The notes under the pieces: generated by a model | What the model saw: the letters and a program-made list of their open reading frames with translations, nothing else | Database searches by the model: none | What the model was told of the DNA's origin: nothing | Program-made: the position numbers and the translations under genes | Source: Aurantiacibacter sp. D1-12 | GTDB taxonomy: Bacteria; Pseudomonadota; Alphaproteobacteria; Sphingomonadales; Sphingomonadaceae | Direction: 5' to 3' | Length of the DNA stretch: 64,000 nt | Assembly (NCBI RefSeq): GCF_028858515.1 | Contig: NZ_JAPJZJ010000005.1 | Span: 124,001 to 188,000, forward strand | Part shown: positions 1 through 64,000 of the stretch, in pieces | How positions within the stretch are numbered: position 1 is the stretch's first letter | Layout of the letters: the number at the start of each line of letters is the position of its first letter

Positions 1-1445
1 CCGATGGCGAGGTTCTCCCACATGATCGTGAAGGTCAGCCGCGGCAAAGCCTCTGAACCGAACGGTGCCATGAAGTTGATCAGAGCGGAGAAGCCGATTG
101 CATCGCTGGCCGCCTGCATGTTCGCCCCGCCGATTGCCATATCGGCGTAGAGCAGATTGGTCAGCGCGGCGATCAGCGCACCGAAGGTTAGCGTCGCCAT
201 TCGGCCTACAACGGTAAGCATGTAGCCGCCCAGCGCCAGCCCAGCGATGATCGCACCCACGCCGAAGAACTTGGAAGCGAAGGCCACCTCGTCGTTCGTG
301 TAGTTCAGTTCACCCAGATAGAACGGATAGGCAAAGGTGCCCCAGATCGCGTCGCAGATGCGATAGGTCAGGACGAGCGAGAGGATCAGCACAAGCGACC
401 AGCCCATGCGGCCGACAAATTCGACCAGCGGCATCACCAGCGCGCGGTAGAGATGGTCGATGGCAAACGAACCGCCCTCGCCTGCAACCATGTCTTCGGT
501 CATCACGTTCTCGCCCTTGCGCTTTTGCGAAGCGAGCCAGCCGGCAATGAAGGCCGGAATCACCACCGTCGCCACGATGATCCACGGACCGAAGTTCACC
601 GTGAACTCAGTCGGATTCGGTCGCTCTTCGGGCGAATAGGCGAGCGACATATACATGAACGTCAGCACCGTCCCGATGGCAACCGCCCAAAGCAGGCCGA
701 CCGCGCCCAGCGCTTTGGCGCGGACCGATGGCTTAAGCTCACCCGCTTTACGAAGGCTCAGGAGAAGCTCGTCTTCTTCACCCTCACCCGCTTCGCTGAC
801 CTTGGTATCCGGCGCCCAAAGACCCGCGATGCCGATGGCGAGCAGGATGCCGCCCATGATCAGGTAAGTCTGCGGCCAACCGATGCGCGCCGCAATGATG
901 AGGCCAAGCGCGCCGCCGACGAGTGCGGCAAGTCGGTAGCCCATCTGATAAACGGTCGAGAGGATATCTAGTGTCGCCTCCTCATCCGCCACATCGATAC
1001 GCCAGGCATTGATCGCAATATCCTGCGTCGCACTCGCGAGTGCCCCGATGCCGGCGAGCAGGCTGAACCAGCCGATTGCCTCGTTGGTCGGGTTGGACAG
1101 GCTCAACGCTATCAGGATCACGCCAAGAAGGATCTGTGCAGGTACGATCCATTGCTTGCGCTTGCCAAGCCTGGAAAAGCCGGGGATCGAAACCTTGTCG
1201 ATCAGCGGCGACCACAGGAACTGGAAAGCATAGGCAAGGCCGATAAGCGAGAAGACACCCATCGTCTCCAGCTCTACCTCTGCTTCGGAAAGCCAGGCGT
1301 AGAGCGTGCCGAGGAACAGCGAGAACGGCAGGCCGCTGGCGAACCCGAACAGCGCGGTGTATCCGCTCTTCGGATTACGCAGGCTCCTGAACAGCGTGCC
1401 CCAACCGGGCTTTTTCTTGGTCGTTTCAGCTGTGGCTTCGGCCAT
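1..1445 (-). CDS. ampG: AmpG-family muropeptide MFS permease, 3' end beyond window
   Basis: The frame is open from the ATG at 1445 down to base 1, so about 481 residues are present and the C-terminus is missing. The protein begins MAEATAETTKKKPGWGTLF and then shows GFASGLPFSLFLGTL, the N-terminal signature of AmpG-type permeases, followed by an ATQDIAINAWRID segment matching the conserved SQDI-x-IDA-R-I region after TM4. Near the window edge TIMWENLAIG matches the late ENL-x-GG motif of the family. Many hydrophobic helices are visible. AmpG imports anhydromuropeptides from the periplasm for peptidoglycan recycling. It diverges from the pseudouridine synthase gene at 1511, with only 65 bp between them. 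The family call is firm; the transported substrate is inferred. Confidence 0.85.
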   Translation of the reverse strand, partial: MAEATAETTKKKPGWGTLFRSLRNPKSGYTALFGFASGLPFSLFLGTLYAWLSEAEVELETMGVFSLIGLAYAFQFLWSPLIDKVSIPGFSRLGKRKQWIVPAQILLGVILIALSLSNPTNEAIGWFSLLAGIGALASATQDIAINAWRIDVADEEATLDILSTVYQMGYRLAALVGGALGLIIAARIGWPQTYLIMGGILLAIGIAGLWAPDTKVSEAGEGEEDELLLSLRKAGELKPSVRAKALGAVGLLWAVAIGTVLTFMYMSLAYSPEERPNPTEFTVNFGPWIIVATVVIPAFIAGWLASQKRKGENVMTEDMVAGEGGSFAIDHLYRALVMPLVEFVGRMGWSLVLILSLVLTYRICDAIWGTFAYPFYLGELNYTNDEVAFASKFFGVGAIIAGLALGGYMLTVVGRMATLTFGALIAALTNLLYADMAIGGANMQAASDAIGFSALINFMAPFGSEALPRLTFTIMWENLAI

Positions 1446-1510
1446 TGAGGCGCTCCCGTATTATCTTCCCTCTCCCGCATTACCGCTAAACCATCGCAAT
1501 GGAAGGCTAG

Positions 1511-2305
1511 ATGAACGGGCAATCACCGCCTATGGCGCTGCTCATGTCGAATGAACCACGTCCCGAAGGCGATCGGATCGCCAAATTGCTCGCCCGTGCG
1601 GGTGTCGCCAGTCGCCGCGAGATCGAGCGGATGATCGAGGCGCGCCGGATCAAGATCGGGAACGAGCTGGTGACCACGCCCGCCACCTTCCTCACCAGCC
1701 TGAAGGGTGTGACGGTGGACGGCAAACCTGTCGGAAAGCCCGAACGCACGCGGCTATTCGCCTTTCACAAGCCCACCGGCCTGCTGACGGCGGAGCGCGA
1801 TTTCTCGGGTCGCCCAACCATCTACACCGCACTCCGCAACGCTCTGCCCAAGGACACGCCCCGCCTGATGCCTGTCGGACGTCTCGATATGAATACCGAA
1901 GGCCTGCTGCTGCTTACCAACGATGGTGAGTTCAAGCGCACGCTGGAGCTGCCATCCTCTGAAATCCCTCGCACCTACCGCGCGCGCACATTTGGCGAGA
2001 TCACGCAGGAACAGCTTGAAACGCTGATGGAGGGGATCGAGATCGAGGGCATGCGCTACGACCGTATCGATGCCAACCTCGAACGCCGTACTGGGCGCAA
2101 CCAGTGGATCGAGCTGACGCTGACCGAAGGCAAGAACCGCGAGGTGCGCCGTGTGCTCGAACATTTCGGGCTGGAAGTCAGCCGCCTGATCCGTACCGCT
2201 TACGGACCGTTCGGCCTTGCCGATCTGCCGAAGGGCGCTACGCAGGAAATTCGCAAGGAAGACATTGAGCGCTTCCGCTCCGCATTGAAGCGGGGTGACG
2301 CGTGA
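1511..2305 (+). CDS. rluB: RsuA/RluB-family rRNA pseudouridine synthase
   Basis: 264 residues. An S4 RNA-binding domain occupies roughly residues 20-65 (RIAKLLARAGVASRREIERM). The catalytic domain follows, with the family motif GRLDMNTEGLLLLTND in which Asp126 is the expected nucleophile, and a late GKNREVRRVLEHFGL segment. Length and the KPTGLLTAERDFSGRP stretch fit RluB, which modifies 23S rRNA near position 2605, better than the shorter RsuA, but these are hard to separate by eye. GGAAGG lies just before the ATG at 1511; an alternative ATG at 1544 would remove 11 non-conserved residues. The stop overlaps the rsmD start by 4 bp, so two rRNA-modification genes are translationally coupled. 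Confidence 0.88.
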   Translation: MNGQSPPMALLMSNEPRPEGDRIAKLLARAGVASRREIERMIEARRIKIGNELVTTPATFLTSLKGVTVDGKPVGKPERTRLFAFHKPTGLLTAERDFSGRPTIYTALRNALPKDTPRLMPVGRLDMNTEGLLLLTNDGEFKRTLELPSSEIPRTYRARTFGEITQEQLETLMEGIEIEGMRYDRIDANLERRTGRNQWIELTLTEGKNREVRRVLEHFGLEVSRLIRTAYGPFGLADLPKGATQEIRKEDIERFRSALKRGDA

Positions 2306-2847
2306 GAATTATCGCGGGCGACTGGAAGCGGCGGCCATTGAAGGCTCCGCAAGGTGATGCAACACGCCCCACAGCGGATCGCACCCGCGAAACGCTGTTC
2401 TCAATGCTCACCAGCCGCCTCGGCACCTTTTCAGGGCTTCGCTGTGCTGATCTGTTCGCCGGTTCGGGCGCGCTTGGATTAGAGGCACTAAGCCGCGGTG
2501 CAGAGCATTGCCTGTTCGTCGAGCAGGACGCCGCTGCAATCCGCGCCCTACGCAGCAATATCGCCGCCCTGCGCGCGCAGCAGCAGTGTGACGTGGTCGC
2601 CGGTTCTGCCCTATCACTCGGTCCGGCAAAGGCGCCGCTCGACCTGATCATGCTCGATCCGCCCTACAAGACCGGCGCGGGCGCAGTTGCCATCGACAAG
2701 TTGGTCCGTCTCGGCTGGGTCGGCCCGGGTACATGGGTGACGCTGGAGATCAGCGCGAAAGAGGATGCGGACGTGCGCCGCATGGAAGTCGAAAGCGAGC
2801 GCAAGGTGGGCGCGGCAAAGCTCGTGTTCCTCAGACTGCCTGAATAA
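2302..2847 (+). CDS. rsmD: 16S rRNA (guanine(966)-N(2))-methyltransferase RsmD
   Basis: 181 residues, the usual RsmD length. The start MRIIAGDWKRRPL is the typical N-terminus of the family. The SAM-binding loop DLFAGSGALGLEALSRGA is at about residues 50-67, and the catalytic N-methyltransferase motif DPPY is at 119-122. RsmD makes m2G966 in 16S rRNA on assembling small subunits. The start is GTG at 2302 and overlaps the upstream stop as GTGA, which indicates translational coupling to the pseudouridine synthase. Nothing is atypical. Confidence 0.93.
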   Translation: MRIIAGDWKRRPLKAPQGDATRPTADRTRETLFSMLTSRLGTFSGLRCADLFAGSGALGLEALSRGAEHCLFVEQDAAAIRALRSNIAALRAQQQCDVVAGSALSLGPAKAPLDLIMLDPPYKTGAGAVAIDKLVRLGWVGPGTWVTLEISAKEDADVRRMEVESERKVGAAKLVFLRLPE

Positions 2848-2878
2848 GCCTTCCCGCGCTCTTGCGGCCCGTCGCCGC

Positions 2879-2893
2879 GTTCCCTAACTGTTC
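2879..2893 (+). promoter_or_regulatory. Candidate LexA (SOS) box before the UvrD-like helicase
   Basis: GTTC CCTAACT GTTC is an exact match to the alphaproteobacterial SOS operator GTTC-N7-GTTC. It ends 4 bases before the GTG at 2898. A second box of the same form lies upstream of recA in this window. Its position argues that the helicase is LexA-controlled and that translation starts at 2898, not at the upstream TTG at 2862, which would put the box inside the coding region. LexA binding is inferred. Confidence 0.6.
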
Positions 2894-2897
2894 GCAA

Positions 2898-5189
2898 GTG
2901 ACCCAGACCCCCGCCACCACTGATACCGCACCCGAGTGGCTGAGCCATCTCAACGCGCCGCAGCGCGAAGCTGTGATGACGACCGAAGGGCCGGTGCTGA
3001 TGCTGGCAGGTGCCGGGACTGGCAAAACCGCCGCCCTCACTCATCGGCTGGCGCATATCGTGCGCGAGCGGCTTGCATGGCCGAGCGAAATCCTCTGTGT
3101 CACTTTCACCAACAAGGCTGCGCGCGAGATGCGCGAGCGTGTGGGCAAACTGACCGGTGGTGCACTGGAAGGGATGCCGTGGCTTGGCACTTTCCATTCG
3201 ATCGGTGCCAAGATGCTGCGCCGTCATGCCGAGCTGGTGGACCTCAAGAGCAATTACACGATTATCGATACCGACGATCAGCTGCGGTTGCTCAAGGCGC
3301 TCATCCGTGAGCATGATGTCGATGAAAAGCGCTGGCCGCCTCGGCAACTCGCTGGGCTGATCGACAGCTGGAAGAACAAGGGGCTCAACCCCGATGATCT
3401 GACGCCGGTGGACAATGAAAGCTACGCCAACGGTAAGGGGCAGGAGATGTACCGCCTCTATCAGGCACGGTTGCGCAGCCTGAACGCCTGCGATTTCGGC
3501 GATCTGCTGCTCCATATGCTCAACATTTTCCGCAAGCACCGCGACGTGCTGGAACAGTACCAGAAGCGCTTCAAATATGTACTGGTGGATGAGTATCAGG
3601 ATACCAACGCCGTGCAGTACCTGTGGCTGCGGCTGATCGCGCAGGATCGCAAGAACATCTGCGTGGTGGGCGACGATGACCAGTCGATCTATTCGTGGCG
3701 CGGGGCGGAAGTCGCCAACATCCTGCGCTTCGACAAGGACTTTCCCAACGCCAAGGTCGTGCGGCTGGAGCAGAACTATCGCTCGACCCCGCAAATTCTC
3801 GCCGCTGCCGGTGGGCTGATTGCTGCCAACTCGCAGCGGCTCGGCAAAGAGCTGTGGACCGAGCTGCCACCGGGAGAGAAAGTGCGCGTGATCGGCGTGT
3901 GGGACGCGCCCGAAGAAGCCCGCCGCGTGGGCGAGGAGATCGAGCGGCTGGAAAGCGAAGGCGCGCCACTCGAACAGATCGCCATCCTCGTGCGCGCGCA
4001 GTACCAGACGCGCGAGTTCGAAGACCGCTTCATCCAGATCGGCCTATCCTACCGCATTGTGGGCGGTTTCCGCTTCTACGAGCGCGCCGAAGTACGCGAT
4101 GCCCTCGCCTACCTGCGGGTGATCGCACAACCGGCGGACGATCTTGCGTTCGAACGGATCTACAACACCCCCAAGCGCGGCATTGGTGCCAAGACGCTGG
4201 AGAAGATGCACGCGCACGCCCGCGCGACCGGACAGCCGCTCGCCGCAGCCGCGCTGGAACTGGCCGATAGTGACGAACTGCCCCCGCGCGCGCGCAACAC
4301 GATTGCCGAACTGATGCGCAGCTTCCTCAAGTGGCGCGAAATGGCCGAGGCGGTGACGCCGTCCGAACTCATGCGCGTGGTGCTGGAAGACAGCGGATAT
4401 GATGCGATGCTGAAGGCCGACCGCACCAGCGAAGCCGCAGGCCGCGCGGAAAACCTCACCGAGCTCACCCGCGCGATGGAAGAATACGAAACGCTGGGCG
4501 ATTTCCTCGAACACGTAGCCCTCGTCATGGACAATGACGCACGCGATGATGAGGAAAAGGTGACCATCATGACGATGCACGCCGCGAAGGGGCTGGAATT
4601 CGACCATGTCTTCCTGCCCGGCTGGGAAGAGGGCGTATTCCCCAGCCAGCGCTCGCTCGACGAAGGCGGGCTTGCCAGCCTGGAGGAAGAGCGCCGCCTT
4701 GCTTACGTGGCTATCACCCGCGCGCGCCGTCGCTGCACGATCCTGCACGCCGCCAATCGCCGCATCTTCGGCCAGTGGAACAGCTCGATCCCCAGCCGTT
4801 TTGTCGAGGAGCTGCCCGAAGAGCATGTGGCCGTCGAAACAACCATGAGCGGCGGACGCTCTCTATGGCAAGCGAACTGGAGCGAAAGCGAAGACCCCTT
4901 CGCCCACGTCAGCCAGTCCCGCCCCGACCGCTCCGGCGCACGCGGCCCCGGCTGGCAACGCGCGCTCGCCAGCGGATACGAAACGAAGCAGAAACGCGTA
5001 AAGGAAAGCACCCGCAGCGCCGCCAGCTTCGCCGCCAAACCGCGCACCGACATCACCGTGGGCGACCGCGTCTTCCACGAGAAGTTCGGCTACGGCGAAG
5101 TCATGGGCCAAGAAGGCAACAAGCTGGTGATCGAATTCGACCACGCAGGCGAGAAGCGGGTGATTGATAGCTTTGTGAGTTTGGCGTGA
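2898..5189 (+). CDS. uvrD: UvrD/PcrA-type superfamily 1 DNA helicase
   Basis: About 763 residues from the GTG at 2898. The frame is open back to a TTG at 2862, but homology begins at LSHLNAPQREAVMTTEGPV and an SOS box ends 4 bases before 2898. Helicase motifs appear in order: Q motif LNAPQREAV, Walker A AGAGTGKTAALT, motif Ia TFTNKAAREMRER, Walker B VDEYQDTN, motif III VVGDDDQSIYSWRGA, motif IV LEQNYRST, motif V TMHAAKGLEFDHVF and motif VI YVAITRARR. The C-terminus (GDRVFHEKFGYGEVM onward) is the Tudor-like tail of PcrA/UvrD that binds RNA polymerase. It is a 3'-5' helicase for nucleotide excision and mismatch repair. It may share a transcript with rsmD but also has its own candidate SOS control. 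Confidence 0.92.
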   Translation: MTQTPATTDTAPEWLSHLNAPQREAVMTTEGPVLMLAGAGTGKTAALTHRLAHIVRERLAWPSEILCVTFTNKAAREMRERVGKLTGGALEGMPWLGTFHSIGAKMLRRHAELVDLKSNYTIIDTDDQLRLLKALIREHDVDEKRWPPRQLAGLIDSWKNKGLNPDDLTPVDNESYANGKGQEMYRLYQARLRSLNACDFGDLLLHMLNIFRKHRDVLEQYQKRFKYVLVDEYQDTNAVQYLWLRLIAQDRKNICVVGDDDQSIYSWRGAEVANILRFDKDFPNAKVVRLEQNYRSTPQILAAAGGLIAANSQRLGKELWTELPPGEKVRVIGVWDAPEEARRVGEEIERLESEGAPLEQIAILVRAQYQTREFEDRFIQIGLSYRIVGGFRFYERAEVRDALAYLRVIAQPADDLAFERIYNTPKRGIGAKTLEKMHAHARATGQPLAAAALELADSDELPPRARNTIAELMRSFLKWREMAEAVTPSELMRVVLEDSGYDAMLKADRTSEAAGRAENLTELTRAMEEYETLGDFLEHVALVMDNDARDDEEKVTIMTMHAAKGLEFDHVFLPGWEEGVFPSQRSLDEGGLASLEEERRLAYVAITRARRRCTILHAANRRIFGQWNSSIPSRFVEELPEEHVAVETTMSGGRSLWQANWSESEDPFAHVSQSRPDRSGARGPGWQRALASGYETKQKRVKESTRSAASFAAKPRTDITVGDRVFHEKFGYGEVMGQEGNKLVIEFDHAGEKRVIDSFVSLA

Positions 5190-5250
5190 GGGGTGCTGTC
5201 AAAACAAGCTGAACCAACAGGCTAGCGTTCAGTCCGGTTTAGTCTCAAGA

Positions 5251-5280
5251 TTGACTGATGAGAGACCTCCTGCTTAGCTA
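5251..5280 (+). promoter_or_regulatory. Candidate sigma70-type promoter of the serine hydrolase gene
   Basis: TTGACT at 5251-5256, an 18-base spacer and TAGCTA at 5275-5280 resemble a vegetative promoter. They lie about 40 bases before the ATG at 5322 in the otherwise empty spacer after uvrD. This would give the low-GC gene its own transcript. Call made by eye from consensus similarity. Confidence 0.3.
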
Positions 5281-5321
5281 GTTTAAGATTTAGGTGGCAC
5301 AACTATCGAGTGAGATCATCA

Positions 5322-6188
5322 ATGAGCACCGATATCAAAAAGAGCCACTTCTTCTGCACTGCCTCTGGTCCACTTCTATGCAATAACGAATCTGAGACAA
5401 TGCGTGTCGCGAGCGCGTCGAAGCCTGCGCTCATGCTGGCGTTCTTGATCAAGTACTCCGACCTGATCGATGGCAAGGTCTACGACAGCGCAGGGATTGG
5501 CCAAGCTATTTGTCATGGACCGTTTGACCCGAAGAGCAGTACAGCATGGAAGGTGCTGGAAGGCACGACTGCTACATACTCAGTCGACAAAATAGTCGTC
5601 AGGAATCTTGCCACATTGATGGGTGCGTGGAGCTTTGCGGAGATCGCTGCAGCAATGATGGCCCCAGACGCCCAATCCATTGAGAATGCGATTAGATCTA
5701 TAGGTTTGAATAAAAACGACTTTGACTCGCCAGTATACAACTCCGCAACCAACTTGGCGATGCTGGCATTGGGTGGGCCGGCAGGAGCAAGCAGCGCTAT
5801 TGCAAAATTGGGCTTCGACGGCGCGGGCGACATAATTTTCAACAGGTACATGTGGGAACCCCGAGCCAACATCGCTGACGACAATACCGCGACAGCAAAA
5901 TCGCTGGCTCACATGATGCAGTTCATCAATTGTTACGAAGGAAAGATCGGAACCACCGCGAAAAACGCGCTTAATGCACAGTCGGCACCTTTCTCCAAAA
6001 ACGGTATCCTCAAATCCCTTCCTCCCGTCCACGCAATGGCCAGATGCATCGAGCATTCTGGCACCAAAATTTTTTACGGGATGATCTACAATGTGCCTTC
6101 CTCTTCGACGCTTGATTATGCTGCCCTCGAAACGGAATTCAAGAATGATGAAAGCATCCTAGTGGATGAAGCGAAGGCGCTTCTGTAA
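5322..6188 (+). CDS. Class A beta-lactamase-like serine hydrolase, degenerate motifs
   Basis: 288 residues from the ATG at 5322 (a GTG at 5310 would add 4). Residues 31-34 read SASK, an SxxK motif at the start of a helix (SASKPALMLAFL), as in penicillin-recognising serine hydrolases. NSATNLAMLALGGPAG at about 140-155 resembles the class A segment after the SDN loop, although the SDN triad itself reads VYN. NTATAKSLAHMMQF resembles the late class A helix, and HSGT at 245-248 occupies the KTG/KSG position. No signal peptide is seen, which is odd for a cell-wall enzyme. GC is visibly lower than in the flanking genes and codon use differs, suggesting acquisition. Fold assignment is moderately supported; a beta-lactamase activity is not claimed because the second motif is poor. 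Confidence 0.55.
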   Translation: MSTDIKKSHFFCTASGPLLCNNESETMRVASASKPALMLAFLIKYSDLIDGKVYDSAGIGQAICHGPFDPKSSTAWKVLEGTTATYSVDKIVVRNLATLMGAWSFAEIAAAMMAPDAQSIENAIRSIGLNKNDFDSPVYNSATNLAMLALGGPAGASSAIAKLGFDGAGDIIFNRYMWEPRANIADDNTATAKSLAHMMQFINCYEGKIGTTAKNALNAQSAPFSKNGILKSLPPVHAMARCIEHSGTKIFYGMIYNVPSSSTLDYAALETEFKNDESILVDEAKALL

Positions 6189-6410
6189 ACGTAGACTTGC
6201 GAGTATTCAGCACCTCTTCTGGAATGCGGATCGTCCTGCGTGTTCGTCACGCTGTTGCATTCTCCTGCACAAGCCCGAAGATCTCACCAGCCTACATGTC
6301 CACTTGCTCTAGAGAAGCCTTTACCGAGTCAAATCAGCAACTCTGGGTTGGGCCTGATCAACTCTCAAAAACCCCGTTGGCACGGGATCATATTTGGCGG
6401 CCTAAGCGAC

Positions 6411-7247
6411 CTATGAAACAGCCTTTTCACTAACAATGGTCGACTCCAAATCATCTGACCCAGTCTCCAACGGCCGTATCAGCTCACCAAAAAACCCCCG
6501 CGTGCCTTCGGCAATCCCCGTCTCGCAGTTCAGGTACGGCGCGGGATCGCGGTAGGTACCGAACAGCTTGTCCCACAGGGTGATGGTGTTGGCGTAGTTG
6601 TATCCCATCAGCGCCTCGTCACGGATGTGGTGCAGGCGGTGTGCTGCGGGGGACATCAGAACCTTGCCGATCGGACCGAGCGTCCAAGGCAGATCGCAGT
6701 GCAGGAAGTGCCCCCACCAGCTTCGGATGAGGGTCGACAGCAGGATCGCCCAGACAGGCATGCCCATCAGGATGACTAGCGTCAGGTCAATCAGCATCGA
6801 CATGACCTTCTCGACCGGGTGCTTGCGTTGCAGAGTTAGCCAGTGGATCGCAGTGTCCGAGTGGTGGGTCGCGTGAAAACGCCAGAGCTGCGGCATATGC
6901 TGCAGGCGGTGGCGCCAGTAGCTTGGCAGGTCGGTGAACACCACGCACAGCGCCACGGTAACAACGGCGGGCACCTGGTCCCACATCGCGCTGTCAATCG
7001 GACTGATCGTCGACAGGCCAAGCTCCAGCAGAAGGAAGGGGTAGAGGAACAGCGGGCCGATGATCAGCGCATTGGTGGCGGCGAGCAGCAAGTTGGTGGT
7101 GGCTTCGTTCCGGCACTTGCCCAGTGCGGCGACAATTGCGCCGCGTTTGAGCACAAGCGCGAGCACGCCGAAGACGAACGCCATCGGCGCGATTTCGCGC
7201 AGGAAGCCCACAACAGGATCGACAGCCCATTCCATGCTGCCAGCCAT
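6411..7247 (-). CDS. Sterol desaturase / fatty acid hydroxylase superfamily protein
   Basis: 278 residues with four to five hydrophobic segments. The di-iron histidine clusters of the superfamily are clear: HRLQH, HATHH and HRLHH, plus a further histidine-bearing segment (WGHFLHCD). These residues ligate two irons in membrane hydroxylases and desaturases such as CrtZ-like, sterol C5 desaturase and alkylglycerol monooxygenase enzymes. The ending GTRGFFGELIRPLE is typical of short bacterial members. The substrate, lipid or carotenoid, cannot be told from sequence. The gene stands alone, with a 222-bp spacer on its 3' side in which only an unsupported short frame is seen. Confidence 0.82.
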   Translation of the reverse strand: MAGSMEWAVDPVVGFLREIAPMAFVFGVLALVLKRGAIVAALGKCRNEATTNLLLAATNALIIGPLFLYPFLLLELGLSTISPIDSAMWDQVPAVVTVALCVVFTDLPSYWRHRLQHMPQLWRFHATHHSDTAIHWLTLQRKHPVEKVMSMLIDLTLVILMGMPVWAILLSTLIRSWWGHFLHCDLPWTLGPIGKVLMSPAAHRLHHIRDEALMGYNYANTITLWDKLFGTYRDPAPYLNCETGIAEGTRGFFGELIRPLETGSDDLESTIVSEKAVS

Positions 7248-7319
7248 GCGCGAATAGTGCTAATTTCGCTTTAACATTTGCCCGATTGCGGTGTGTCCCA
7301 GGGTGCGAGGACTACGCGA

Positions 7320-8705
7320 TCAATCGAAGCCTACGCCGAGGAAGCCGGGCTTCGGGCCGTTCCATTCGCCGGCAGGGACCGGCTCATCATCAGCATCGCG
7401 GCGGCGCGATTGCTTCTTGGGCTTGTCCTGCTTGGAAGACGTGTTGTCCTTGCGCGGCTTCTTCTCGCGCTTCGGTTTGTCCTCGGCATCGGCTTTCTTC
7501 GTGCGCGAACGCTTGGGCTTTTCCTCGCGCCCTTCCTGATCGCCCTCATCCTTCTTCGGCGCAGCCTTGGGAAGGTCAACGCGCACGTCCTTCTTCCCGA
7601 ACACGGGCACCTTGCTGCCGGTCAGCTTCTCGACGTTCTCGATCGCTTCAGCGTCTTCGGGCGAGACAAAAGTGAAAGCGCGGCCTTTTGCTCCAGCGCG
7701 CCCGGTGCGGCCAATGCGGTGGACGTAGTCATCCGGGTGCCACGGGGTGTCAAAGTTGAACACGTGGCTCACACCCTTGATGTCCAGTCCGCGCGCGGCA
7801 ACGTCGGATGCGACGAGAATGTTGATCTCGCCATCTTTGAACCGCTGCAGTTCCTTGTTGCGCTGGTTCTGGTCGATATCGCCGTGGATCTCTCCGCTGG
7901 CAAAACCGTGGCGCTGCAGGCTCTTGTTGAGTTCGCGCACTGTCGTCTTGCGGTTGGCAAAGATAATCGCGGTTTCGACATGATCGTTGCGCAGCAGCCA
8001 GCGCAGCGTCGAGCGCTTTTCACGGTTTGGCACCGGAATTTTGAACGCGGTGATGTTCTCGTTGGTCGAGGCCGCGCGACTCACTTCGATCCGCTTGGGA
8101 TTGCTGAGGAATTTCTTCGCGAGCTTCTCGATGGGCGGCGGCATGGTGGCAGAAAACAGCATGGTCTGCCGCGTTTCGGGCAACTTGTCGCAGATGAACT
8201 CGATATCGGGGATGAAGCCCATGTCGAGCATCCGGTCAGCTTCGTCGATCACCAGCAGCTCGCAGCCGTTGAGCATGATCTTACCACGCTCAAACAAGTC
8301 CATCAGGCGGCCCGGCGTGGCGATCAGAACGTCGACACCTTCATTAAGCGCCTTCAACTGCTCGCCCATCTGCACGCCGCCGATCAGCAGCGCCATGGTG
8401 AGATCATGGTTCTTGCCGTACTTCTCGAAGTTCTCTGCCACCTGCGCGGCCAGCTCGCGCGTCGGCTCCAGAATAAGCGAGCGCGGCATCAGCGCGCGGC
8501 GACGACCGGCGGCCATCACGTCGATCATCGGCAGCACGAAGCTGGCAGTCTTCCCTGTGCCCGTCTGCGCGATGCCGATCATGTCCTTCATCATCAGGAC
8601 GGCAGGAATGGCCTCTGCCTGGATCGGCGTAGGCTCGGTATAACCCGCAACGTCCACCGCTTTGAGAAGTTCAGGCGAAAGGCCGAGATCGGCAAAAGTG
8701 GTCAA
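7320..8705 (-). CDS. rhlE: DEAD-box ATP-dependent RNA helicase, RhlE-like
   Basis: About 461 residues from the TTG at 8705, where homology begins (TTFADLGLSPELLKAV). The frame extends to a GTG at 8783, but those 26 residues look non-homologous, so the start is uncertain. Motifs in order: Q motif GYTEPTPIQAEAIP, Walker A AQTGTGKT, PTRELA, TPGRLMD, DEAD, SAT, then the second RecA domain with HGDIDQNQRN, VASDVAARGLDI and HRIGRTGRAG. The C-terminal 90 residues are a highly basic, disordered Lys/Arg/Asp tail ending PGFLGVGFD, a tail type common in RhlE-like helicases for RNA contact. Likely role: ribosome assembly and cold-stress RNA remodelling. DEAD-box call firm; subtype less so. Confidence 0.9.
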   Translation of the reverse strand: MTTFADLGLSPELLKAVDVAGYTEPTPIQAEAIPAVLMMKDMIGIAQTGTGKTASFVLPMIDVMAAGRRRALMPRSLILEPTRELAAQVAENFEKYGKNHDLTMALLIGGVQMGEQLKALNEGVDVLIATPGRLMDLFERGKIMLNGCELLVIDEADRMLDMGFIPDIEFICDKLPETRQTMLFSATMPPPIEKLAKKFLSNPKRIEVSRAASTNENITAFKIPVPNREKRSTLRWLLRNDHVETAIIFANRKTTVRELNKSLQRHGFASGEIHGDIDQNQRNKELQRFKDGEINILVASDVAARGLDIKGVSHVFNFDTPWHPDDYVHRIGRTGRAGAKGRAFTFVSPEDAEAIENVEKLTGSKVPVFGKKDVRVDLPKAAPKKDEGDQEGREEKPKRSRTKKADAEDKPKREKKPRKDNTSSKQDKPKKQSRRRDADDEPVPAGEWNGPKPGFLGVGFD

Positions 8706-8841
8706 ATCGTGTGTATCCGGAAAATAGAATGCCCTGCTGCAATGCAACAGAGCCGCAAATGCTGCGCGCGCCCTACGCAGCACAGGGGCAAAGAGTCAAG
8801 ATTTACGGATAGTTTGACGGAACTCCGCCCACATGTTGTGC

Positions 8842-9402
8842 CTAGTTGGCAACGGCGACTAGGCGGGAGAAATCCTCAATCTGGCAAGTGCCTCCGGCGC
8901 GCGACTGCAAGCGGTCACGCGCTACGCAAAGACGCCTGTCTTCGCTGCGCTCTACAAAAAATCCCGCATAATAGGCACGGGCCGAGCAACCATCTTCCAG
9001 TTCCGCCGCCAATATCTGCCTGGTGTTGGTGAAAAAGAGCAGACGATTGTCATTGGTCGGCTGCACCCCGATGATGCTTTCGGCGTCAATACAGTCGCCA
9101 TGATCGACTTCTTCGAAACGCGTGCTCATCCGGCGGCGCGGCAATTCGGAAAGCATTTCAGTCCGGCGTACAGAGGAAGCCGGGCTGACTCGGATCACCA
9201 CGCGGCCTTCGATGCGTACCTGATGCTGGATCCGCGGGCTTCGGGAACGCTCGAGCAGGTCGAACGGCGGGGCACTATCGGGATCAAAGCCCAGCACCTG
9301 CGGCGCGCTCTGGCCCGGTCTTGCGGGCGTAGCATCCTGCGCTCCGGCAAAAAGCGGAGCGACAAGAGCAACCGGGGCAAGGAGGGCAAGAAGGCGTTTC
9401 AT
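8842..9402 (-). CDS. Secreted protein of unknown function
   Basis: 186 residues from the ATG at 9402. MKRLLALLAPVALVAPLFAGAQ is a clear Sec signal peptide with probable cleavage after AGA. The mature part has no motif I recognise. It is rich in Arg and contains four cysteines (GDCIDAES, EDGCSARAY, RRLCVARD and GGTCQIED) that could form two disulfides in the periplasm. It diverges from the flavoprotein gene at 9540. Probably a lineage-specific periplasmic protein. No function is proposed. Confidence 0.65.
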   Translation of the reverse strand: MKRLLALLAPVALVAPLFAGAQDATPARPGQSAPQVLGFDPDSAPPFDLLERSRSPRIQHQVRIEGRVVIRVSPASSVRRTEMLSELPRRRMSTRFEEVDHGDCIDAESIIGVQPTNDNRLLFFTNTRQILAAELEDGCSARAYYAGFFVERSEDRRLCVARDRLQSRAGGTCQIEDFSRLVAVAN

Positions 9403-9539
9403 CAATCCGTCAGCGCTGCGTCGCGGATTGTTTCATCCGCGTCAATGTTGCGCCGTCCTACCAGTCAGGATTGAATGGCGGCTTAACCCGCCGTGCAGCA
9501 TGCGTGACAAGGCGTGGCAGAACGGGCATCAGACGCGCC

Positions 9540-10961
9540 ATGAGCAGCACAGACGCTTTTCTTGCCGCAGCACAGGAATTGCTGGGGCCACGTGGCCTTT
9601 CGACCGATCCGGAGATCGTGACGCCGTGGCTGACCGACTGGAGGGGACGATATACCGGCCGTGCCCTTGCACTCGCTTCGCCCGGGGACACAAGCGAGGT
9701 CGCCGCGCTGATCAAACTTTGCCAGCAATTTGAAGTGCCTGTGGTTCCGCAAGGCGGTAACAGCGGAATGTCCGGCGGGGCAACGCCCGATGACAGCGGC
9801 AAGGCAGTGGTGCTTTCCCTGCGGCGGATGAACCGGGTGCATCAGTTCGATACGGAGGCGCATCAGATCACCTGCGATGCCGGGCTGATCCTGCAGACAT
9901 TGCATGAAACGGTTGAGGCAGAAGGGCTGCGCTTCCCGCTGACGCTTGGCGGCAAGGGCTCTGCCACCATCGGCGGACTTATTTCGACCAATGCCGGCGG
10001 CACGCAGGTGCTGCGCCACGGCAGCATGCGCGCGCAGGTGCTAGGCGTAGAAGCAGTGATGGCGGACGGTTCGGCGTTCGATTCGCTCACACCGCTCAAG
10101 AAGGACAACCGCGGGTTTGACCTGAAGCAACTGCTGATCGGATCGGAAGGCACCCTCGGCATTGTCACCGCAGCAACGCTGCGGCTTGTCCCTGCTCTGG
10201 CAGACCGCGCGGTACTTTGGGCAGGACTTTCCAACATTCGCGATGCGCGCAAGTTGCTGTTGTTTGCGCAGGCCTATGCCGGAGACGCGCTCGAAGGCTT
10301 CGAAGTGATGCCGCGCCATGCTTTGCAGTCTGTGCTGGTCTACAATGCGAAGGCACGCGCGCCGCTGGAACAACAATATGAATGGAATGCGCTGATCGAG
10401 CTTGCGGCGGACAGCTCCGGCGCAGAAGCCCTCCCCGCGCTGGCGCAATCGTTTCTCGAAGCGGCTTTTAGGCAGGGTCTGGTTGAGGATGCCACCATCG
10501 CCGCGAACGAAGCACAGGCAGAGCAGTTCTGGACGCTTCGGGATGAAATCTCGCCTGCGGAACGCGCACTGGGCCCTGCGATGCAGCACGATATCTCCGT
10601 CCCCGTCGCGCGCATGGCGGATTTCGTCGCGGAGACGGTGCCCAAGGTCGAGAACGCTTTTGCGGGCACAACCGCCATTGCTTTTGGCCATCTGGGCGAC
10701 GGTAATGTGCATTTCCACGTCCTCGCCCCGGCAGGCGCAGTACCCGGCGAGTGGGAAGAAGCCGACGGCAAGCTTATCAGCCGCTTTGTCCATGACGAGG
10801 TTACGCGCTGGGACGGATCGATCAGCGCAGAACATGGCATCGGGCAGATGAAACGCGACGAACTGGCCCGCCTTGCAGACCCGGTTCACTTGTCCATCTT
10901 GCGGCAGGTGAAAACAGCGCTCGATCCGAAGGGTCTGCTCAATCCGGGCAAACTGATCTGA
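9540..10961 (+). CDS. FAD-binding oxidoreductase, GlcD / D-2-hydroxyacid dehydrogenase type
   Basis: 473 residues from the ATG at 9540; the longer frame to 9471 has no family support. The N-terminal FAD-binding PCMH domain has VPQGGNSGMSGGATPD and LGGKGSATIGGLISTNAGGTQVLRHG. The C-terminal FAD-oxidase domain has FGHLGDGNVHFHV and ends SISAEHGIGQMKRDELARL and LDPKGLLNPGKLI, the classic GlcD/D-lactate/D-2-hydroxyglutarate dehydrogenase endings with metal-binding histidines. It oxidises a D-2-hydroxyacid, passing electrons to a carrier such as ETF or quinone. The substrate cannot be fixed; D-2-hydroxyglutarate or D-lactate are the leading options. Next gene downstream is sapC-like after a structured 168-bp spacer. 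Confidence 0.88.
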   Translation: MSSTDAFLAAAQELLGPRGLSTDPEIVTPWLTDWRGRYTGRALALASPGDTSEVAALIKLCQQFEVPVVPQGGNSGMSGGATPDDSGKAVVLSLRRMNRVHQFDTEAHQITCDAGLILQTLHETVEAEGLRFPLTLGGKGSATIGGLISTNAGGTQVLRHGSMRAQVLGVEAVMADGSAFDSLTPLKKDNRGFDLKQLLIGSEGTLGIVTAATLRLVPALADRAVLWAGLSNIRDARKLLLFAQAYAGDALEGFEVMPRHALQSVLVYNAKARAPLEQQYEWNALIELAADSSGAEALPALAQSFLEAAFRQGLVEDATIAANEAQAEQFWTLRDEISPAERALGPAMQHDISVPVARMADFVAETVPKVENAFAGTTAIAFGHLGDGNVHFHVLAPAGAVPGEWEEADGKLISRFVHDEVTRWDGSISAEHGIGQMKRDELARLADPVHLSILRQVKTALDPKGLLNPGKLI

Positions 10962-10971
10962 CAAGCCCCGC

Positions 10972-10994
10972 GCAAATTGCACCACGCAATTTGC
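10972..10994. repeat. Perfect 9-bp hairpin after the flavoprotein gene
   Basis: GCAAATTGC and GCAATTTGC are separated by 5 bases, forming a perfect stem starting 10 bases after the stop codon at 10961. No T-run follows on either strand, so it is not a standard intrinsic terminator. It may protect the mRNA 3' end or be part of the larger structured element next to it. Confidence 0.5.
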
Positions 10995-10998
10995 ACCG

Positions 10999-11052
10999 CA
11001 GGGCGCAGAGGAGCTTGCTTCGCAAGGCTCCAGCCTCTAAGGCCGCGCCCTG
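10999..11052. repeat. Nested inverted-repeat element in the sapC leader
   Basis: An 8-bp outer stem CAGGGCGC/GCGCCCTG (10999-11006 with 11045-11052) encloses a 5-bp stem AGAGG/CCTCT and an inner AGC-TTGC/GCAA-GGCT hairpin with a TTC loop. The whole is a long imperfect palindrome about 78 bases before the sapC-like ATG. It could be an RNA structure in a leader or a palindromic repeat element of the genome. Copies elsewhere were not looked for. Confidence 0.45.
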
Positions 11053-11129
11053 ACATTTATGGGGCGATCACCGAGACGCAAAATCCGGCCGATCAACTCC
11101 AGAACGACCATCCATTTCGGAGAGACAAT

Positions 11130-11927
11130 ATGGCCAGCGCGCCGAAAGCATCTATGCCCGTTCTTTACAAGGAACTCGTTCCGCTCAACAGCAATGATCA
11201 CGGCACCTGGAAGGGCCGCACGACGGACAAGGCTCCGTGGATTGCCGGTCAGCACGCCATCCCGCTGACGGTGGAAGAATTCCCGATCGCACAGCGCGAT
11301 TTCCCGATTGTCTTTTCCTCCGGTGATCGTCCGGTCCCGTTGGCTCTGATGGGCCTCAACGAAGGCGTGAACGTGTTCTTCAACGAAGACGGTTCGGCTA
11401 TCGGCACACCATACATCCCCGCCTATGTTCGTCGTTACCCCTTCCTGCTCGCCAAGCTGCAGCCGGAATCGGACAACCTGTCGCTCTGCTTCGACCCGAC
11501 CAGCGAACTGGTTGGCGAATTCGACGAAGGCAATGCGCTGTTCACCGAAGACAAGGAACCGAGCGAGCACACCCAGCAGCTGCTCAACTTCTGCGAGAAG
11601 TTTGAAGACGCCGGCAACAAGACGCAGATGTTCATGAAGGAACTAGAAGATCACGACCTGCTGATGGACGGCGAAATCTCCATCCAGCGTCGCGACAATC
11701 CGGACCAGCCGTTCGTCTACCGCGGCTTCCGCATGGTCAATCAGGAAAAGCTGCGCGAACTGCGCGGTGACCAGCTGCGCAAGTGGAACGAAAACGGTCT
11801 GCTGCCGCTGATCTTCGCACACCTGTTCTCGCTTGAGCTGATGCGCACTGTTTTCGCCAAGCAGGTGGAAATGGGTAAAGGCCCGAGCATGGATGGCGCA
11901 GCCAACGGCACGATGCCGCAGGCCTAA
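11130..11927 (+). CDS. sapC: SapC-family protein
   Basis: 265 residues from the ATG at 11130, preceded by GGAGAG at a good distance. The frame extends upstream to 10977 without homology. The protein has the SapC-family pattern: LYKELVPLNSNDHGTW near the start, a central FFNEDGSAIGTPYIPAYVRRYPF block and a C-terminal LPLIFAHLFSLELMR stretch. The family name comes from an S-layer-associated protein of Campylobacter, but in sphingomonads the genes lie in many contexts, often near TonB receptors and tryptophan halogenases, and the function is open. There is no signal peptide, so it is probably cytoplasmic. A strong terminator follows at once. Acidic, rich in Glu and Asp. Confidence 0.82.
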   Translation: MASAPKASMPVLYKELVPLNSNDHGTWKGRTTDKAPWIAGQHAIPLTVEEFPIAQRDFPIVFSSGDRPVPLALMGLNEGVNVFFNEDGSAIGTPYIPAYVRRYPFLLAKLQPESDNLSLCFDPTSELVGEFDEGNALFTEDKEPSEHTQQLLNFCEKFEDAGNKTQMFMKELEDHDLLMDGEISIQRRDNPDQPFVYRGFRMVNQEKLRELRGDQLRKWNENGLLPLIFAHLFSLELMRTVFAKQVEMGKGPSMDGAANGTMPQA

Positions 11928-11951
11928 GCCAGGCACCAAGCTTACGAAAGA

Positions 11952-11986
11952 GGGGCGCGGTCCGGATGGGACCAGCGCCCCTTTTT
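11952..11986 (+). terminator. Intrinsic terminator of the sapC-like gene
   Basis: A GC-rich stem (GGGGCGC-GGTCC with GGACC-A-GCGCCCC, one bulge) with a GGAT loop region is followed by TTTTT. It begins 25 bases after the stop codon, so it closes the sapC transcript. Confidence 0.8.
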
Positions 11987-11992
11987 CATGTC

Positions 11993-12020
11993 TTGAACAG
12001 GCTAGAACGCGCCTTATCTA
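11993..12020 (+). promoter_or_regulatory. Candidate promoter of a small RNA
   Basis: TTGAAC at 11993-11998, a 16-base spacer and TATCTA at 12015-12020 form a sigma70-like promoter immediately after the sapC terminator. Transcription would begin near 12027 and run to the second intrinsic terminator at 12103-12135. No coding frame explains it. Confidence 0.4.
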
Positions 12021-12026
12021 GGAATC

Positions 12027-12135
12027 GTCCGGTCGGCGCTCCCCTCATGGCCTGGCCGGATAGGTGCACAATCCCCCCGTGCATCTCCTCCCTGAACCTT
12101 GGCCGCCTCGTGCATCGCGCACGGGGCGGTTTTTT
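12027..12135 (+). ncRNA. Predicted small RNA with C-rich loops and a CUCCUCCC motif
   Basis: About 109 nt lie between two intrinsic terminators on the plus strand and have a candidate promoter at 11993-12020. A TCCGG/CCGGA stem encloses CTCCCCTC; a 7-bp stem (12063-12069 with 12079-12085) closes a nine-base loop AATCCCCCC; then CTCCTCCC stands at 12085-12092, complementary to Shine-Dalgarno sequences; then the terminator hairpin. Unpaired C-rich anti-SD motifs are known in several alphaproteobacterial trans-acting small RNA families. The RNA would overlap no gene on the plus strand and is partly antisense to the downstream 3' flank of the amidohydrolase gene. The exact 5' end is inferred. Confidence 0.45.
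12103..12135 (+). terminator. Strong intrinsic terminator of the predicted small RNA
   Basis: An 11-bp stem, CCGCCTCGTGC with GCACGGGGCGG (one T-G wobble), has a 5-base loop and is followed by TTTTTT on the plus strand. The minus strand has no T-run on the other side, so it does not serve the convergent amidohydrolase gene, whose stop is at 12139. Since sapC is already closed at 11986, another plus-strand transcript is implied. Confidence 0.75.
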
Positions 12136-12138
12136 CAT

Positions 12139-13077
12139 CTATTCAGCGGCTTGGGCGAAATTGGTGTCGACGAATTCATCGGCCAGTCGGCGCACAAGGC
12201 TCGCCACAAGGTGCACCACCTCACCCAGCCCCTCGCCCGGTTCCCGCAAGTGCTGGTCGAGATAGGTCGAACGGCAAATTTCAAGCTGCATGGCGTTGAT
12301 ATTGCGATTGGGCGCACCGTGCCTGTCGAGCACGTAGCCGCCCGCATAAGGCCGGTTGTGCGCGGCGCTCGCCCTGTACGCTTTGAAATGCCTGAACGCG
12401 ACCGAGGTCAGCCTGCTTTCGCAAGATCCGCCGAACCTGTCTCCGATCACGAAGTCTACTGCTGCGTTGATGCCTCTCTTCGGACCGAGCGGCGGCATGG
12501 AGTGCAGATCAATCAGCAGCGAGCCGCCCCATTTGTCGCGCATGGCCTCCAGCGTCTTGGCAAGCGCAGCGTGATAGGGCTGATGGATCTGGTCAATCCG
12601 CTCTTGCAATGCCGCAGCACTCAGCCGCGCGTTCCAGAGTTCGCCCATTCCAGGAAGCCGTCGCGGGACAAGGCCAAGCCCGCTGCGCGCTCTTCTTCCG
12701 GCGGCCAGGCGACGTGCGGGCGGAGGCGCTGTTCCATCGACCATCTCCCAGTCCACATCATCGGGAGAGCGGTTGAGATCGATCATCGCACGCGGTGCGT
12801 GGGCGACCAGCAGAGCTGCGCCAGTCTCTTTGGCCACGGCATCGGCGACCAGATCAACGTAGCGGTCTTCCAGTCGCAGACTCGCCTCACATGGCGCGCG
12901 CATCCGCTCTGTCAGTGCCGCGGGATAGTGTCTTCCCGCATGCGGAACCGCGATGAGAATCGGCAGCGACAAGGGCCTTGGACGACGGAGCGAATAGGCC
13001 GGAGCCCCCTCTCCGCCGGGAATAAGTCCGCCGCCGCGATTAAGCGAATCACCCTGGGATGTATCGTTTCGGTTCAT
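12139..13077 (-). CDS. N-formylglutamate amidohydrolase family protein
   Basis: 312 residues. The family pattern is visible: LIAVPHAGRHYP near residue 42, RLEDRYVDLVAD, APRAMIDLNRSPDD, the metal-site-like GSLLIDLHSMPP around residue 185, and a late NRPYAGGYVLDRHGAP block followed by ICRSTYLD. Family members (HutG type) hydrolyse N-formyl-L-glutamate to glutamate and formate in histidine degradation. No other hut gene is in view, so the true substrate could be another N-acyl amino acid. The arginine-rich segment after residue 120 (RRLAAGRRARSGLGL) is normal for proteobacterial members. A plus-strand frame over the same bases is a codon-bias shadow. Confidence 0.82.
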   Translation of the reverse strand: MNRNDTSQGDSLNRGGGLIPGGEGAPAYSLRRPRPLSLPILIAVPHAGRHYPAALTERMRAPCEASLRLEDRYVDLVADAVAKETGAALLVAHAPRAMIDLNRSPDDVDWEMVDGTAPPPARRLAAGRRARSGLGLVPRRLPGMGELWNARLSAAALQERIDQIHQPYHAALAKTLEAMRDKWGGSLLIDLHSMPPLGPKRGINAAVDFVIGDRFGGSCESRLTSVAFRHFKAYRASAAHNRPYAGGYVLDRHGAPNRNINAMQLEICRSTYLDQHLREPGEGLGEVVHLVASLVRRLADEFVDTNFAQAAE

Positions 13078-13210
13078 TCACCATGATTGCTGGCCGCGAT
13101 TATCCCCTGTGTCAAAGCTGGCCACTCCGCATTGGATGCAAGACTTTGTTACAAATTGCTGCGTAAAGGAGCTTCAGATTCGCAAACACACCGATATTGG
13201 GGAAGAGAGC

Positions 13211-13585
13211 ATGATCCGCATCCTGCTGGCCGAAGACGATGAAGCGATGCGCGCATACCTGACGCGTGCGCTTGAACAGGCCGGCTATTCCGTGGTTGCA
13301 GTGGGTTCAGGCACCGAAGCCCTGCCGATGCTCAAGACCGAAATCTACGATCTGCTTTTGTCCGACATCGTGATGCCGGAAATGGACGGGATCGAACTCG
13401 CACAACGCTGCAACGAGCTCAGCCCGAGCACGAAGGTGATGTTTATCACCGGATTCGCTGCCGTATCGCTGCGCGCAAGCCGCGAAGCACCGCAGGCCAA
13501 GATGCTGTCCAAGCCGTTCCACCTGAAGGATCTGGTAATGGAAATAGAGCGCATGTTCGAAGACGTGGCAGCTGCTTCGCTCTAA
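13211..13585 (+). CDS. cpdR: CpdR-type single-domain response regulator
   Basis: 124 residues from the ATG at 13211, with GGAAGAG just upstream. It is a receiver domain alone: acidic pocket EDD at residues 8-10, phosphoacceptor Asp52 in LLSDIVMPEMDG, and Lys in the SKPFHLKDL segment. The sequence is very close to the alphaproteobacterial CpdR family. Unphosphorylated CpdR recruits the ClpXP protease and its substrates to the cell pole in Caulobacter; the CckA-ChpT phosphorelay switches it off. The cckA gene is in this same window at 40260-42725. It is separated by about 90 bp from the tRNA-Val gene. Confidence 0.9.
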   Translation: MIRILLAEDDEAMRAYLTRALEQAGYSVVAVGSGTEALPMLKTEIYDLLLSDIVMPEMDGIELAQRCNELSPSTKVMFITGFAAVSLRASREAPQAKMLSKPFHLKDLVMEIERMFEDVAAASL

Positions 13586-13611
13586 GAAAACGCCTCGCGC
13601 TTCAATTACAC

Positions 13612-13640
13612 TTGAAACCCTATCAAGGCGGCGCTAGATG
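13612..13640 (+). promoter_or_regulatory. Candidate promoter of the tRNA-Val gene
   Basis: TTGAAA at 13612-13617, a 17-base spacer and TAGATG at 13635-13640 give the best promoter-like pair in the spacer. A start near 13647 leaves a leader of about 32 bases before the tRNA 5' end at 13679. Confidence 0.4.
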
Positions 13641-13678
13641 GCCCGCCTGCCCTCCACGCGAGGGCACCCGAATGGTGC

Positions 13679-13753
13679 GGGCGTATAGCTCAGTGGTAGA
13701 GCACTATGTTGACATCGTAGGGGTCCCAAGTTCGAACCTTGGTACGCCCACCA
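13679..13753 (+). tRNA. tRNA-Val (anticodon GAC)
   Basis: The cloverleaf is complete: acceptor GGGCGTA with TACGCCC, D arm AGCTCAGTGGTAGAGC, anticodon arm CTATG-TTGACAT-CGTAG with anticodon GAC, a short variable loop, and T arm CCAAG-TTCGAAC-CTTGG. The 3' CCA is encoded at 13751-13753. It reads GUC and GUU valine codons. Confidence 0.97.
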
Positions 13754-13782
13754 TTCGAAACTTCTGACAGGAAAATTCCCGC

Positions 13783-14208
13783 TCAACCATGGTCCATAGT
13801 GTCGATGCGCTCTTGCGCTTCGGTATGCATCTGCTTGAGCTCGCGAATGGTCTGGTCGATGGCATCGCGGTGCTCTTCCAGCTCGGTCAGGCGCTGGTGA
13901 ATCTGGTTTTGCAGGTGGCGCATCTGTTCGACCTTGCCGCCTTCCTCGTTGTCGTAGAGGCTTAGGAACTCGCCGATTTCGCGGATAGAAAAGCCCAGGC
14001 GCTTGCCGCGCATGATCAACTGCATCCGTCCCATTTCACGTTTGGAGTAGGCGCGCATGGTACCAACGCGTTGTGGTGAAATGAGCCCCTTGTCTTCGTA
14101 GAAGCGCAGGGTCCGCTGGGTGACGCCGAGCGCCTCTGCGGCTTCGGCAATGCTCTTGAGCGGATCGCTCCCCTGCGCTTCGTTCATGTTGGCAACGCTA
14201 TCAGGCAT
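13783..14208 (-). CDS. MerR-family transcriptional regulator of the fatty-acid region
   Basis: 141 residues from the ATG at 14208, which has GGGGGG just upstream; the frame extends to 14409 inside fadD without homology. After an acidic 20-residue lead, SIAEAAEALGVTQRTLRFYEDKGLISPQR is a textbook MerR winged helix (residues about 21-50), and the C-terminal half is a long coiled coil (QNQIHQRLTELEEHRDAIDQ) for dimerisation. There are no cysteines arranged as a metal site, so a small-molecule or acyl-CoA signal is more likely. It overlaps the end of fadD by 8 bp. MerR proteins of this kind (LiuR type) bind ACGT-containing palindromes before acyl-CoA catabolic genes, and such a palindrome lies at 16022-16039. 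Confidence 0.85.
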   Translation of the reverse strand: MPDSVANMNEAQGSDPLKSIAEAAEALGVTQRTLRFYEDKGLISPQRVGTMRAYSKREMGRMQLIMRGKRLGFSIREIGEFLSLYDNEEGGKVEQMRHLQNQIHQRLTELEEHRDAIDQTIRELKQMHTEAQERIDTMDHG

Positions 14209-15937
14209 CAGTCCCCCCTTCGCCTTTCGCAGCTTCACGTTTGGCTTTTTCCTCGGCGACGAGCGCCTTCTTCTCGAGCTTGCCGACGAGCGTCTTGGGC
14301 AACTCGTCGCGGAATTCGTACGCGTCGGGCATCTCGATCGGGTTGAGCCGCATCTTGAGGAATGCATCGAGCGTGCCCGCATCCAGCTCCTCTCCTTCGT
14401 GCACCGCAATGAACAGCTTGGGCGCCTCGCCGCGGTAATCGTCGGGAATGCCGATGGCGATGGCTTCTTTTACTGCCGGATGTTCGTATGCGGCATCCTC
14501 GATCATGCGCGGGTAGACGTTGTAGCCGCTGCAAAGGATCAGGTCCTTGATGCGGTCGACAATGAACAGATAGCCGTCCTTGTCGAGATAGCCGATATCG
14601 CCGGTGCGCAGGCTCTCGCCAAAGAAGGTGTCCTTTGTCGCACCGGGGCGGTTCCAGTAGCCTTTCATCACCTGCGGGCCGCGCGCGCAGATTTCGCCGC
14701 GATGGTCTGGTCCGATGCCTTCTACCAGATTGCCCTCTTCGTCGCGCAGTTCGAGGATCGTCTGCGGGAACGCGGGACCGGCGGAGTTTTCTTTTACCGG
14801 CTGTCGGCCAAGCAGGGGATTACTGGTGATGATCGGACTTGCTTCGGTGAGACCATAACCTTCCGACACGAGCGAGCCGGTGCGCTCTTCAAACTTGGTT
14901 CGGACGTCCAGCGGTAGCGGCGCACCACCAGAACAGCTTGTCAGTACCATAGAAAGATCCGGCAGCTTGTCGTCCGGTAGCGAACCAAGCGCATTGTATA
15001 TTGTCGGCACGCCGAACATCTGCGTTGGCGGCTTGCGCTTCACCGTCTTGAGCACTTCGTCCATTTCGAAGCGCGGCAGCAGCACGAGCTCGCTCGCGGT
15101 ATCAACGCCGAAGTTCATCACGCAGGTAAGCGCGAACACATGGAACAGCGGCAGCACGCCGAGTGTGCGCTCCTGCTGGTCCCGCTCGACACCCACATGC
15201 AGCATCATCTGCGCCGAGTTGGCCGTGAGGTTCGCATGGGTGAGCATCGCGCCCTTGGGGCGGCCCGTGGTGCCGCCGGTGTACTGCAGCACCGCCACGT
15301 CGTCCGGCTCCATTTCCACCGGCTTGGGTTCCGGCGCGTGGGCTGCGAGATCGCGGTAGTCGATATAATCGATGCCCGCCTGCTTCTTTGCCAGCGCGGA
15401 CCGCTTGAGCGTGCGCAGACCGACCGACTTCCAGAACGGCAGTACGTCCGCCATCGGGCACAGCACGATCTTCTCGAGCGGCTTGTTGCCGTCTTCATCA
15501 GCCTTGCCCACCGCTGCCGCGACCTTTCCGTGCAGCAGCTCCAGATCGGGCACGGCGACCATCTTGGCACCAGCATTGGTGATCAGGAATTCGACTTCAC
15601 TCTCTGAATAGAGCGGGTTTATATTCACCACCATGGCGCCCGCGCGCAGCACTGCAAAATACATGATCACCGAGTATGGCGTGTTGGGCAGGCACAGGCC
15701 AAAGCGGTCACCCTTCCCCAAGCCCTGCTGCTGCAGTCCGGTAGCGACGCGGTCCACCAGATCTCCGATCTCGGCATAGGTCCATTCGCGGCCAAGGAAG
15801 TCTACACACACGCGATTCGGGTACCTGGAAACGGCATGATCGAGAGGCTCGGTCAGCAGGCGCGGACGAATCTTTCCATCGGCGTCCAGAAACCGGCTCG
15901 TGTCCATCAGACGGAACCCTTCGGGCACCTCGACCAT
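14201..15937 (-). CDS. fadD: Long-chain fatty acid-CoA ligase
   Basis: 578 residues from the ATG at 15937, which has AAAGGA six bases upstream; a second ATG at 15955 would add six residues. AMP-binding motif YTGGTTGRPKGAMLTH lies near residue 220, and the adenylation signatures GYGLTEASP, a RTGDIGYLDKDGYLFIVDRIKD block and the late catalytic lysine in LPKTLVGKLEKKAL follow. It activates fatty acids to acyl-CoA for import and beta-oxidation. It is transcribed with the MerR regulator gene and divergently from the thiolase operon, so both units share the 179-bp control region with the palindrome at 16022-16039. Confidence 0.92.
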   Translation of the reverse strand: MVEVPEGFRLMDTSRFLDADGKIRPRLLTEPLDHAVSRYPNRVCVDFLGREWTYAEIGDLVDRVATGLQQQGLGKGDRFGLCLPNTPYSVIMYFAVLRAGAMVVNINPLYSESEVEFLITNAGAKMVAVPDLELLHGKVAAAVGKADEDGNKPLEKIVLCPMADVLPFWKSVGLRTLKRSALAKKQAGIDYIDYRDLAAHAPEPKPVEMEPDDVAVLQYTGGTTGRPKGAMLTHANLTANSAQMMLHVGVERDQQERTLGVLPLFHVFALTCVMNFGVDTASELVLLPRFEMDEVLKTVKRKPPTQMFGVPTIYNALGSLPDDKLPDLSMVLTSCSGGAPLPLDVRTKFEERTGSLVSEGYGLTEASPIITSNPLLGRQPVKENSAGPAFPQTILELRDEEGNLVEGIGPDHRGEICARGPQVMKGYWNRPGATKDTFFGESLRTGDIGYLDKDGYLFIVDRIKDLILCSGYNVYPRMIEDAAYEHPAVKEAIAIGIPDDYRGEAPKLFIAVHEGEELDAGTLDAFLKMRLNPIEMPDAYEFRDELPKTLVGKLEKKALVAEEKAKREAAKGEGGTDA

Positions 15938-16021
15938 GAAATATCCTTTCTCCATCCCTTGCCCTGATTTTGCCGAACAAAAAGTCTAGCCAGCCTTCGA
16001 GAGCATCTTGATTCCCGTTTA

Positions 16022-16039
16022 CTTAACGTATACGTCAAG
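16022..16039. promoter_or_regulatory. Palindromic operator candidate between fadD and the thiolase operon
   Basis: CTTAACGTATACGTCAAG is an 18-bp palindrome with one mismatched pair, centred in the divergent promoter region. It resembles the ACGT-NN-ACGT operators bound by LiuR-type MerR regulators of acyl-CoA catabolism. A MerR gene is the last gene of the fadD transcript, so autoregulation together with control of the fad operon is the simplest reading. Binding is inferred. Confidence 0.6.
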
Positions 16040-16116
16040 CAACAGACTTTATCGTAATCAATCGGCGCGAAAGGTCAATCGACCATTCGAATCGGACAAG
16101 AAAGGCAGTTGGAACC

Positions 16117-17253
16117 ATGAGTGATGTCGTCATTGCGGGCTATGTCCGCTCCCCCTTCACCCTCGCTTACAAAGGTGCGCTGGCGAAGACACGGCCGGAC
16201 GATCTGGCAGCGAACACGATTCGCGGTCTGATCGAAAAGACCGGTGTGAAAGCGGAAGACATTGAAGACATCGTGATGGGCTGCGCTTTCCCCGAAGGTG
16301 AGCAGGGCTTCAACATCGCACGACTCGTTGGCCTGCTGGCTGACCTGCCGCTGGATGTCGGCGGCATCACCATGAACCGTTTCTGCGGTTCCTCGATGAG
16401 CTCGATCCACTACGCCGCTGGCCAGATCGCTATGGGCGCGGGCGAAGTGTTCATCGCTGCCGGCGTTGAAGGCATGAGCCGCGTTCCGATGACAGGCTTC
16501 AACCCGATGCCGAACCCCGAACTTGCCAAGAAGAGCGCCGCCTACCTTGGCATGGGCGACACCGCAGAAAACGTCGCCAAGAAGTACGACATTTCTCGCG
16601 AAGAGCAGGAAGCATTCGCAGTGCGCAGTCAGGAAAAGGCAGCTGCCGCGCTCGAGAAGAATGCGTTTGATGACGAGATTGTCCCGTTCACGCTGCCCGA
16701 CGGCACCGTTGTCGATAAAGACGGCACACCCCGCCCCGGCACGACTGCCGAAGACCTCGCTGGTCTGAAGCTCGCCTTCGACGAAAACGGTACGGTAACC
16801 GCTGGCACGTCCAGTCCGCTGACCGATGGCGCCACCGCCGTGCTGGTCTGCTCGGCTGACTATGCCGCAAAGAACGGCCTCAAGGTCATGGCGAAGATCA
16901 AGAGCATGGCGATTTCCGGCTGCGCGCCTGAAATCATGGGCATTGGCCCCGTCGGCGCGAGCCAGAAGGCGCTCGAGCGTGCTGGCCTGACCATCGACGA
17001 TATGGACGTGATCGAGCTGAACGAAGCCTTCTCCAGCCAGTCGATCGCAACGATCCGCGATCTCGGCGCGAATATGGACAAGATCAATATTGATGGCGGC
17101 GCGATTGCCATCGGCCACCCGCTGGGTGCAACCGGTGCGCGCATCGTGGGCAAGGCAGCCAGCCTGCTCCAGCGTGAAGGCGGCAAGTATTCGCTGAGCA
17201 CCCAGTGCATCGGTGGCGGCCAGGGCATCGCTACGATCCTGGAGGCCGTGTAA
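16117..17253 (+). CDS. fadA: Acetyl-CoA C-acyltransferase (thiolase)
   Basis: 378 residues, slightly short for a thiolase but complete. The acylated cysteine is in NRFCGSSMSS at about residue 90. The C-terminal catalytic elements follow: ELNEAFSSQ, GGAIAIGHPLGATGARI with the active histidine, and QCIGGGQGIA with the second cysteine. It performs the last, thiolytic step of beta-oxidation. First gene of the operon, with 1-bp overlap to the fadN-like gene; an ACC-ATG context with weak SD GGAACC. Expressed divergently from fadD under the palindrome at 16022-16039. Biosynthetic thiolase activity is possible but the gene context favours degradation. Confidence 0.92.
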   Translation: MSDVVIAGYVRSPFTLAYKGALAKTRPDDLAANTIRGLIEKTGVKAEDIEDIVMGCAFPEGEQGFNIARLVGLLADLPLDVGGITMNRFCGSSMSSIHYAAGQIAMGAGEVFIAAGVEGMSRVPMTGFNPMPNPELAKKSAAYLGMGDTAENVAKKYDISREEQEAFAVRSQEKAAAALEKNAFDDEIVPFTLPDGTVVDKDGTPRPGTTAEDLAGLKLAFDENGTVTAGTSSPLTDGATAVLVCSADYAAKNGLKVMAKIKSMAISGCAPEIMGIGPVGASQKALERAGLTIDDMDVIELNEAFSSQSIATIRDLGANMDKINIDGGAIAIGHPLGATGARIVGKAASLLQREGGKYSLSTQCIGGGQGIATILEAV

Positions 17254-19583
17254 TGTCAGACAAGTCCATCAACAAAGTCTGCGTGATCGGCGCCGGCACG
17301 ATGGGTGCTGGCATTGCGGCGCAGGTCGCCAATGCCGGTGTCCCCGTGCTGCTGCTCGATATCGTCCCGAAAGAGGGCGACAATCGTAACGCCGTGGCCG
17401 AAGGTGCCGTGGCGAATATGCTCAAGACGAGCCCCGCGCCGTTCATGAGCAAGCGTGCCGCCAAACTGGTCGAAACCGGCAATATCGAAGATCATCTCGA
17501 CAAGGTTGCCGAGTGCGACTGGATCGTGGAAGCGATTATCGAACGCCTCGACATCAAGCAGGATCTCTACGCCAAGCTGGAAGAAGTCCGCACCGCTGGC
17601 ACGGCCGTATCGTCGAATACCTCGACGATCCCTCTCGCCCAGTTGACCGATGGTCGCTCGGACGCGTTCAAGAACGACTTCCTGATCACCCACTTCTTCA
17701 ATCCGCCGCGCTACATGCGCCTGATTGAAATCGTTGCCGGCCCGCAAAGCGATGCCGCAACCGTTGCGATGGTCAGCGACTTTGTTGATCGCAAGCTCGG
17801 CAAGAGCGTTGTCGATGCCGAGGATTCGCCCGGCTTTATCGCCAACCGCGTCGGCACCTTCTGGATCCAGCAGGCAGTGAACGCTGCTTTCGATCTAGGT
17901 GTGACCGTTGAAGAAGCCGACGAAATCGGTGGCCGCCCGATGGGTGTGCCCAAGACCGGCCTGTTCGGCCTCATTGACCTGATCGGTATCGACCTGATGC
18001 CGCACCTGATGAAGTCGCTCACCAGCACCCTTCCGAAGGACGACTGGTATCAGAAGATCGCGCGCAGCGAGCCTATGATCGAAGCGATGATCGAGGAAGG
18101 CTACACTGGCCGTAAGGGCAAGGGCGGCTTCTATCGCATCAACCGCGAAGGCGGTGGCAAGGTGAAGGAAGCCAAGGACCTGAAGTCCGGCGAGTACCGC
18201 AAGGCCGCTCGTTCCAGCCTCGTGCGTGGATCTGCCGCCAAGGGTGACCTCAAGAAACTGATCTCGCTCAAGGGCAAGGCCGGCGACTACGCCTGGGCCG
18301 TGCTCGGCCCGACGCTCAGCTATGCCGCCAGCATCGTTCCCGAAGCGACCGCAACCGTGGTCGGCGTCGATGATGCGATGAAGCTAGGCTACAACTGGAA
18401 GCGTGGTCCGTTCGAGATGATCGACGCCATTGGCGCCGCACACCTCGTCGAGCGGCTGAAGGAAAGCGACTATCCGGTCCCGCCGATCCTTGAGCAGGTG
18501 GGCGACAATACCTTCTACCGCGTGGAAGACGGGCAGCTGCAGTATTTCGGTACGGATGGTGAATACCACAATGTCGAACGCCCCGAAGGCGTGCTTCTGC
18601 TCGAAGACGTGAAGCGCACGAGTGAGCCGCTGCTCAAGAACGGCTCTGCCGCGCTGTGGGATGTGGGCGACGGTGTTGTCGCGCTCGAATTCACTGGCAA
18701 GATGAACGCGCTCGACGAGCAGGTCATGAAGCTGATCCAGAAGGCGATCCCGCTGGTGAAGTCGGACTACAAGGCGCTGGTCGTTTACAACGAAGGTTCC
18801 AACTTCTCCGCCGGCGCCAACCTTGGCCTCGCCATGTTCGCGATCAACATCGCGGCGTGGAGCGAAGTCGAAAAGTCGGTGCGCGGTGGTCAGACAGCCT
18901 ACAAGGCGCTCAAGTACGCCCCCTTCCCTGTCGTCTCCGCTCCGTTCGGAATGGCACTGGGCGGCGGCTGCGAAATCTGCCTCAACTCCGATGCCATCCA
19001 AGCGCATGCAGAGACCTATATCGGCCTCGTCGAAACCGGTGTGGGCATCATCCCTGGCTGGGGCGGCTGCGGCGAGATGATCTCTCGCTGGCAGGAAAAC
19101 CCGCGCCACCCGAACGGCCCGATGCCTGCAGTATCGAAGTCGTTCGAGACAATCTCGACGGCAACTGTCGCCAAGTCGGCTGCCGAGGCGAAGGAACATG
19201 GTTTCCTGCGTCACAGTGACGGCATTACGATGAACCGTGATCGCCTGCTCTTCGATGCGAAGCAGCGTGCGCTCAGCATGGTTGATGGCTATGAAGCTCC
19301 TGAGAAGCCCGAGTATCGCCTGCCCGGCCCGTCCGGCGCGGCGGCGCTCAAGCTGGCGGTGGAAAGCTTCCACAATCGGGGCATGGCGACCGATCACGAT
19401 GTGACGGTGGCAGAAGAGCTCGCCTACGTACTCACCGGCGGCAATACCGATCCGGTCGAGATCACCACGGAAGCCGACATGCTCAACCTCGAAGTCGAGG
19501 CGTTTATGCGCCTCGTCCGCAATTCCAAGTCGCAGGCCCGTGTCGAGCACATGCTCGAAACCGGCAAGCCGCTGCGCAACTGA
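17253..19583 (+). CDS. fadN: 3-hydroxyacyl-CoA dehydrogenase / enoyl-CoA hydratase, FadN-like order
   Basis: 776 residues. The N-terminal NAD-binding fold has VIGAGTMGAGIAAQVANAG (GAGTMG at 13-18), then the dehydrogenase catalytic region THFFNPPRYMRLIEIV and the dimer domain. The enoyl-CoA hydratase domain is at the C-terminal side, about 465-700, with NFSAGANLGL and the oxyanion segment MALGGGCEICLNSD, then GVGIIPGWGG. This order, dehydrogenase first, is that of Bacillus FadN (about 789 residues) and opposite to E. coli FadB/FadJ. Together with thiolase before it and acyl-CoA dehydrogenase after it the locus looks like a fadN-A-E set in A-N-E order. It begins on the last base of the thiolase stop. 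Confidence 0.88.
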   Translation: MSDKSINKVCVIGAGTMGAGIAAQVANAGVPVLLLDIVPKEGDNRNAVAEGAVANMLKTSPAPFMSKRAAKLVETGNIEDHLDKVAECDWIVEAIIERLDIKQDLYAKLEEVRTAGTAVSSNTSTIPLAQLTDGRSDAFKNDFLITHFFNPPRYMRLIEIVAGPQSDAATVAMVSDFVDRKLGKSVVDAEDSPGFIANRVGTFWIQQAVNAAFDLGVTVEEADEIGGRPMGVPKTGLFGLIDLIGIDLMPHLMKSLTSTLPKDDWYQKIARSEPMIEAMIEEGYTGRKGKGGFYRINREGGGKVKEAKDLKSGEYRKAARSSLVRGSAAKGDLKKLISLKGKAGDYAWAVLGPTLSYAASIVPEATATVVGVDDAMKLGYNWKRGPFEMIDAIGAAHLVERLKESDYPVPPILEQVGDNTFYRVEDGQLQYFGTDGEYHNVERPEGVLLLEDVKRTSEPLLKNGSAALWDVGDGVVALEFTGKMNALDEQVMKLIQKAIPLVKSDYKALVVYNEGSNFSAGANLGLAMFAINIAAWSEVEKSVRGGQTAYKALKYAPFPVVSAPFGMALGGGCEICLNSDAIQAHAETYIGLVETGVGIIPGWGGCGEMISRWQENPRHPNGPMPAVSKSFETISTATVAKSAAEAKEHGFLRHSDGITMNRDRLLFDAKQRALSMVDGYEAPEKPEYRLPGPSGAAALKLAVESFHNRGMATDHDVTVAEELAYVLTGGNTDPVEITTEADMLNLEVEAFMRLVRNSKSQARVEHMLETGKPLRN

Positions 19584-19600
19584 TCCAGGGAGAATAAGAC

Positions 19601-21391
19601 ATGCAAGTCTATGAAGCCCCCATCCGCGACATGCGCTTCGTTCTCGAAGAACTGCACTCTGACGATGGTTTCGGAAATCTCGAAGGGTTCGAGGATTTCG
19701 ATGAAGACATGACAGCGGCTATTCTTGAGGAAGCGAACAAGCTGTGCCGCGACGTGTTGCTGCCATTGAACTGGTCAGGTGATCAGGAAGGTTGCCGCAT
19801 CGAAAACGGCGTCGTCCGCACTCCCAAAGGGTTCCAGGAAGCCTACAAGCAGTTCTGCGAAGGCGGCTGGGCCGGCCTCGCTGTGGATCAGAAATGGGGT
19901 GGCCAGGGCGCACCGCACGCCCTCGCCAAATGCGTCGAGGAAATGAGCTGTTCGACCAACCTCTCTTTCGGTCTCTACCCGGGCCTGACGGGCGGCGCGA
20001 TGGTCGCTCTGGAAGCCTATGGCAGCGAGGATCTGAAGAACTTCTACATGCCCAAGATGGCCAACGGCGAATGGGCGGGCACCATGTGCCTTACCGAAAG
20101 CCACTGCGGCACCGATCTCGGCATGCTGCGCACCAAGGCGGTGCCGCAGGAAGACGGTAGCTTCCTTGTCACCGGCAACAAGATCTTCATCTCGGCCGGT
20201 GACCATGACCTGGCGGACAACATCGTCCACCTCGTCCTTGCTCGCCTGCCTGACGCGCCAGAGGGTGTGAAAGGCATCAGCCTGTTCCTGGTGCCCAAAT
20301 ACCTGCCGAACGACGATGGATCGCTTGGCGATCACAACAATGCCGGCCCCACGGCAATCGAGCACAAGATGGGCCTCAAGGCTTCGGCGACCTGTCAGAT
20401 GAGCTTCGAGGATTCCAAGGGCTGGATCATCGGTGAGCCGAACCGCGGGCTGGAAGCCATGTTTGCGATGATGAACACCGAACGTGTTGCGGTCGGCATC
20501 CAGGGCCTCGGCGTGGGCGAGATCGCCTACCAGAGCGCTGTGTACTACGCGAAGGACCGCCTGCAGGGCCGCTCGCTTTCGGGCGTGAAGAACCCGGACG
20601 GCCCCGCCGATCCGATCATCGTGCACCCGGACGTGCGCCGCATGTTGATGACTATGCGCGCGTATAACGAAGGCTGCCGTTCGGTTGCCGCATGGGTCAG
20701 CCGTGCGCTCGATGCCGAGCATGCCTCGCCCGAGCCCGAAACCCGCGAACGCGCCAAGGATTTCATCGCGCTGATGACGCCGGTGGTGAAGGCGCTCTTC
20801 ACCGATCTCGGTCATGAAAGCGCACATCTTGCGGTGCAGGTCTATGGCGGCCACGGCTACATTCAGGAATCGGGCGTGGAACAGTTCGCGCGCGACGCCC
20901 GTATCGCGATGATCTACGAAGGGACCAACGGCATTCAGGCGCTCGACCTTGTCGGCCGCAAGCTGCCTGACCGGATGGGCCGCAACCTGCGTAGCTTCTT
21001 CCACCCTGTCTCGCAGTTCATCGAAGACAATGGCAGCGATGCAAACATCGGCAAGATGGTCGCCGCGCTTGGCCAGAGCTTTGGCGCGCTGCAACTTTCA
21101 ACCGGCTTCATCGCCCAGAAGGGCCTGAAAGATCCGGAAGAAGCAGGTGCGGCTGCAACCGATTACCTGCGCCTGCTCGGCTTCGTGGCCATGGGTTACT
21201 GCTTTGCAAAGGCAGCCAAGGTCGCTCACGCCAAGCTGGCTGAAGGCACCGGGGATGAGCAGTTCTACAAGAGCAAGCTGATCACCGCGCAGTACTTCTT
21301 CGACCGCCTGCTGCCGCCCGCAACGGCGCAGTTCATGGCGATCAAGAGCGGTAAGGCGAGCATGATGGACATGCCGGAGGACGCGTTTTGA
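19601..21391 (+). CDS. fadE: Acyl-CoA dehydrogenase, FadE type of about 600 residues
   Basis: 596 residues with GGGAGA upstream of the ATG at 19601. The N-terminal region [19 protein letters not shown] is the characteristic opening of the C-terminally extended acyl-CoA dehydrogenase family. The FAD-binding core has [32 protein letters not shown] and the catalytic-base region [39 protein letters not shown]-terminal helical extension of about 120 residues follows. It carries out the first, FAD-dependent step of beta-oxidation and passes electrons to ETF. Its TGA overlaps the TTG start of the next gene by 3 bp, so the two are coupled. Confidence 0.92.
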
Positions 21392-22308
21392 GCGGTCCCA
21401 ACCAGCGCGTCCTAGACTTCAAGGCGCGGTGTCGCATTCCCGCAATTGCGGCACCGATGTTCCTGTGCTCCGGCCCCGATCTCGTGGTGGAGAGCTGCAA
21501 GGCCGGTATCGCCGGGACCTTCCCCGCCCTCAACCAGCGCACCAGCGAAGGTTTCGAGGACTGGCTGAAGGAAATACAGGACAGGCTAGGCGATGATGAC
21601 GCACCCTATGGCGTCAACCTGATCGTCCACCCGTCCAACCCGCGCGTACAAGCCGATCTGGAATTGTGCGTGAAGCACAAGGTGCCGCTGATCATCACAT
21701 CGCTTGGCGCGGTGCCCGATCTGGTGAATGCGGTGCATTCCTATGGCGGCATCGTGTTTCACGACGTGATCAAACGTCGCCACGCCGAAAAGGCCGTGGA
21801 AGCGGGTGTCGATGGCATCATCGCCGTGGCAGCCGGTGCCGGTGGCCACGCCGGAACCTTCAGCCCCTTCGCACTCGTCAGCGAAATCCGCGAGTTCTAC
21901 GACGGCGCAATCGCCCTTTCGGGTTGTATGACCCACGGCGGCCATGTCCTCGCCGCAGAAGCTATGGGGGCGGACTTCGGCTATATCGGCAGCCACTTCA
22001 TCGCCGCGCAGGAAAGCATGGCAGTGCAGGGTCAGAAGGACATGATGATGGAATGCAGTGCGCAGGACATCACCTACACCGACAAGGTCACAGGCGTTGG
22101 TGCAAACTTCCTCACCCCCAGCCTTGAAGCGGCCAGCATCGAGCATGCGCCGGGTGAAATGTCGCTCAACGAAGAAGCCAAGGCGTGGAAGACCATCTGG
22201 TCTGCCGGCCATGGCGTCGGCGCGACGAAGGAGAGCTTGCCAGCCAAGGCCATCTGTGAGCAACTGATTGCCGAGTATGACGCTGCCAAAGCCAATATCT
22301 GCGGGTAA
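21388..22308 (+). CDS. Nitronate monooxygenase-family FMN enzyme
   Basis: 306 residues from a TTG at 21388 that overlaps the fadE stop. The family barrel begins with CRIPAIAAPMFLCSGPDLV, has the FMN-site GYGVNL-like PYGVNLIVHPSN segment, VDGIIAVAAGAGGHAG with the conserved catalytic-histidine region, and GADFGYIGSHFIAAQE near the end. Members oxidise nitronates to carbonyls; related FMN proteins are enoyl-ACP reductases (FabK) or 2-nitropropane dioxygenases. The tight coupling to fatty acid oxidation genes suggests an accessory role in lipid turnover, for example with unusual acyl-CoAs, but that is inference. The operon seems to end here. Confidence 0.82.
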   Translation: MSGPNQRVLDFKARCRIPAIAAPMFLCSGPDLVVESCKAGIAGTFPALNQRTSEGFEDWLKEIQDRLGDDDAPYGVNLIVHPSNPRVQADLELCVKHKVPLIITSLGAVPDLVNAVHSYGGIVFHDVIKRRHAEKAVEAGVDGIIAVAAGAGGHAGTFSPFALVSEIREFYDGAIALSGCMTHGGHVLAAEAMGADFGYIGSHFIAAQESMAVQGQKDMMMECSAQDITYTDKVTGVGANFLTPSLEAASIEHAPGEMSLNEEAKAWKTIWSAGHGVGATKESLPAKAICEQLIAEYDAAKANICG

Positions 22309-22341
22309 TTTATCCCACATTCCAATGCGGTGGCCGTTGCG

Positions 22342-23409
22342 ATGAGCGATAGCCACCGCATTTGCGTTTCCCCCCGCATCAACGCGATCGGCACTGCGGT
22401 GCCCCTTTGCGATGTGCATGCGCGTTACACCGCATGGGCAGAAAGGCAGCTGGACAAGCGCAGCGCAGCGATCTTTGCGCGGATGGAGCAGCGCGGCGGC
22501 ATCGCGCACCGTTATTCGGTACTCACAGGCGCAGATGCAGCGATGGATTTCGGCAGTTTCTACATGGGTGATGAACAGCCCGGCACCGCGGCGCGGATGG
22601 CCCGCTATGCCGAAGCTGCGCCCGGCCTTGCGCTGGAAGCGATATCGCGGCTGCCTTCGCTCGACGGCGTGACGCATCTGGTGGTGGCAAGCTGCACCGG
22701 CTTCATGGCCCCCGGACTCGATCAGGTGATCTCGCGCAAGCTGGGCCTTGCGGCCAATGTCGAGCGTGTCAGCATCGGCTTCATGGGCTGTTATGCGGGG
22801 GTCACTCTGCTCCGCACGGCGGCGCATATCGTGCGATCACAGCCCGACGCAAAGGTGTTAGCGGTCTCTGTCGAACTCTGCTCATTGCACTTGCAAGCGA
22901 CAGACGATCTCGAAAGCCTGCTGGCCATGGGGCAATTTTCCGACGGCGCCGCCGCCGTTCTGGTGAGCGCCAATGGCGAAGGGCTGGCGTTGGGTGAAGG
23001 CATTTCCGCCGCTCTGGAAGAGAGTGAGGAGCTCATCACATGGACCGTGGGCGATACGGGGTTTGCCATGCACCTGTCGGGCGCAGTGCCCGGGCGGCTG
23101 GCTGATGCGCTGGACGATCCGGACCTGCAGCAGACCATTAATGGAGATGCACCTCCACAGGCCTGGGCGGTCCACCCCGGCGGTCGATCGGTATTGGATG
23201 CGGTGGAGCGAGGACTGGCATTGCCGGCAGATGCACTCTCGGCATCACGCAGCGTTCTCAATGATTGTGGCAACATGTCCTCTGCCACCGTGCTGTTTGT
23301 GCTCCAGCGTCTGATGGAACAGAAACCGGCAAACGGTATCGCGCTGGCCTTCGGGCCGGGGCTGGCGATGGAAGGCGTTCGTTTTGGCTGGGAGAGCGCC
23401 GATGCTTGA
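22342..23409 (+). CDS. Type III polyketide synthase
   Basis: 355 residues from the ATG at 22342 (a GTG at 22330 is less likely). The chalcone-synthase-fold triad is present: Cys118 in VVASCTGFMAPGLD, His278 in AVHPGGRS and Asn311 in NDCGNMSSAT. Such enzymes extend an acyl-CoA starter with malonyl-CoA; bacterial homologues beside a methyltransferase and a flavoprotein make long-chain alkylresorcinols, alkylpyrones or derived quinones, as in the Streptomyces srs and Bacillus bps loci. The gene follows the fad operon by 33 bp and may share its transcript. The downstream methyltransferase starts inside its last codons. Starter length and ring type cannot be predicted by eye. Confidence 0.9.
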   Translation: MSDSHRICVSPRINAIGTAVPLCDVHARYTAWAERQLDKRSAAIFARMEQRGGIAHRYSVLTGADAAMDFGSFYMGDEQPGTAARMARYAEAAPGLALEAISRLPSLDGVTHLVVASCTGFMAPGLDQVISRKLGLAANVERVSIGFMGCYAGVTLLRTAAHIVRSQPDAKVLAVSVELCSLHLQATDDLESLLAMGQFSDGAAAVLVSANGEGLALGEGISAALEESEELITWTVGDTGFAMHLSGAVPGRLADALDDPDLQQTINGDAPPQAWAVHPGGRSVLDAVERGLALPADALSASRSVLNDCGNMSSATVLFVLQRLMEQKPANGIALAFGPGLAMEGVRFGWESADA

Positions 23410-24088
23410 GAAGCGTCTCGAAACCGAAGAATTGATGGACGATCCGAACCTGCCGGAAGAGACCTACCACGAAGTGCTGGCCGATCTGGCTAAGGTCAAT
23501 CGTGTGACCATGGCTTACCGCCCTACCCTGCAATTCCTTGAGCGTGCTGTCGGGAACCGGAAAAGCTTCAAGCTGCTCGATGTGGGTTATGGCCAAGGTG
23601 ATATGCTGCGCGAAATTGCCAAATGGGCCAAGGCGCGTGGGATCGAGGCAGAGCTGGTTGGTGTCGACCTCAATCCGCGCAGCGAAGCGGCGGCCAAGGC
23701 GGCAACACCGCGCGATCTGCCCATCACCTATCGCACCGGCGACTATGCGGACCTGATAGACAATCGTTGGGATGTCGTGATCTCCAGTCTGGTCGCGCAC
23801 CATATGAGCCATGACGAGCTGGTGCTCTTCCTGCGCTTCATGGAGGCCGAGGCACGGGCGGGCTGGTTCATCAACGACCTGAACCGCCATGCGCTGAGTC
23901 ATGCAGGCTATCCGGTACTGGCCACCCTCGCCCGCTGGCATCCCATTGTCCGCGCCGATGGCCGCACTTCCATCGCCCGATCTTACCGCCCGGATGAATG
24001 GCAGGCACTTCTAACTGAAGCGGGAGTAACGGGTGCCGAGGTCCAACGCGTATTCCCCTTCCGCCTATGCGTTTCGCGCATCCGCTGA
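23402..24088 (+). CDS. SAM-dependent methyltransferase of the polyketide operon
   Basis: 228 residues from the ATG at 23402, overlapping the PKS stop by 8 bp. The class I methyltransferase fold is shown by LLDVGYGQGDMLREIA (a GxGxG variant), ELVGVDLNPRSEAAA and the DVVISSLVAHHMSHDELV segment, which resembles UbiE/COQ5 and related enzymes. Its position between a type III PKS and a flavoprotein suggests methylation of the polyketide ring or hydroxyl, as SrsB does in Streptomyces phenolic lipids. The following gene starts 22 bp before its stop. Function within the pathway is inferred from context. Confidence 0.82.
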   Translation: MLEKRLETEELMDDPNLPEETYHEVLADLAKVNRVTMAYRPTLQFLERAVGNRKSFKLLDVGYGQGDMLREIAKWAKARGIEAELVGVDLNPRSEAAAKAATPRDLPITYRTGDYADLIDNRWDVVISSLVAHHMSHDELVLFLRFMEAEARAGWFINDLNRHALSHAGYPVLATLARWHPIVRADGRTSIARSYRPDEWQALLTEAGVTGAEVQRVFPFRLCVSRIR

Positions 24089-25167
24089 TCATCGGTGCCG
24101 GCCCCGCAGGCTGTGCGGCGGCGATTGCCTTGCGACAGCTTGGCGCGGACTGCACGCTGATCGAGCACCATCAGGAGGTCGGCGATCCTCTGTGTGGAGG
24201 CTTCCTGAGTTGGCGCACCGCCGAGCAACTTGGCGTATTGGGTGTGGACTTGGCGAAACTGGGTGCACACCGCGTGAACAAGCTGCGCCTTTTCGCTGCG
24301 GGCCTCACGGCAGAGCTTGACCTTCCCCAGCAGGCATTCGGCCTCAGCCGCCACGCGCTGGACACCGAAATGCGCCGCGTTGCACTGGCACAGGGCGCAG
24401 AGATCCTCTTCGACAGCATTCGGGGCTTCGACAAGAATCGCGCCAAGGGCCGTCGCGACAATTACGATGCGCCCGCGCTGTTCCTCGCGGCGGGCAAGCA
24501 TGATGTGCCTAGGGCCGGACGCCCGCGCAACGCGAAGGATACGACGGCGGGATTGCGATTGCGGCTGCCAAGCTCGCCTGAGCGGGACGCCCTTTTAGGC
24601 GGCGTCATTGAGCTGCACCTGTTTAAGGGCTGCTACGTCGGGATTGTCCTGCAGGAGCATGGATCGGCCAATGTGTGTCTCGCGGTGCGCAAGCCGGCGC
24701 TCACGACAGCCGGTGGCTCACCCGTGCAGTTGTTCGGGCAGCTGGCAGAGCAAAGCCCCGTCCTTGCGCAGCGCCTTGGCAGCGATTGGAAAGGGACCAA
24801 AATCGATGCCATCGGCTCCGTCCCTTATGGTTATATCTGCCACGAAACGCGTGAGGACCTGTATCGCTTGGGCGATCAGGCAGCGGTTATCCCCTCGCTC
24901 GCCGGTGAGGGCAATTCCATAGCCGTGGCCAGCGGCGTGGCGGCAGCCGAAGCCTTTGTGCACGGCGTGGACGCGTCGGCGTTCCAGCGTCAGTTCGCCA
25001 AGCGCGCACAGCGTCCTGTCTGCCTCGCCTCGGTCATGTGGCACACGGCTGAACACCCTATCGGCGCACGCATTGCCCTCACACTCGCCCGTCTGGCACC
25101 GGGAATTATCGCCAATTTCGCCGACTGGGCGCGCATTCCGCCTTCGACTCCACTTGCACGGCCATAG
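24067..25167 (+). CDS. FAD-dependent oxidoreductase of the polyketide operon
   Basis: 366 residues. HPLIIGAGPAGCAAAIALRQLGADCTLIE is a Rossmann FAD-binding fold with GxGxxG. YRLGDQAAVIPSLAGEGNSIAVASGVAAAE is the second FAD-contact block of the geranylgeranyl reductase and aromatic hydroxylase group. It lacks a cleaved signal peptide and has a short hydrophobic C-terminal stretch. In the Streptomyces srs cluster a flavoprotein hydroxylates the methylated resorcinol to a quinol that oxidises to a benzoquinone; the order PKS, methyltransferase, flavoprotein is the same here. Alternatively it could reduce lipid double bonds. It overlaps the methyltransferase gene by 22 bp. The operon ends before icd. 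Confidence 0.8.
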   Translation: MRFAHPLIIGAGPAGCAAAIALRQLGADCTLIEHHQEVGDPLCGGFLSWRTAEQLGVLGVDLAKLGAHRVNKLRLFAAGLTAELDLPQQAFGLSRHALDTEMRRVALAQGAEILFDSIRGFDKNRAKGRRDNYDAPALFLAAGKHDVPRAGRPRNAKDTTAGLRLRLPSSPERDALLGGVIELHLFKGCYVGIVLQEHGSANVCLAVRKPALTTAGGSPVQLFGQLAEQSPVLAQRLGSDWKGTKIDAIGSVPYGYICHETREDLYRLGDQAAVIPSLAGEGNSIAVASGVAAAEAFVHGVDASAFQRQFAKRAQRPVCLASVMWHTAEHPIGARIALTLARLAPGIIANFADWARIPPSTPLARP

Positions 25168-25228
25168 GGGTCTGCTAACAGGCGGCCAACTTCACACACA
25201 TTCTGGTTGAGAGAACAGGGAAAACCCC

Positions 25229-26455
25229 ATGGCGAAAATTCAGGTCAAGAACCCCGTCGTTGAAATCGATGGCGACGAAATGACGAAAATCATCTGGCAG
25301 TGGATCCGCGAGCGTCTGATCCTGCCGTACCTCGATATTGACCTGAAGTATTACGATCTATCGGTCGAAAAGCGTGACGAAACCGACGACCAGATTACTA
25401 TCGACGCCGCCAATGCGATCAAGGAACACGGCGTCGGCGTAAAGTGCGCCACCATCACGCCCGACGAAGCCCGTGTGGAAGAGTTCAACCTCAAGCACAT
25501 GTGGCGTTCGCCCAATGGTACGATCCGCAACATCCTTGGCGGCGTGGTTTTCCGCGAGCCAATCGTGATCGACAACGTGCCGCGCCTCGTTCCCGGCTGG
25601 ACCGATCCTATCGTTGTGGGCCGCCACGCTTTCGGTGACCAGTATCGCGCTACCGACACGCTGATCCCGGGCGCTGGCAAACTGCGCCTCGTTTTCGAAG
25701 GTGCCGACGGCCAGAACATCGACCTCGACGTGTTCGAATTCGAAAAGCCCGGCATCGCCATGGGCATGTACAACCTTGATGAGAGCATCCGCGACTTCGC
25801 GCGCGCCAGCTTCAACTACGGCCTCGACCGTGGCTGGCCGGTGTACCTCTCGACCAAGAACACCATCCTCAAGAAGTACGATGGCCGTTTCAAAGATCTG
25901 TTCCAGGAGATCTTCGACGCGGAATTCGCCGACAAGTTCGAAGAAGCAGGCATCCACTACGAACACCGCCTGATCGACGACATGGTCGCCGCCGCGCTCA
26001 AGTGGAACGGCAAGTTCGTCTGGGCCTGCAAGAACTACGACGGCGACGTACAGTCGGACATCGTCGCACAGGGCTTCGGCTCGCTCGGCCTAATGACTTC
26101 GGTTCTGATGACGCCGGATGGCAAGACCGTGGAAGCGGAAGCTGCGCACGGCACCGTGACCCGTCACTATCGCCAGCACCAGCAGGGCAAGGCAACTTCG
26201 ACCAACCCGATTGCCTCCATCTTCGCGTGGACGCGCGGCCTGATGTATCGTGGCCGCTTCGACAACACGCCTGATGTTGTGGCCTTCGCCGAGACGCTTG
26301 AGCGCGTCTGCATCGAATGCGTCGAAAGCGGCAAGATGACGAAGGACCTCGCGCTCCTCATCGGCCCGAGCCAGAGCTGGATGACGACCGAGCAGTTCTT
26401 CGAAGCCATCGTTGAAGGCCTCGAAGCCAAGATGTCCGAACAGGGCCTCGGCTAA
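25229..26455 (+). CDS. icd: NADP-dependent isocitrate dehydrogenase
   Basis: 408 residues. It is the homodimeric eukaryote-like type: [49 protein letters not shown] with substrate-binding Ser/Asn/Arg, [13 protein letters not shown] and the NADP-binding late block [26 protein letters not shown], where the Lys/Arg-His context favours NADP. It oxidatively decarboxylates isocitrate to 2-oxoglutarate in the TCA cycle. AACAGGG lies upstream of the ATG. A hairpin with a run of T follows the stop at 26487-26526. Confidence 0.95.
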
Positions 26456-26486
26456 GCCAGCAAATTCCAACGTACTGGAAACGAAA

Positions 26487-26526
26487 CCCCCGGTGCGCCA
26501 TTAGTCTGGCGTAACGGGGGTTTTTT
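26487..26526 (+). terminator. Intrinsic terminator after icd, touching the next start codon
   Basis: CCCCCG and CGCCA pair with TGGCG and CGGGGG around a TTAGTC loop with a small internal loop, followed by TTTTTT. The next start codon, at 26533, is 6 bases beyond the T-run, so the element also sits where a Shine-Dalgarno sequence would be. Confidence 0.78.
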
Positions 26527-26532
26527 CGTTTT

Positions 26533-28137
<1,605 letters not shown>

Positions 28138-28146
28138 ACCCTTTCA

Positions 28147-28157
28147 CGTCACCCCGG
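28147..28157. repeat. Left inverted repeat flanking the GIY-YIG gene
   Basis: CGTCACCCCGG here is the exact reverse complement of CCGGGGTGACG at 28513-28523. The pair brackets the GIY-YIG gene with 377 bp from outer end to outer end. The sequence resembles the dispersed CGTCACCCCGG-type palindromic repeats found between genes in sphingomonads. Confidence 0.6.
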
Positions 28158-28184
28158 GCTGCGGTGCTTCTTTCAAATAATCAG

Positions 28185-28484
28185 ATGGATGCGGAGACAC
28201 ATGGCGGCTGGGTCTATATCATGACCAACCGCCATCGAGGTGCTCTCTATGTGGGCGTGACCAGCAATTTGGCTAATCGCGTCGCCTTGCATCGCTCCGG
28301 ACAAGGTTCCGACTACTGCGCGCGGCGCGGCCTCACCCGCCTCGTGTGGACGGATTTTATCGAACCGATCGACATGGCTGTGGCACACGAGAAGCGAGTG
28401 AAGCGTTGGCGTCGCAGTTGGAAATTTGATTTGATCGAGAAGGCCAATCCTGACTGGAACGACCTTTACGATCAGCTAATTTGA
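28185..28484 (+). CDS. Small GIY-YIG nuclease domain protein
   Basis: 99 residues from the ATG at 28185; the frame extends upstream into the previous gene without homology. GWVYIMTNRHRGALYVGVTSN carries the GIY-YIG pair (YIM and YVG), then an NRVALHRSG arginine/histidine segment, the HEKRVKRWRR region with the metal-binding glutamate, and the family ending ANPDWNDLYDQL. Free-standing GIY-YIG proteins of about 95-100 residues are common in alphaproteobacteria; their cellular role is not settled. This copy lies between perfect 11-bp inverted repeats, which suggests a link between the nuclease and the repeats, similar in layout to REP-associated transposase units though from another protein family. 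Confidence 0.88.
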   Translation: MDAETHGGWVYIMTNRHRGALYVGVTSNLANRVALHRSGQGSDYCARRGLTRLVWTDFIEPIDMAVAHEKRVKRWRRSWKFDLIEKANPDWNDLYDQLI

Positions 28485-28499
28485 AGAAGAAATCACCAG

Positions 28500-28523
28500 C
28501 CCCGGATCAAGTCCGGGGTGACG
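28500..28523. repeat. Right palindromic repeat next to GIY-YIG, also end of putP
   Basis: CCCCGGA-TCAAG-TCCGGGG (28500-28518) is a 7-bp stem with a 5-base loop, followed by TGACG. It includes the right inverted repeat 28513-28523. The putP stop codon is at 28507-28509 in the loop, and the last putP codons lie in the repeat. It could also act as a bidirectional transcript-end structure, although no T-run is seen. Confidence 0.6.
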
Positions 28524-29994
28524 CAGATGGATGAGCTCCCTTCGCCGTCACCAAGCTCACCACCCAAATCGCCAGCCAAGCCGCAACAAAGCCCGGAATG
28601 ATCTCGTAGACGCCCTCACCGCCGAGGAAACTGCTGTTCCACTCTAGCGCGATCCACGCCATCACCACGCCAGCACCCGTCACAAGTCCCGCCACAGCGC
28701 CTGCGCCGGTCATGCGCTTCCACGTGAGCGACAAAATGATCAGCGGGCCGAATGCCGCACCAAAGCCTGCCCATGCGTTCGAGACCAGCGACAGAACCCC
28801 ACTGTCCGGATTGCTCGCGATCACGATGGCGGCCACCGCCACCAGCGCGGTGCTGATGCGGCCGACGGTCACGGCTTCGCGCTCAGTCGCGTCTTTCTTC
28901 AGGAACAGGCGGTAGAAGTCTTCGGTGAGTGAGCTGGAGGAGACCAACAGCTGGCTCGAAATCGTCGACATGATCGCTGCCAGCAACGCAGCCAGAAGGA
29001 AGCCGGTCACGAACGGGTGGAACAGCGTGTTGGCGAGCAGGATGAAAATCGTCTCCGAATTCTCCAGCTCCAGCCCGTTCAGCTCGACATGCGCGCGGCC
29101 CAGCACGCCTACGCCCACTGCGCCAATCAGCGCGACCAGCATCCATGCGAGGCCAATATTGCGCGCGGCTTTCACTCCGCCTTCGCGGATCGCCATGAAG
29201 CGCACGATGATATGCGGCTGCCCGAAATAACCGAGGCCCCATGCAATCAGACTAAGGAACGCAATCACGCTCATGTCGCTTGCCAGACTCAGGAATCCCG
29301 GGTCGATTTCGCGCAGCGCCGCAGCGCTTTCTGCCGCGCCATCGCCGAACAGCACGACCAATGGCATCACCACCAGCGCGGTGACCATGATCAGGCCCTG
29401 CACGAAGTCGGTCAGGCTCACAGCGAGGAAGCCGCCCACCATTGTATAGGCGAGCACCACCAGCGCGGTTATCAGGACGCCCGCCATGTAGGGGCTCATC
29501 CCCATGATCTCGCCTTGGAAGAAAGTGCTTTCGAACAGCAGTCCGCCCCCGACGAGACCCGCTGCGGAATAGACCGCGAAGAACACAACGATGATAATCG
29601 CCGACACCACGCGCAGAGCGACAGCCTGATCAGGGAAGCGGTTGGCAAGGAATTGCGGGATGGTGAGCGCGTTGCCGTATTGCACGGTCTGCTCGCGCAG
29701 GCGCGGGGCCACAACGATCCAGTTGACCACTGCGCCGATGAATAGGCCGATCCCGATCCATGCTTCAACCAAGCCGCTTAGGTAAAGTGCGCCTGGCAGA
29801 CCAAGCAGCAACCAGCCGGACATGTCGCTCGCACCTGCAGACAGTGCGGCCACAGCGGGCGAAAGGTTGCGACCGCCAAGCAGATACCCCTCGCTATCGT
29901 CGGTCGAACGCTTCCACGCGTAGAGGCCGATGCCGATCATAAGGATGAAATAGAGGGCGAGCGCGATAATCGTGGCTGTCTGCATGGGTGCCAT
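28507..29994 (-). CDS. putP: Sodium/proline symporter PutP
   Basis: 495 residues with 12-13 hydrophobic segments, typical of the sodium:solute symporter family. The start MQTATIIALALYFILMIGIG and the segment GASDMSGWLLLGLPGA match PutP TM1-TM2, including the Na+ site region; WGLGYFGQPHIIVRFMA is the signature loop 6-7 of PutP, and STISSQLLVSSSSLTEDFYR is the conserved helix with Na+ ligands. It imports proline with Na+. The C-terminal residues SPRT and the stop come from the palindromic repeat at 28500-28523, so the natural tail has been replaced or trimmed by the repeat. No putA is nearby. Confidence 0.9.
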   Translation of the reverse strand: MAPMQTATIIALALYFILMIGIGLYAWKRSTDDSEGYLLGGRNLSPAVAALSAGASDMSGWLLLGLPGALYLSGLVEAWIGIGLFIGAVVNWIVVAPRLREQTVQYGNALTIPQFLANRFPDQAVALRVVSAIIIVVFFAVYSAAGLVGGGLLFESTFFQGEIMGMSPYMAGVLITALVVLAYTMVGGFLAVSLTDFVQGLIMVTALVVMPLVVLFGDGAAESAAALREIDPGFLSLASDMSVIAFLSLIAWGLGYFGQPHIIVRFMAIREGGVKAARNIGLAWMLVALIGAVGVGVLGRAHVELNGLELENSETIFILLANTLFHPFVTGFLLAALLAAIMSTISSQLLVSSSSLTEDFYRLFLKKDATEREAVTVGRISTALVAVAAIVIASNPDSGVLSLVSNAWAGFGAAFGPLIILSLTWKRMTGAGAVAGLVTGAGVVMAWIALEWNSSFLGGEGVYEIIPGFVAAWLAIWVVSLVTAKGAHPSASPRT

Positions 29995-30114
29995 GCATAG
30001 CGGTTGAGGCTGTGATGGCTAGGGGTTGGAGCGGGCTTTCCTACACGGTGCCGATGTACTCGGACTCGGAAATGATGTTGAGCGCCCCGATTTACCCCGC
30101 GGAAAATCTCCTTC

Positions 30115-30141
30115 AGGACACTGTAACAGGTGTAACAGGTT
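30115..30141 (-). repeat. Dispersed element with two tandem CCTGTTACA units, copy 1
   Basis: On the minus strand it reads AA, two CCTGTTACA units in a row, then GTGTCCT, and it is followed by a short GGA-rich hairpin-like stretch. The same 27 bases occur on the plus strand at 35687-35713. It lies in the 220-bp spacer between putP and the Kef-type gene, where no coding frame is credible. Confidence 0.75.
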
Positions 30142-30214
30142 GCCTGCATGCGGATGCGGCTAACCGGCATTTGGACGTTGCGGCTGTGCCCCAAGCTCTG
30201 TCATAGGAACGCAC

Positions 30215-31981
30215 ATGCATCACGCTGAAATCTCGCCCATGATGTCGAACGCGCTGGTGATCCTCGGTGCGACGGGGATCGTCATTCCGCTGTTCGCACG
30301 CTTCCGAGTTACGCCGATCATCGGGTTCATCCTGGTTGGACTGCTCGTCGGGCCGTTTGGCCTGGGTAAGCTGGTGGACGAGATGCCGTGGCTCTCCCAC
30401 GTGACGATCTCGGACGCGGAAAGCCTCTCACTCTTCGCCGAATTCGGCATCATCCTGTTGCTGTTCACCATCGGGTTGGAGCTCAGCTTCAACCGCCTGT
30501 GGCAGCTGCGAAAGCTGGTATTCGGCCTGGGCGCACTGGAGATCCTCGTGATCGGCGCGCTGTTGGCTGGCGCTCTCTACGCTCTTGGGCAGCCGTGGAC
30601 GGGTGCACTGGCATTGGGCCTAGCCCTCGCCTTCTCCTCTACTGCACTCGTGCTGCCGATATCAGGCACCAACACACCCGTAGGCCGCGCCTCGCTCTCG
30701 ATGCTGCTGTTCGAAGACATCATGATTGTGCCGATCATCTTCCTCCTCGGCGCATTGGCCCCCAATGCAACCGGAGACGGCTGGAGCGGGCTGCTCGACA
30801 CGCTATGGAAGGGCGCACTGGTGGTTGCGGTGATGATGATAGCCGGCCGGTTCCTGCTTCCGCACCTGTTCGCACAAGCCGCGCGCACCAAGAGCCCGGA
30901 GCTGTTCCTCGCCGCATCCATGCTGGTCGTGATTGGCGCCAGCCTTGCAACCGCACTTGTCGGCCTGTCACCTATCGTCGGAGCACTGATTGCAGGTCTG
31001 CTGATCGCAGAGACCGAGTATCACACCGAGGTCGAAGGCATTATGAACCCGTTCAAGGGCCTGGCGCTGGGTGTGTTCCTCATCACTGTCGGCATGGGCA
31101 TCGACATCATGATGATCTGGGACAACCTCTGGGCGATTGCTGCGGCTGTAGTGGGCGTGCTGACGCTTAAGGCAGTGGTGACTGGCGTGTTGCTGCGCCT
31201 TATGGGCGCACGCAAGGCAACCGCGATCGAGACGGGCATCCTGATGGCGAGCCCTTCCGAAACGACCCTGATCGTGATGGCGGCCGCGACCAGCGCGATG
31301 CTCGTGTCGCTGGAAACCGCGCAGTTCTGGCAGATTGTCACTGCCATCGGCCTCACCATCACGCCGCTTCTGGCATCGCTCGGCAAGTCGGTCGCAAGGC
31401 GCGCGGAACCAGCGCCTACGCTGGACGAACTGGATGAAGGGGAAAGGGATGCACCCCGCGTCGTGATCGTCGGCCTCGGCCGGGTTGGTCGGCTCGTCGC
31501 CCAGATGCTAAAGCGGCACGATGTCGCCTACGTGGCCATCGATTCCGACCCCGACCTGATCGAACGTGCACGGCGCGACGGGTACTATGCGGTGTTCGGC
31601 AACGCACTTCGCGAAGATGCGCTCGACAGCCTTGGCATCGACACAGCTCCAGCCGTCATCTTGACCATGGACGAGCACATTCTCGCCCAGCGTATGGTGC
31701 GCAAACTGCGCAATGCTCATCCGGAATTGCCGATCATCGCCCGCGCGCGCGACAGCTTCCACGCGGCAGAACTCTATCGCAGCGGCGCGAGTACAGCGGT
31801 CCCGGAAACACTCGAAAGCTCGCTGCAGCTATCCGAAGCGGCACTGGTCGACATCGGCGTGCCGATGGGACCGGTGATTGCCAGCATCCACGAAAAGCGC
31901 GACGAGTTTCGCGAGCGTATTCAGGAAGATGGCGCACTTGAGACCAAGCCCAAACTGCGCACTAGTACTGCCGAGAACTAA
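30215..31981 (+). CDS. Kef-type cation:proton antiporter (CPA2) with TrkA-N domain
   Basis: 588 residues. About 12 hydrophobic segments occupy 1-390, with the CPA2 features [44 protein letters not shown] and [16 protein letters not shown]. The C-terminal Rossmann RCK/TrkA-N domain begins at [20 protein letters not shown] (about residue 410) and includes [26 protein letters not shown]. It is probably a glutathione- or nucleotide-gated K+ efflux antiporter like KefB/KefC, protecting against electrophiles or controlling pH. It converges with alaS; the two stop codons overlap by 3 bp. A dispersed repeat lies about 75 bp upstream of its start. Confidence 0.88.
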
Positions 31982-34635
31982 CCGGCCAGCACGCCTTTGA
32001 TGGCTGCGATTGCTGCTGCACCCTTGTCGCCATCAGGGCCACCGCCCTGTGCCATGTCAGGCCGACCGCCGCCGCCTTTGCCGCCAACGGCTTCGACGCC
32101 CGCGCGAACCAGATCAACCGCGCTGACCTTGTCTGTAAGGTCGTCTGTTACGCCAACCGCAACTGCGGCCTTCCCATCATTGACCGCCACAATCGCCGCA
32201 ACACCGGAGCCCATGCGGTTCTTGGCATCATCCAGCAGACCGCGAAGCTCCTTGGGGTTCATCCCGTCGAGCACCTGCCCGCTGAAGGTCACGCCACCCA
32301 CGGCTTCGTCGGCTACAGCGGAAGCTCCGCCGCCTCCGCCAAGGGCAAGCTGCTTCTTCGCTTCGGCCAATTCGCGCTCGAGCTTCTTGCGCTCGTCCAC
32401 CAAGGCAGCCACACGCTCTTCAACCTCATCCGGAGCGGTCTTTAGCGTTGCTGCAACAGACTTCAGTGCTTCCTCGCGACCCACAACCCACTTGCGAGCC
32501 GCCTCACCGGTCAGCGCTTCAATGCGGCGCACGCCTGACGACACCGCGCTCTCGCTGACAATCCGGAACAATCCGATATCGCCCGTTGCACGAACATGCG
32601 TTCCTCCGCACAGCTCGACCGAGTAGGTCTTACCGCTACCATTCCAGTCGCCCGAGCCGATGGAAAGCACGCGCACTTCCTCGCCGTACTTCTCTCCGAA
32701 CAATGCCATCGCCCCGGCCTCGATCGCATCATCGGGGCTCATCAAGCGCGTGACGACCTCATCGTTTGAACGGATCTCCGCATTCACCTCGGCTTCGATT
32801 ACCGCCATTTCGGATGCTGCGAGCGGCTTGGGGTGCGAGAAGTCAAACCGCAGTCGATCCTCCGCCACCAGTGAGCCCTTCTGCGTCACGTGATCGCCCA
32901 GGTGATTGCGCAAGGCGGCATGAACAAGGTGCGTAGCCGAGTGGTTCGCGCGCACAGCATCGCGGCGCGCAACGTCGATCTTCAGATGCACGGTATCACC
33001 AACCGCAATCTTGCCCGCGGTGATCTTGCCCTGATGGGCGTGCAACCGTCCAAGCGGCTTTGTAGTATCGCTGATAGCTATCTCAAGACGATGATCGCCC
33101 GTGATCGTACCCGTATCGCCCATCTGGCCACCACTTTCTCCGTAGAACGGCGTCTGGTTGGTCAGCACGGTGACCTCTTGCCCGCTATCGGCGGACTGCA
33201 CTTCCTTGCCGTCCACGATCAGTGCGACGACCCGGCCTTCACCCTCGGTCGAGCTGTATCCGGTGAACTCGGTCGCACCTTCACGCTCGGCAATGTCAAA
33301 CCACAATTCGTCATCCGCAGCCGCGCCAGAGCCCTTCCATGCTGCGCGGGCAGCAGCTTTTTGCTGTTCCATTGCGGCATCGAAGCCAGCCTTGTCGACG
33401 CCGATACCGCGGTTGCGCAGCGCGTCTTCGGTCAGATCGTAGGGGAAACCATAGGTGTCGTAGAGCTTGAAAGCGGTTTCGCCGGGCAGGCTATCGCCCT
33501 CGCCCAGATCACCGCTTTCCTCGTCGAGCAGGCGGAGACCCTTCTCCAATGTCTGGCGGAAACGCGTTTCCTCCCGCTCTAGCACTTCGGTGATCAAGGG
33601 CTGCGCACGACCAAGGTCCGGATAGGCCTGCCCCATCTCGCTCACCAGTGTCGGGACGAGGCGGTGCATCAAGGGCTTGTCTGCCCCGAGGAGATGCGCA
33701 TGCCGCATGGCTCGGCGCATGATCCGGCGCAGCACGTATCCACGGCCTTCGTTGGACGGCAGTACGCCGTCGGCGATCAAGAAGCTTGTTGAGCGCAGGT
33801 GATCGGCAATCACACGATGGCTGGCAATCGTATCCTCTGTTGCTGTGGCCTTGAGCAGCTCCTCACCGGCATCGATGATCGTGCGGAATGTGTCGGTCTC
33901 AAACACATTGTGCACGCCCTGCATGACGGTGGAGATACGTTCCAGCCCCATGCCGGTATCGATACTGGGGCGAGGAAGGTCGCCCGTAATCTCGTCCGCC
34001 GACTGCAGGTGCTGCATGAAGACAAGGTTCCAGATCTCGACGAAGCGATCACCGTCTTCATCCGGCGAGCCGGGAGGGCCTCCGGCTACCTCGGGACCAT
34101 GATCCCAGAATATCTCCGAGCAAGGGCCACAGGGGCCGTCTGAACCCATTGCCCAGAAGTTGTCCTTCGTCGCGATCCGGATGATACGATCATCAGGAAG
34201 ACCGGCGATCTTCTGCCACAAGCCATATGCTTCATCGTCAGTGTGATAAACGGTGACGGTCAAGCGATCCTTGGCAAGGCCCAGCTCTTTGGTGACCATT
34301 CCCCAGGCGAGCTCGATAGCACGTTCCTTGAAGTAGTCGCCAAAGCTGAAGTTGCCGAGCATCTCGAAGAAGGTGAGATGACGAGCGGTATAGCCGACAT
34401 TGTCGAGATCGTTGTGCTTGCCACCGGCGCGCACGCACTTCTGGCTGCTGGCAGCGCGCGATGCAGGAGGAGTTTCCACGCCAGTGAACACGTTCTTGAA
34501 TGGCACCATACCCGCATTGACGAACATGAGGCTCGGATCATTGTACGGAACGAGCGGAGCCGAGGGCACGACCTGATGGTCATGACCTGCAAAGTAGTCG
34601 AGAAAGGCGCGGCGGATATCGTTGGTCGAATGCAT
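31978..34635 (-). CDS. alaS: Alanine-tRNA ligase
   Basis: 885 residues from the ATG at 34635 ([23 protein letters not shown] matches the usual start; the frame to 34671 adds 12 non-conserved residues). Class II motifs are in the N-terminal half, including [13 protein letters not shown] and [12 protein letters not shown]. The editing domain shows [12 protein letters not shown] and the late CGGTHV zinc/editing element. The C-terminal C-Ala domain has the coiled coil [15 protein letters not shown] and the glycine-rich [12 protein letters not shown] ending. It charges tRNA-Ala and clears mischarged Ser/Gly. Its stop overlaps the stop of the convergent Kef gene by 3 bp. Confidence 0.96.
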
Positions 34636-34738
34636 GGCAAGCGAGTTAGGCGCTGGAGGCCGCTGCGACAAGCGGATTGAACCACTTACAGTGCGCGGAA
34701 TTGCCGATGATCGCGTCTATGCGGCAAGAGTGCACCAA

Positions 34739-35557
34739 CTACGCCTTTCTTGCGGTGACAATCCATGCTGCGGCGGGAAGCGACACGACTCCTTCGTGCA
34801 TGTTCCGCTCAGCCATTGCCCGGATACGTCCGAAGAAACGGTCGCGGGCGAGCGTATCCATGTCTCGTGCGGCCCTCGCGGCCGGACCGATGCGTTTGAA
34901 ATAGGCGATGGCTTCCGCGACCGGATCCTCACCTACTCCAGCGATCATGGGGAAATCGAAGGGTTCGCATCCCACATCTTGCCAACCTGCTTTCGCTAGG
35001 ATCGAACGCACATAGTCGGCATCGGCAAAGGCGAAGGGACCTGGTGCGCGTGGATCGCCTTTGTCCGGCAATTCGGGAAGCTGGCGGATGACTTCGGTGA
35101 AGAACGGATTCTCTTCCAGTGAGCGGAAGCACGAGAAGAGGATTGCAGCCTCATCGCTAGACTGATCTGCCAAATGCCCGAAGGCGGCTGGAGGATCATC
35201 GAAGAACATGACGCCGTGGCGGGAGATGAGGAGCTCCGGCGAACCATCGCCTTGCCAATCAGCCGCATCGGCCAGCTCGAAGGAACAATTGGCCAGACCG
35301 GATCCGCGCTCCCGCGCGACCGCGACCAAATCAGGTGACACGTCCACGCCGGTGACGGCCACGTCCGGCCGGCCCCTTGCAACGGCTAACGACAGTTCAC
35401 CGGCACCACAACCGATATCGAGCACGTTCTTGAAGCTGAACTGGCGGGTCTGCGCGAGCAGGTGCTCGGTCAACAGAGTGAAACTGCGATCTGTCCGGCG
35501 GTATTCGTCGGCCCAGCTTTCACCCACTGTGCCTTGCCATTCACTCTTCTCGGCCAT
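34739..35557 (-). CDS. Class I SAM-dependent methyltransferase
   Basis: 272 residues. VLDIGCGAGELSLAVARG is motif I, VAVTGVDVSPDLVAVARER is motif II, and SPELLISRHGVMFFDDP occupies the post-motif region of the trans-aconitate/UbiE-type methyltransferases. The C-terminal half is acidic and ends AAWIVTARKA. The substrate is unknown. It precedes alaS by about 100 bp on the same strand but the functional link is not obvious. Confidence 0.78.
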   Translation of the reverse strand: MAEKSEWQGTVGESWADEYRRTDRSFTLLTEHLLAQTRQFSFKNVLDIGCGAGELSLAVARGRPDVAVTGVDVSPDLVAVARERGSGLANCSFELADAADWQGDGSPELLISRHGVMFFDDPPAAFGHLADQSSDEAAILFSCFRSLEENPFFTEVIRQLPELPDKGDPRAPGPFAFADADYVRSILAKAGWQDVGCEPFDFPMIAGVGEDPVAEAIAYFKRIGPAARAARDMDTLARDRFFGRIRAMAERNMHEGVVSLPAAAWIVTARKA

Positions 35558-35627
35558 TCACCTGCTCGTCTCATTCGTTTCGTGTGCGCTAGCAGGCTTT
35601 GCACCTGTAGGACAGCACGCGCGAAGA

Positions 35628-35665
35628 AGCCGGCATTGGCGGATGGAGGTCCGCCTTTGCCGGCT
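35628..35665. repeat. Long two-part hairpin downstream of recA
   Basis: AGCCGGC and GGCGGA pair with TCCGCC and GCCGGCT around a 6-base TGGAGG loop with an ATT/TTT internal loop, 38 bases in all. It lies about 85 bases after the recA stop on its strand. No T-run follows, so termination without other factors is doubtful. Confidence 0.5.
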
Positions 35666-35686
35666 CCGGTTTCGCAAGGTCGGGCT

Positions 35687-35713
35687 AACCTGTTACACCT
35701 GTTACAGTGTCCT
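35687..35713 (+). repeat. Dispersed element with two tandem CCTGTTACA units, copy 2
   Basis: The same 27 bases as 30115-30141 but on the plus strand. A perfect hairpin GGAGAAA-TG-TTTCTCC (35715-35730) follows immediately; copy 1 has a shorter related hairpin in the same place. It lies between recA and the methyltransferase gene. Confidence 0.75.
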
Positions 35714-35749
35714 GAGGAGAAATGTTTCTCCCGCCCGCCTTCTTGAGGA

Positions 35750-36817
35750 TCAGTCTTCGGATTCCGCGTCCGGACCCGTCATCATCTCCTCGGCGACCTC
35801 GTCGGTGCGGCCGCGAATTGCGGCTTCCAACTTGGCGCACATCTCTGGATTCTCTTTCAGGAAGGTCTTGGCGTTCTCACGACCCTGGCCGATGCGTACG
35901 CTATCGTAGCTGAACCAGGAGCCGGACTTCTCGACCAGATCGGCCTTCACGCCGAGATCGAGAATCTCGCCGATCTTCGAAATACCTTCACCGTACATGA
36001 TATCGAATTCGACCTGCTTGAACGGCGGTGCAACCTTGTTCTTCACCACTTTCACGCGGGTCGAGTTGCCGATCACCTCGTCACGATCCTTGATCTGGCC
36101 GGTGCGGCGAATGTCGAGGCGGACCGAAGCGTAGAACTTGAGCGCGTTACCGCCCGTCGTCGTTTCGGGATTACCGTACATCACACCGATCTTCATGCGC
36201 AGCTGGTTGATGAAGATCACCATGCACTTGGAACGGTTGATCGAGCCGGTCAGCTTGCGCAGCGACTGTGACATCAGACGGGCCTGCAGACCGACATGGC
36301 TGTCACCCATCTCGCCTTCGATTTCAGCGCGCGGCACCAGCGCAGCAACCGAGTCCACCACCAGCACGTCAATCGCGTTGGAGCGCACCAGCGTATCGGT
36401 GATTTCGAGCGCCTGCTCACCCGTATCGGGCTGCGAGACAACCAGTTCATCGATATCAACGCCCAGCTTCTTGGCGTAAACCGGATCGAGCGCGTGCTCG
36501 GCATCGACGAAAGCGGCGGTACCGCCAGCCTTCTGCGCCTCTGCAATGCAGTGCAGTGCAAGCGTCGTCTTACCCGAGCTTTCCGGGCCGTAGACTTCGA
36601 TCACGCGGCCCTTGGGCAGGCCACCGATGCCTAGCGCAATATCAAGGCCGAGCGAGCCGGTAGAGATCGCCTCCACCTCCATCGCCTCTTTACTGCCCAG
36701 CTTCATGGCCGAGCCCTTGCCGAATGCGCGATCAATCTGCGCGAGGGCGGCATCTAGCGCCTTCTGACGGTCCACTTTGGATTCCTTCTCAACGAGTTTC
36801 AGGTTCGCACTTGCCAT
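35750..36817 (-). CDS. recA: Recombinase A
   Basis: 355 residues, normal length. Walker [14 protein letters not shown], the [19 protein letters not shown] block, Walker [34 protein letters not shown], loop L2 [37 protein letters not shown] and an acidic C-terminus ending PDAESED are all present. It performs homologous recombination and stimulates LexA self-cleavage. GGAGG lies at a good distance before the ATG at 36817. An alphaproteobacterial SOS box lies about 100 bp upstream. Confidence 0.98.
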
Positions 36818-36913
36818 GACATGGCCTCCGTCAGTTCGCCAGAGGTGGTTACAGTCTTTTCAACCGCCTCTGCTGTTGCTCTTGAGACAGCTTGTACCCA
36901 TTTTGTTCTAAGA

Positions 36914-36928
36914 GAACAAGAGTGGAAC
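36914..36928 (-). promoter_or_regulatory. LexA (SOS) box of recA
   Basis: On the minus strand GTTC CACTCTT GTTC fits the alphaproteobacterial SOS consensus GTTC-N7-GTTC. It overlaps a 13-bp palindrome GTTCT-AAG-AGAAC at 36905-36917. It lies about 97 bp before the recA start codon, in a likely promoter position. Confidence 0.85.
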
Positions 36929-36974
36929 ACAATTTTTCTGGAGAAACCCGGAAAACGGCAGAAATCCGCGCCTC

Positions 36975-38606
36975 TCAGCTCTTTTCGTCGTCTGCCTGAG
37001 GTGGCCGGGTCTCCCATTCGAGAACGCGGCGGCCATTGGCAGGAACGCGAATTTCGAATGTTTCCAGGCCATCGCGAATCTCCGACCGCACACCGCGAAT
37101 CTCGAACTGCAGCGGCGAGCTTGTCTGCACGCGTACCATCACCGGCTCTGCATTGGCGTTGGTCAATTCCAGCTGCATCGCCGTCCAGCTTGTCCGCCAG
37201 TCATTGACTGACCGATCCGCGCCCCAGGTGCAGGTGGCGAACACCTGATTGCTACTGCCCAGCGGCAACTCAACATCCTGCCCGCGCGCATAGTCACGCA
37301 GGTTCACATCGCGAATCCAGAATTCACCAAGCGCAGATTGCTCGAACACGCTCACCTGCCCCGATGGCAGGGCAACGCCGAGGCCGCTGTCCTCGTCATT
37401 CACCGTTTCGATGAGCATGCTTGCCGGACGCGGAGCGGGCTGCGCATTCCAGGGAAAGCACTGGGTTTCATAAGCGAGCTCGCCCTCGATATTGTCTTCC
37501 TGCAGGAACATGACCTGCTTCAACCCTTGCGCATTCACATCCATGCGCACGGGAATGCGGTAGAGCTTGAGATCGCCGAGGTTCTCTTCGCCCGCCACAA
37601 CCGGCGGAGGAGGTGGTGGAGCCGGAGCAATTGGAGCGGCCATTTCCATCGCCGCATCACGCGCAATGCGTGAGCCGGTGACAACGATGGCGTCCGACTC
37701 TTCGCTTTCCCCATACTGGTTGAAATCGGGCACCGGAGACCCTGTTGCCGTGCTCCCGCGCGGCCAGCAGGTCAGGCGCAGCGGCTCCGCTCTCGGCGGT
37801 GAAGCGAGCTGACGGAAATTGCTCACCACATTCAGCCGCCCGGCCACGGCCATAACTTCGGCATTGGCGAAGCTCTGCCCGTTGTCATTGAGGATGGTGA
37901 GCCAGCTCGTCATGTCGAAGCGCAGATCATCACTATCGCCACCTTCGTGCACGCTGGTGACATAGTTGGCTTGCCAGTCGAAACCCCACGAAAGGTAAGA
38001 AAGGGTGACGGTGTATGTGCCTCCCGTGTCGCTTGCCGTATCGATGGTGAAAACCGGATTGGCTGACAGGCCGCCGGGTACCCGGTCGAAAGTCAGCCGC
38101 TCGGGCAACCCCGAACAGCGCACGGCCTCGTACCCGTCTTCGGTTTGCAGCACGAGACCGCCGTCGGCGCGGGTCCGGACAATAGCGTCTTCGCTCTCCG
38201 GCTGTCCGGTCGCGGGATTGGTGCGGGTGATGGTGACGCGGTTGCCCAGCGTTCCATCGACCAATGCGCCGGGGCTCAGCAGTTCGGCATTGCGATTTTT
38301 CTCGATCGTACCGCCGGGAAGCCCGGTAACGATGGCGCTGACCGCCACCATGCCTTCAGACACGCCATCGAAACGGATGGTCGATTCACCGGGCGGCAGA
38401 GTCACCGTGCGCGTTTCGCTGATCATGGCGAAGCCGCGCGGGTTGAAGCGGTTCAGTTCCTGCCAGGGCTGGCGATTGGGGTCGCGATAGACGGTGACAG
38501 CAAGATCGGTCGGCTCCGATGCCTCCACTACCGCGCGATCCTGCGCATGGGCAGGTGAAGCCGCCAGAAATGCGGCTGCGCTCAGAAGCAAAGAGGTGCG
38601 GCGCAC
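36975..38606 (-). CDS. DUF4139-type secreted protein with an embedded TonB-receptor-like motif
   Basis: 543 residues from a GTG at 38606. MRRTSLLLSAAAFLAASPAHAQ is a Sec signal peptide. The body is beta-rich, with the DUF4139-type elements ISETRTVTLPPGESTIRF, TITRTNPATG, and a late ANGRRVLEWETR. It is paralogous to the next gene upstream, from which it is separated by only 11 bp. Curiously a stretch SDAIVVTGSRIARDA (about residues 303-317) is nearly identical to the plug-proximal IVVTGSRI motif of sphingomonad TonB-dependent receptors, followed by a proline-rich linker APAPPPPPPVV. Function is unknown; outer-membrane or periplasmic location is likely. Confidence 0.75.
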   Translation of the reverse strand: MRRTSLLLSAAAFLAASPAHAQDRAVVEASEPTDLAVTVYRDPNRQPWQELNRFNPRGFAMISETRTVTLPPGESTIRFDGVSEGMVAVSAIVTGLPGGTIEKNRNAELLSPGALVDGTLGNRVTITRTNPATGQPESEDAIVRTRADGGLVLQTEDGYEAVRCSGLPERLTFDRVPGGLSANPVFTIDTASDTGGTYTVTLSYLSWGFDWQANYVTSVHEGGDSDDLRFDMTSWLTILNDNGQSFANAEVMAVAGRLNVVSNFRQLASPPRAEPLRLTCWPRGSTATGSPVPDFNQYGESEESDAIVVTGSRIARDAAMEMAAPIAPAPPPPPPVVAGEENLGDLKLYRIPVRMDVNAQGLKQVMFLQEDNIEGELAYETQCFPWNAQPAPRPASMLIETVNDEDSGLGVALPSGQVSVFEQSALGEFWIRDVNLRDYARGQDVELPLGSSNQVFATCTWGADRSVNDWRTSWTAMQLELTNANAEPVMVRVQTSSPLQFEIRGVRSEIRDGLETFEIRVPANGRRVLEWETRPPQADDEKS

Positions 38607-38617
38607 GGCCCCGCCCC

Positions 38618-40108
38618 TTACCAGCGCGACTCGTAAGTGACGCGCACGACCCGCTCGCTGTTAGCAGGCACCGTCACACGATAAAGACGGTTGCCGTAGT
38701 TGATCTGTTCGCCTTCGACGTCCTCGGAAATGACGCGGAAATCACGGCCCCACCAGCCACGGTCCAGTCCGCCCTGCATCATCTCGACCGTCACCGGCTC
38801 ATCCTTCGCATTGGTGAAGGTGTAGCGCATGGTGGTGCGGTAATAGTCGACGCTGCGATCAACCTCGATCGTGCGGGTCAGCTCACCATCCTCGTAAACG
38901 CGGTAACGCGCGCTGCGCTCATACTCGGCGGCGGTGATGACCTCGCGGTCCTCCACTTCGGCCTGCATGAACACATCAAAGGCATCGCCGGTCCGCAGCG
39001 AAAGCGTACTACCCATCGGGGTGTGGCCGATGCCGTTCTCGCCGATGAATTGCGGATTGCCCTGGCTATCGCGCTGGTAAAAACGCACCGTGCCTGCGGG
39101 CAGCGCGTCACCCAGCCCGCCGTCACTGCTCGAGCTGAAACTGATCGCAGAGCTCGCCGGGCGGAAATCGCGGTCGCTCTGCAGCCAGTTGCTGCTGATG
39201 GAATAGACGCGGCGGGCTGGCACCCCTTGGACATCAAGGAAACTCACCTGCTTGGTCTGCGCGTTGGCGATCGTGGTGCGGCCTTCGATCGGGTAGAGGT
39301 AGAAGTCACCCAGCTGCTCACGATCTGCAGTTTCGGTGCCGGGGCGAACCATGTCGCGGCGCGGACCGCCGTTGCCACCGGTAGGGTTACCCGCGACAAG
39401 CAGGGTATTGGCATCGTGGAAGGTGGTGCCGGTGTTGTTGGTTAGCGTCACCCAGCCCTGCATATCGACGGTACCGTCGACCTCGTTGTAAAGCGCGACA
39501 TAGTCAGAGCTCCAGCCAAGGCCCGGGGTAAGGTAGCGGATCTGCGCTGGGCGCGTACCGCTTTGCGAGCTTTGCAGTGTGACGGACAATGTCGGCCGCG
39601 CGCGAAGGTTCTCGGGCACGCCATCGAACACGACGCGCACGGGCAGGCCGTCATCGCGCAGCACCTCAATCCGGTTGCCGATCCGCACGACGACGCCGCC
39701 AACCACCGAGAGGACTTCGGCGCGCTCGCGAACTTCGGCGCCAGTAGCAGGGTTGGTGCGGACGAGCGTTACGGTTGAGCCCACCGCCTTTTCCATCAGC
39801 TTTTGCGGGGTAAGCAGATCGAAATCGAAATTCTGTTCGACGATGGAGGTGCCCGCCGCGTTGAAGCTGAGCGTTTGCGGGCGGATCATTGCAGAGACAT
39901 CGGGGAACTCGATCCGGCTGGTGCCGCGACTGATATTCAGGTCGCGGATATCCTGCACTAGCGCCTGGTTGTTCTGGTAAATGGTGACCGAGACATCGCC
40001 CTGCGCAGTCTCTCCGGTGGGATCCTGCTGCGCCACTGCGGGGCTGCTGGCCGGCAAGGCGATGGCGGCGGTGGCAAGCAGTGTGGTTGCCAGAAGACGC
40101 GTGATCAT
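38618..40108 (-). CDS. DUF4139 domain-containing secreted protein
   Basis: 496 residues from the ATG at 40108, with GGGGAGGG upstream; the frame up to 40216 has no homology. MITRLLATTLLATAAIALPASSPAVAQQ is a Sec signal peptide. Blocks GTSRIEFPDVSAMIRPQTL, VRTNPATGAEVRERAEVL, RYLTPGLGWSSDYVALY and the C-terminal NRLYRVTVPANSERVVRVTYE are shared with the DUF4139 / mucoidy-inhibitor-like family and with the downstream paralogue. These are extracytoplasmic beta-sandwich proteins of unknown job. The pair probably forms one operon with the neighbour 11 bp downstream. Confidence 0.82.
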   Translation of the reverse strand: MITRLLATTLLATAAIALPASSPAVAQQDPTGETAQGDVSVTIYQNNQALVQDIRDLNISRGTSRIEFPDVSAMIRPQTLSFNAAGTSIVEQNFDFDLLTPQKLMEKAVGSTVTLVRTNPATGAEVRERAEVLSVVGGVVVRIGNRIEVLRDDGLPVRVVFDGVPENLRARPTLSVTLQSSQSGTRPAQIRYLTPGLGWSSDYVALYNEVDGTVDMQGWVTLTNNTGTTFHDANTLLVAGNPTGGNGGPRRDMVRPGTETADREQLGDFYLYPIEGRTTIANAQTKQVSFLDVQGVPARRVYSISSNWLQSDRDFRPASSAISFSSSSDGGLGDALPAGTVRFYQRDSQGNPQFIGENGIGHTPMGSTLSLRTGDAFDVFMQAEVEDREVITAAEYERSARYRVYEDGELTRTIEVDRSVDYYRTTMRYTFTNAKDEPVTVEMMQGGLDRGWWGRDFRVISEDVEGEQINYGNRLYRVTVPANSERVVRVTYESRW

Positions 40109-40259
40109 GATGGAAGTCCCTCCCCAATCGATAAGGCCCAGGATATAAAGTATCCTCACCTGTATTTCGGCTGAATGGAGCATGCGCCGGTGCTGATCGC
40201 AGCGCAACCGATTCACGCTGTTTATTCAGGAATTCAGCGATTTCAGGGATATGCTCCTG

Positions 40260-42725
40260 TTACTTGCGCGTATTTTTGCGCAGCACGCCGCCGACCATCT
40301 CGCCGATCTGCTTCACACTGAACGGCTTGGCGATGAAGTGCATGTTCTCGATATCGATCTCGCTGCGCAGCTGTTCTTCGGCATAGCCAGACATGAACAG
40401 GATCGGCAGACGCGGGCGACGCTTGCGGACTTCCTTCGCCATCGCCGGGCCATCCATGCTCGGCATCACCACATCGGTGACGACCAGGTCGAACTTGCCT
40501 TCATCGGCGAGGAATTCTTCGAGACCTTCATCCCCGTCGCTTGCGGTAACGATAGTGTAGCCTTGCCGTGCCAGCGCACGTTCTGCCACCGCACGGACCA
40601 TGTCCTCATCCTCAACCAGCAGGATCGTGCCGCCGCCCGACCAGTCACGCGCCTCTTCCGCAATTTCCTCTTTCTTGAGGTCTTCCTCGGTCACGTGGTG
40701 GACCGGCAGATAGATGGTGAAACGCGCGCCCTTGATGCTGCCGTCCGGCGCCTTGGCATTGCTGGCAAAGATGAAGCCGCCCGACTGTTTCACAATGCCG
40801 TAAACGGTAGAGAGGCCGAGGCCGGTCCCCTTGCCCTGCTCCTTAGTGGTGAAGAACGGCTCGAAGAGCTTGCCGATGATTTCCTGCGGAATGCCGCCGC
40901 CATCGTCTTCCGCGATCAGAACCGTGTAGTCGCCCGCCGGGATGATCTCGCTGCCCATGCGGCGGATATCCTTCGCCTCCACCCGGCGCGTGGCGAAGGC
41001 GAGCGTCCCGGCCGCCCCTTCCCCGCCACCGTGGGACTGGATCGCGTCGCGCGCGTTCACCGCCAGGTTGATAATCACCTGCTCGAGCTGGCGCGGATCG
41101 GCGCGCACTGCGCCGAGGTTCCGGTCATGCCGCACCTTGAGAGTAATCTTCGCGCCGAGCAGCCGCTTCAGAAGCTGGCTCACTTCGGAGAGGATATCGG
41201 GTAGCTGGATGATTTCGGGCTGCAAGGTCTGCTGGCGGCTGAAGGCGAGCAATTGCCGCGTCAGGCTGGCGGCGCGGTTGGAATTCGCCTTGATCTGCTG
41301 GATATCGTCGTAGTCGCTATCGCCCGGCGTGTGCCGCAGCAGCATGAGGTCGCAATAGCCGATGATCGCGGTGAGCACATTGTTAAAGTCATGCGCGACC
41401 CCGCCAGCGAGCTGGCCAACGGCCTGCATCTTGGTCGCCTGCGCTACCTGCCGCTTGAGCCGCACTTCCTCGGTCGTATCGGCAAGGCTGAGCAGCACCG
41501 CCGCCTCCCCAAGGCCGCGCACAGCGGCAAGGCCCATGCTAACAGGCTCGTCCGGCTCGTTGCGCAGCCGAATGGCAATGTCGCCGCTAGACGCCGGCCC
41601 CTGCCCGTGGCGACGCACCGCATCAGACATCGCTGTCTTGTCCCGCGCCACAACGATGTCGCTCGGATAGGGTGGCAGGTCGCCATTGCCGATGCCCGCA
41701 GCACGGCGGAAAGCGGGGTTGGCGAAGAGGAAATGCCCGTCACGGTCGGTCGTTGCGAGGCCCAGCGGCAATTGTTCAAGCAGCGCCTGCAACTGCGCCG
41801 CCTGGCCGCCCTTGGCCTCTGCCCCCCAACCGCCAAGGCCTATACCCGCATCAATCAGAAGCATCAGCGAGGGCGATTCCGCAGCAGTCTTTCCAGGCAC
41901 CTTTTCGCTCGCGACGAGATCGGGGTCGGCCAGCGGCACCTGCACCAGCGTTTGCGGCGATCCCTTCTTGCCTTCGCGCGCAAAATATATCCGCTCGCGC
42001 TCGTCGGAGCGGAGCAACTGGACAAATTCCTGTCCCGCCATGCGTGCATTCTCGTCTCCAAACGCGCGCCGCGCCAGCGCCGGATTCCCCGCGCGCACCG
42101 TGCCATCGGGAGAGACCAGCGCGACCGAGATTCCTGCAGCGCCCAGCAATTTGCCGAACAGGCCGGTGATGTGCTTGCCAATCGCGGCGATCGGCTCGGT
42201 CCGCACGACCGGAGCAAAGCGCCAGATCAGGTAGTCATCGCTACGCCCCGCGCGGGTGGCGGTCGCAGTCCAGCTGTTGCCTTCATCGGCGACGGTTACG
42301 GCTTCGCCCTTCCCGTCCCGCCATGCTGCGCGGGCCAGCTTGTTGAGCTTGTCCGCACTGCTGCCATCCACCGGAATGTTAGGCGGACCATTGCTGGAAT
42401 CGAACCACAGTTCAAAAGCCGAATTGGCACAGACCAGCCGGTTGGCGCGATCTGTAATGGCAATGGCAAGATCGGGCTGCTCCACCGCGGCAACCGTGAC
42501 AGACCAGTCGATCGTCTCGCTCTCCGTCGTCGCCGGGCGATGCGCCTGGATGCGGCCACCCACAAAGGCGACTAGCCCCAGCACCACCAGACCGCCCGCG
42601 TAGGCCAGCGTTGCTGTCAGGCTTTCGGTCGCGAACTGCACAAGCGTGACGCTGGCCAGTACGGCGGCCGCCACGGCCAGTCCGTCTACCAAACGCCGGG
42701 ATTTCTGCATTTCCGCGAGATTCAT
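40260..42725 (-). CDS. cckA: Hybrid histidine kinase CckA
   Basis: 821 residues from the ATG at 42725. Two membrane helices lie in about 12-60, then PAS-type regions (about 80-175 and 315-420, [21 protein letters not shown]). The HisKA domain has His445 in [14 protein letters not shown], the ATPase domain has [10 protein letters not shown] and [18 protein letters not shown], and the C-terminal receiver has Asp751 in [14 protein letters not shown]. This is the standard CckA layout. It phosphorylates ChpT and through it CtrA and CpdR, controlling cell cycle and motility in alphaproteobacteria. CpdR is encoded in the same window. Confidence 0.93.
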
Positions 42726-42786
42726 GGGCAAGAGTTTAGGGGCGGTATCCCGCTGCCGCAACGCCGCTCATCGCGCTTTCAGACCT

Positions 42787-43365
42787 TTACTGCGTGTTTG
42801 TGGACTGCGCGCGCATGAATTTGCGGTTACCCGACCGACGTTCCCATTTCCGGGCCACCACAAAGCGCCAGAAAAAGCTGGAGAGCAAGTACCCCAAAGC
42901 GGCGGAAACGACCGACAAGACCACAAACCCGAACGCTGTGACACCTGCGGTCTGCAGCCACCAGCCGAACTGCACCCACCAGCCATCCTCAAGTGCAGCC
43001 TTCGCCGTTTCCATCGTTGCCGGATCAACCTTCAGCGTAAACTTGCCGACCTTGTTCGCCACCACCAGCCAGAACGGCACGGTGAAGGGATTGGTCACGA
43101 AGGTGATCACCGCAGCAACGGGTACGTTGGCCCGCGCCGGAAGCGCAAGGAATGCGGCAAGAAAGATCTGTCCGACCGGAATGATGAAAGCAGCAAAAAG
43201 GCCAAGTGCCGCACCGCGCGGGACGGAACGCCTTGTAAAGCGCCATAATTCGGAACGCAGGAAGCGGTGTGCAATGGGCGCAAGCCATTTGTTGCGGGCC
43301 ATTTCGTCCCGCTCGGGCATTTTCGGCATGTGCGCCGCCAGCCAGTTGATTGCACGCTTAACCAT
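42787..43365 (-). CDS. DUF2062 domain membrane protein
   Basis: 192 residues. A basic cytoplasmic N-terminus (RNKWLAPIAHRFLRSELWRFTRRSVPRGAALGLFAAF) is followed by three hydrophobic helices; ITFVTNPFTVPFW is the signature stretch of DUF2062. The C-terminus is basic. Members are small inner-membrane proteins of unknown function, sometimes fused to glycosyltransferases. It precedes cckA on the same strand by about 60 bp; co-transcription is likely. Confidence 0.85.
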   Translation of the reverse strand: MVKRAINWLAAHMPKMPERDEMARNKWLAPIAHRFLRSELWRFTRRSVPRGAALGLFAAFIIPVGQIFLAAFLALPARANVPVAAVITFVTNPFTVPFWLVVANKVGKFTLKVDPATMETAKAALEDGWWVQFGWWLQTAGVTAFGFVVLSVVSAALGYLLSSFFWRFVVARKWERRSGNRKFMRAQSTNTQ

Positions 43366-43506
43366 GATTCCTGCGAGCGCCTCTACACCTTTCGCGCTTT
43401 AACGTAAGGTGGTGATAGACGAGTAGTTAACAACCGTCGCTTAACGGCAGGCACGAAATTTTCGCGATCCTGCCAACGCGCGTTCAAGCCTGAACGGGCT
43501 GCCCGA

Positions 43507-43989
43507 TCACGAATTCTCTTTCATGATCCGCGCCTTGTCGCGCTTCCAGTCCCGGTCCTTCATGGTCTGGCGCTTGTCGTGTGCCTGCTTGCCCTTGGCC
43601 AGAGCCAGCTCAACTTTCGCGCGCCCACGGCCATTGAAATAGATAGACAGCGGGACAAGCGTCATCCCCTTGCGCTCCACAGCGCCGAACATCCGGTCCA
43701 CTTCGCGCCGATGGAGCAGCAGTTTGCGCGGTCGCTTGGGCTCATGATTGAACCGGTTGCCGTGGCTGAATTCGGGAATGTTGGCATTGACGAGAAACAC
43801 CTCGCCATCGCGCACTTCCGCATAGCTTTCGGCAATCGTGCCCTGCCCCGATCGCAACCCCTTCACCTCGGTCCCCTGCAAGGCGATCCCCGCCTCGAAA
43901 GTATCCTCGATATGGTAATTGAACCGCGCCTTGCGGTTCTCAGCGACAACCTTTTGCTTGTCGAAAGTTGCATGTTTGGGGCGAGCCAT
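43507..43989 (-). CDS. smpB: SsrA-binding protein SmpB
   Basis: 160 residues from the ATG at 43989. The OB-fold signatures are clear: [35 protein letters not shown], then [34 protein letters not shown], and the basic C-terminal tail [23 protein letters not shown] that enters the ribosome mRNA channel. It escorts tmRNA to stalled ribosomes. The tmRNA gene is not in the window. Confidence 0.96.
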
Positions 43990-44088
43990 AAGGTTGGCGG
44001 ATGTAGACCTATGCGCGGCGAGATCAAGTCTTGGGAAACCAGTGGCCTCCAATGATCAGGTGTGTCTGGCTATCACAACTCTCGCTGT

Positions 44089-44550
44089 TCAGGTCGACTG
44101 GGGTGTAGCCCGCGGATCTGGCCCATATCGATTAGGCCCCTGCGTTGGCGGCCAGAAAATTAGTGCTACCAATGAAAGTACCAGACCTAGCATCAATATC
44201 GCGTGCAAAATCTGCCAGTCATCCTCAAGAAAACTGAACGCCCAAGCCACAGGAAAAATCAGAAGGTACCAGTCGGACTTCCCTTGGTCGTGAAGCCGGC
44301 GGACGAACCAAGCAATCAATGGCAGTTGGATAATCATGATCAGCACTTCGAAAGCTTGAAGCTTGGCGGCAACTGGAATCAGATCATTACCGATCATCGA
44401 ACTGGCGAACTGAAGGACTGTCACAAAAAGTACCACTAGGAAGTAATACAAAATCCCGTCAGTTCGCTGTGCCCTACCCTTGAAATTGAGCGATCCTTTG
44501 AGAACACGAACCACGGGCGCAAACGGATCATGGCGATGGGCTTCAGCCAT
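44089..44550 (-). CDS. DUF805 family membrane protein
   Basis: 153 residues from the ATG at 44550, the base on which the dapA stop ends. After a short start, SLNFKGRAQRTDGILYYFLVVL and RRLHDQGKSDWYLLI are the classic DUF805 motifs, with four hydrophobic helices. The C-terminal PPTQGPNRYGPDP is the common ending of the family. GC and codon use are lower than in neighbours. Function unknown; it is coupled to dapA by a one-base TGATG overlap. Confidence 0.88.
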   Translation of the reverse strand: MAEAHRHDPFAPVVRVLKGSLNFKGRAQRTDGILYYFLVVLFVTVLQFASSMIGNDLIPVAAKLQAFEVLIMIIQLPLIAWFVRRLHDQGKSDWYLLIFPVAWAFSFLEDDWQILHAILMLGLVLSLVALIFWPPTQGPNRYGPDPRATPQST

Positions 44551-45428
44551 CACTCAATCCCGGCCCCTGCCATCGCCTCGTCCACCGCAGCCTTTGCAGC
44601 ATCACTGCATGGCGCAATCGGCAGACGCACATCGGGGCTGAACCAGTCGAACAGCTTGCTCAGCGCGTACTTCGCGGGAGCGGGAGAGGCATCGGCGAAC
44701 ATCGCCGCATGGAGCGGATAGAGCTTTTCATTCAGCGCGCGGGCGGTCTCGAAGTCACCGCTCGCAGCCGCCGTGTGAAAGTCTGCGCACAACTTCGGCG
44801 CGACATTGGCGGTCACCGAGATGCAGCCCACTTGCCCAAGCGCATAGCCCGCAAGAACCAGCGGATCATCGCCCGAAAGCTGGCACAGGCCCGGCGCCCC
44901 CATGCGATGGGTCACGACGCGGGAGAGGTCTCCGCTCGCATCCTTCAGCGCGACGATCTTGTCAGGGAAGCGGCGGTGCAGTTCGACCACGGTCTCGGCT
45001 TTGATATCGGTCACCGTGCGGCCGGGCACATTGTAGAGCACAATGGGCAGATCAATCCGCTCCGCCAGATAGCTGAAATGCGCCAGCAGCCCTTCCTGCG
45101 AGGGGCGGTTGTAATAGGGCGCAACCAGCAGCAGCGCGTCGGCCCCAGCAATTTGCGCTTCCTTGCAATGCCAGAGAGCAGTCTGCGTGTCGTTCGATCC
45201 AGCTCCTGCAATTACCGGTACGCGGCCCGCCGTTTGCTCTGCACAGACAGCAATCACCTTGTGATGCTCGTCATTATCCAGCGTTGCACTTTCGCCTGTT
45301 GTACCGCAGGGAACCAGGCCATTGGTTCCATTATCAATTTGCCAGTCGATAAAACGGCGATAAGCCGCTTCATCGAACTCGCCGTCCTTGAACGGGGTGG
45401 CCAGCGCAGGTATCGATCCGGAAAACAT
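44550..45428 (-). CDS. dapA: 4-hydroxy-tetrahydrodipicolinate synthase
   Basis: 292 residues from the ATG at 45428, with AAGGAG upstream; the frame continues into the neighbour's 5' region. MFSGSIPALATPFKDGEFDE, NGLVPCGTTGESATL, PYYNRPSQEGLLAHF, YNVPGRTVTD with the catalytic tyrosine and VALKDASGD with the Schiff-base lysine are all present. It condenses pyruvate with aspartate semialdehyde, first step of the lysine/diaminopimelate branch. It diverges from the lytic transglycosylase gene, so cell-wall precursor synthesis and wall turnover share a 65-bp control region. Confidence 0.95.
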   Translation of the reverse strand: MFSGSIPALATPFKDGEFDEAAYRRFIDWQIDNGTNGLVPCGTTGESATLDNDEHHKVIAVCAEQTAGRVPVIAGAGSNDTQTALWHCKEAQIAGADALLLVAPYYNRPSQEGLLAHFSYLAERIDLPIVLYNVPGRTVTDIKAETVVELHRRFPDKIVALKDASGDLSRVVTHRMGAPGLCQLSGDDPLVLAGYALGQVGCISVTANVAPKLCADFHTAAASGDFETARALNEKLYPLHAAMFADASPAPAKYALSKLFDWFSPDVRLPIAPCSDAAKAAVDEAMAGAGIE

Positions 45429-45493
45429 AATTTGCCGCTCCTTGGCGGTTAGAAACAATCCATTCATGGCCTGATAAGGAGAGGCCAAGCACA

Positions 45494-47437
45494 ATGTCCA
45501 GCATGCTTCGCAAAACACTCGTTTCTATGACCGCCGTGGCTGCTCTGGCCACTCCCGCAACTTTGCATGCACAGGACGCTGCCGAATGGGATCGCAACCG
45601 CGCGAACCTTGTTGCCGAAGGTCCGGGGCCGATGGCGCCGCAGATTCAGCGATGGGAGCGTTTGTGGGAGGACCGGCAGGCACAGCTGCCCTTCACGCAG
45701 TATGCGAGCTTCCTGATCGCGAACCCGGGTTTTCCTGACGAAGCGACACTTCGCGCCCGCGCCGAACGCCGTTTGCGCGAGGAATTCGTCGACCCGCAAC
45801 TGCTGCTCGATTTCTTTGCCAGCAGCGATCCTGTCACCAATTACGCGAAGGCGCACTACGCGCTAGCGATGATGGGCCGCGACCGGAACGTCGCCCAACG
45901 CTGGGCTCTTGAAGCATGGCGCGGCGGGGAAATGAGCCCGACTGCCGAAGCCTCCATCTTCGCCAATTTCGGCACCCAGTTCAGTCAGGCCGATCACGAT
46001 GCACGCATGGATGCGCTGTTGTGGCAGCGCGAAGGCGATGCCGCAGCGCGCCAGCTGAGCCGTACCTCATCCGCAGAACGTCCGCTGTTCGCGACCCGCC
46101 TCGAAATTCTGCAGGGCGGCAATGGCGCCACCTCGATTGCGGGGGCGCTTTCCGATCCTGGCTATCTGTACAACCGCAGCCGCGAATTGCGCACCGAAGG
46201 CAGCCCGGGCGCTGCCGTTCGTCTGATTGTCGACAGTCCGCCGCTTGCCGAGCTGCCGTTCGATCGCACGCTGTGGATCACCGAACTGCTCGCCGTCGGC
46301 CGCGCCGCCAGCCGTCCCGATACGCCGCGTGTTGCCGCTCGCGCGACAGAGGCTTTTGCGCCCGGCGAAGACATCTCGGCGATGGAATATCGCCTGCGCG
46401 ATGATTACACCTCGCTGATGTGGGCAGGCGGCACCAATGCGCTGTGGCACCTTGGTGATGGCCGCTCGGCCGCTCCGCTGTTCTACCAGTACGGCGCCGC
46501 CGCGCGCACCAGCCAGACCCGTTCGAAGGGCTTTTTCTGGGCCGGTGAAGCCTACCGCCAGGCCGGAATGACCGCAGAAGCCAACCGCCATTATGAAATG
46601 GCCGCCGAGTATTCGGACCGCTTCTATGGCCTGCTGGCCTTGCAGCGCCTTGGCCGTGAAATCCCCGCCTATGCCGCCGCGCCTGTGGGCGAGCCGACCG
46701 CAGAGGAGCGTCAGGCTTTCCTCTCCGCTCCTATCACGCAGGCCACCGCCGAAGTCGCACGTGATGCGCCTTGGTCCACGGGCATCCGTTTCTATCGTGG
46801 TATCGCCGATCAGGCAGAGACGATGGACGAACACATCCTTGTGGCCGAGCTCGCACGCGATATCGGTCGCCGCGATCTGGCAGTGAACCTTGCCGATGCC
46901 GCTGCGGCGGACGGACATGAGGGCTTCACCCGCATCGGCTTCCCGACCCTGCAAACGCCTCCAGGCAGCAACTGGACGATGATCCACGCCATCGCGCGGC
47001 AAGAAAGCCAGTTTGCCGAGAACGCCATCAGCCATGCCGGGGCACGCGGACTGATGCAGTTCATGCCCGCCACCGCGCGCGAGGAATCACGCCGTGCAAA
47101 CATGTCCTATTCGGCGAGCCGCCTGCTGACCGATCCCGAGTACTCGATGCGACTGGGATCCAACCACATCGAGCGACTGATCGCCTACTATGACGGCAGC
47201 TACCCGCTCGCCATCGCCGCCTACAACGCTGGCCCCGGCAACGTAAACCGCTGGCTGCGCGAAAACGGTGACCCCCGCCGCACAGGTGATTGGCTGCGCT
47301 GGATCGAGGAAATCGGGTTCTTCGAAACGAAGAACTACGTCCAACGTGTGATCGAGAATGCGGTTGTCTACGAACAGCTCCACCCTGACCGCGCAAGCAC
47401 GGGCAGAAGCCGTCTGGTGAGCGACTTCCTGCGGTGA
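45494..47437 (+). CDS. slt: Soluble lytic murein transglycosylase
   Basis: 647 residues. MLRKTLVSMTAVAALATPATLHAQ is a signal peptide. The N-terminal two thirds form an alpha-superhelical U domain with TPR-like helices (GYLYNRSRELRTEGSPGAAVRLI, GFFWAGEAYRQAGMTAEANRHY). The catalytic SLT domain starts near residue 490, with Glu504 in AIARQESQFAENAISHAGARGLMQFMPATA and IAAYNAGPGNVNRWL near the end. It cleaves peptidoglycan to 1,6-anhydromuropeptides; an AmpG-like importer for such products is at the start of the window. Its stop overlaps the GTG of the next gene. Confidence 0.92.
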   Translation: MSSMLRKTLVSMTAVAALATPATLHAQDAAEWDRNRANLVAEGPGPMAPQIQRWERLWEDRQAQLPFTQYASFLIANPGFPDEATLRARAERRLREEFVDPQLLLDFFASSDPVTNYAKAHYALAMMGRDRNVAQRWALEAWRGGEMSPTAEASIFANFGTQFSQADHDARMDALLWQREGDAAARQLSRTSSAERPLFATRLEILQGGNGATSIAGALSDPGYLYNRSRELRTEGSPGAAVRLIVDSPPLAELPFDRTLWITELLAVGRAASRPDTPRVAARATEAFAPGEDISAMEYRLRDDYTSLMWAGGTNALWHLGDGRSAAPLFYQYGAAARTSQTRSKGFFWAGEAYRQAGMTAEANRHYEMAAEYSDRFYGLLALQRLGREIPAYAAAPVGEPTAEERQAFLSAPITQATAEVARDAPWSTGIRFYRGIADQAETMDEHILVAELARDIGRRDLAVNLADAAAADGHEGFTRIGFPTLQTPPGSNWTMIHAIARQESQFAENAISHAGARGLMQFMPATAREESRRANMSYSASRLLTDPEYSMRLGSNHIERLIAYYDGSYPLAIAAYNAGPGNVNRWLRENGDPRRTGDWLRWIEEIGFFETKNYVQRVIENAVVYEQLHPDRASTGRSRLVSDFLR

Positions 47438-48111
47438 TCAAGCCGGCATTCGCAACGCTTCTTGGTCTCGTCACGCTTGGCCTGACTGCTGGTTGTGGTG
47501 CGAGTGGCCCGCTGGAGGCTGAGGCGCAGCAACGCTACGTCATCTATCTGCACGGCCGGATCATTGAGGATCAGGGCCTGCCCGCGATCAGCGAGCGCTA
47601 CGGCGAATACAAGTTCGACGAGATTGTCAGGGCACTGCGGGGCGAAGGTTTTGAAGTCATCGCTCCGCTGCGAGACGCGGGTGCAGACCCGCAGGAACAG
47701 GCTGCGGAGGTGTCCGAGCAGGTCCTGCAGATCCTCGACCGCGGCGTTTTGCCCGAACACATCACGATAATAGGCGCATCCAAGGGCGCCTATATCGCCA
47801 GCCTCGTTTCCGACACAATGGCGGGCCCGCAATTGCGGTACGTTCTGCTCGCCGGATGTTCTGCTGGTGCGAACGAAGCGTTTCTAGCCGAGGATCGCGT
47901 ATTGAACGGCTATGTTCTCACCATTCGCGACCGGAGTGACACCGAACTGGCGGGCTCCTGCGCACCGCTCACCCAAGGCTCGGCAAGGCTTGCGAGTTTT
48001 GCGGAAATCGAAACGGACACCGGGCTGGAACACGGTCTGATCTATTCGCCCCACCCGGCCTGGTTCGGGCCGGCCGTCGATTGGGCGAACGGACACACGA
48101 TTGACGAATAA
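47434..48111 (+). CDS. Lipoprotein with alpha/beta hydrolase-like fold
   Basis: 225 residues from a GTG at 47434 that overlaps the slt stop. MIKPAFATLLGLVTLGLTAGCG is a lipoprotein signal with lipobox LTAGC. The mature part begins a hydrolase-like pattern: YVIYLHGRIIEDQG (oxyanion HG), ITIIGASKGAYIASLVS (nucleophile elbow GASKG), and a late His in GLIYSPHPAWF. It resembles small alpha/beta hydrolases of unknown substrate. Coupled to slt and greB (1-bp overlap on both sides), so it is likely co-expressed with wall turnover. Confidence 0.75.
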   Translation: MIKPAFATLLGLVTLGLTAGCGASGPLEAEAQQRYVIYLHGRIIEDQGLPAISERYGEYKFDEIVRALRGEGFEVIAPLRDAGADPQEQAAEVSEQVLQILDRGVLPEHITIIGASKGAYIASLVSDTMAGPQLRYVLLAGCSAGANEAFLAEDRVLNGYVLTIRDRSDTELAGSCAPLTQGSARLASFAEIETDTGLEHGLIYSPHPAWFGPAVDWANGHTIDE

Positions 48112-48602
48112 TGAGTTCGGCAGACAAGACCAATCCCATTACCCCCGCAGGCCTTGCAGCAATCAAGGCGCGATACGACCACCTGCTCGGCACCGAACGC
48201 CCGGAGATCGTCGAGATCGTTAGCTGGGCGGCGGGAAATGGCGATCGCAGCGAGAATGGCGATTACATCTACGGCCGCAAGCGCATGCGCGAGATCGACC
48301 GCGAGCTGTCCTTCCTCGCCAAGGTGATGAAGCACGCCAAGGTCGTCGATCCGCGCCAGCAGCCGGACAAGAGCCGCGTGTTCTTTGGCGCAAGCGTCAC
48401 TATCGCAGACGAGGACGACGAGCACCGGACCGTCACACTGGTGGGCGATCACGAACAGGATGCGGGCAAAGGCATGCTTGGCTGGTCCAGTCCCATGGCG
48501 CGCGCATTGAAGGGCGCGGAAGTGGGGGATTTGCGCGTGGTAAAGCTTCCCGGCGGCAGCAAAGAGTGGGAAGTTATTTCCATCACATATCCGGAGGAAT
48601 GA
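48111..48602 (+). CDS. greB: Transcription elongation factor GreB
   Basis: 163 residues. The N-terminal coiled coil carries VSWAAGNGDRSENGDYIYGRKRMREIDREL, with the acidic tip (DRSENGDY) that reaches the RNA polymerase active site. The C-terminal FKBP-like domain includes RVFFGASVTI and ends EWEVISITYPEE. It rescues backtracked RNA polymerase by transcript cleavage. Longer KM-linker and length suit GreB more than GreA. It overlaps neighbours at both ends. Confidence 0.93.
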   Translation: MSSADKTNPITPAGLAAIKARYDHLLGTERPEIVEIVSWAAGNGDRSENGDYIYGRKRMREIDRELSFLAKVMKHAKVVDPRQQPDKSRVFFGASVTIADEDDEHRTVTLVGDHEQDAGKGMLGWSSPMARALKGAEVGDLRVVKLPGGSKEWEVISITYPEE

Positions 48603-50272
48603 TGCGCGCGATCTGTCTTGCCTTTGCGTTGCTGCTATCAACACACTCTGCAGCCGCACAGGATCCCGACCTGTACGAAGTCATGCAGCCGGTAGATCGG
48701 CCATCTGCGGAAATTGCGATCCAACCCGATGGAGAGGACCTGCTAGTCACCATTGCCTTGGAGGATCCTGTTTCCACGCTGTTCCTGGATCCTGCCGATG
48801 TTGTGCGCGATGATGCGCTGCAGATCGAGACGCCGGGCCTGAGTTTGAGCGACAACACAATCTCATCAAGTGAACCCTTTTCGCGTGTCACCTTCCGGCT
48901 GGTCGAGGATTTGACCGAACGCGATGCGAAGTATCCGCCATTCTACCGCGTAGGACCAGGCCGCCTGATCTATCTGCAGGCGATCTATCCTGATCAGACT
49001 TGGTGGGACATTGAGCTCAGGTGGGCCAGCCTTCCCGATGGTTGGACACGTTGGCCTGATGAATCTTTGCCACAGGGCTATGTCTACATCGGGCCCGATC
49101 AGGAGATCATCCGAGCCGGGGGCGCACAGTTCGTGTTCGACGGGAACGGCAGCGAGGAATTCGAAGCCGAAATCCGCGAAATGGTCGTCGGCTCGCTCGC
49201 ACACCTCACCGACATGTTCGGCATGCCACCGGAAACAACGCCGTTCTTCGCCGCCAGCATTATTCCCTCGGATCGCAGCTTCAACACCGGCGATGTTACC
49301 GACAGTGCGATGGTCGGGCTGCGGTTCATGGGCGAAGCGCCCGATCCGACAGCGCCCGGCACGCTCAGCTATACCCGCTCGCTGGTACTCCACGAAGGCG
49401 TGCACTTTTGGAATGGCGGCGTCGCGCATTTTGCCAACGGCACGCCGATGTGGCTGCATGAGGGCGGCGCAGAATACATTGCTACGCTCTCCTCCTACCA
49501 GCTCGGCTGGACGGACGAGGAGCACCTACGCGGCACCTTCGCCAGCTGGCTTGAACGCTGCAGAACGTCGCTCGGCTACTGGGACGAGGTTGCGCTCAAC
49601 GATTTGGACTTCATTCCCAGCAACCTCCGCTACAGCTGCGGCCCCCTGCTGCACTTGCTCGGCGAGCTTTACCTTGCCGAAACTAGCGGTGGGCAGACGG
49701 TCGCCGAAACATGGCGCGACACAGTGGCTTTCGCGGCAGCTACCGATGAGCGAACCTACACACTCGAAGATTGGGTCAGCGCTTCTGGTGGGCCCGAACT
49801 GCTCCAACGCCCCGCCCTCGCCGCTCTGCTCGCGACCAGCGGGCCGGAGCGGTGGGACACGATCAATTCCGAAATGGCGCGGCTCGGTGTCGAAAGCGGT
49901 GAAGTCACCAATCCTCCCCTGCGTGCCCGCACGGCGCTGATGTTCCTGATCGGTGCACAGTGCAGCGAGCTTGAGCCGGGGCAAGGGTATGGCTTCTACT
50001 CCGGGCCGGAGACCTATCGGCTCGATACCCCGCCCGGCTGCGGCCTGCTGACGGGGAACCCGGTGGTCGCAACACTTGGTAGAACACCCGTTACGACGAT
50101 CTCCGCCGAGGACTACGCGCATATGCAGGAAACCTGCGCCAGTGGTGGAACCATCGCTTTCGGCAAGGAGGACGGCGAAGTTATCGACGTGCCCTGCCCT
50201 GGCCCGCTGCGCGACGCCGCAACCCAGCCTTCGATTTCTGACTTGCCGGACATTCCGGCCTTCGCCCGATAA
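48602..50272 (+). CDS. M1-like gluzincin metallopeptidase, secreted
   Basis: 556 residues from the ATG at 48602 with GGAGG four bases before a double ATG; it overlaps the greB stop. MRAICLAFALLLSTHSAAAQ is a signal peptide. The zinc motif is HEGVH at 264-268 and Glu287 in WLHEGGAEY: exactly HEXXH-X18-E, the signature of M1-type gluzincins. The N-terminal 180 residues are beta-rich, like an M1 N-domain. The GGMEN exopeptidase motif is not visible, so an endopeptidase or M61-like activity is possible. Probably periplasmic or secreted. The gene closes a slt-lipoprotein-greB-peptidase operon, followed by a bidirectional terminator. Confidence 0.75.
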   Translation: MRAICLAFALLLSTHSAAAQDPDLYEVMQPVDRPSAEIAIQPDGEDLLVTIALEDPVSTLFLDPADVVRDDALQIETPGLSLSDNTISSSEPFSRVTFRLVEDLTERDAKYPPFYRVGPGRLIYLQAIYPDQTWWDIELRWASLPDGWTRWPDESLPQGYVYIGPDQEIIRAGGAQFVFDGNGSEEFEAEIREMVVGSLAHLTDMFGMPPETTPFFAASIIPSDRSFNTGDVTDSAMVGLRFMGEAPDPTAPGTLSYTRSLVLHEGVHFWNGGVAHFANGTPMWLHEGGAEYIATLSSYQLGWTDEEHLRGTFASWLERCRTSLGYWDEVALNDLDFIPSNLRYSCGPLLHLLGELYLAETSGGQTVAETWRDTVAFAAATDERTYTLEDWVSASGGPELLQRPALAALLATSGPERWDTINSEMARLGVESGEVTNPPLRARTALMFLIGAQCSELEPGQGYGFYSGPETYRLDTPPGCGLLTGNPVVATLGRTPVTTISAEDYAHMQETCASGGTIAFGKEDGEVIDVPCPGPLRDAATQPSISDLPDIPAFAR

Positions 50273-50274
50273 GA

Positions 50275-50308
50275 AAAAGCCCCCGGCGCGAACCGGGGGC
50301 TTTTCTTT
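50275..50308. terminator. Bidirectional intrinsic terminator between the peptidase and flotillin genes
   Basis: GCCCCCGG and CCGGGGGC form an 8-bp GC stem with a CGCGAA loop, flanked by AAAAA on the left and TTTTCTTT on the right. It ends both the plus-strand peptidase and the minus-strand flotillin transcript. Confidence 0.85.
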
Positions 50309-50326
50309 GGTTTGCGAAGCGCCCCC

Positions 50327-52048
50327 TTACTCGGCGACTTCTGCATCCTCGCCACTGTCGCCTTCGTCGCTGCCCGGGTTGAACAGCGAGGGCAGTTCAT
50401 CGGCATCGGTGACCTCGGGGGTCAGGTCGGTCAGGCCATCTGCATTGCCGTTGGTCGCACCTTCGACGATCTTGCCGAGCGAGGAGCCATCGAGGCCCAG
50501 CTCTTTCATCAGACCATCGAGGACCGGTGCCTGCGCACGGTAGGCAAGCGCTGCCGCCACCGCATCATTGGCCAGGTTTCCCGAGCCGCCGCCGGCACCT
50601 CCGCCAGCGGTTGAGCCCGGTGCGCCCGCCTTTTGCGTCAGGCCATCCACCTGCACGATCTTGATCGAGTCGATGGCTTCCATCGGCTTGGCGCTTTCAC
50701 GGATGACTTCCGGGAGCACCTTCAGCAGGGCAAGCTTCGTCTGCAGCGAGATCTGGTCCATCGAGAGGATGTTTGCAGCCTCGTTCACAGCGCGCTGGCC
50801 TTCGGCTTCCACCTCGAACTTCACGCGGTCAGCTTCGGCGCGGAAGCGCGTTGCGTCGGCTTCACCCTCTGCCTCGCGGCGAGCGGCTTCTGCGCGGTTG
50901 GTTGCAGCATCCTTGTCAGCTTCGGCATCGACGCGGATCTTGATCGCATCGCGCTCTGCCTGCTTTGCCGCTTCGATCAGCTCGATCTTCTTCTGACGCT
51001 CGGCAATCTCGCTTTCACGGGCCGTGGCAACCCGCTCTTCGGCTTCCACCGCCTTGGCGCGGGCATCGTCTGCCTCTGCCTTGGCCTGGCTTTCCTCGCG
51101 CGACTTGTTCTGAACGGCGATCTGCTGTTCCTGCCGGGCGATTTCGAGTGCGCGGACCTGGTCGATCCGAGCCTCTTCCACCAGACGGTCGGCTTCAATC
51201 CGGGCGCTTTCGGCTTCCTGGTTGCGCAGCGCCTGTTCCTTGGCGATTTCGGACATCTGCGAGGCGCGACGCACTTCGACTTCGCGCTCCTGCGCCAGCC
51301 GCGCATATTCCTTGTCACGGCCGATCTCGAACGACTTGGTGTCGGCTTCGAGGTTCTTCGTTTCCATCTGCACGCGGGTGTCCTGCTCGATATCGTTGCG
51401 CAGCTTCTTGCGCGCTTCGATCTGTTCGGTCAGCTTGGTCAGACCTTCGGCGTCGAAGGCGTTGTTGGCGTTAAAGTGTTCGATAGAAGTCTGGTCGAGA
51501 CCGGTCAGTGAGACCGACTCCAGCTCAAGACCATTCATGGCGAGGTCGTTTGACGAGACTTGCTGCACCTTCTGCACGAAGTCTGCGCGCTGCTCGTGCA
51601 ACTCGTTCATGGTCATACCCGCGGCGACAGAGCGCAGCGCGTCGACGAACTTACCTTCGACGAGGTCCTTCAGCATGTCCGGCTGCATCGTCCGGTGGCC
51701 CAGCGTCTGCGCGGCCATGGCGATGGCTTCGCTATCAGGCTTCACGCGGACGTAGAACTCCGCCTTCACGTCAATCCGCAGGCGGTCGAGCGTAATCAGC
51801 GCTTCGCCATCGCGACGCACCACGCTCAGCACAAGCGTGTTCATGTTGACCGGCATGGTTTCGTGGAAGATCGGGAAAACAAGCGCGCCCCCGTTCATCA
51901 CGACCTTTTCACCGCCCACACCCGTGCGGACAAATGCGATTTCCTTCGAAGCCCTTCGATAGAGCTTGGTGAGGAAGATGAGGGTCGCCAGAATGACGAC
52001 GCCCGTTCCGACCACTCCGACGGTGCCAATTTCAACCAGATTTCCCAT
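50327..52048 (-). CDS. yqiK: Flotillin-like band 7 protein (YqiK type)
   Basis: 573 residues from the ATG at 52048, with AAGGAG six bases before. One N-terminal membrane helix (VGVVGTGVVILATLIFLTKLY), then an SPFH domain (GGALVFPIFHETMPVNMNTLVLSVVRRDGEAL) and a very long coiled coil with many EA repeats (about 215-450). The C-terminal 100 residues are flexible, Gly-rich and acidic. It probably scaffolds membrane microdomains. It is paired with the OB-fold membrane gene upstream, as yqiJ-yqiK in E. coli. Confidence 0.9.
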   Translation of the reverse strand: MGNLVEIGTVGVVGTGVVILATLIFLTKLYRRASKEIAFVRTGVGGEKVVMNGGALVFPIFHETMPVNMNTLVLSVVRRDGEALITLDRLRIDVKAEFYVRVKPDSEAIAMAAQTLGHRTMQPDMLKDLVEGKFVDALRSVAAGMTMNELHEQRADFVQKVQQVSSNDLAMNGLELESVSLTGLDQTSIEHFNANNAFDAEGLTKLTEQIEARKKLRNDIEQDTRVQMETKNLEADTKSFEIGRDKEYARLAQEREVEVRRASQMSEIAKEQALRNQEAESARIEADRLVEEARIDQVRALEIARQEQQIAVQNKSREESQAKAEADDARAKAVEAEERVATARESEIAERQKKIELIEAAKQAERDAIKIRVDAEADKDAATNRAEAARREAEGEADATRFRAEADRVKFEVEAEGQRAVNEAANILSMDQISLQTKLALLKVLPEVIRESAKPMEAIDSIKIVQVDGLTQKAGAPGSTAGGGAGGGSGNLANDAVAAALAYRAQAPVLDGLMKELGLDGSSLGKIVEGATNGNADGLTDLTPEVTDADELPSLFNPGSDEGDSGEDAEVAE

Positions 52049-52107
52049 TTCTTCTCCTTATTGTGAACTGTGATACTGGCGGCGCGGCTCGCCTACCCTG
52101 AAGCCCG

Positions 52108-52755
52108 TCAGGACATCGGGGCGAGCTTGCGCTCGGCCAGCGGCACACCGAAGAAAACATTCCCCTCCCGGCGTACCAATAGAACTTCATCTCCAGCGGG
52201 GATGACGCTGGCATCCTCATGTGGCTCCACCATGACATAGTGCGCATGGCCGTGATGATCGCGCACCCTTGCGCGGGCAGGTGAACCCTTCTCCGCCCTT
52301 CCGGTGGTGATCGTTCCCCTGCGGCCGACAAGGCTTTGCAGACCAACGGCAGTGGTTTCATCCTTCGGCAGCAATGCTCCAATCGGGCGCACGACCGCGG
52401 CCGTCACAGGAATGCTGGCTCCGCCCGATATAAGCGCGGCGAGCCAAGCGAACAGCGGTGCCCCGGTCATGTCCGAAGCGAGCGCCTGCACACCCATGCC
52501 AATCACGGCGAAGAGCAGCAGGTAAACGATCAGCCAGACGAAGACGGGCACCTTACCCAGACCCAGCAGCGTCGTAATCGCTCCGCCAAGGCCGGCAGAG
52601 GTCGGATCGGCAATCTCGCCGTCGACATCTACATCCAGGTCGACATCGGCGCCAAAATCGAAATCACCCAGCCCGATGACCTGCAAAAGCGTAAGCAAAG
52701 CCATTACCCCAAGCGCAATCGCAAAGGGCAGGTTATAATCTGCAAACAGGCTCAT
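52108..52755 (-). CDS. yqiJ: YqiJ-type membrane protein with OB-fold tail
   Basis: 215 residues. MSLFADYNLPFAIALGVMALLTLLQVIGLGDFDFG, a D/V-rich loop (DVDLDVDVDGE) and two more hydrophobic helices make the membrane part; the C-terminal SLVGRRGTITTGRAEKGSPARARVRDHHGHAHYVMVEP is an NfeD-like OB fold. YqiJ/NfeD proteins partner with flotillins in the same membrane domains. Located 60 bp upstream of the flotillin gene on the same strand, so the two likely form an operon. Confidence 0.88.
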   Translation of the reverse strand: MSLFADYNLPFAIALGVMALLTLLQVIGLGDFDFGADVDLDVDVDGEIADPTSAGLGGAITTLLGLGKVPVFVWLIVYLLLFAVIGMGVQALASDMTGAPLFAWLAALISGGASIPVTAAVVRPIGALLPKDETTAVGLQSLVGRRGTITTGRAEKGSPARARVRDHHGHAHYVMVEPHEDASVIPAGDEVLLVRREGNVFFGVPLAERKLAPMS

Positions 52756-52935
52756 CTTTTCACCGCCACATGGTTCTTAAGCCACGGACGCCCCTTCCAA
52801 AACCGGGTTTTTACCGGAAACCCCTCCGTCCTCATTCATATAGGGTACAGGGGCCGGAATTTCCAGAAAAACCGGACAAACCGCGTACGATTTTCGGGAT
52901 TCACACCGCGGGCAAAATGCGCCTATATAATAGGT

Positions 52936-53418
52936 ATGCTCCGGCTGATTATCCCGATTGTGCTGCTTGTGATTTCCGCTCCCGTGATTGCACGGGACAG
53001 CCTTGGTGTGTTTGGTGACTGGGGAGCTTTCCGCGATGCCGACATCCCACGCTGCTATGCCATCGCGGCGGCTGAAGGCGGCGCCGGGCTTGACTTCCAG
53101 CCCTTTGCCAGTGTGGGCACCTGGCCTGACCGGAACGTGCGCGGGCAGGTTCATTTCCGTCTCAGCCGCGAACTCTCAAGCAATCCGCGTGTGGCATTGG
53201 CAGTGGGCGGAGAGCGGTTCACTCTCACGGCCGGCGAAGGCGATGCCTGGGCGACCGATGTACGCGCCGACCGGGAAATTGTGGCCGCCATACGCGCTGC
53301 CAGCCGCATGAGCATCAGTGCCACCGATGCGCGCGGCAACCGCTTCACCGATCGCTACAGCCTTGATGGCGCCGCCACAGCGATTGATGCTGCGAGCGTG
53401 GGGTGTTCAGGCCAGTGA
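52936..53418 (+). CDS. IalB-like secreted protein
   Basis: 160 residues from the ATG at 52936; the 200 codons of open frame upstream are a shadow of the YqiJ gene and spacer. MLRLIIPIVLLVISAPVIARD is a signal peptide. LGVFGDWGAFRDADIPRCYAIA is the opening pattern of the invasion-associated locus B family, with one Cys here and a partner Cys near the C-terminus (SVGCSGQ) that may form a disulfide. Members are periplasmic proteins of unsettled role in alphaproteobacteria. Its stop overlaps the GTG of the VOC gene. Confidence 0.72.
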   Translation: MLRLIIPIVLLVISAPVIARDSLGVFGDWGAFRDADIPRCYAIAAAEGGAGLDFQPFASVGTWPDRNVRGQVHFRLSRELSSNPRVALAVGGERFTLTAGEGDAWATDVRADREIVAAIRAASRMSISATDARGNRFTDRYSLDGAATAIDAASVGCSGQ

Positions 53419-53801
53419 CCAAGCCCGAAATTACCGGTCTCAACTTCGTCCTCGCCGTGCCCGATGCCATGGCCACTGCCCGTTGGTGGGTCGATGTCAT
53501 GAAGTTCGACGCACTGCGCGATCTGGGCGGATGGGTCTTCGTGAAGCGTGGCAACTGCATGATCATGCTTGGAACCTGCCCCGATGCGCACCCCGTGCCC
53601 GACCTCGGCGATCACCAATACTTCGGGTATATCGAATTTGATGACGTCGATGCCTATTTCGATGAAATCGACCGCGACAAGGCCGACGTCATCAAACCCC
53701 CGCGCACCGAAGAGTGGAACATGCGCGAATTCGCTGTTCGCACACCTGACGGACACCGTGTAATGTTCGGGCAGGACCTCACTTCGCATCCGATCGACTA
53801 G
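53415..53801 (+). CDS. VOC-family glyoxalase/bleomycin-resistance-like protein
   Basis: 128 residues from a GTG at 53415, overlapping the previous stop by 4 bp. [27 protein letters not shown] is the first half-fold, and [16 protein letters not shown] with [18 protein letters not shown] is the second, giving a single beta-alpha-beta VOC module of usual size. Typical metal ligands (His, Glu) are incomplete by eye, so activity is unclear. It could bind or modify small molecules such as lactoylglutathione or fosfomycin-like compounds; no specific role is claimed. Confidence 0.82.
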
Positions 53802-53844
53802 CCGCTTTCCAAAACGCCTCTGCCGCCCTATATGCGCGCCTCCC

Positions 53845-55092
53845 ATGGCCGATACGACACTTATGAGCATTCCGGGGCAGGTAGACCCCGTTCCCGTCGC
53901 GCGTGACATCACGCCGCGCGAGGATGGACGCGTGGACCTGCTCGGTCTGCCGAAGAAGGACATTGCTGTCTTGTTCGAAGGTGCTGGTCTCGATGCACGA
54001 CAAGCAAAGCTGCGTTCCAAGCAGGTGTTCCACTGGATCTATCACCGCGGCGTGACCGATTTCGAGGCGATGACCGACATCGCCAAGACCATGCGCCCAT
54101 GGCTGACCGAACGCTTTGTGATCGGTCGTCCAGAGGTTGTCGAAGCGCAGCACAGCAATGATGGCACACGCAAATGGCTGCTGCGCACGGCAGACGGCCA
54201 CGAGTTCGAAATGGTCTTCATCCCTGATGCCGATCGCGGAACGCTTTGCGTGTCTTCGCAGGTTGGCTGCACGCTCAATTGCCGTTTCTGCCACACGGGC
54301 ACCATGCGTCTGGTGCGCAACCTGACGCCGGGCGAAATCGTCGGGCAGGTCATGCTTGCACGCGATGCGCTCGGCGAATGGCCCAAGGGCAAGATGGACT
54401 TTGCCGAGGAGGCTGACGAGGCGGAATACACCGCTGACGGGCGCCTGCTTACCAACATCGTGATGATGGGCATGGGCGAGCCACTGTACAATTTCGACAA
54501 TGTCAAAGGCGCGCTGAAGCTGGTTATGGACGGCGACGGGCTCGCGCTATCCAAGCGTCGCATCACGCTCTCCACCAGCGGCGTCGTTCCGGCGATGGAG
54601 CGTTGCGGTGAGGAAATCGGCGTGAACCTCGCGGTTTCACTCCACGCTGTCACCAAGGATATCCGCGACGAAATCGTGCCGATCAACAAGAAGTACGGCA
54701 TCGAAGAGCTGCTGCAGGCCTGTGCCGACTATCCGGGTGCCAGCAACGCGCGCCGCATCACTTTCGAATACGTGATGCTGAAGGACAAGAACGACAGTGA
54801 CGAAGACGCGCACGAACTCGTCCGCCTGCTGAAAGAGTACAAGCTGCCCGCCAAGGTAAACCTGATCCCGTTCAACCCGTGGCCCGGAGCGGTCTACGAA
54901 TGCTCGACGCCCGAGAGGATCAAGGCCTTCTCCAACATCGTGTTCGAAGGCGGAATTAGCGCACCGGTGCGCACACCGCGCGGACGCGATATCGATGCAG
55001 CCTGCGGTCAGCTGAAGACTGCTGCCGAGAAGAAGAGTCGGGCGCAACTGGATCGCGAGGCGGCTGAGGCGGTAGCTGGGGAAGCGCGTTAA
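53845..55092 (+). CDS. rlmN: 23S rRNA (adenine(2503)-C(2))-methyltransferase RlmN
   Basis: 415 residues. The radical SAM cysteines are C142-x3-C146-x2-C149 in [69 protein letters not shown] and the late methyl-carrying cysteine region ([13 protein letters not shown]) are standard. It methylates A2503 in 23S rRNA and A37 in some tRNAs. It has about 43 bp to the previous gene and may be co-transcribed. Confidence 0.96.
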
Positions 55093-55252
55093 GCCCGGCC
55101 TTCTTGCACCTTGTAAACTTCACCTGATCGCAGCTTGAAAACGCTTCGTCTCTGAACGCGAAATCCAACGATCTGTTCATCTACGGTTGCACTTTACTGA
55201 ACGATACATCTTTCCATCGGCACACGAGGTGTCGACTCGAAAGAGGTATCTG

Positions 55253-55750
55253 ATGATGAAAAAGCCACTGCTTGCACTCGCCGCCGCCACCGCGCTGGCA
55301 CTCCCTGCAACACCCGCCATGGCACAGGGTGGCCCGCCCGCTTGGGCACCCGCGCATGGCTATCACAATAACCACAGCGGCTATGACCGTTATGATCGCT
55401 ATGACCGCTGCGACCGATATGAACGTCGCCGCGATCGCCGCGCATGTCGCCGCGATCAACGCCGTGATCGCCGCTATGAGCGTCGTCAGCGTGTCTATGA
55501 TGACCATGGCCGCTATTACGAACCGCGCCGCGTACGCCGTGGTGACCGCGTATGGCGTGGCCGCGATGGCCGCTACTACTGCGAGCGTGACAACGGCACG
55601 ACCGGCCTGATCATCGGTGCTGCCGGTGGTGCGCTGATCGGTCGCGAGATCGACACGCGTGGTGACCGGACGCTCGGCACCGTTTTGGGCGCAGCGATCG
55701 GCGGCCTCCTCGGCCGGGAAATCGACCGTGGCGGCGCGCGCTGCCGCTAA
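55253..55750 (+). CDS. Glycine-zipper 2TM domain lipoprotein-like secreted protein
   Basis: 165 residues from the ATG at 55253 with AAGAGG upstream. MMKKPLLALAAATALALPATPAMAQ is a signal peptide. A low-complexity middle (repeated DRY units followed by RRDRRACRRDQRRDRR) is rich in Arg, Tyr and Asp. The C-terminal GLIIGAAGGALIGREID and GTVLGAAIGGLLGREID are two tandem glycine-zipper segments, as in Rickettsia 17-kDa-antigen-like proteins. It is probably anchored in or attached to the outer membrane. A long 3'UTR hairpin and a strong terminator follow. Confidence 0.82.
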   Translation: MMKKPLLALAAATALALPATPAMAQGGPPAWAPAHGYHNNHSGYDRYDRYDRCDRYERRRDRRACRRDQRRDRRYERRQRVYDDHGRYYEPRRVRRGDRVWRGRDGRYYCERDNGTTGLIIGAAGGALIGREIDTRGDRTLGTVLGAAIGGLLGREIDRGGARCR

Positions 55751-55767
55751 CCAGTCAAAACGTGAGA

Positions 55768-55810
55768 CAATCATGTAACCGCAGGAAACGCGTCCACGAA
55801 TACATGATTG
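55768..55810. repeat. 10-bp perfect inverted repeat after the glycine-zipper gene
   Basis: CAATCATGTA and TACATGATTG are perfect complements separated by 23 bases, starting 18 bases after the stop codon at 55750. No gene explains it. With the terminator at 55820-55862 it gives the transcript a two-hairpin 3' end. Confidence 0.6.
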
Positions 55811-55819
55811 CCCCCAAGT

Positions 55820-55862
55820 GACGCCGTCGCTCTTTCCCCTCGGAGCGGCGGCGTCTTATTTT
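55820..55862 (+). terminator. Intrinsic terminator before the HTH-NadE gene
   Basis: A 13-bp stem (GACGCCGTCGCTC with GAGCGGCGGCGTC, one T-G wobble) with a 10-base loop, followed by TTATTTT. It closes the glycine-zipper transcript and isolates the NAD synthetase gene, which then needs its own promoter in the next 46 bases. Confidence 0.85.
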
Positions 55863-55881
55863 GCAAACCCTTCTTGCAGTG

Positions 55882-55900
55882 AGTATCCTTTTCGGATACT
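55882..55900. promoter_or_regulatory. Palindromic operator candidate for the HTH-NadE gene
   Basis: AGTATCC-TTTTC-GGATACT is a perfect 7-bp inverted repeat with a 5-base centre. It ends 8 bases before the ATG at 55909. The first domain of the encoded protein is a Cro/C1-type HTH, whose dimers usually bind palindromes of this size, so autorepression is a plausible model. Evidence is positional only. Confidence 0.5.
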
Positions 55901-55908
55901 AAGTCGCC

Positions 55909-58215
55909 ATGCACCTGGCAGGGCAGAAAATCCGTAACTGGAGAGAAGCGCATAACCCACCGCTCAGCGCGGAGGAATTTGGTGCTCAATACGGCTCGCC
56001 CAAGCGCTGGCCCAGCCGCACCGTCTATGGCTGGGAAGCCAAAGGCAAAGTCCCACGCAAAGCCACCCAATTGCGGCTGGCCGAGCTGGGTATCTGCGAG
56101 CCTGCCGATTTCCTTGAACCTGCCGGTAATGGCATGGAGAAACCCAAAACGATGAGCGACACCCCCTTCGACTTCTTCGATATGCATGCCCACGGCTTTG
56201 TGCGGATCGCCACCGGAACGCCCAAGAGCCGCACCGCAGACGTTGCCTACAATGCCGAAGGGATCGTTGAGCAAGCAAAAGAGGCGCACGCGCAGAATGT
56301 CGACCTGCTGCTCTATCCGGAACTGTGCCTGTCATCCTATGCGATAGACGATCTGCATATTCAGGCAGCACTGCTGGAGGCGGTTGAGCAGCATATCGAG
56401 GTTATCCGTGCGGCGAGCGAGGAACTGACGCCGGTACTGGTCATTGGCGCTCCGCTGCGGCGCGGTGGGCGCATCTACAATTGCGCAGTTGTGATCGCAC
56501 AGGGCGAAGTGCTGGGCGCGGTCCCCAAGAGCTACCTGCCAAATTACCGCGAATTCTACGAGAAGCGCTGGTTCGCGCGCGGCAACAATTGCCATGATCT
56601 GTGGATCGGGGTGAATGGCGCCGAAGTCCCGTTCGGAACCGATCTCATCTTTGCTGCGACCAATCTGCCCGGCTTCACCTTCGGCATCGAAATCTGCGAG
56701 GATTACTGGAGCCCCAACCCGCCGGGCACGCTAGCGGCGCTGGCGGGCGCTAACATTCTGCTCAACCTATCCGCCTCAAACATCACCATCGGCAAATCAG
56801 ATGAGCGCCACATGCTGTGCCGGGCTTCTTCCAGCCGTTCGGTCTGTGCCTATGCCTATTCCGCCAGCGGCTTTGGCGAGAGCACGACGGACCTCAGCTG
56901 GGATGGCCAGGGCATGGTCTATGAGTTGGGCGATCTGATGATCGAAAGCGTGCGCTTCGAGCTCGAGCCCGAGCTGTGCGTCACCGATATCGACACCCAG
57001 CGTATCCGCAACGAACGCATGCGCATGGGCACTTTCAACGATGCGGCAGAAGATGCCGGACGGCCTGAGGATACATTCCGCACCGTCGGGTTCGAACACA
57101 ACTACGCGGCGGGCGATATCGGGCTGAAGCGCGCGATCCGCCGCTTCCCCTTCGTCCCCAACCGGCAGGAAAAGCTGCACGAGGATTGCTACGAGGCGTT
57201 CAACATCCAGGTTGATGCCCTCGCCCGCCGGGTGAAGGCGACCAGTCCGAAATCACTCATCATCGGCATCTCGGGCGGCCTCGATTCCACCCACGCGTTG
57301 ATCGTCGCCGCCAAGGCTTGCGACATGCTTGGTCTGCCCCGCGAGACCATCCGCGCCTACACCATGCCCGGATTCGCGACCTCCGACGGCACCAAGAGCA
57401 ATGCGTGGAAGCTGATGGAAGCCTTTGGCACCACCGCAGAAGAAATCGATATCAAGCCCGCTGCGCGACAGATGCTGGAGGACATGGGGCACCCCTTCGC
57501 GGATGGCGAGCCGGTGCACGATGTCACTTTCGAGAACGTGCAGGCGGGCCTGCGGACCGATTACCTCTTCCGCCTTGCAAACCATCACAAAGGCTTTGTG
57601 ATCGGCACAGGGGATCTGTCAGAACTGGCGCTGGGCTGGTGCACCTACGGCGTGGGCGACCAGATGAGTCACTACGGTGTTAATTCGGGCGTCCCCAAGA
57701 CTCTGATTCAGTACCTGATCCGTTGGTGCACACGCACCGACCAGTTTGACGGGCATTGCGATGCCGTTCTCGAAGAAGTGCTGGCGACGGAGATTTCGCC
57801 CGAACTGGTGCCAGCCAGTGCGGACGGTTCGATCCAGAGCACCGAGAGCATCATCGGGCCATACGAGCTCAACGACTTCTTCCTCCACCACATTATCCGC
57901 TGGGGGCAAAAGCCGAGCCATGTCGCCTTCCTCTGCTACCACGCATGGAAGGATGCGAAAGCCGGGCTATGGCCGCACGCCTTCCCTGAAGGTGGCAAGA
58001 ACGCTTACAACCTCGTGACGATTCGCAGTTGGTTAGAAAAGTTCCTGAAGCGCTTCTTCCAGTTCAGCCAGTTCAAGCGCAGTGCCATGCCCAACGGGCC
58101 GAAAGTAAGTGCCGGCGGCGCCCTCTCCCCACGCGGAGACTGGCGCGCACCGAGCGATGCGATGGCTGACGTGTGGCTGGAGGAGCTGCGCCGCAAGGTG
58201 CCCGCAGACGGGTGA
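55909..58215 (+). CDS. nadE: NAD+ synthetase (glutamine-hydrolysing) with N-terminal Cro/C1-type HTH
   Basis: 768 residues if begun at 55909, against about 680 for the usual two-domain enzyme. Residues 1-70 (GQKIRNWREAHNPPLSAEEF, then RTVYGWEAKGKVPRKATQLR) look like a Cro/C1 helix-turn-helix. The canonical enzyme would start at Met82 (ATG 56152). The nitrilase-like glutaminase domain has Glu138 in LLYPELCLSS, Lys207 in VPKSYLPNYREFYE and Cys263 in IEICEDYW; the synthetase domain has the ATP loop ISGGLDSTHALI at about 453-464. It converts nicotinate adenine dinucleotide to NAD+ using glutamine. No stop or frameshift separates HTH and enzyme. Whether long, short or both forms are made is open. 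Confidence 0.88.
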   Translation: MHLAGQKIRNWREAHNPPLSAEEFGAQYGSPKRWPSRTVYGWEAKGKVPRKATQLRLAELGICEPADFLEPAGNGMEKPKTMSDTPFDFFDMHAHGFVRIATGTPKSRTADVAYNAEGIVEQAKEAHAQNVDLLLYPELCLSSYAIDDLHIQAALLEAVEQHIEVIRAASEELTPVLVIGAPLRRGGRIYNCAVVIAQGEVLGAVPKSYLPNYREFYEKRWFARGNNCHDLWIGVNGAEVPFGTDLIFAATNLPGFTFGIEICEDYWSPNPPGTLAALAGANILLNLSASNITIGKSDERHMLCRASSSRSVCAYAYSASGFGESTTDLSWDGQGMVYELGDLMIESVRFELEPELCVTDIDTQRIRNERMRMGTFNDAAEDAGRPEDTFRTVGFEHNYAAGDIGLKRAIRRFPFVPNRQEKLHEDCYEAFNIQVDALARRVKATSPKSLIIGISGGLDSTHALIVAAKACDMLGLPRETIRAYTMPGFATSDGTKSNAWKLMEAFGTTAEEIDIKPAARQMLEDMGHPFADGEPVHDVTFENVQAGLRTDYLFRLANHHKGFVIGTGDLSELALGWCTYGVGDQMSHYGVNSGVPKTLIQYLIRWCTRTDQFDGHCDAVLEEVLATEISPELVPASADGSIQSTESIIGPYELNDFFLHHIIRWGQKPSHVAFLCYHAWKDAKAGLWPHAFPEGGKNAYNLVTIRSWLEKFLKRFFQFSQFKRSAMPNGPKVSAGGALSPRGDWRAPSDAMADVWLEELRRKVPADG

Positions 58216-58252
58216 CGCTTGCCAACCATCGCGCGCCGTGTAGGCTCCCCGC

Positions 58253-59014
58253 ATGACAAGCAAAACAGTGCTCATTACCGGCGGAGCCAAGCGTCTTGGC
58301 AAGGCAATGGCGAAGCGCTTTGCGGATAGCGGCTGGCACGTCATCATCCACTACAACCGCTCAAGCGATGCAGCAGAGGCGCTCGCCGCAAGTCTACCGA
58401 GTGCAGAGACGGTCAAGTGTGACGTTGCCGATCATGATGCGGCGGTTGCGATGATCCGCGCGCTTGCGGATAGCCATCATGACTGGCGCTGCCTCGTCAA
58501 CAATGCCTCGACATTCAAAGCCGACGAAGTAACCGGACTCGATCCGGCAACGAACCAGCGGAACATGAGTGTCAACGCTGTTAGCCCTGCCCTTACGGCG
58601 CAGACCTATTTCGCCCATGCCCGCAGCAAGCGCGGGCGGCGGGTGATCCAGTTCACCGACCAGAAGCTGAAGAACCTCAACCCCGATTTCTTCAGCTACA
58701 CCATGAGCAAGAGCGCGACCGATACTGCGGCGCGAATGTTGGCGATGGCGCACGGCGGAGAAGACCGCGTCTACACCCTCGCCCCGGGCGCGATCCTGCC
58801 GAGCCATGACCAGACCGAGGAAGAGGCAGAGCGCTCGCACACACGCAACCTGCTGCACCGCCGTACTGGTGCAGACGAAATTGCCGAAGCAGCGCTGTTC
58901 CTTGCCGAAGGGCCACTGGCGAGCGGACAGTCTATTCACATCGATTCCGGCCAGCATCTGCTGCAGCAGGACCGCGATGTCATCTACCTGGAAAGAGAGG
59001 GAGCTCCGCAATGA
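58253..59014 (+). CDS. SDR-family oxidoreductase, pteridine-reductase-like
   Basis: 253 residues. TVLITGGAKRLGKAMAKRFA is the cofactor-binding TGxxxxxG motif, with the following HYNRSS implying NADP; LVNNASTF is the NNAS variant; Tyr149-x3-Lys153 in SYTMSKSA is the active site, and APGAILP follows. The pattern resembles FolM-like dihydrofolate/dihydromonapterin reductases and pteridine reductases. Lying before a molybdopterin enzyme pair it might handle a pterin, but that is conjecture. Its stop overlaps the cytochrome b start by 4 bp. Confidence 0.82.
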   Translation: MTSKTVLITGGAKRLGKAMAKRFADSGWHVIIHYNRSSDAAEALAASLPSAETVKCDVADHDAAVAMIRALADSHHDWRCLVNNASTFKADEVTGLDPATNQRNMSVNAVSPALTAQTYFAHARSKRGRRVIQFTDQKLKNLNPDFFSYTMSKSATDTAARMLAMAHGGEDRVYTLAPGAILPSHDQTEEEAERSHTRNLLHRRTGADEIAEAALFLAEGPLASGQSIHIDSGQHLLQQDRDVIYLEREGAPQ

Positions 59015-59703
59015 GCAAGGTGAAAAAGCGGCACGCGCTGTCAACGCGGCTTTGGCACTGGACCAATGCCATCAGCGTGATCATCCTGTTTATGAGCGGG
59101 CTCAATATCTCCAACGCCCATCGCCGCCTCTACTGGGGTAATGATGGCTATGCGGTGGAACAGGCCTGGCTCGAAGTGCCGCGTTTCCCCGGCTGGATGA
59201 CCATCCCGGACTACTACAGCCTGTCGGCCGCACGCGACTGGCACGTGCTGTTCTCGCTGGTGTTCGGCTTTGCGCTTCTGGCCTTCATGATCTCGGCCTT
59301 CACCAACGGCCATATGGTCCGCGATATCTTTGCTCGCGCGCGCGAATGGAGCCCGTCAAACATCTGGAACGACATCAAGGAACACGCGAAGTTCAATTTC
59401 GAACACGGTGAAGGCAAGTACAACATTCTGCAGAAGATCACTTACTCCAGCGTTATACTGATCCTGATCCCGCTGATGATCTTCACCGGTATGGTGATGA
59501 GCCCGGGTATGGAAGCCGTATGGCCGTGGATGACCGACCTGTTCGGCGGTCGCCAGAGCGCACGCTCGCTTCATTTCATCGCCGCATGGCTGCTCGCTCT
59601 GTTCTTCGTCGTGCACATCCTGCTGGTGATTGCCGCAGGGCCGATCAAGCACATCAGGGATATGATTACCGGCGGCAAGGAAGAAACGGGAGAAAGACCA
59701 TGA
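59011..59703 (+). CDS. Cytochrome b561/b6-type membrane subunit
   Basis: 230 residues with four hydrophobic helices. Histidines near helix ends (TRLWHWTNAISV, DWHVLFSLVFG, SLHFIAAWLLALFFVVHILLV) fit two b-type haem ligations, as in the Ni/Fe-hydrogenase and formate-dehydrogenase cytochrome b family. It starts inside the SDR stop and its own stop overlaps the start of the molybdopterin protein (ATGA). It is likely the quinone-linked membrane anchor for that periplasmic enzyme. Confidence 0.85.
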   Translation: MSKVKKRHALSTRLWHWTNAISVIILFMSGLNISNAHRRLYWGNDGYAVEQAWLEVPRFPGWMTIPDYYSLSAARDWHVLFSLVFGFALLAFMISAFTNGHMVRDIFARAREWSPSNIWNDIKEHAKFNFEHGEGKYNILQKITYSSVILILIPLMIFTGMVMSPGMEAVWPWMTDLFGGRQSARSLHFIAAWLLALFFVVHILLVIAAGPIKHIRDMITGGKEETGERP

Positions 59704-60443
59704 AGCGTCGCAATTTCCTCGTCGCAGGTGCTTCTGCCTTCCTCGCCGGTTGTTCCAAGATCGGTGACACGCTGTGGTTCGAAAAGCTCGTGGACGGGGC
59801 CGAAAGCTGGCATCGCGGCCTGCACCGCGCACTGGGTGGCGGCCGCATTACTATGGCGCCGGAATATGATCGGAGCGCGATCTCGCCTTTCTTTCGCGGA
59901 AACGGTTCGCAGACTGTCGATACTGAAGACTATGCCGCAGCAGAGGCGGAAGGTTTCGCCAACTGGGAACTAACCGTGGACGGACTGGTCGCCAATCCCA
60001 TGGTGCTCTCAATGGACCAGATCCGCTCCCTTCCGCAGCGTACGCAGGTAACGCGGCACGATTGCGTCGAAGGTTGGAGTGCAATCGGGGAATGGACCGG
60101 CCCGCAACTCTCAAACATTCTCGAAGCCGCGCAGCCGACCGGTGAGGCCAACTTCATCGTCTTCCACTGCGCTGACACGCTTTCGGGAAGCGACTATTAC
60201 GAGAGTTGCGACATGGATGATGCGATGCATCCACAGACCATCATCGCGCACCAGCTCAACGGAGAGGCCCTGCCCGTCCGCAACGGTGCACCACTGCGCC
60301 TGCGCCTCGAACGGCAGCTGGGTTACAAGCACGCCAAGTACCTCACCCGGATTGAAGCAGTCGCCTCGCTAGATGGCATCGGTGATGGCTACGGCGGCTA
60401 TTGGGAAGATCGTGCGGGCTATCAGTGGTATGCGGGGATCTGA
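59700..60443 (+). CDS. Molybdopterin-dependent oxidoreductase, Tat/lipoprotein signal
   Basis: 247 residues. MKRRNFLVAGASAFLAGC joins a twin-arginine-like start (KRRNFL) to a lipobox (FLAGC, Cys18), suggesting Tat export and lipid anchoring. The sulfite-oxidase-fold domain has Cys122 in HDCVEGWSAIGEW, the expected Mo-ligating cysteine as in MsrP-type enzymes, and a late LRLERQLGYKHAKYLTRIE stretch. The cytochrome b gene before it is coupled by a 4-bp overlap, so electrons may pass between the quinone pool and the Mo site. Substrate unknown; sulfoxide or another oxyanion is possible. Confidence 0.83.
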   Translation: MKRRNFLVAGASAFLAGCSKIGDTLWFEKLVDGAESWHRGLHRALGGGRITMAPEYDRSAISPFFRGNGSQTVDTEDYAAAEAEGFANWELTVDGLVANPMVLSMDQIRSLPQRTQVTRHDCVEGWSAIGEWTGPQLSNILEAAQPTGEANFIVFHCADTLSGSDYYESCDMDDAMHPQTIIAHQLNGEALPVRNGAPLRLRLERQLGYKHAKYLTRIEAVASLDGIGDGYGGYWEDRAGYQWYAGI

Positions 60444-60455
60444 TCAAGCTTTCTG

Positions 60456-60899
60456 TCAGCCTTCTGGCGGATAGACCTTGTTCATCGCCTCCCAGTTGAG
60501 TTCCACCAGTTCTTCCAGCACGTCCAAATCCACATCGGCCAGCTTGTTGATGTAGAGGCAGCTCTTGCCGCGCGAATACTTACCAATGCGGGAGAGAATT
60601 TCTTCGCTGCTGCGCCCTGCTACATCATCGCAATATCCGCCCATTAGATAGAGCGAGTGTTTGGGCTTTCGCGGCGAAAAGCCAATGCGCAGGAAGTCTC
60701 CCTCGCGGCCGCTTTCATACTTGTAGTGGTATTCGCCATAGCCGATGATGGTCGGACCCCACATAACCGGCTCCTCGCCTGTCACCCTGCGGAACATCGC
60801 ATCGAGCACCTTGGCATCTTCACGCTTGCCAGCGTGATCGATGCCGTCAATGAAGTCGGTCACAGCTTTGCCTGTAGGCTTTGTCTTGTTTTCGCTCAT
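60456..60899 (-). CDS. DUF1801 domain protein
   Basis: 147 residues from the ATG at 60899; the frame goes on to 60968 without homology. KREDAKVLDAMFRRVTGEEPVMWGPTIIGYGEYHYKYESGREGDFLRIGFSPRKPKHSLYL-type text is the YdhG/DUF1801 fold, here quoted only in part: MWGPTIIGYGEYHYKY and LRIGFSPRKPKHSLYL. It ends SCLYINKLADVDLDVLEELV. Members are small soluble proteins of unknown function. It converges with the molybdopterin gene, with 12 bp between stops. Confidence 0.85.
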   Translation of the reverse strand: MSENKTKPTGKAVTDFIDGIDHAGKREDAKVLDAMFRRVTGEEPVMWGPTIIGYGEYHYKYESGREGDFLRIGFSPRKPKHSLYLMGGYCDDVAGRSSEEILSRIGKYSRGKSCLYINKLADVDLDVLEELVELNWEAMNKVYPPEG

Positions 60900-61015
60900 G
60901 ATCTTATCCCCTCCACTCCAACGCGGATGAGATAACCGACAATTGACTCTGCGCCAAACGCTGCGCACACGTATCGTTTACGAAAAACAAAACAATCCTG
61001 GGGGACACCAACCAC

Positions 61016-62329
61016 ATGTGGCTGCTCGACAAATTTCTGCAGAAAGCCATCAAGCGCGGCAAGCTGATCATCACCGATCATGACGGCAAGGTCTATGAAT
61101 ACGGGCCTGGTCCCGAAGAGGGCGTGCACGGCATGGACAAGGGACCGGTCAAGGTCCAGCTGACAAACAAGAAGGCCGCCAACCATATTGCCCGCTATCC
61201 GCAATGCGGTGCAGGTGAAGCCTTCATGTGGGGTTGGCTCGTGGTTGAAGAGCCGCACGATATCCGCGACATGATCCTCTACATCACGGAGAATGCTAAG
61301 AAGCTGGGCGATGCTCCACTCAAGCCGAAGGGCGCGATCCGCACGGCGATCCAGAAGTCCATCGCCAAGATCGACAGCGTCAACTTGAAGGGCAAAGCAC
61401 GCAAGAACGCCGAGCATACCTACAACCTGACGCGTCGTCTGTACGAGCTCTTCCTTGACGAAGACCGCCAGTACACGATGGGTTACCACCGCGATCTCGA
61501 TAACAGCTTGGAAAAAGCGCAGCTCGACAAGAAGGCGCACATCGCTGCCAAGCTGAACATTACCAAGGAAAACGGCCCCAGCATGAAGGTTCTGGATATC
61601 GGCTGCGGCTGGGGTGGCCTCGCGCTCTACCTCCACCGCACCTACGGCTGCGAAGTGCTGGGCGTAGCCCTGGCCCCCGACCAGATCGCCTTCTGTAAAG
61701 AGCGCGCGAAGGAAGCCGGTGTCGAGGACAAGGTGAAGTTCGCGCTGATGGATTACCGCGATGTCGAGGGCAAATTCGACCGCATTACCAGCGTCGGTCT
61801 GCTCGAACATGTCGGTACCCCGCACTACCCGCAATTCTACGAACACACGCACCGCCTGTTGAAGAAAGACGGCGTGATGTTCAGCCACTGCTGCGGCCGC
61901 GCAGGTCGCCCGGGCTTCACCGATGCCTGGACGCGCAAGTACATCTTCCCCGGTGGCTACATCCCCGCGCTTTCCGAACTCGTGACCCAGAGCGAGCAGT
62001 TCGGCTGGCAGGTGATGGACGTGGAGGCGATGCGCTTCCATTACTGCTACACGCTGGAGGAATGGTACAACCGCACTGTCCTGCACAAAGATGAGATCAT
62101 CGAGATGTATGATGAGGTGTTCTACCGCATGTGGCTGTTCTACCTCGCTGGCGCCGAGCAGGCGTTCCGCAACGGCAACATGGTCAACTGGCAAATCCTC
62201 TACGTGAAAGAACGCGACGCCATCCCAATGACGCGCGACTACATGTACGAGGAATCAGAGCGCCTGCGTGGGCTTGAAGAACCGCCCGCATGGCACCTCG
62301 ACCCGGCTCTGAAGGAAGCTGCGGAGTAA
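61016..62329 (+). CDS. cfa: Cyclopropane-fatty-acyl-phospholipid synthase family methyltransferase
   Basis: 437 residues. The N-terminal 180 residues form the family's lipid-contact region (MWLLDKFLQKAIKRGKL). The SAM domain has VLDIGCGWGGLALYLHRTYG and VALAPDQIAFCKERAKEAG; SVGLLEHVGTPHYPQFYE includes the conserved Glu/His, then AFRNGNMVNWQILYVKER near the end. Such enzymes add a methylene to unsaturated phospholipid chains or methylate them. A stop-start overlap of 1 bp couples it to the LytTR gene. Substrate position unknown. Confidence 0.88.
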   Translation: MWLLDKFLQKAIKRGKLIITDHDGKVYEYGPGPEEGVHGMDKGPVKVQLTNKKAANHIARYPQCGAGEAFMWGWLVVEEPHDIRDMILYITENAKKLGDAPLKPKGAIRTAIQKSIAKIDSVNLKGKARKNAEHTYNLTRRLYELFLDEDRQYTMGYHRDLDNSLEKAQLDKKAHIAAKLNITKENGPSMKVLDIGCGWGGLALYLHRTYGCEVLGVALAPDQIAFCKERAKEAGVEDKVKFALMDYRDVEGKFDRITSVGLLEHVGTPHYPQFYEHTHRLLKKDGVMFSHCCGRAGRPGFTDAWTRKYIFPGGYIPALSELVTQSEQFGWQVMDVEAMRFHYCYTLEEWYNRTVLHKDEIIEMYDEVFYRMWLFYLAGAEQAFRNGNMVNWQILYVKERDAIPMTRDYMYEESERLRGLEEPPAWHLDPALKEAAE

Positions 62330-63156
62330 TGTCTGCCAGCGCTCTCTCCAGCCGAGAGGGCGCCTGGCAAACCCGGTATTGGGCGCTGGCACTGATTATA
62401 CCGCTTGTGCTTTTCGCGGGCGAAGCAGCAACACTGCTTATGTTCGAGCACTTTCGCGCACCAAATACTTCGCTGCTAATCCAATTGGTTGCAATGCTGG
62501 CATTCTTTCTGTGCCTGGCTGCTGTGCCGCGCCTTTTATGGCGTAAGTTCGCGGGTTGGAAAGCCAATCAGCGAGCAGGGATGCAGCCCATCGTCATTCG
62601 AATTGCTGCAATAGGGCTCCTCCTGGCCGCACTGCATCTGGCAGCCCTCGCCCTTATCAAGATGGCCCTCTACGCATCGCAGGAATGGATGGCCTTGCCC
62701 GCCAACATCGCGTTTTCGATCGGTGAAACGTGGGCGAACTATGCGGCAATCTGGTTGGCCGTATACGCTCTTATGGCGTTGGGCACCTATTTGCTCTGGA
62801 AACGCCAATGCGCTCCCGCTGACCCCACCAGCTTCAGTTTTTCCGTCAGGCGCAACGACCGAACGTTGCGGATCGAGCCTGCTGAGGTGTGCTGGATAGA
62901 GGCGGAAGGTAACTACCTCGAAATTCATACCCTCGATGGAAGCTATACGGTTCGAGACAGCCTGACGCGACTCGCTCCGCTTCTGGAAGCACATGGTTTC
63001 ATCCGCTCTCACCGGCGCGCGCTGGTAAACACACAACACGTGAAGGGTGTGCGCAGTTGCAGCGAAAGCAGCAGCTATCGGGTCATGCTCTTCTCTGGGG
63101 AGGAAGCTCCGCTAGGACGGCGGCGGCTTGCCGAATTCCGTGAGAAACTTGGCTAA
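62329..63156 (+). CDS. LytTR-domain regulator with membrane segments
   Basis: 275 residues from the ATG at 62329, overlapping the cfa stop. The N-terminal half has four hydrophobic helices (YWALALIIPLVLFAGEAATLL, LIQLVAMLAFFLCLAAV, IRIAAIGLLLAALHLAALALI, YAAIWLAVYALMALGTYLL). The C-terminal LytTR domain has LRIEPAEVCWIEAEGNYLEIHT, YTVRDSLTRLAPLLEAHGFIRSHRRALVN and a final GRRRLAEFREKLG. It would bind DNA directly from the membrane. Coupling to a lipid-modifying enzyme suggests a link to membrane state. Target unknown. Confidence 0.85.
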   Translation: MSASALSSREGAWQTRYWALALIIPLVLFAGEAATLLMFEHFRAPNTSLLIQLVAMLAFFLCLAAVPRLLWRKFAGWKANQRAGMQPIVIRIAAIGLLLAALHLAALALIKMALYASQEWMALPANIAFSIGETWANYAAIWLAVYALMALGTYLLWKRQCAPADPTSFSFSVRRNDRTLRIEPAEVCWIEAEGNYLEIHTLDGSYTVRDSLTRLAPLLEAHGFIRSHRRALVNTQHVKGVRSCSESSSYRVMLFSGEEAPLGRRRLAEFREKLG

Positions 63157-63205
63157 CCGCCTGCACAACATTTCCGACCGCTGGCACCAGGCAGCTTGAA
63201 AATCC

Positions 63206-63236
63206 GTCTCCCGCAGCGCGACGTCGCGAGCGGGAC
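63206..63236 (+). promoter_or_regulatory. GC-rich hairpin in the leader of the last gene
   Basis: GTC-T-CCCGC pairs with GCGGGAC (one bulge) and encloses the self-complementary CGCGACGTCGCG. It ends 4 bases before the GGAGG ribosome binding site at 63241-63245. It may affect translation of the lipoprotein gene; no known riboswitch is recognised. Confidence 0.35.
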
Positions 63237-63250
63237 GAACGGAGGATCAC

Positions 63251-64000
63251 ATGTATTTTCAACTTTCCAGACATCGCAGGACCGCTGCGGCTCTGCTGAC
63301 AACTGCAAGCCTTGTGCTCACGGCCTGTGTTGCCAATGCAAACGAACAGGAAATGACAACAACCGCAACGCCCGTGCTTCCGGGTAGCGAAGCGATCAAT
63401 GTACCCGCTTTCGAGGATTATGAGGCAGTCTACACAAGCGCTTCTTCCAAAACCGGATTTTTCACCCTGCAAGCGCGCACGAGCGGCGATGGCGCGATGC
63501 TGGTCCTGATTGACATCATTCCCATGGAGAACATGGTGATCGCCTCGCAGCGACATATCGAGCTGGACTCCATGCGGCAGGCATTCGGCGCGGGTCCATA
63601 TTTCGCCTGGGGGCCCGAATTCGTGGTGAGCCGATCCAACACCCAAGGTTATGACTGGACGCGCGCGCCAATCGAGGGCGGCGAGCCCTTGCGCGCTGCT
63701 GGCCCGATAGAGAACGGCGGGTATCTCGACACGATGTTCTCTCCGCTTCTCGCAGCCCTTCTCCCGATGGAACTGGGAACGAGCGTTTCGATCCCTGAAG
63801 CCACCGCGATCGTCGGCGGCACAGTAGAATCGCGGATGATTGAATACACGGTGGTGGGTGAAGAGGAGCTACAATTGGCGAGCGGAATATCTTGCCTCTG
63901 CACCGTCCTCGAGCGGGCCGCAGACGGCAGCCGCGCGGCTGAACGGTTCTGGGTCTCGCGTGAAGCACCCTTCGTCTTCCGCCGCATTCGCGCTTTTGGC
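63251..64000 (+). CDS. Putative lipoprotein of unknown function, 3' end beyond window
   Basis: 250 residues are visible from the ATG at 63251 with GGAGG upstream; the frame is open to the edge. MYFQLSRHRRTAAALLTTAS then LVLTACVANA is a lipoprotein signal with lipobox LTAC (Cys26). The mature part begins with a Thr-rich linker, then FEDYEAVYTSASSKTGFFTLQAR and a beta-rich region, plus a single CLC pair (ISCLCTVLE). The overall style is that of outer-membrane lipoproteins of the DUF3108 type, but I do not recognise the family with certainty. Confidence 0.6.
   Translation, partial: MYFQLSRHRRTAAALLTTASLVLTACVANANEQEMTTTATPVLPGSEAINVPAFEDYEAVYTSASSKTGFFTLQARTSGDGAMLVLIDIIPMENMVIASQRHIELDSMRQAFGAGPYFAWGPEFVVSRSNTQGYDWTRAPIEGGEPLRAAGPIENGGYLDTMFSPLLAALLPMELGTSVSIPEATAIVGGTVESRMIEYTVVGEEELQLASGISCLCTVLERAADGSRAAERFWVSREAPFVFRRIRAFG

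Follow-up and report, generated by a model that had tools for sequence, protein, structure and literature searches.

An HTH domain fused in frame to an NAD+ synthetase

The window analyzed here is the whole 64,000-nucleotide stretch of Aurantiacibacter sp. D1-12 DNA. On its plus strand, the ORF list and translation revealed a frame that stays open throughout from the ATG at 55909 to 58215 and encodes a 768-residue protein with an HTH domain followed by an NAD+ synthetase, an assignment backed by NF002730 and PDB matches and by matches in genomes of the genus. The NCBIfam model NF002730 (NAD(+) synthase) matches residues 89–765 over its full length with 1045.6 bits against a cut-off of 473, and the closest PDB entry, 3dla, aligns with residues 88–766 (827 bits). 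Pfam places a glutaminase (CN_hydrolase) domain at residues 100–367 (56206–57009, plus strand) and an NAD synthase domain at residues 434–633 (57208–57807, plus strand), the latter including an SGGLDST loop. Multisequence alignment of 28 fused proteins showed that E138, K207 and C263, which we take to be the Glu-Lys-Cys triad of the glutaminase, are invariant, as is the SGGLDST loop, whose role as an SGGxDS loop we likewise assume. Because these residues and the loop are invariant, the NAD+ synthetase part is probably active. The continuous frame from ATG 55909 through an HTH-like domain into a complete NAD+ synthetase, as described in the sequence-only reading, was thus confirmed, and the gene encodes an intact-looking glutamine-dependent NAD+ synthetase with a Cro/C1-type HTH of about 70 residues in front.

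The product of the gene upstream, at 55187–55750, is basic and has a glycine zipper at its C terminus (Rick_17kDa_Anti, 42.6 bits). This gene is followed on the plus strand by a terminator-like stem-loop at 55820–55855. The stem of the terminator proposed to isolate the fused gene is therefore present, but a count of one against a mean of 0.9 in shuffled sequences is not significant by itself.

Fold and conservation of the HTH domain

The HTH domain occupies residues 1–72 (55909–56124, plus strand), as delimited by predicted structure, Foldseek, profile search and dN/dS, and carries the conserved block WPSRTVYGWE at residues 34–43. Structure prediction gave a five-helix domain with a mean pLDDT of 93.8. 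Its best Foldseek matches were mostly HTH proteins (MBF1, 3ivp, P22 c2 and HigA), lambda-repressor-like ones included, with no match passing E 0.001; the P22 c2 repressor reached a TM score of 0.65, but as a weak structural match with E 0.39–0.54. By sequence, a profile of 16 relatives matched 3ivp, 434, CylR2 and P22 c2 with E 0.0001–0.02, and homeodomain chains with E 0.02–0.04. A search against Pfam HTH models had been proposed as a check; the domain from the window alone matched no Pfam family, an outcome that, taken literally, had been named as refuting the proposal, while 8 of the 16 aligned relatives matched HTH_31 and 7 matched HTH_3 at E ≤ 0.1, so we do not take the miss as a refutation. 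Among the relatives, the HTH of a DAHP synthase fusion scored 24.7 bits with HTH_31, below the cut-off of 27, and a standalone relative scored 24.3 bits with HTH_3, above the cut-off of 23. A lambda-repressor-like helical fold is likely, short of proof.

In five pairwise comparisons the dN/dS of the HTH domain was 0.05–0.18, against 0.07–0.15 for the enzyme, and exceeded twice the enzyme's value in two of the five; by this comparison the HTH domain is under purifying selection. The linker at residues 73–88 (56125–56172, plus strand) is variable, with dN/dS of 0.42–0.87 in four pairs and saturation in one over its 16 codons, and residues 70–85 have pLDDT below 50.

The operator and the HTH domain occur together

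The same fusion was sought in related genomes and found. Among 40 genomes of the genus, sorted by eye, 19 match the fused protein from residue 1, 18 begin near Met82 without the extension and three are fragments; the pattern that would have spoken against a fusion, with all close relatives starting at the Met82 equivalent, is not what they contain. At the level of the family, NadE of the NF002730 type is present in 150 of 298 genomes, 48 of which carry the fusion, and some of the other 102 matches, counted as unfused, are fragments (e.g. those of G302 and G242). The HTH domain occurs in 52 of the 298 genomes: in 48 it runs on into NadE, in three it stands before another enzyme and in one it is alone. 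An order-wide profile search of 396 genomes detected the domain in 82, all within the same family. Named genera with the domain, among the best 80 of 81 loci, are Aurantiacibacter, Qipengyuania, Pontixanthobacter, Altererythrobacter, Alteraurantiacibacter, Croceibacterium, Tsuneonella, Allopontixanthobacter and Parerythrobacter.

Many relatives are without the HTH domain. On a FastTree phylogeny of NadE built from 71 of 90 distinct sequences, with loci of the named collection left out, the trait must have changed at least 14 times, with well-supported branches forcing 9 of these changes, and the distances of HTH and enzyme agree (Mantel r 0.92, 15 of 39 rows). Together, the tree changes and the agreeing distances favor descent with repeated loss over repeated gain.

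Just ahead of the start codon lies a putative operator, the palindrome AGTATCC-N5-GGATACT at 55882–55900 (class A below), identified from the sequence, genome counts and covariation. The perfect inverted repeat that the sequence-only reading had pointed out is exact, and it is single in the window even when three mismatches are allowed; the genome holds this one exact copy, the next best being two sites with two mismatches. Of the 48 family genomes with the fusion, 46 carry an exact GTATCC-N5-GGATAC 4–15 nt ahead of the fused gene, and the two exceptions have a one-mismatch site (G183) or a class B site (G274). In none of the 102 genomes with unfused nadE does the exact site adjoin that gene. 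An exact site is also present in fifteen other genomes, among them eight whose nadE is unfused and lies apart from the site. Of 38 unfused nadE loci, the 37 that we read have no site, their best candidates having 2–6 mismatches; of six unfused loci that had failed the motif filter, five were read later and lack the site, L293 being the one not included. None of 39 fused rows has more than two mismatches to the operator. Comparison therefore shows that the operator and the HTH domain are present or absent together.

A second exact palindrome was found in eight of the 48 fused family genomes, each time inside a coding frame. Seven of these (L111–L117) lie within a TldD-like frame, across the codons for GILKGYM, one of the seven frames being Pfam-confirmed as TldD; the eighth lies inside another coding frame. 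Given these positions we did not retain them as extra operators: the HTH protein might also bind the copies in TldD-like genes, but their presence is probably coincidence.

The recognition helix and the operator covary

The HTH domain is not confined to NadE. In genus g91 (Sphingomonas) the same domain is fused to a class-II DAHP synthase (PF01474, 686 bits). These fusions are found at L062 (3029–4618), L063, L064, L190–L208 and L286–L288, and those of Sphingomonas azotifigens, S. pokkalii and S. hylomeconis, named among the best 80 of 81 loci, were checked to be DAHP synthase fusions. Of the 22 fusion genomes in the order-wide search, 20 were searched for TTACCC-N5-GGGTAA: 17 contain a total of 19 exact sites, all at the fusion gene, and the remaining three have one-mismatch sites. 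Tandem operators 35–36 bp apart occur in two of the 20 genomes (G566 and G561), and tandem operators are also present at L200, L286 and L287.

We then compared helices and half-sites over 137 distinct loci, which comprise three recognition-helix types and one standalone gene. Distinct loci may count one species under two assemblies, and the class count (136 + 1) rests on a sequence pattern that L065, L189, L200, L207, L286 and L287 failed. Type A, with the helix RT[VI]YGWE in front of nadE, has GTATCC in 185 of 200 half-sites. Type B, with QTVFGWE, also in front of nadE and belonging to part of genus g78, has TTATCT or TTATCC (TTATCY) in all 30 half-sites. Type C, with STVQGWE in front of DAHP synthase, has TTACCC in 39 of 42. 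In every case the locus's own operator class scores best (100/100 for A, 15/15 for B and 21/21 for C), these loci being related, so that 100/100 does not stand for 100 independent events; 24 of the 100 class A reading frames are 700 residues or shorter because the available DNA ends. Four further class C loci, outside the pattern-based count, carry an exact class C site. Perfect 6-N5-6 palindromes are found at 86 of 100 class A, 4 of 15 class B and 18 of 21 class C loci, against 157 of 13,600 shuffled upstream sequences. With type C, the domain has been joined separately to another enzyme, the class-II DAHP synthase of Sphingomonas.

This covariation speaks strongly, if not as directly as a binding test would, for binding of the palindrome by the HTH domain. 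Most simply, the fused domain binds the site, and helix and site have changed in step. A site in promoter position would be open to any repressor, so the palindrome could instead serve a separate trans-acting regulator, with the HTH doing something else. This is very improbable, given that no operator adjoins nadE where the HTH is lacking, that the two co-occur where it is present, and that the operator type follows the helix type in 136 of 136 loci, across two enzyme genes.

A putative promoter around the operator

On the plus strand, a TTGC element at 55874–55877 lies 5 nt before the 17-bp core of the palindrome, and this spacing is conserved, with a TTG[CAT] ending 5–6 nt ahead of the palindrome at 94 of the 100 class A loci, at 14 of the 15 in class B and at 17 of the 21 in class C. 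The classes share one layout, in which TTGC is followed after 5–6 nt by an arm, N5, the second arm and, usually 8–12 nt further, the ATG. A generic promoter scan detected no sigma-70 consensus promoter at the site, so the promoter is deduced from conservation, and TTGC is probably the core of a −35 box. The right arm of the palindrome would then fall at the expected position of the −10 box, and transcription would start at the ATG or a few bases from it. Shine-Dalgarno-like 4-mers between site and ATG are rare (8 of the 100 loci in class A, 2 of the 15 in class B and 1 of the 21 in class C), which, together with the placement of TTGC and palindrome, points to a leaderless or near-leaderless transcript. 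However, the anti-SD energy before the main ATG averages −4.65 (n = 91), stronger than the −3.06 of other in-frame ATGs; this counts against a leaderless start, but the GGAT of the palindrome could perhaps explain it.

If the site were transcribed, it could form an RNA hairpin with a 7-bp stem and a 5-nt loop and act at that level. We consider this highly improbable, since 22 of the 136 sites (15 in class A, four in B and three in C) hold a pair that is impossible in RNA and the TTGC just upstream puts the site inside the promoter.

The arrangement is the one expected if the fused enzyme is an autorepressor acting on its own gene via the upstream palindrome, a reading to which we assign a probability of roughly 0.86. 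We propose a one-gene feedback loop made of a phage-type Cro-like HTH, a flexible linker and an intact glutamine-dependent NAD+ synthetase. NAD+ synthetase is presumably oligomeric, and the HTH domains of the oligomer would bind GTATCC-N5-GGATAC, downstream of the putative −35 element and ahead of the start codon. The bound repressor would exclude RNA polymerase, the repressive sign of the regulation being inferred from the position of the operator between TTGC and ATG, and the enzyme would repress its own gene and probably little else. By comparison with its relatives, the protein would qualify as an autoregulatory enzyme-repressor (trigger enzyme), with its own DNA-binding domain and a matching site at its own gene. 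The core of the earlier proposal of an enzyme-repressor that controls its own gene thus finds good support in the conserved fusion, the co-occurrence of operator and domain, and the covariation; the proposal as a whole, which included sensing of NAD or its precursor, is partly supported.

An internal start at Met82

An internal ATG on the plus strand (Met82, 56152–56154) had been suggested to give an enzyme-only form, and the evidence for this is mixed. A Shine-Dalgarno-like GGAG at 56136–56139 (plus strand) gives an anti-SD duplex of −6.4 kcal/mol, but it lies 12 nt from the ATG, a long spacing. Of 91 distinct fused genes, 74 retain an ATG where NadE formerly began, and 17 lack the internal Met. 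In the 74 genes, the purine stretch at −16 to −11 reads GAAAG in 41 and GAAAGG in 17, the mean anti-SD energy before the internal ATG is −5.91 (947 other in-frame ATGs average −3.06, codon-shuffled linkers −2.72), and Shine-Dalgarno-like 4-mers precede the ATG in 37, versus a mean of 9 with codon-shuffled linkers. Purine 5-mers track the internal Met, being found in 56 of 74 genes with it versus 5 of 17 without. However, when the strongest anti-SD match is taken from any position in the linker, genes that keep the Met (−6.13) are no different from genes that lack it (−6.12), and the lysine-rich linker could mimic a Shine-Dalgarno signal. A mere relic is an unlikely source of the linker signal, because unfused nadE starts have weaker anti-SD signals (mean −3.88, n = 30). 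On balance, an enzyme-only form starting at Met82 has about as much for it as against it.

The same observations could be carried further, to a gene in which the HTH extension is untranslated and NadE simply begins at Met82, where the unfused homologs begin and where a Shine-Dalgarno-like stretch often precedes the ATG. The HTH dN/dS of 0.05–0.18, the lack of any stop within the HTH match in all 48 fused family genomes and the 17 of 91 genes without the internal Met make this extremely unlikely.

Standalone relatives in phage-like elements

Standalone relatives of the domain are encoded at L065 (3080–3301), L188 (3972–4247) and L189 (4046–4273), each oriented away from a neighboring CI-like HTH gene and followed by a primase-like gene (DUF7146, Toprim), which adjoins in two of them and is about 1.3 kb off in L189. 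Ahead of the L188 start lies a comparable site, TGTCCC-N5-GGGATA, with five of six pairs. The standalone relatives thus appear to occupy the Cro position of phage-like or integrative elements. From this placement, like that of cro in a phage switch, we infer that such an element is the likely source of the domain. A phage search with a composed HTH sequence returned 22 records with a best E of 0.01, mostly short XRE matches.

In a profile search across the class, 27 of the 385 genomes gave a match at E 1e-5, including four from the family. With their frames read by eye, the matches outside the family look like ordinary XRE regulators or repressors, with one exception (L324), and no further HTH-enzyme fusion was recognized in these 385 genomes. 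At L324, from a distant genome of the class, a single frame joins an HTH_31 domain (match at 1501, 32.8 bits) to a nitrate-reductase-delta/TorD-like chaperone (88.5 bits), possibly another self-regulating fusion.

We offer a wider scenario tentatively, with the odds somewhat against it. Sphingomonadales would have taken up a phage Cro-like domain at least twice to serve as a plug-in autoregulator, once ahead of NAD+ synthetase and once ahead of class-II DAHP synthase, with a separate operator immediately preceding each start codon. A single transcript would yield two products, a leaderless repressor-enzyme and an internally started enzyme, whose mixed oligomers would tune repression, with the ligand state maybe gating DNA binding. 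If this is true, the fusions would be living counterparts of the laboratory-built intermediate between enzyme and regulator.

Relation to known systems

PutA and BirA are enzymes with their own DNA-binding domain that act as repressors, with folds and enzymes that differ from those of HTH-NadE. In enterobacteria, NadR is a multifunctional protein of NAD metabolism that combines an HTH with NMN adenylyltransferase and ribosylnicotinamide kinase. HTH-NadE is not of the NadR type: its enzyme part consists of CN_hydrolase and NAD_synthase, so NadR has a different enzyme partner, as had been noted from the sequence, as well as other target genes, and the parallel is functional only. According to PMC5343134, NrtR and NadQ repress NAD synthesis, and nadE is among the predicted NadQ targets in Rhodobacterales and Caulobacterales; as described there, they differ from HTH-NadE in DNA-binding domain, in palindrome and in having several targets. 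NrtR_WHD (PF21906) matched neither HTH-NadE nor anything else in the window's genome, while a control search recovered the Caulobacter protein. Among the 40 genus genomes, an NrtR_WHD protein is present in three, one fused and two unfused, and its presence does not track the absence of the fusion.

Our literature search, with most subscription journals outside its coverage, returned no report of an HTH-NAD synthetase or HTH-DAHP synthase fusion. An enzyme doubling as its own repressor is a known kind of regulator; what appears new is the choice of enzymes paired with the domain, along with the helix-operator series.

The autorepressor model also has a narrower form, in which the HTH binds and autoregulates while the enzyme part senses nothing and the loop only holds the amount of enzyme constant. 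The variable, fast-evolving linker of low model confidence does not favor tight coupling, and the domain serves two unrelated enzymes. On the other side, NAD+ synthetase and DAHP synthase both catalyze biosynthetic steps where ligand control would make sense. An engineered chimera, Q1, is also instructive here: as described in PMC3602430, an HTH-XRE joined to shikimate kinase keeps enzyme activity and represses a promoter, and its repression is relieved by shikimate in vitro, except once the linker is removed. There was no such relief in vivo, since turnover removed the inducing state. By analogy, substrate may have a weak effect on the natural fusions, or these may signal the product or the amount of enzyme instead. 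The narrower form has, in our estimate, an even chance of being right.

Among the architectures we found described, the closest is BzdR, which, according to PMC3602430, controls a catabolic pathway and has lost enzyme activity in its natural form. Like the autorepressor proposed here, BzdR and Q1 have an N-terminal XRE-type HTH, a linker and a C-terminal biosynthetic enzyme fold. Unlike BzdR, HTH-NadE has conserved catalytic residues and its own gene as predicted target, which would make it a natural counterpart of the Q1 step. The evolution of an enzyme into a transcription factor has been studied with an engineered chimera (PMC3602430). Two natural sets of fusions keep both the enzyme and a readable operator beside close relatives that have neither, which makes this step directly testable, and they offer a natural helix-operator code with three specificities. 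For the genus itself, in which 3 of 40 genomes have an NrtR_WHD protein, the fusion is a candidate for the control of nadE.
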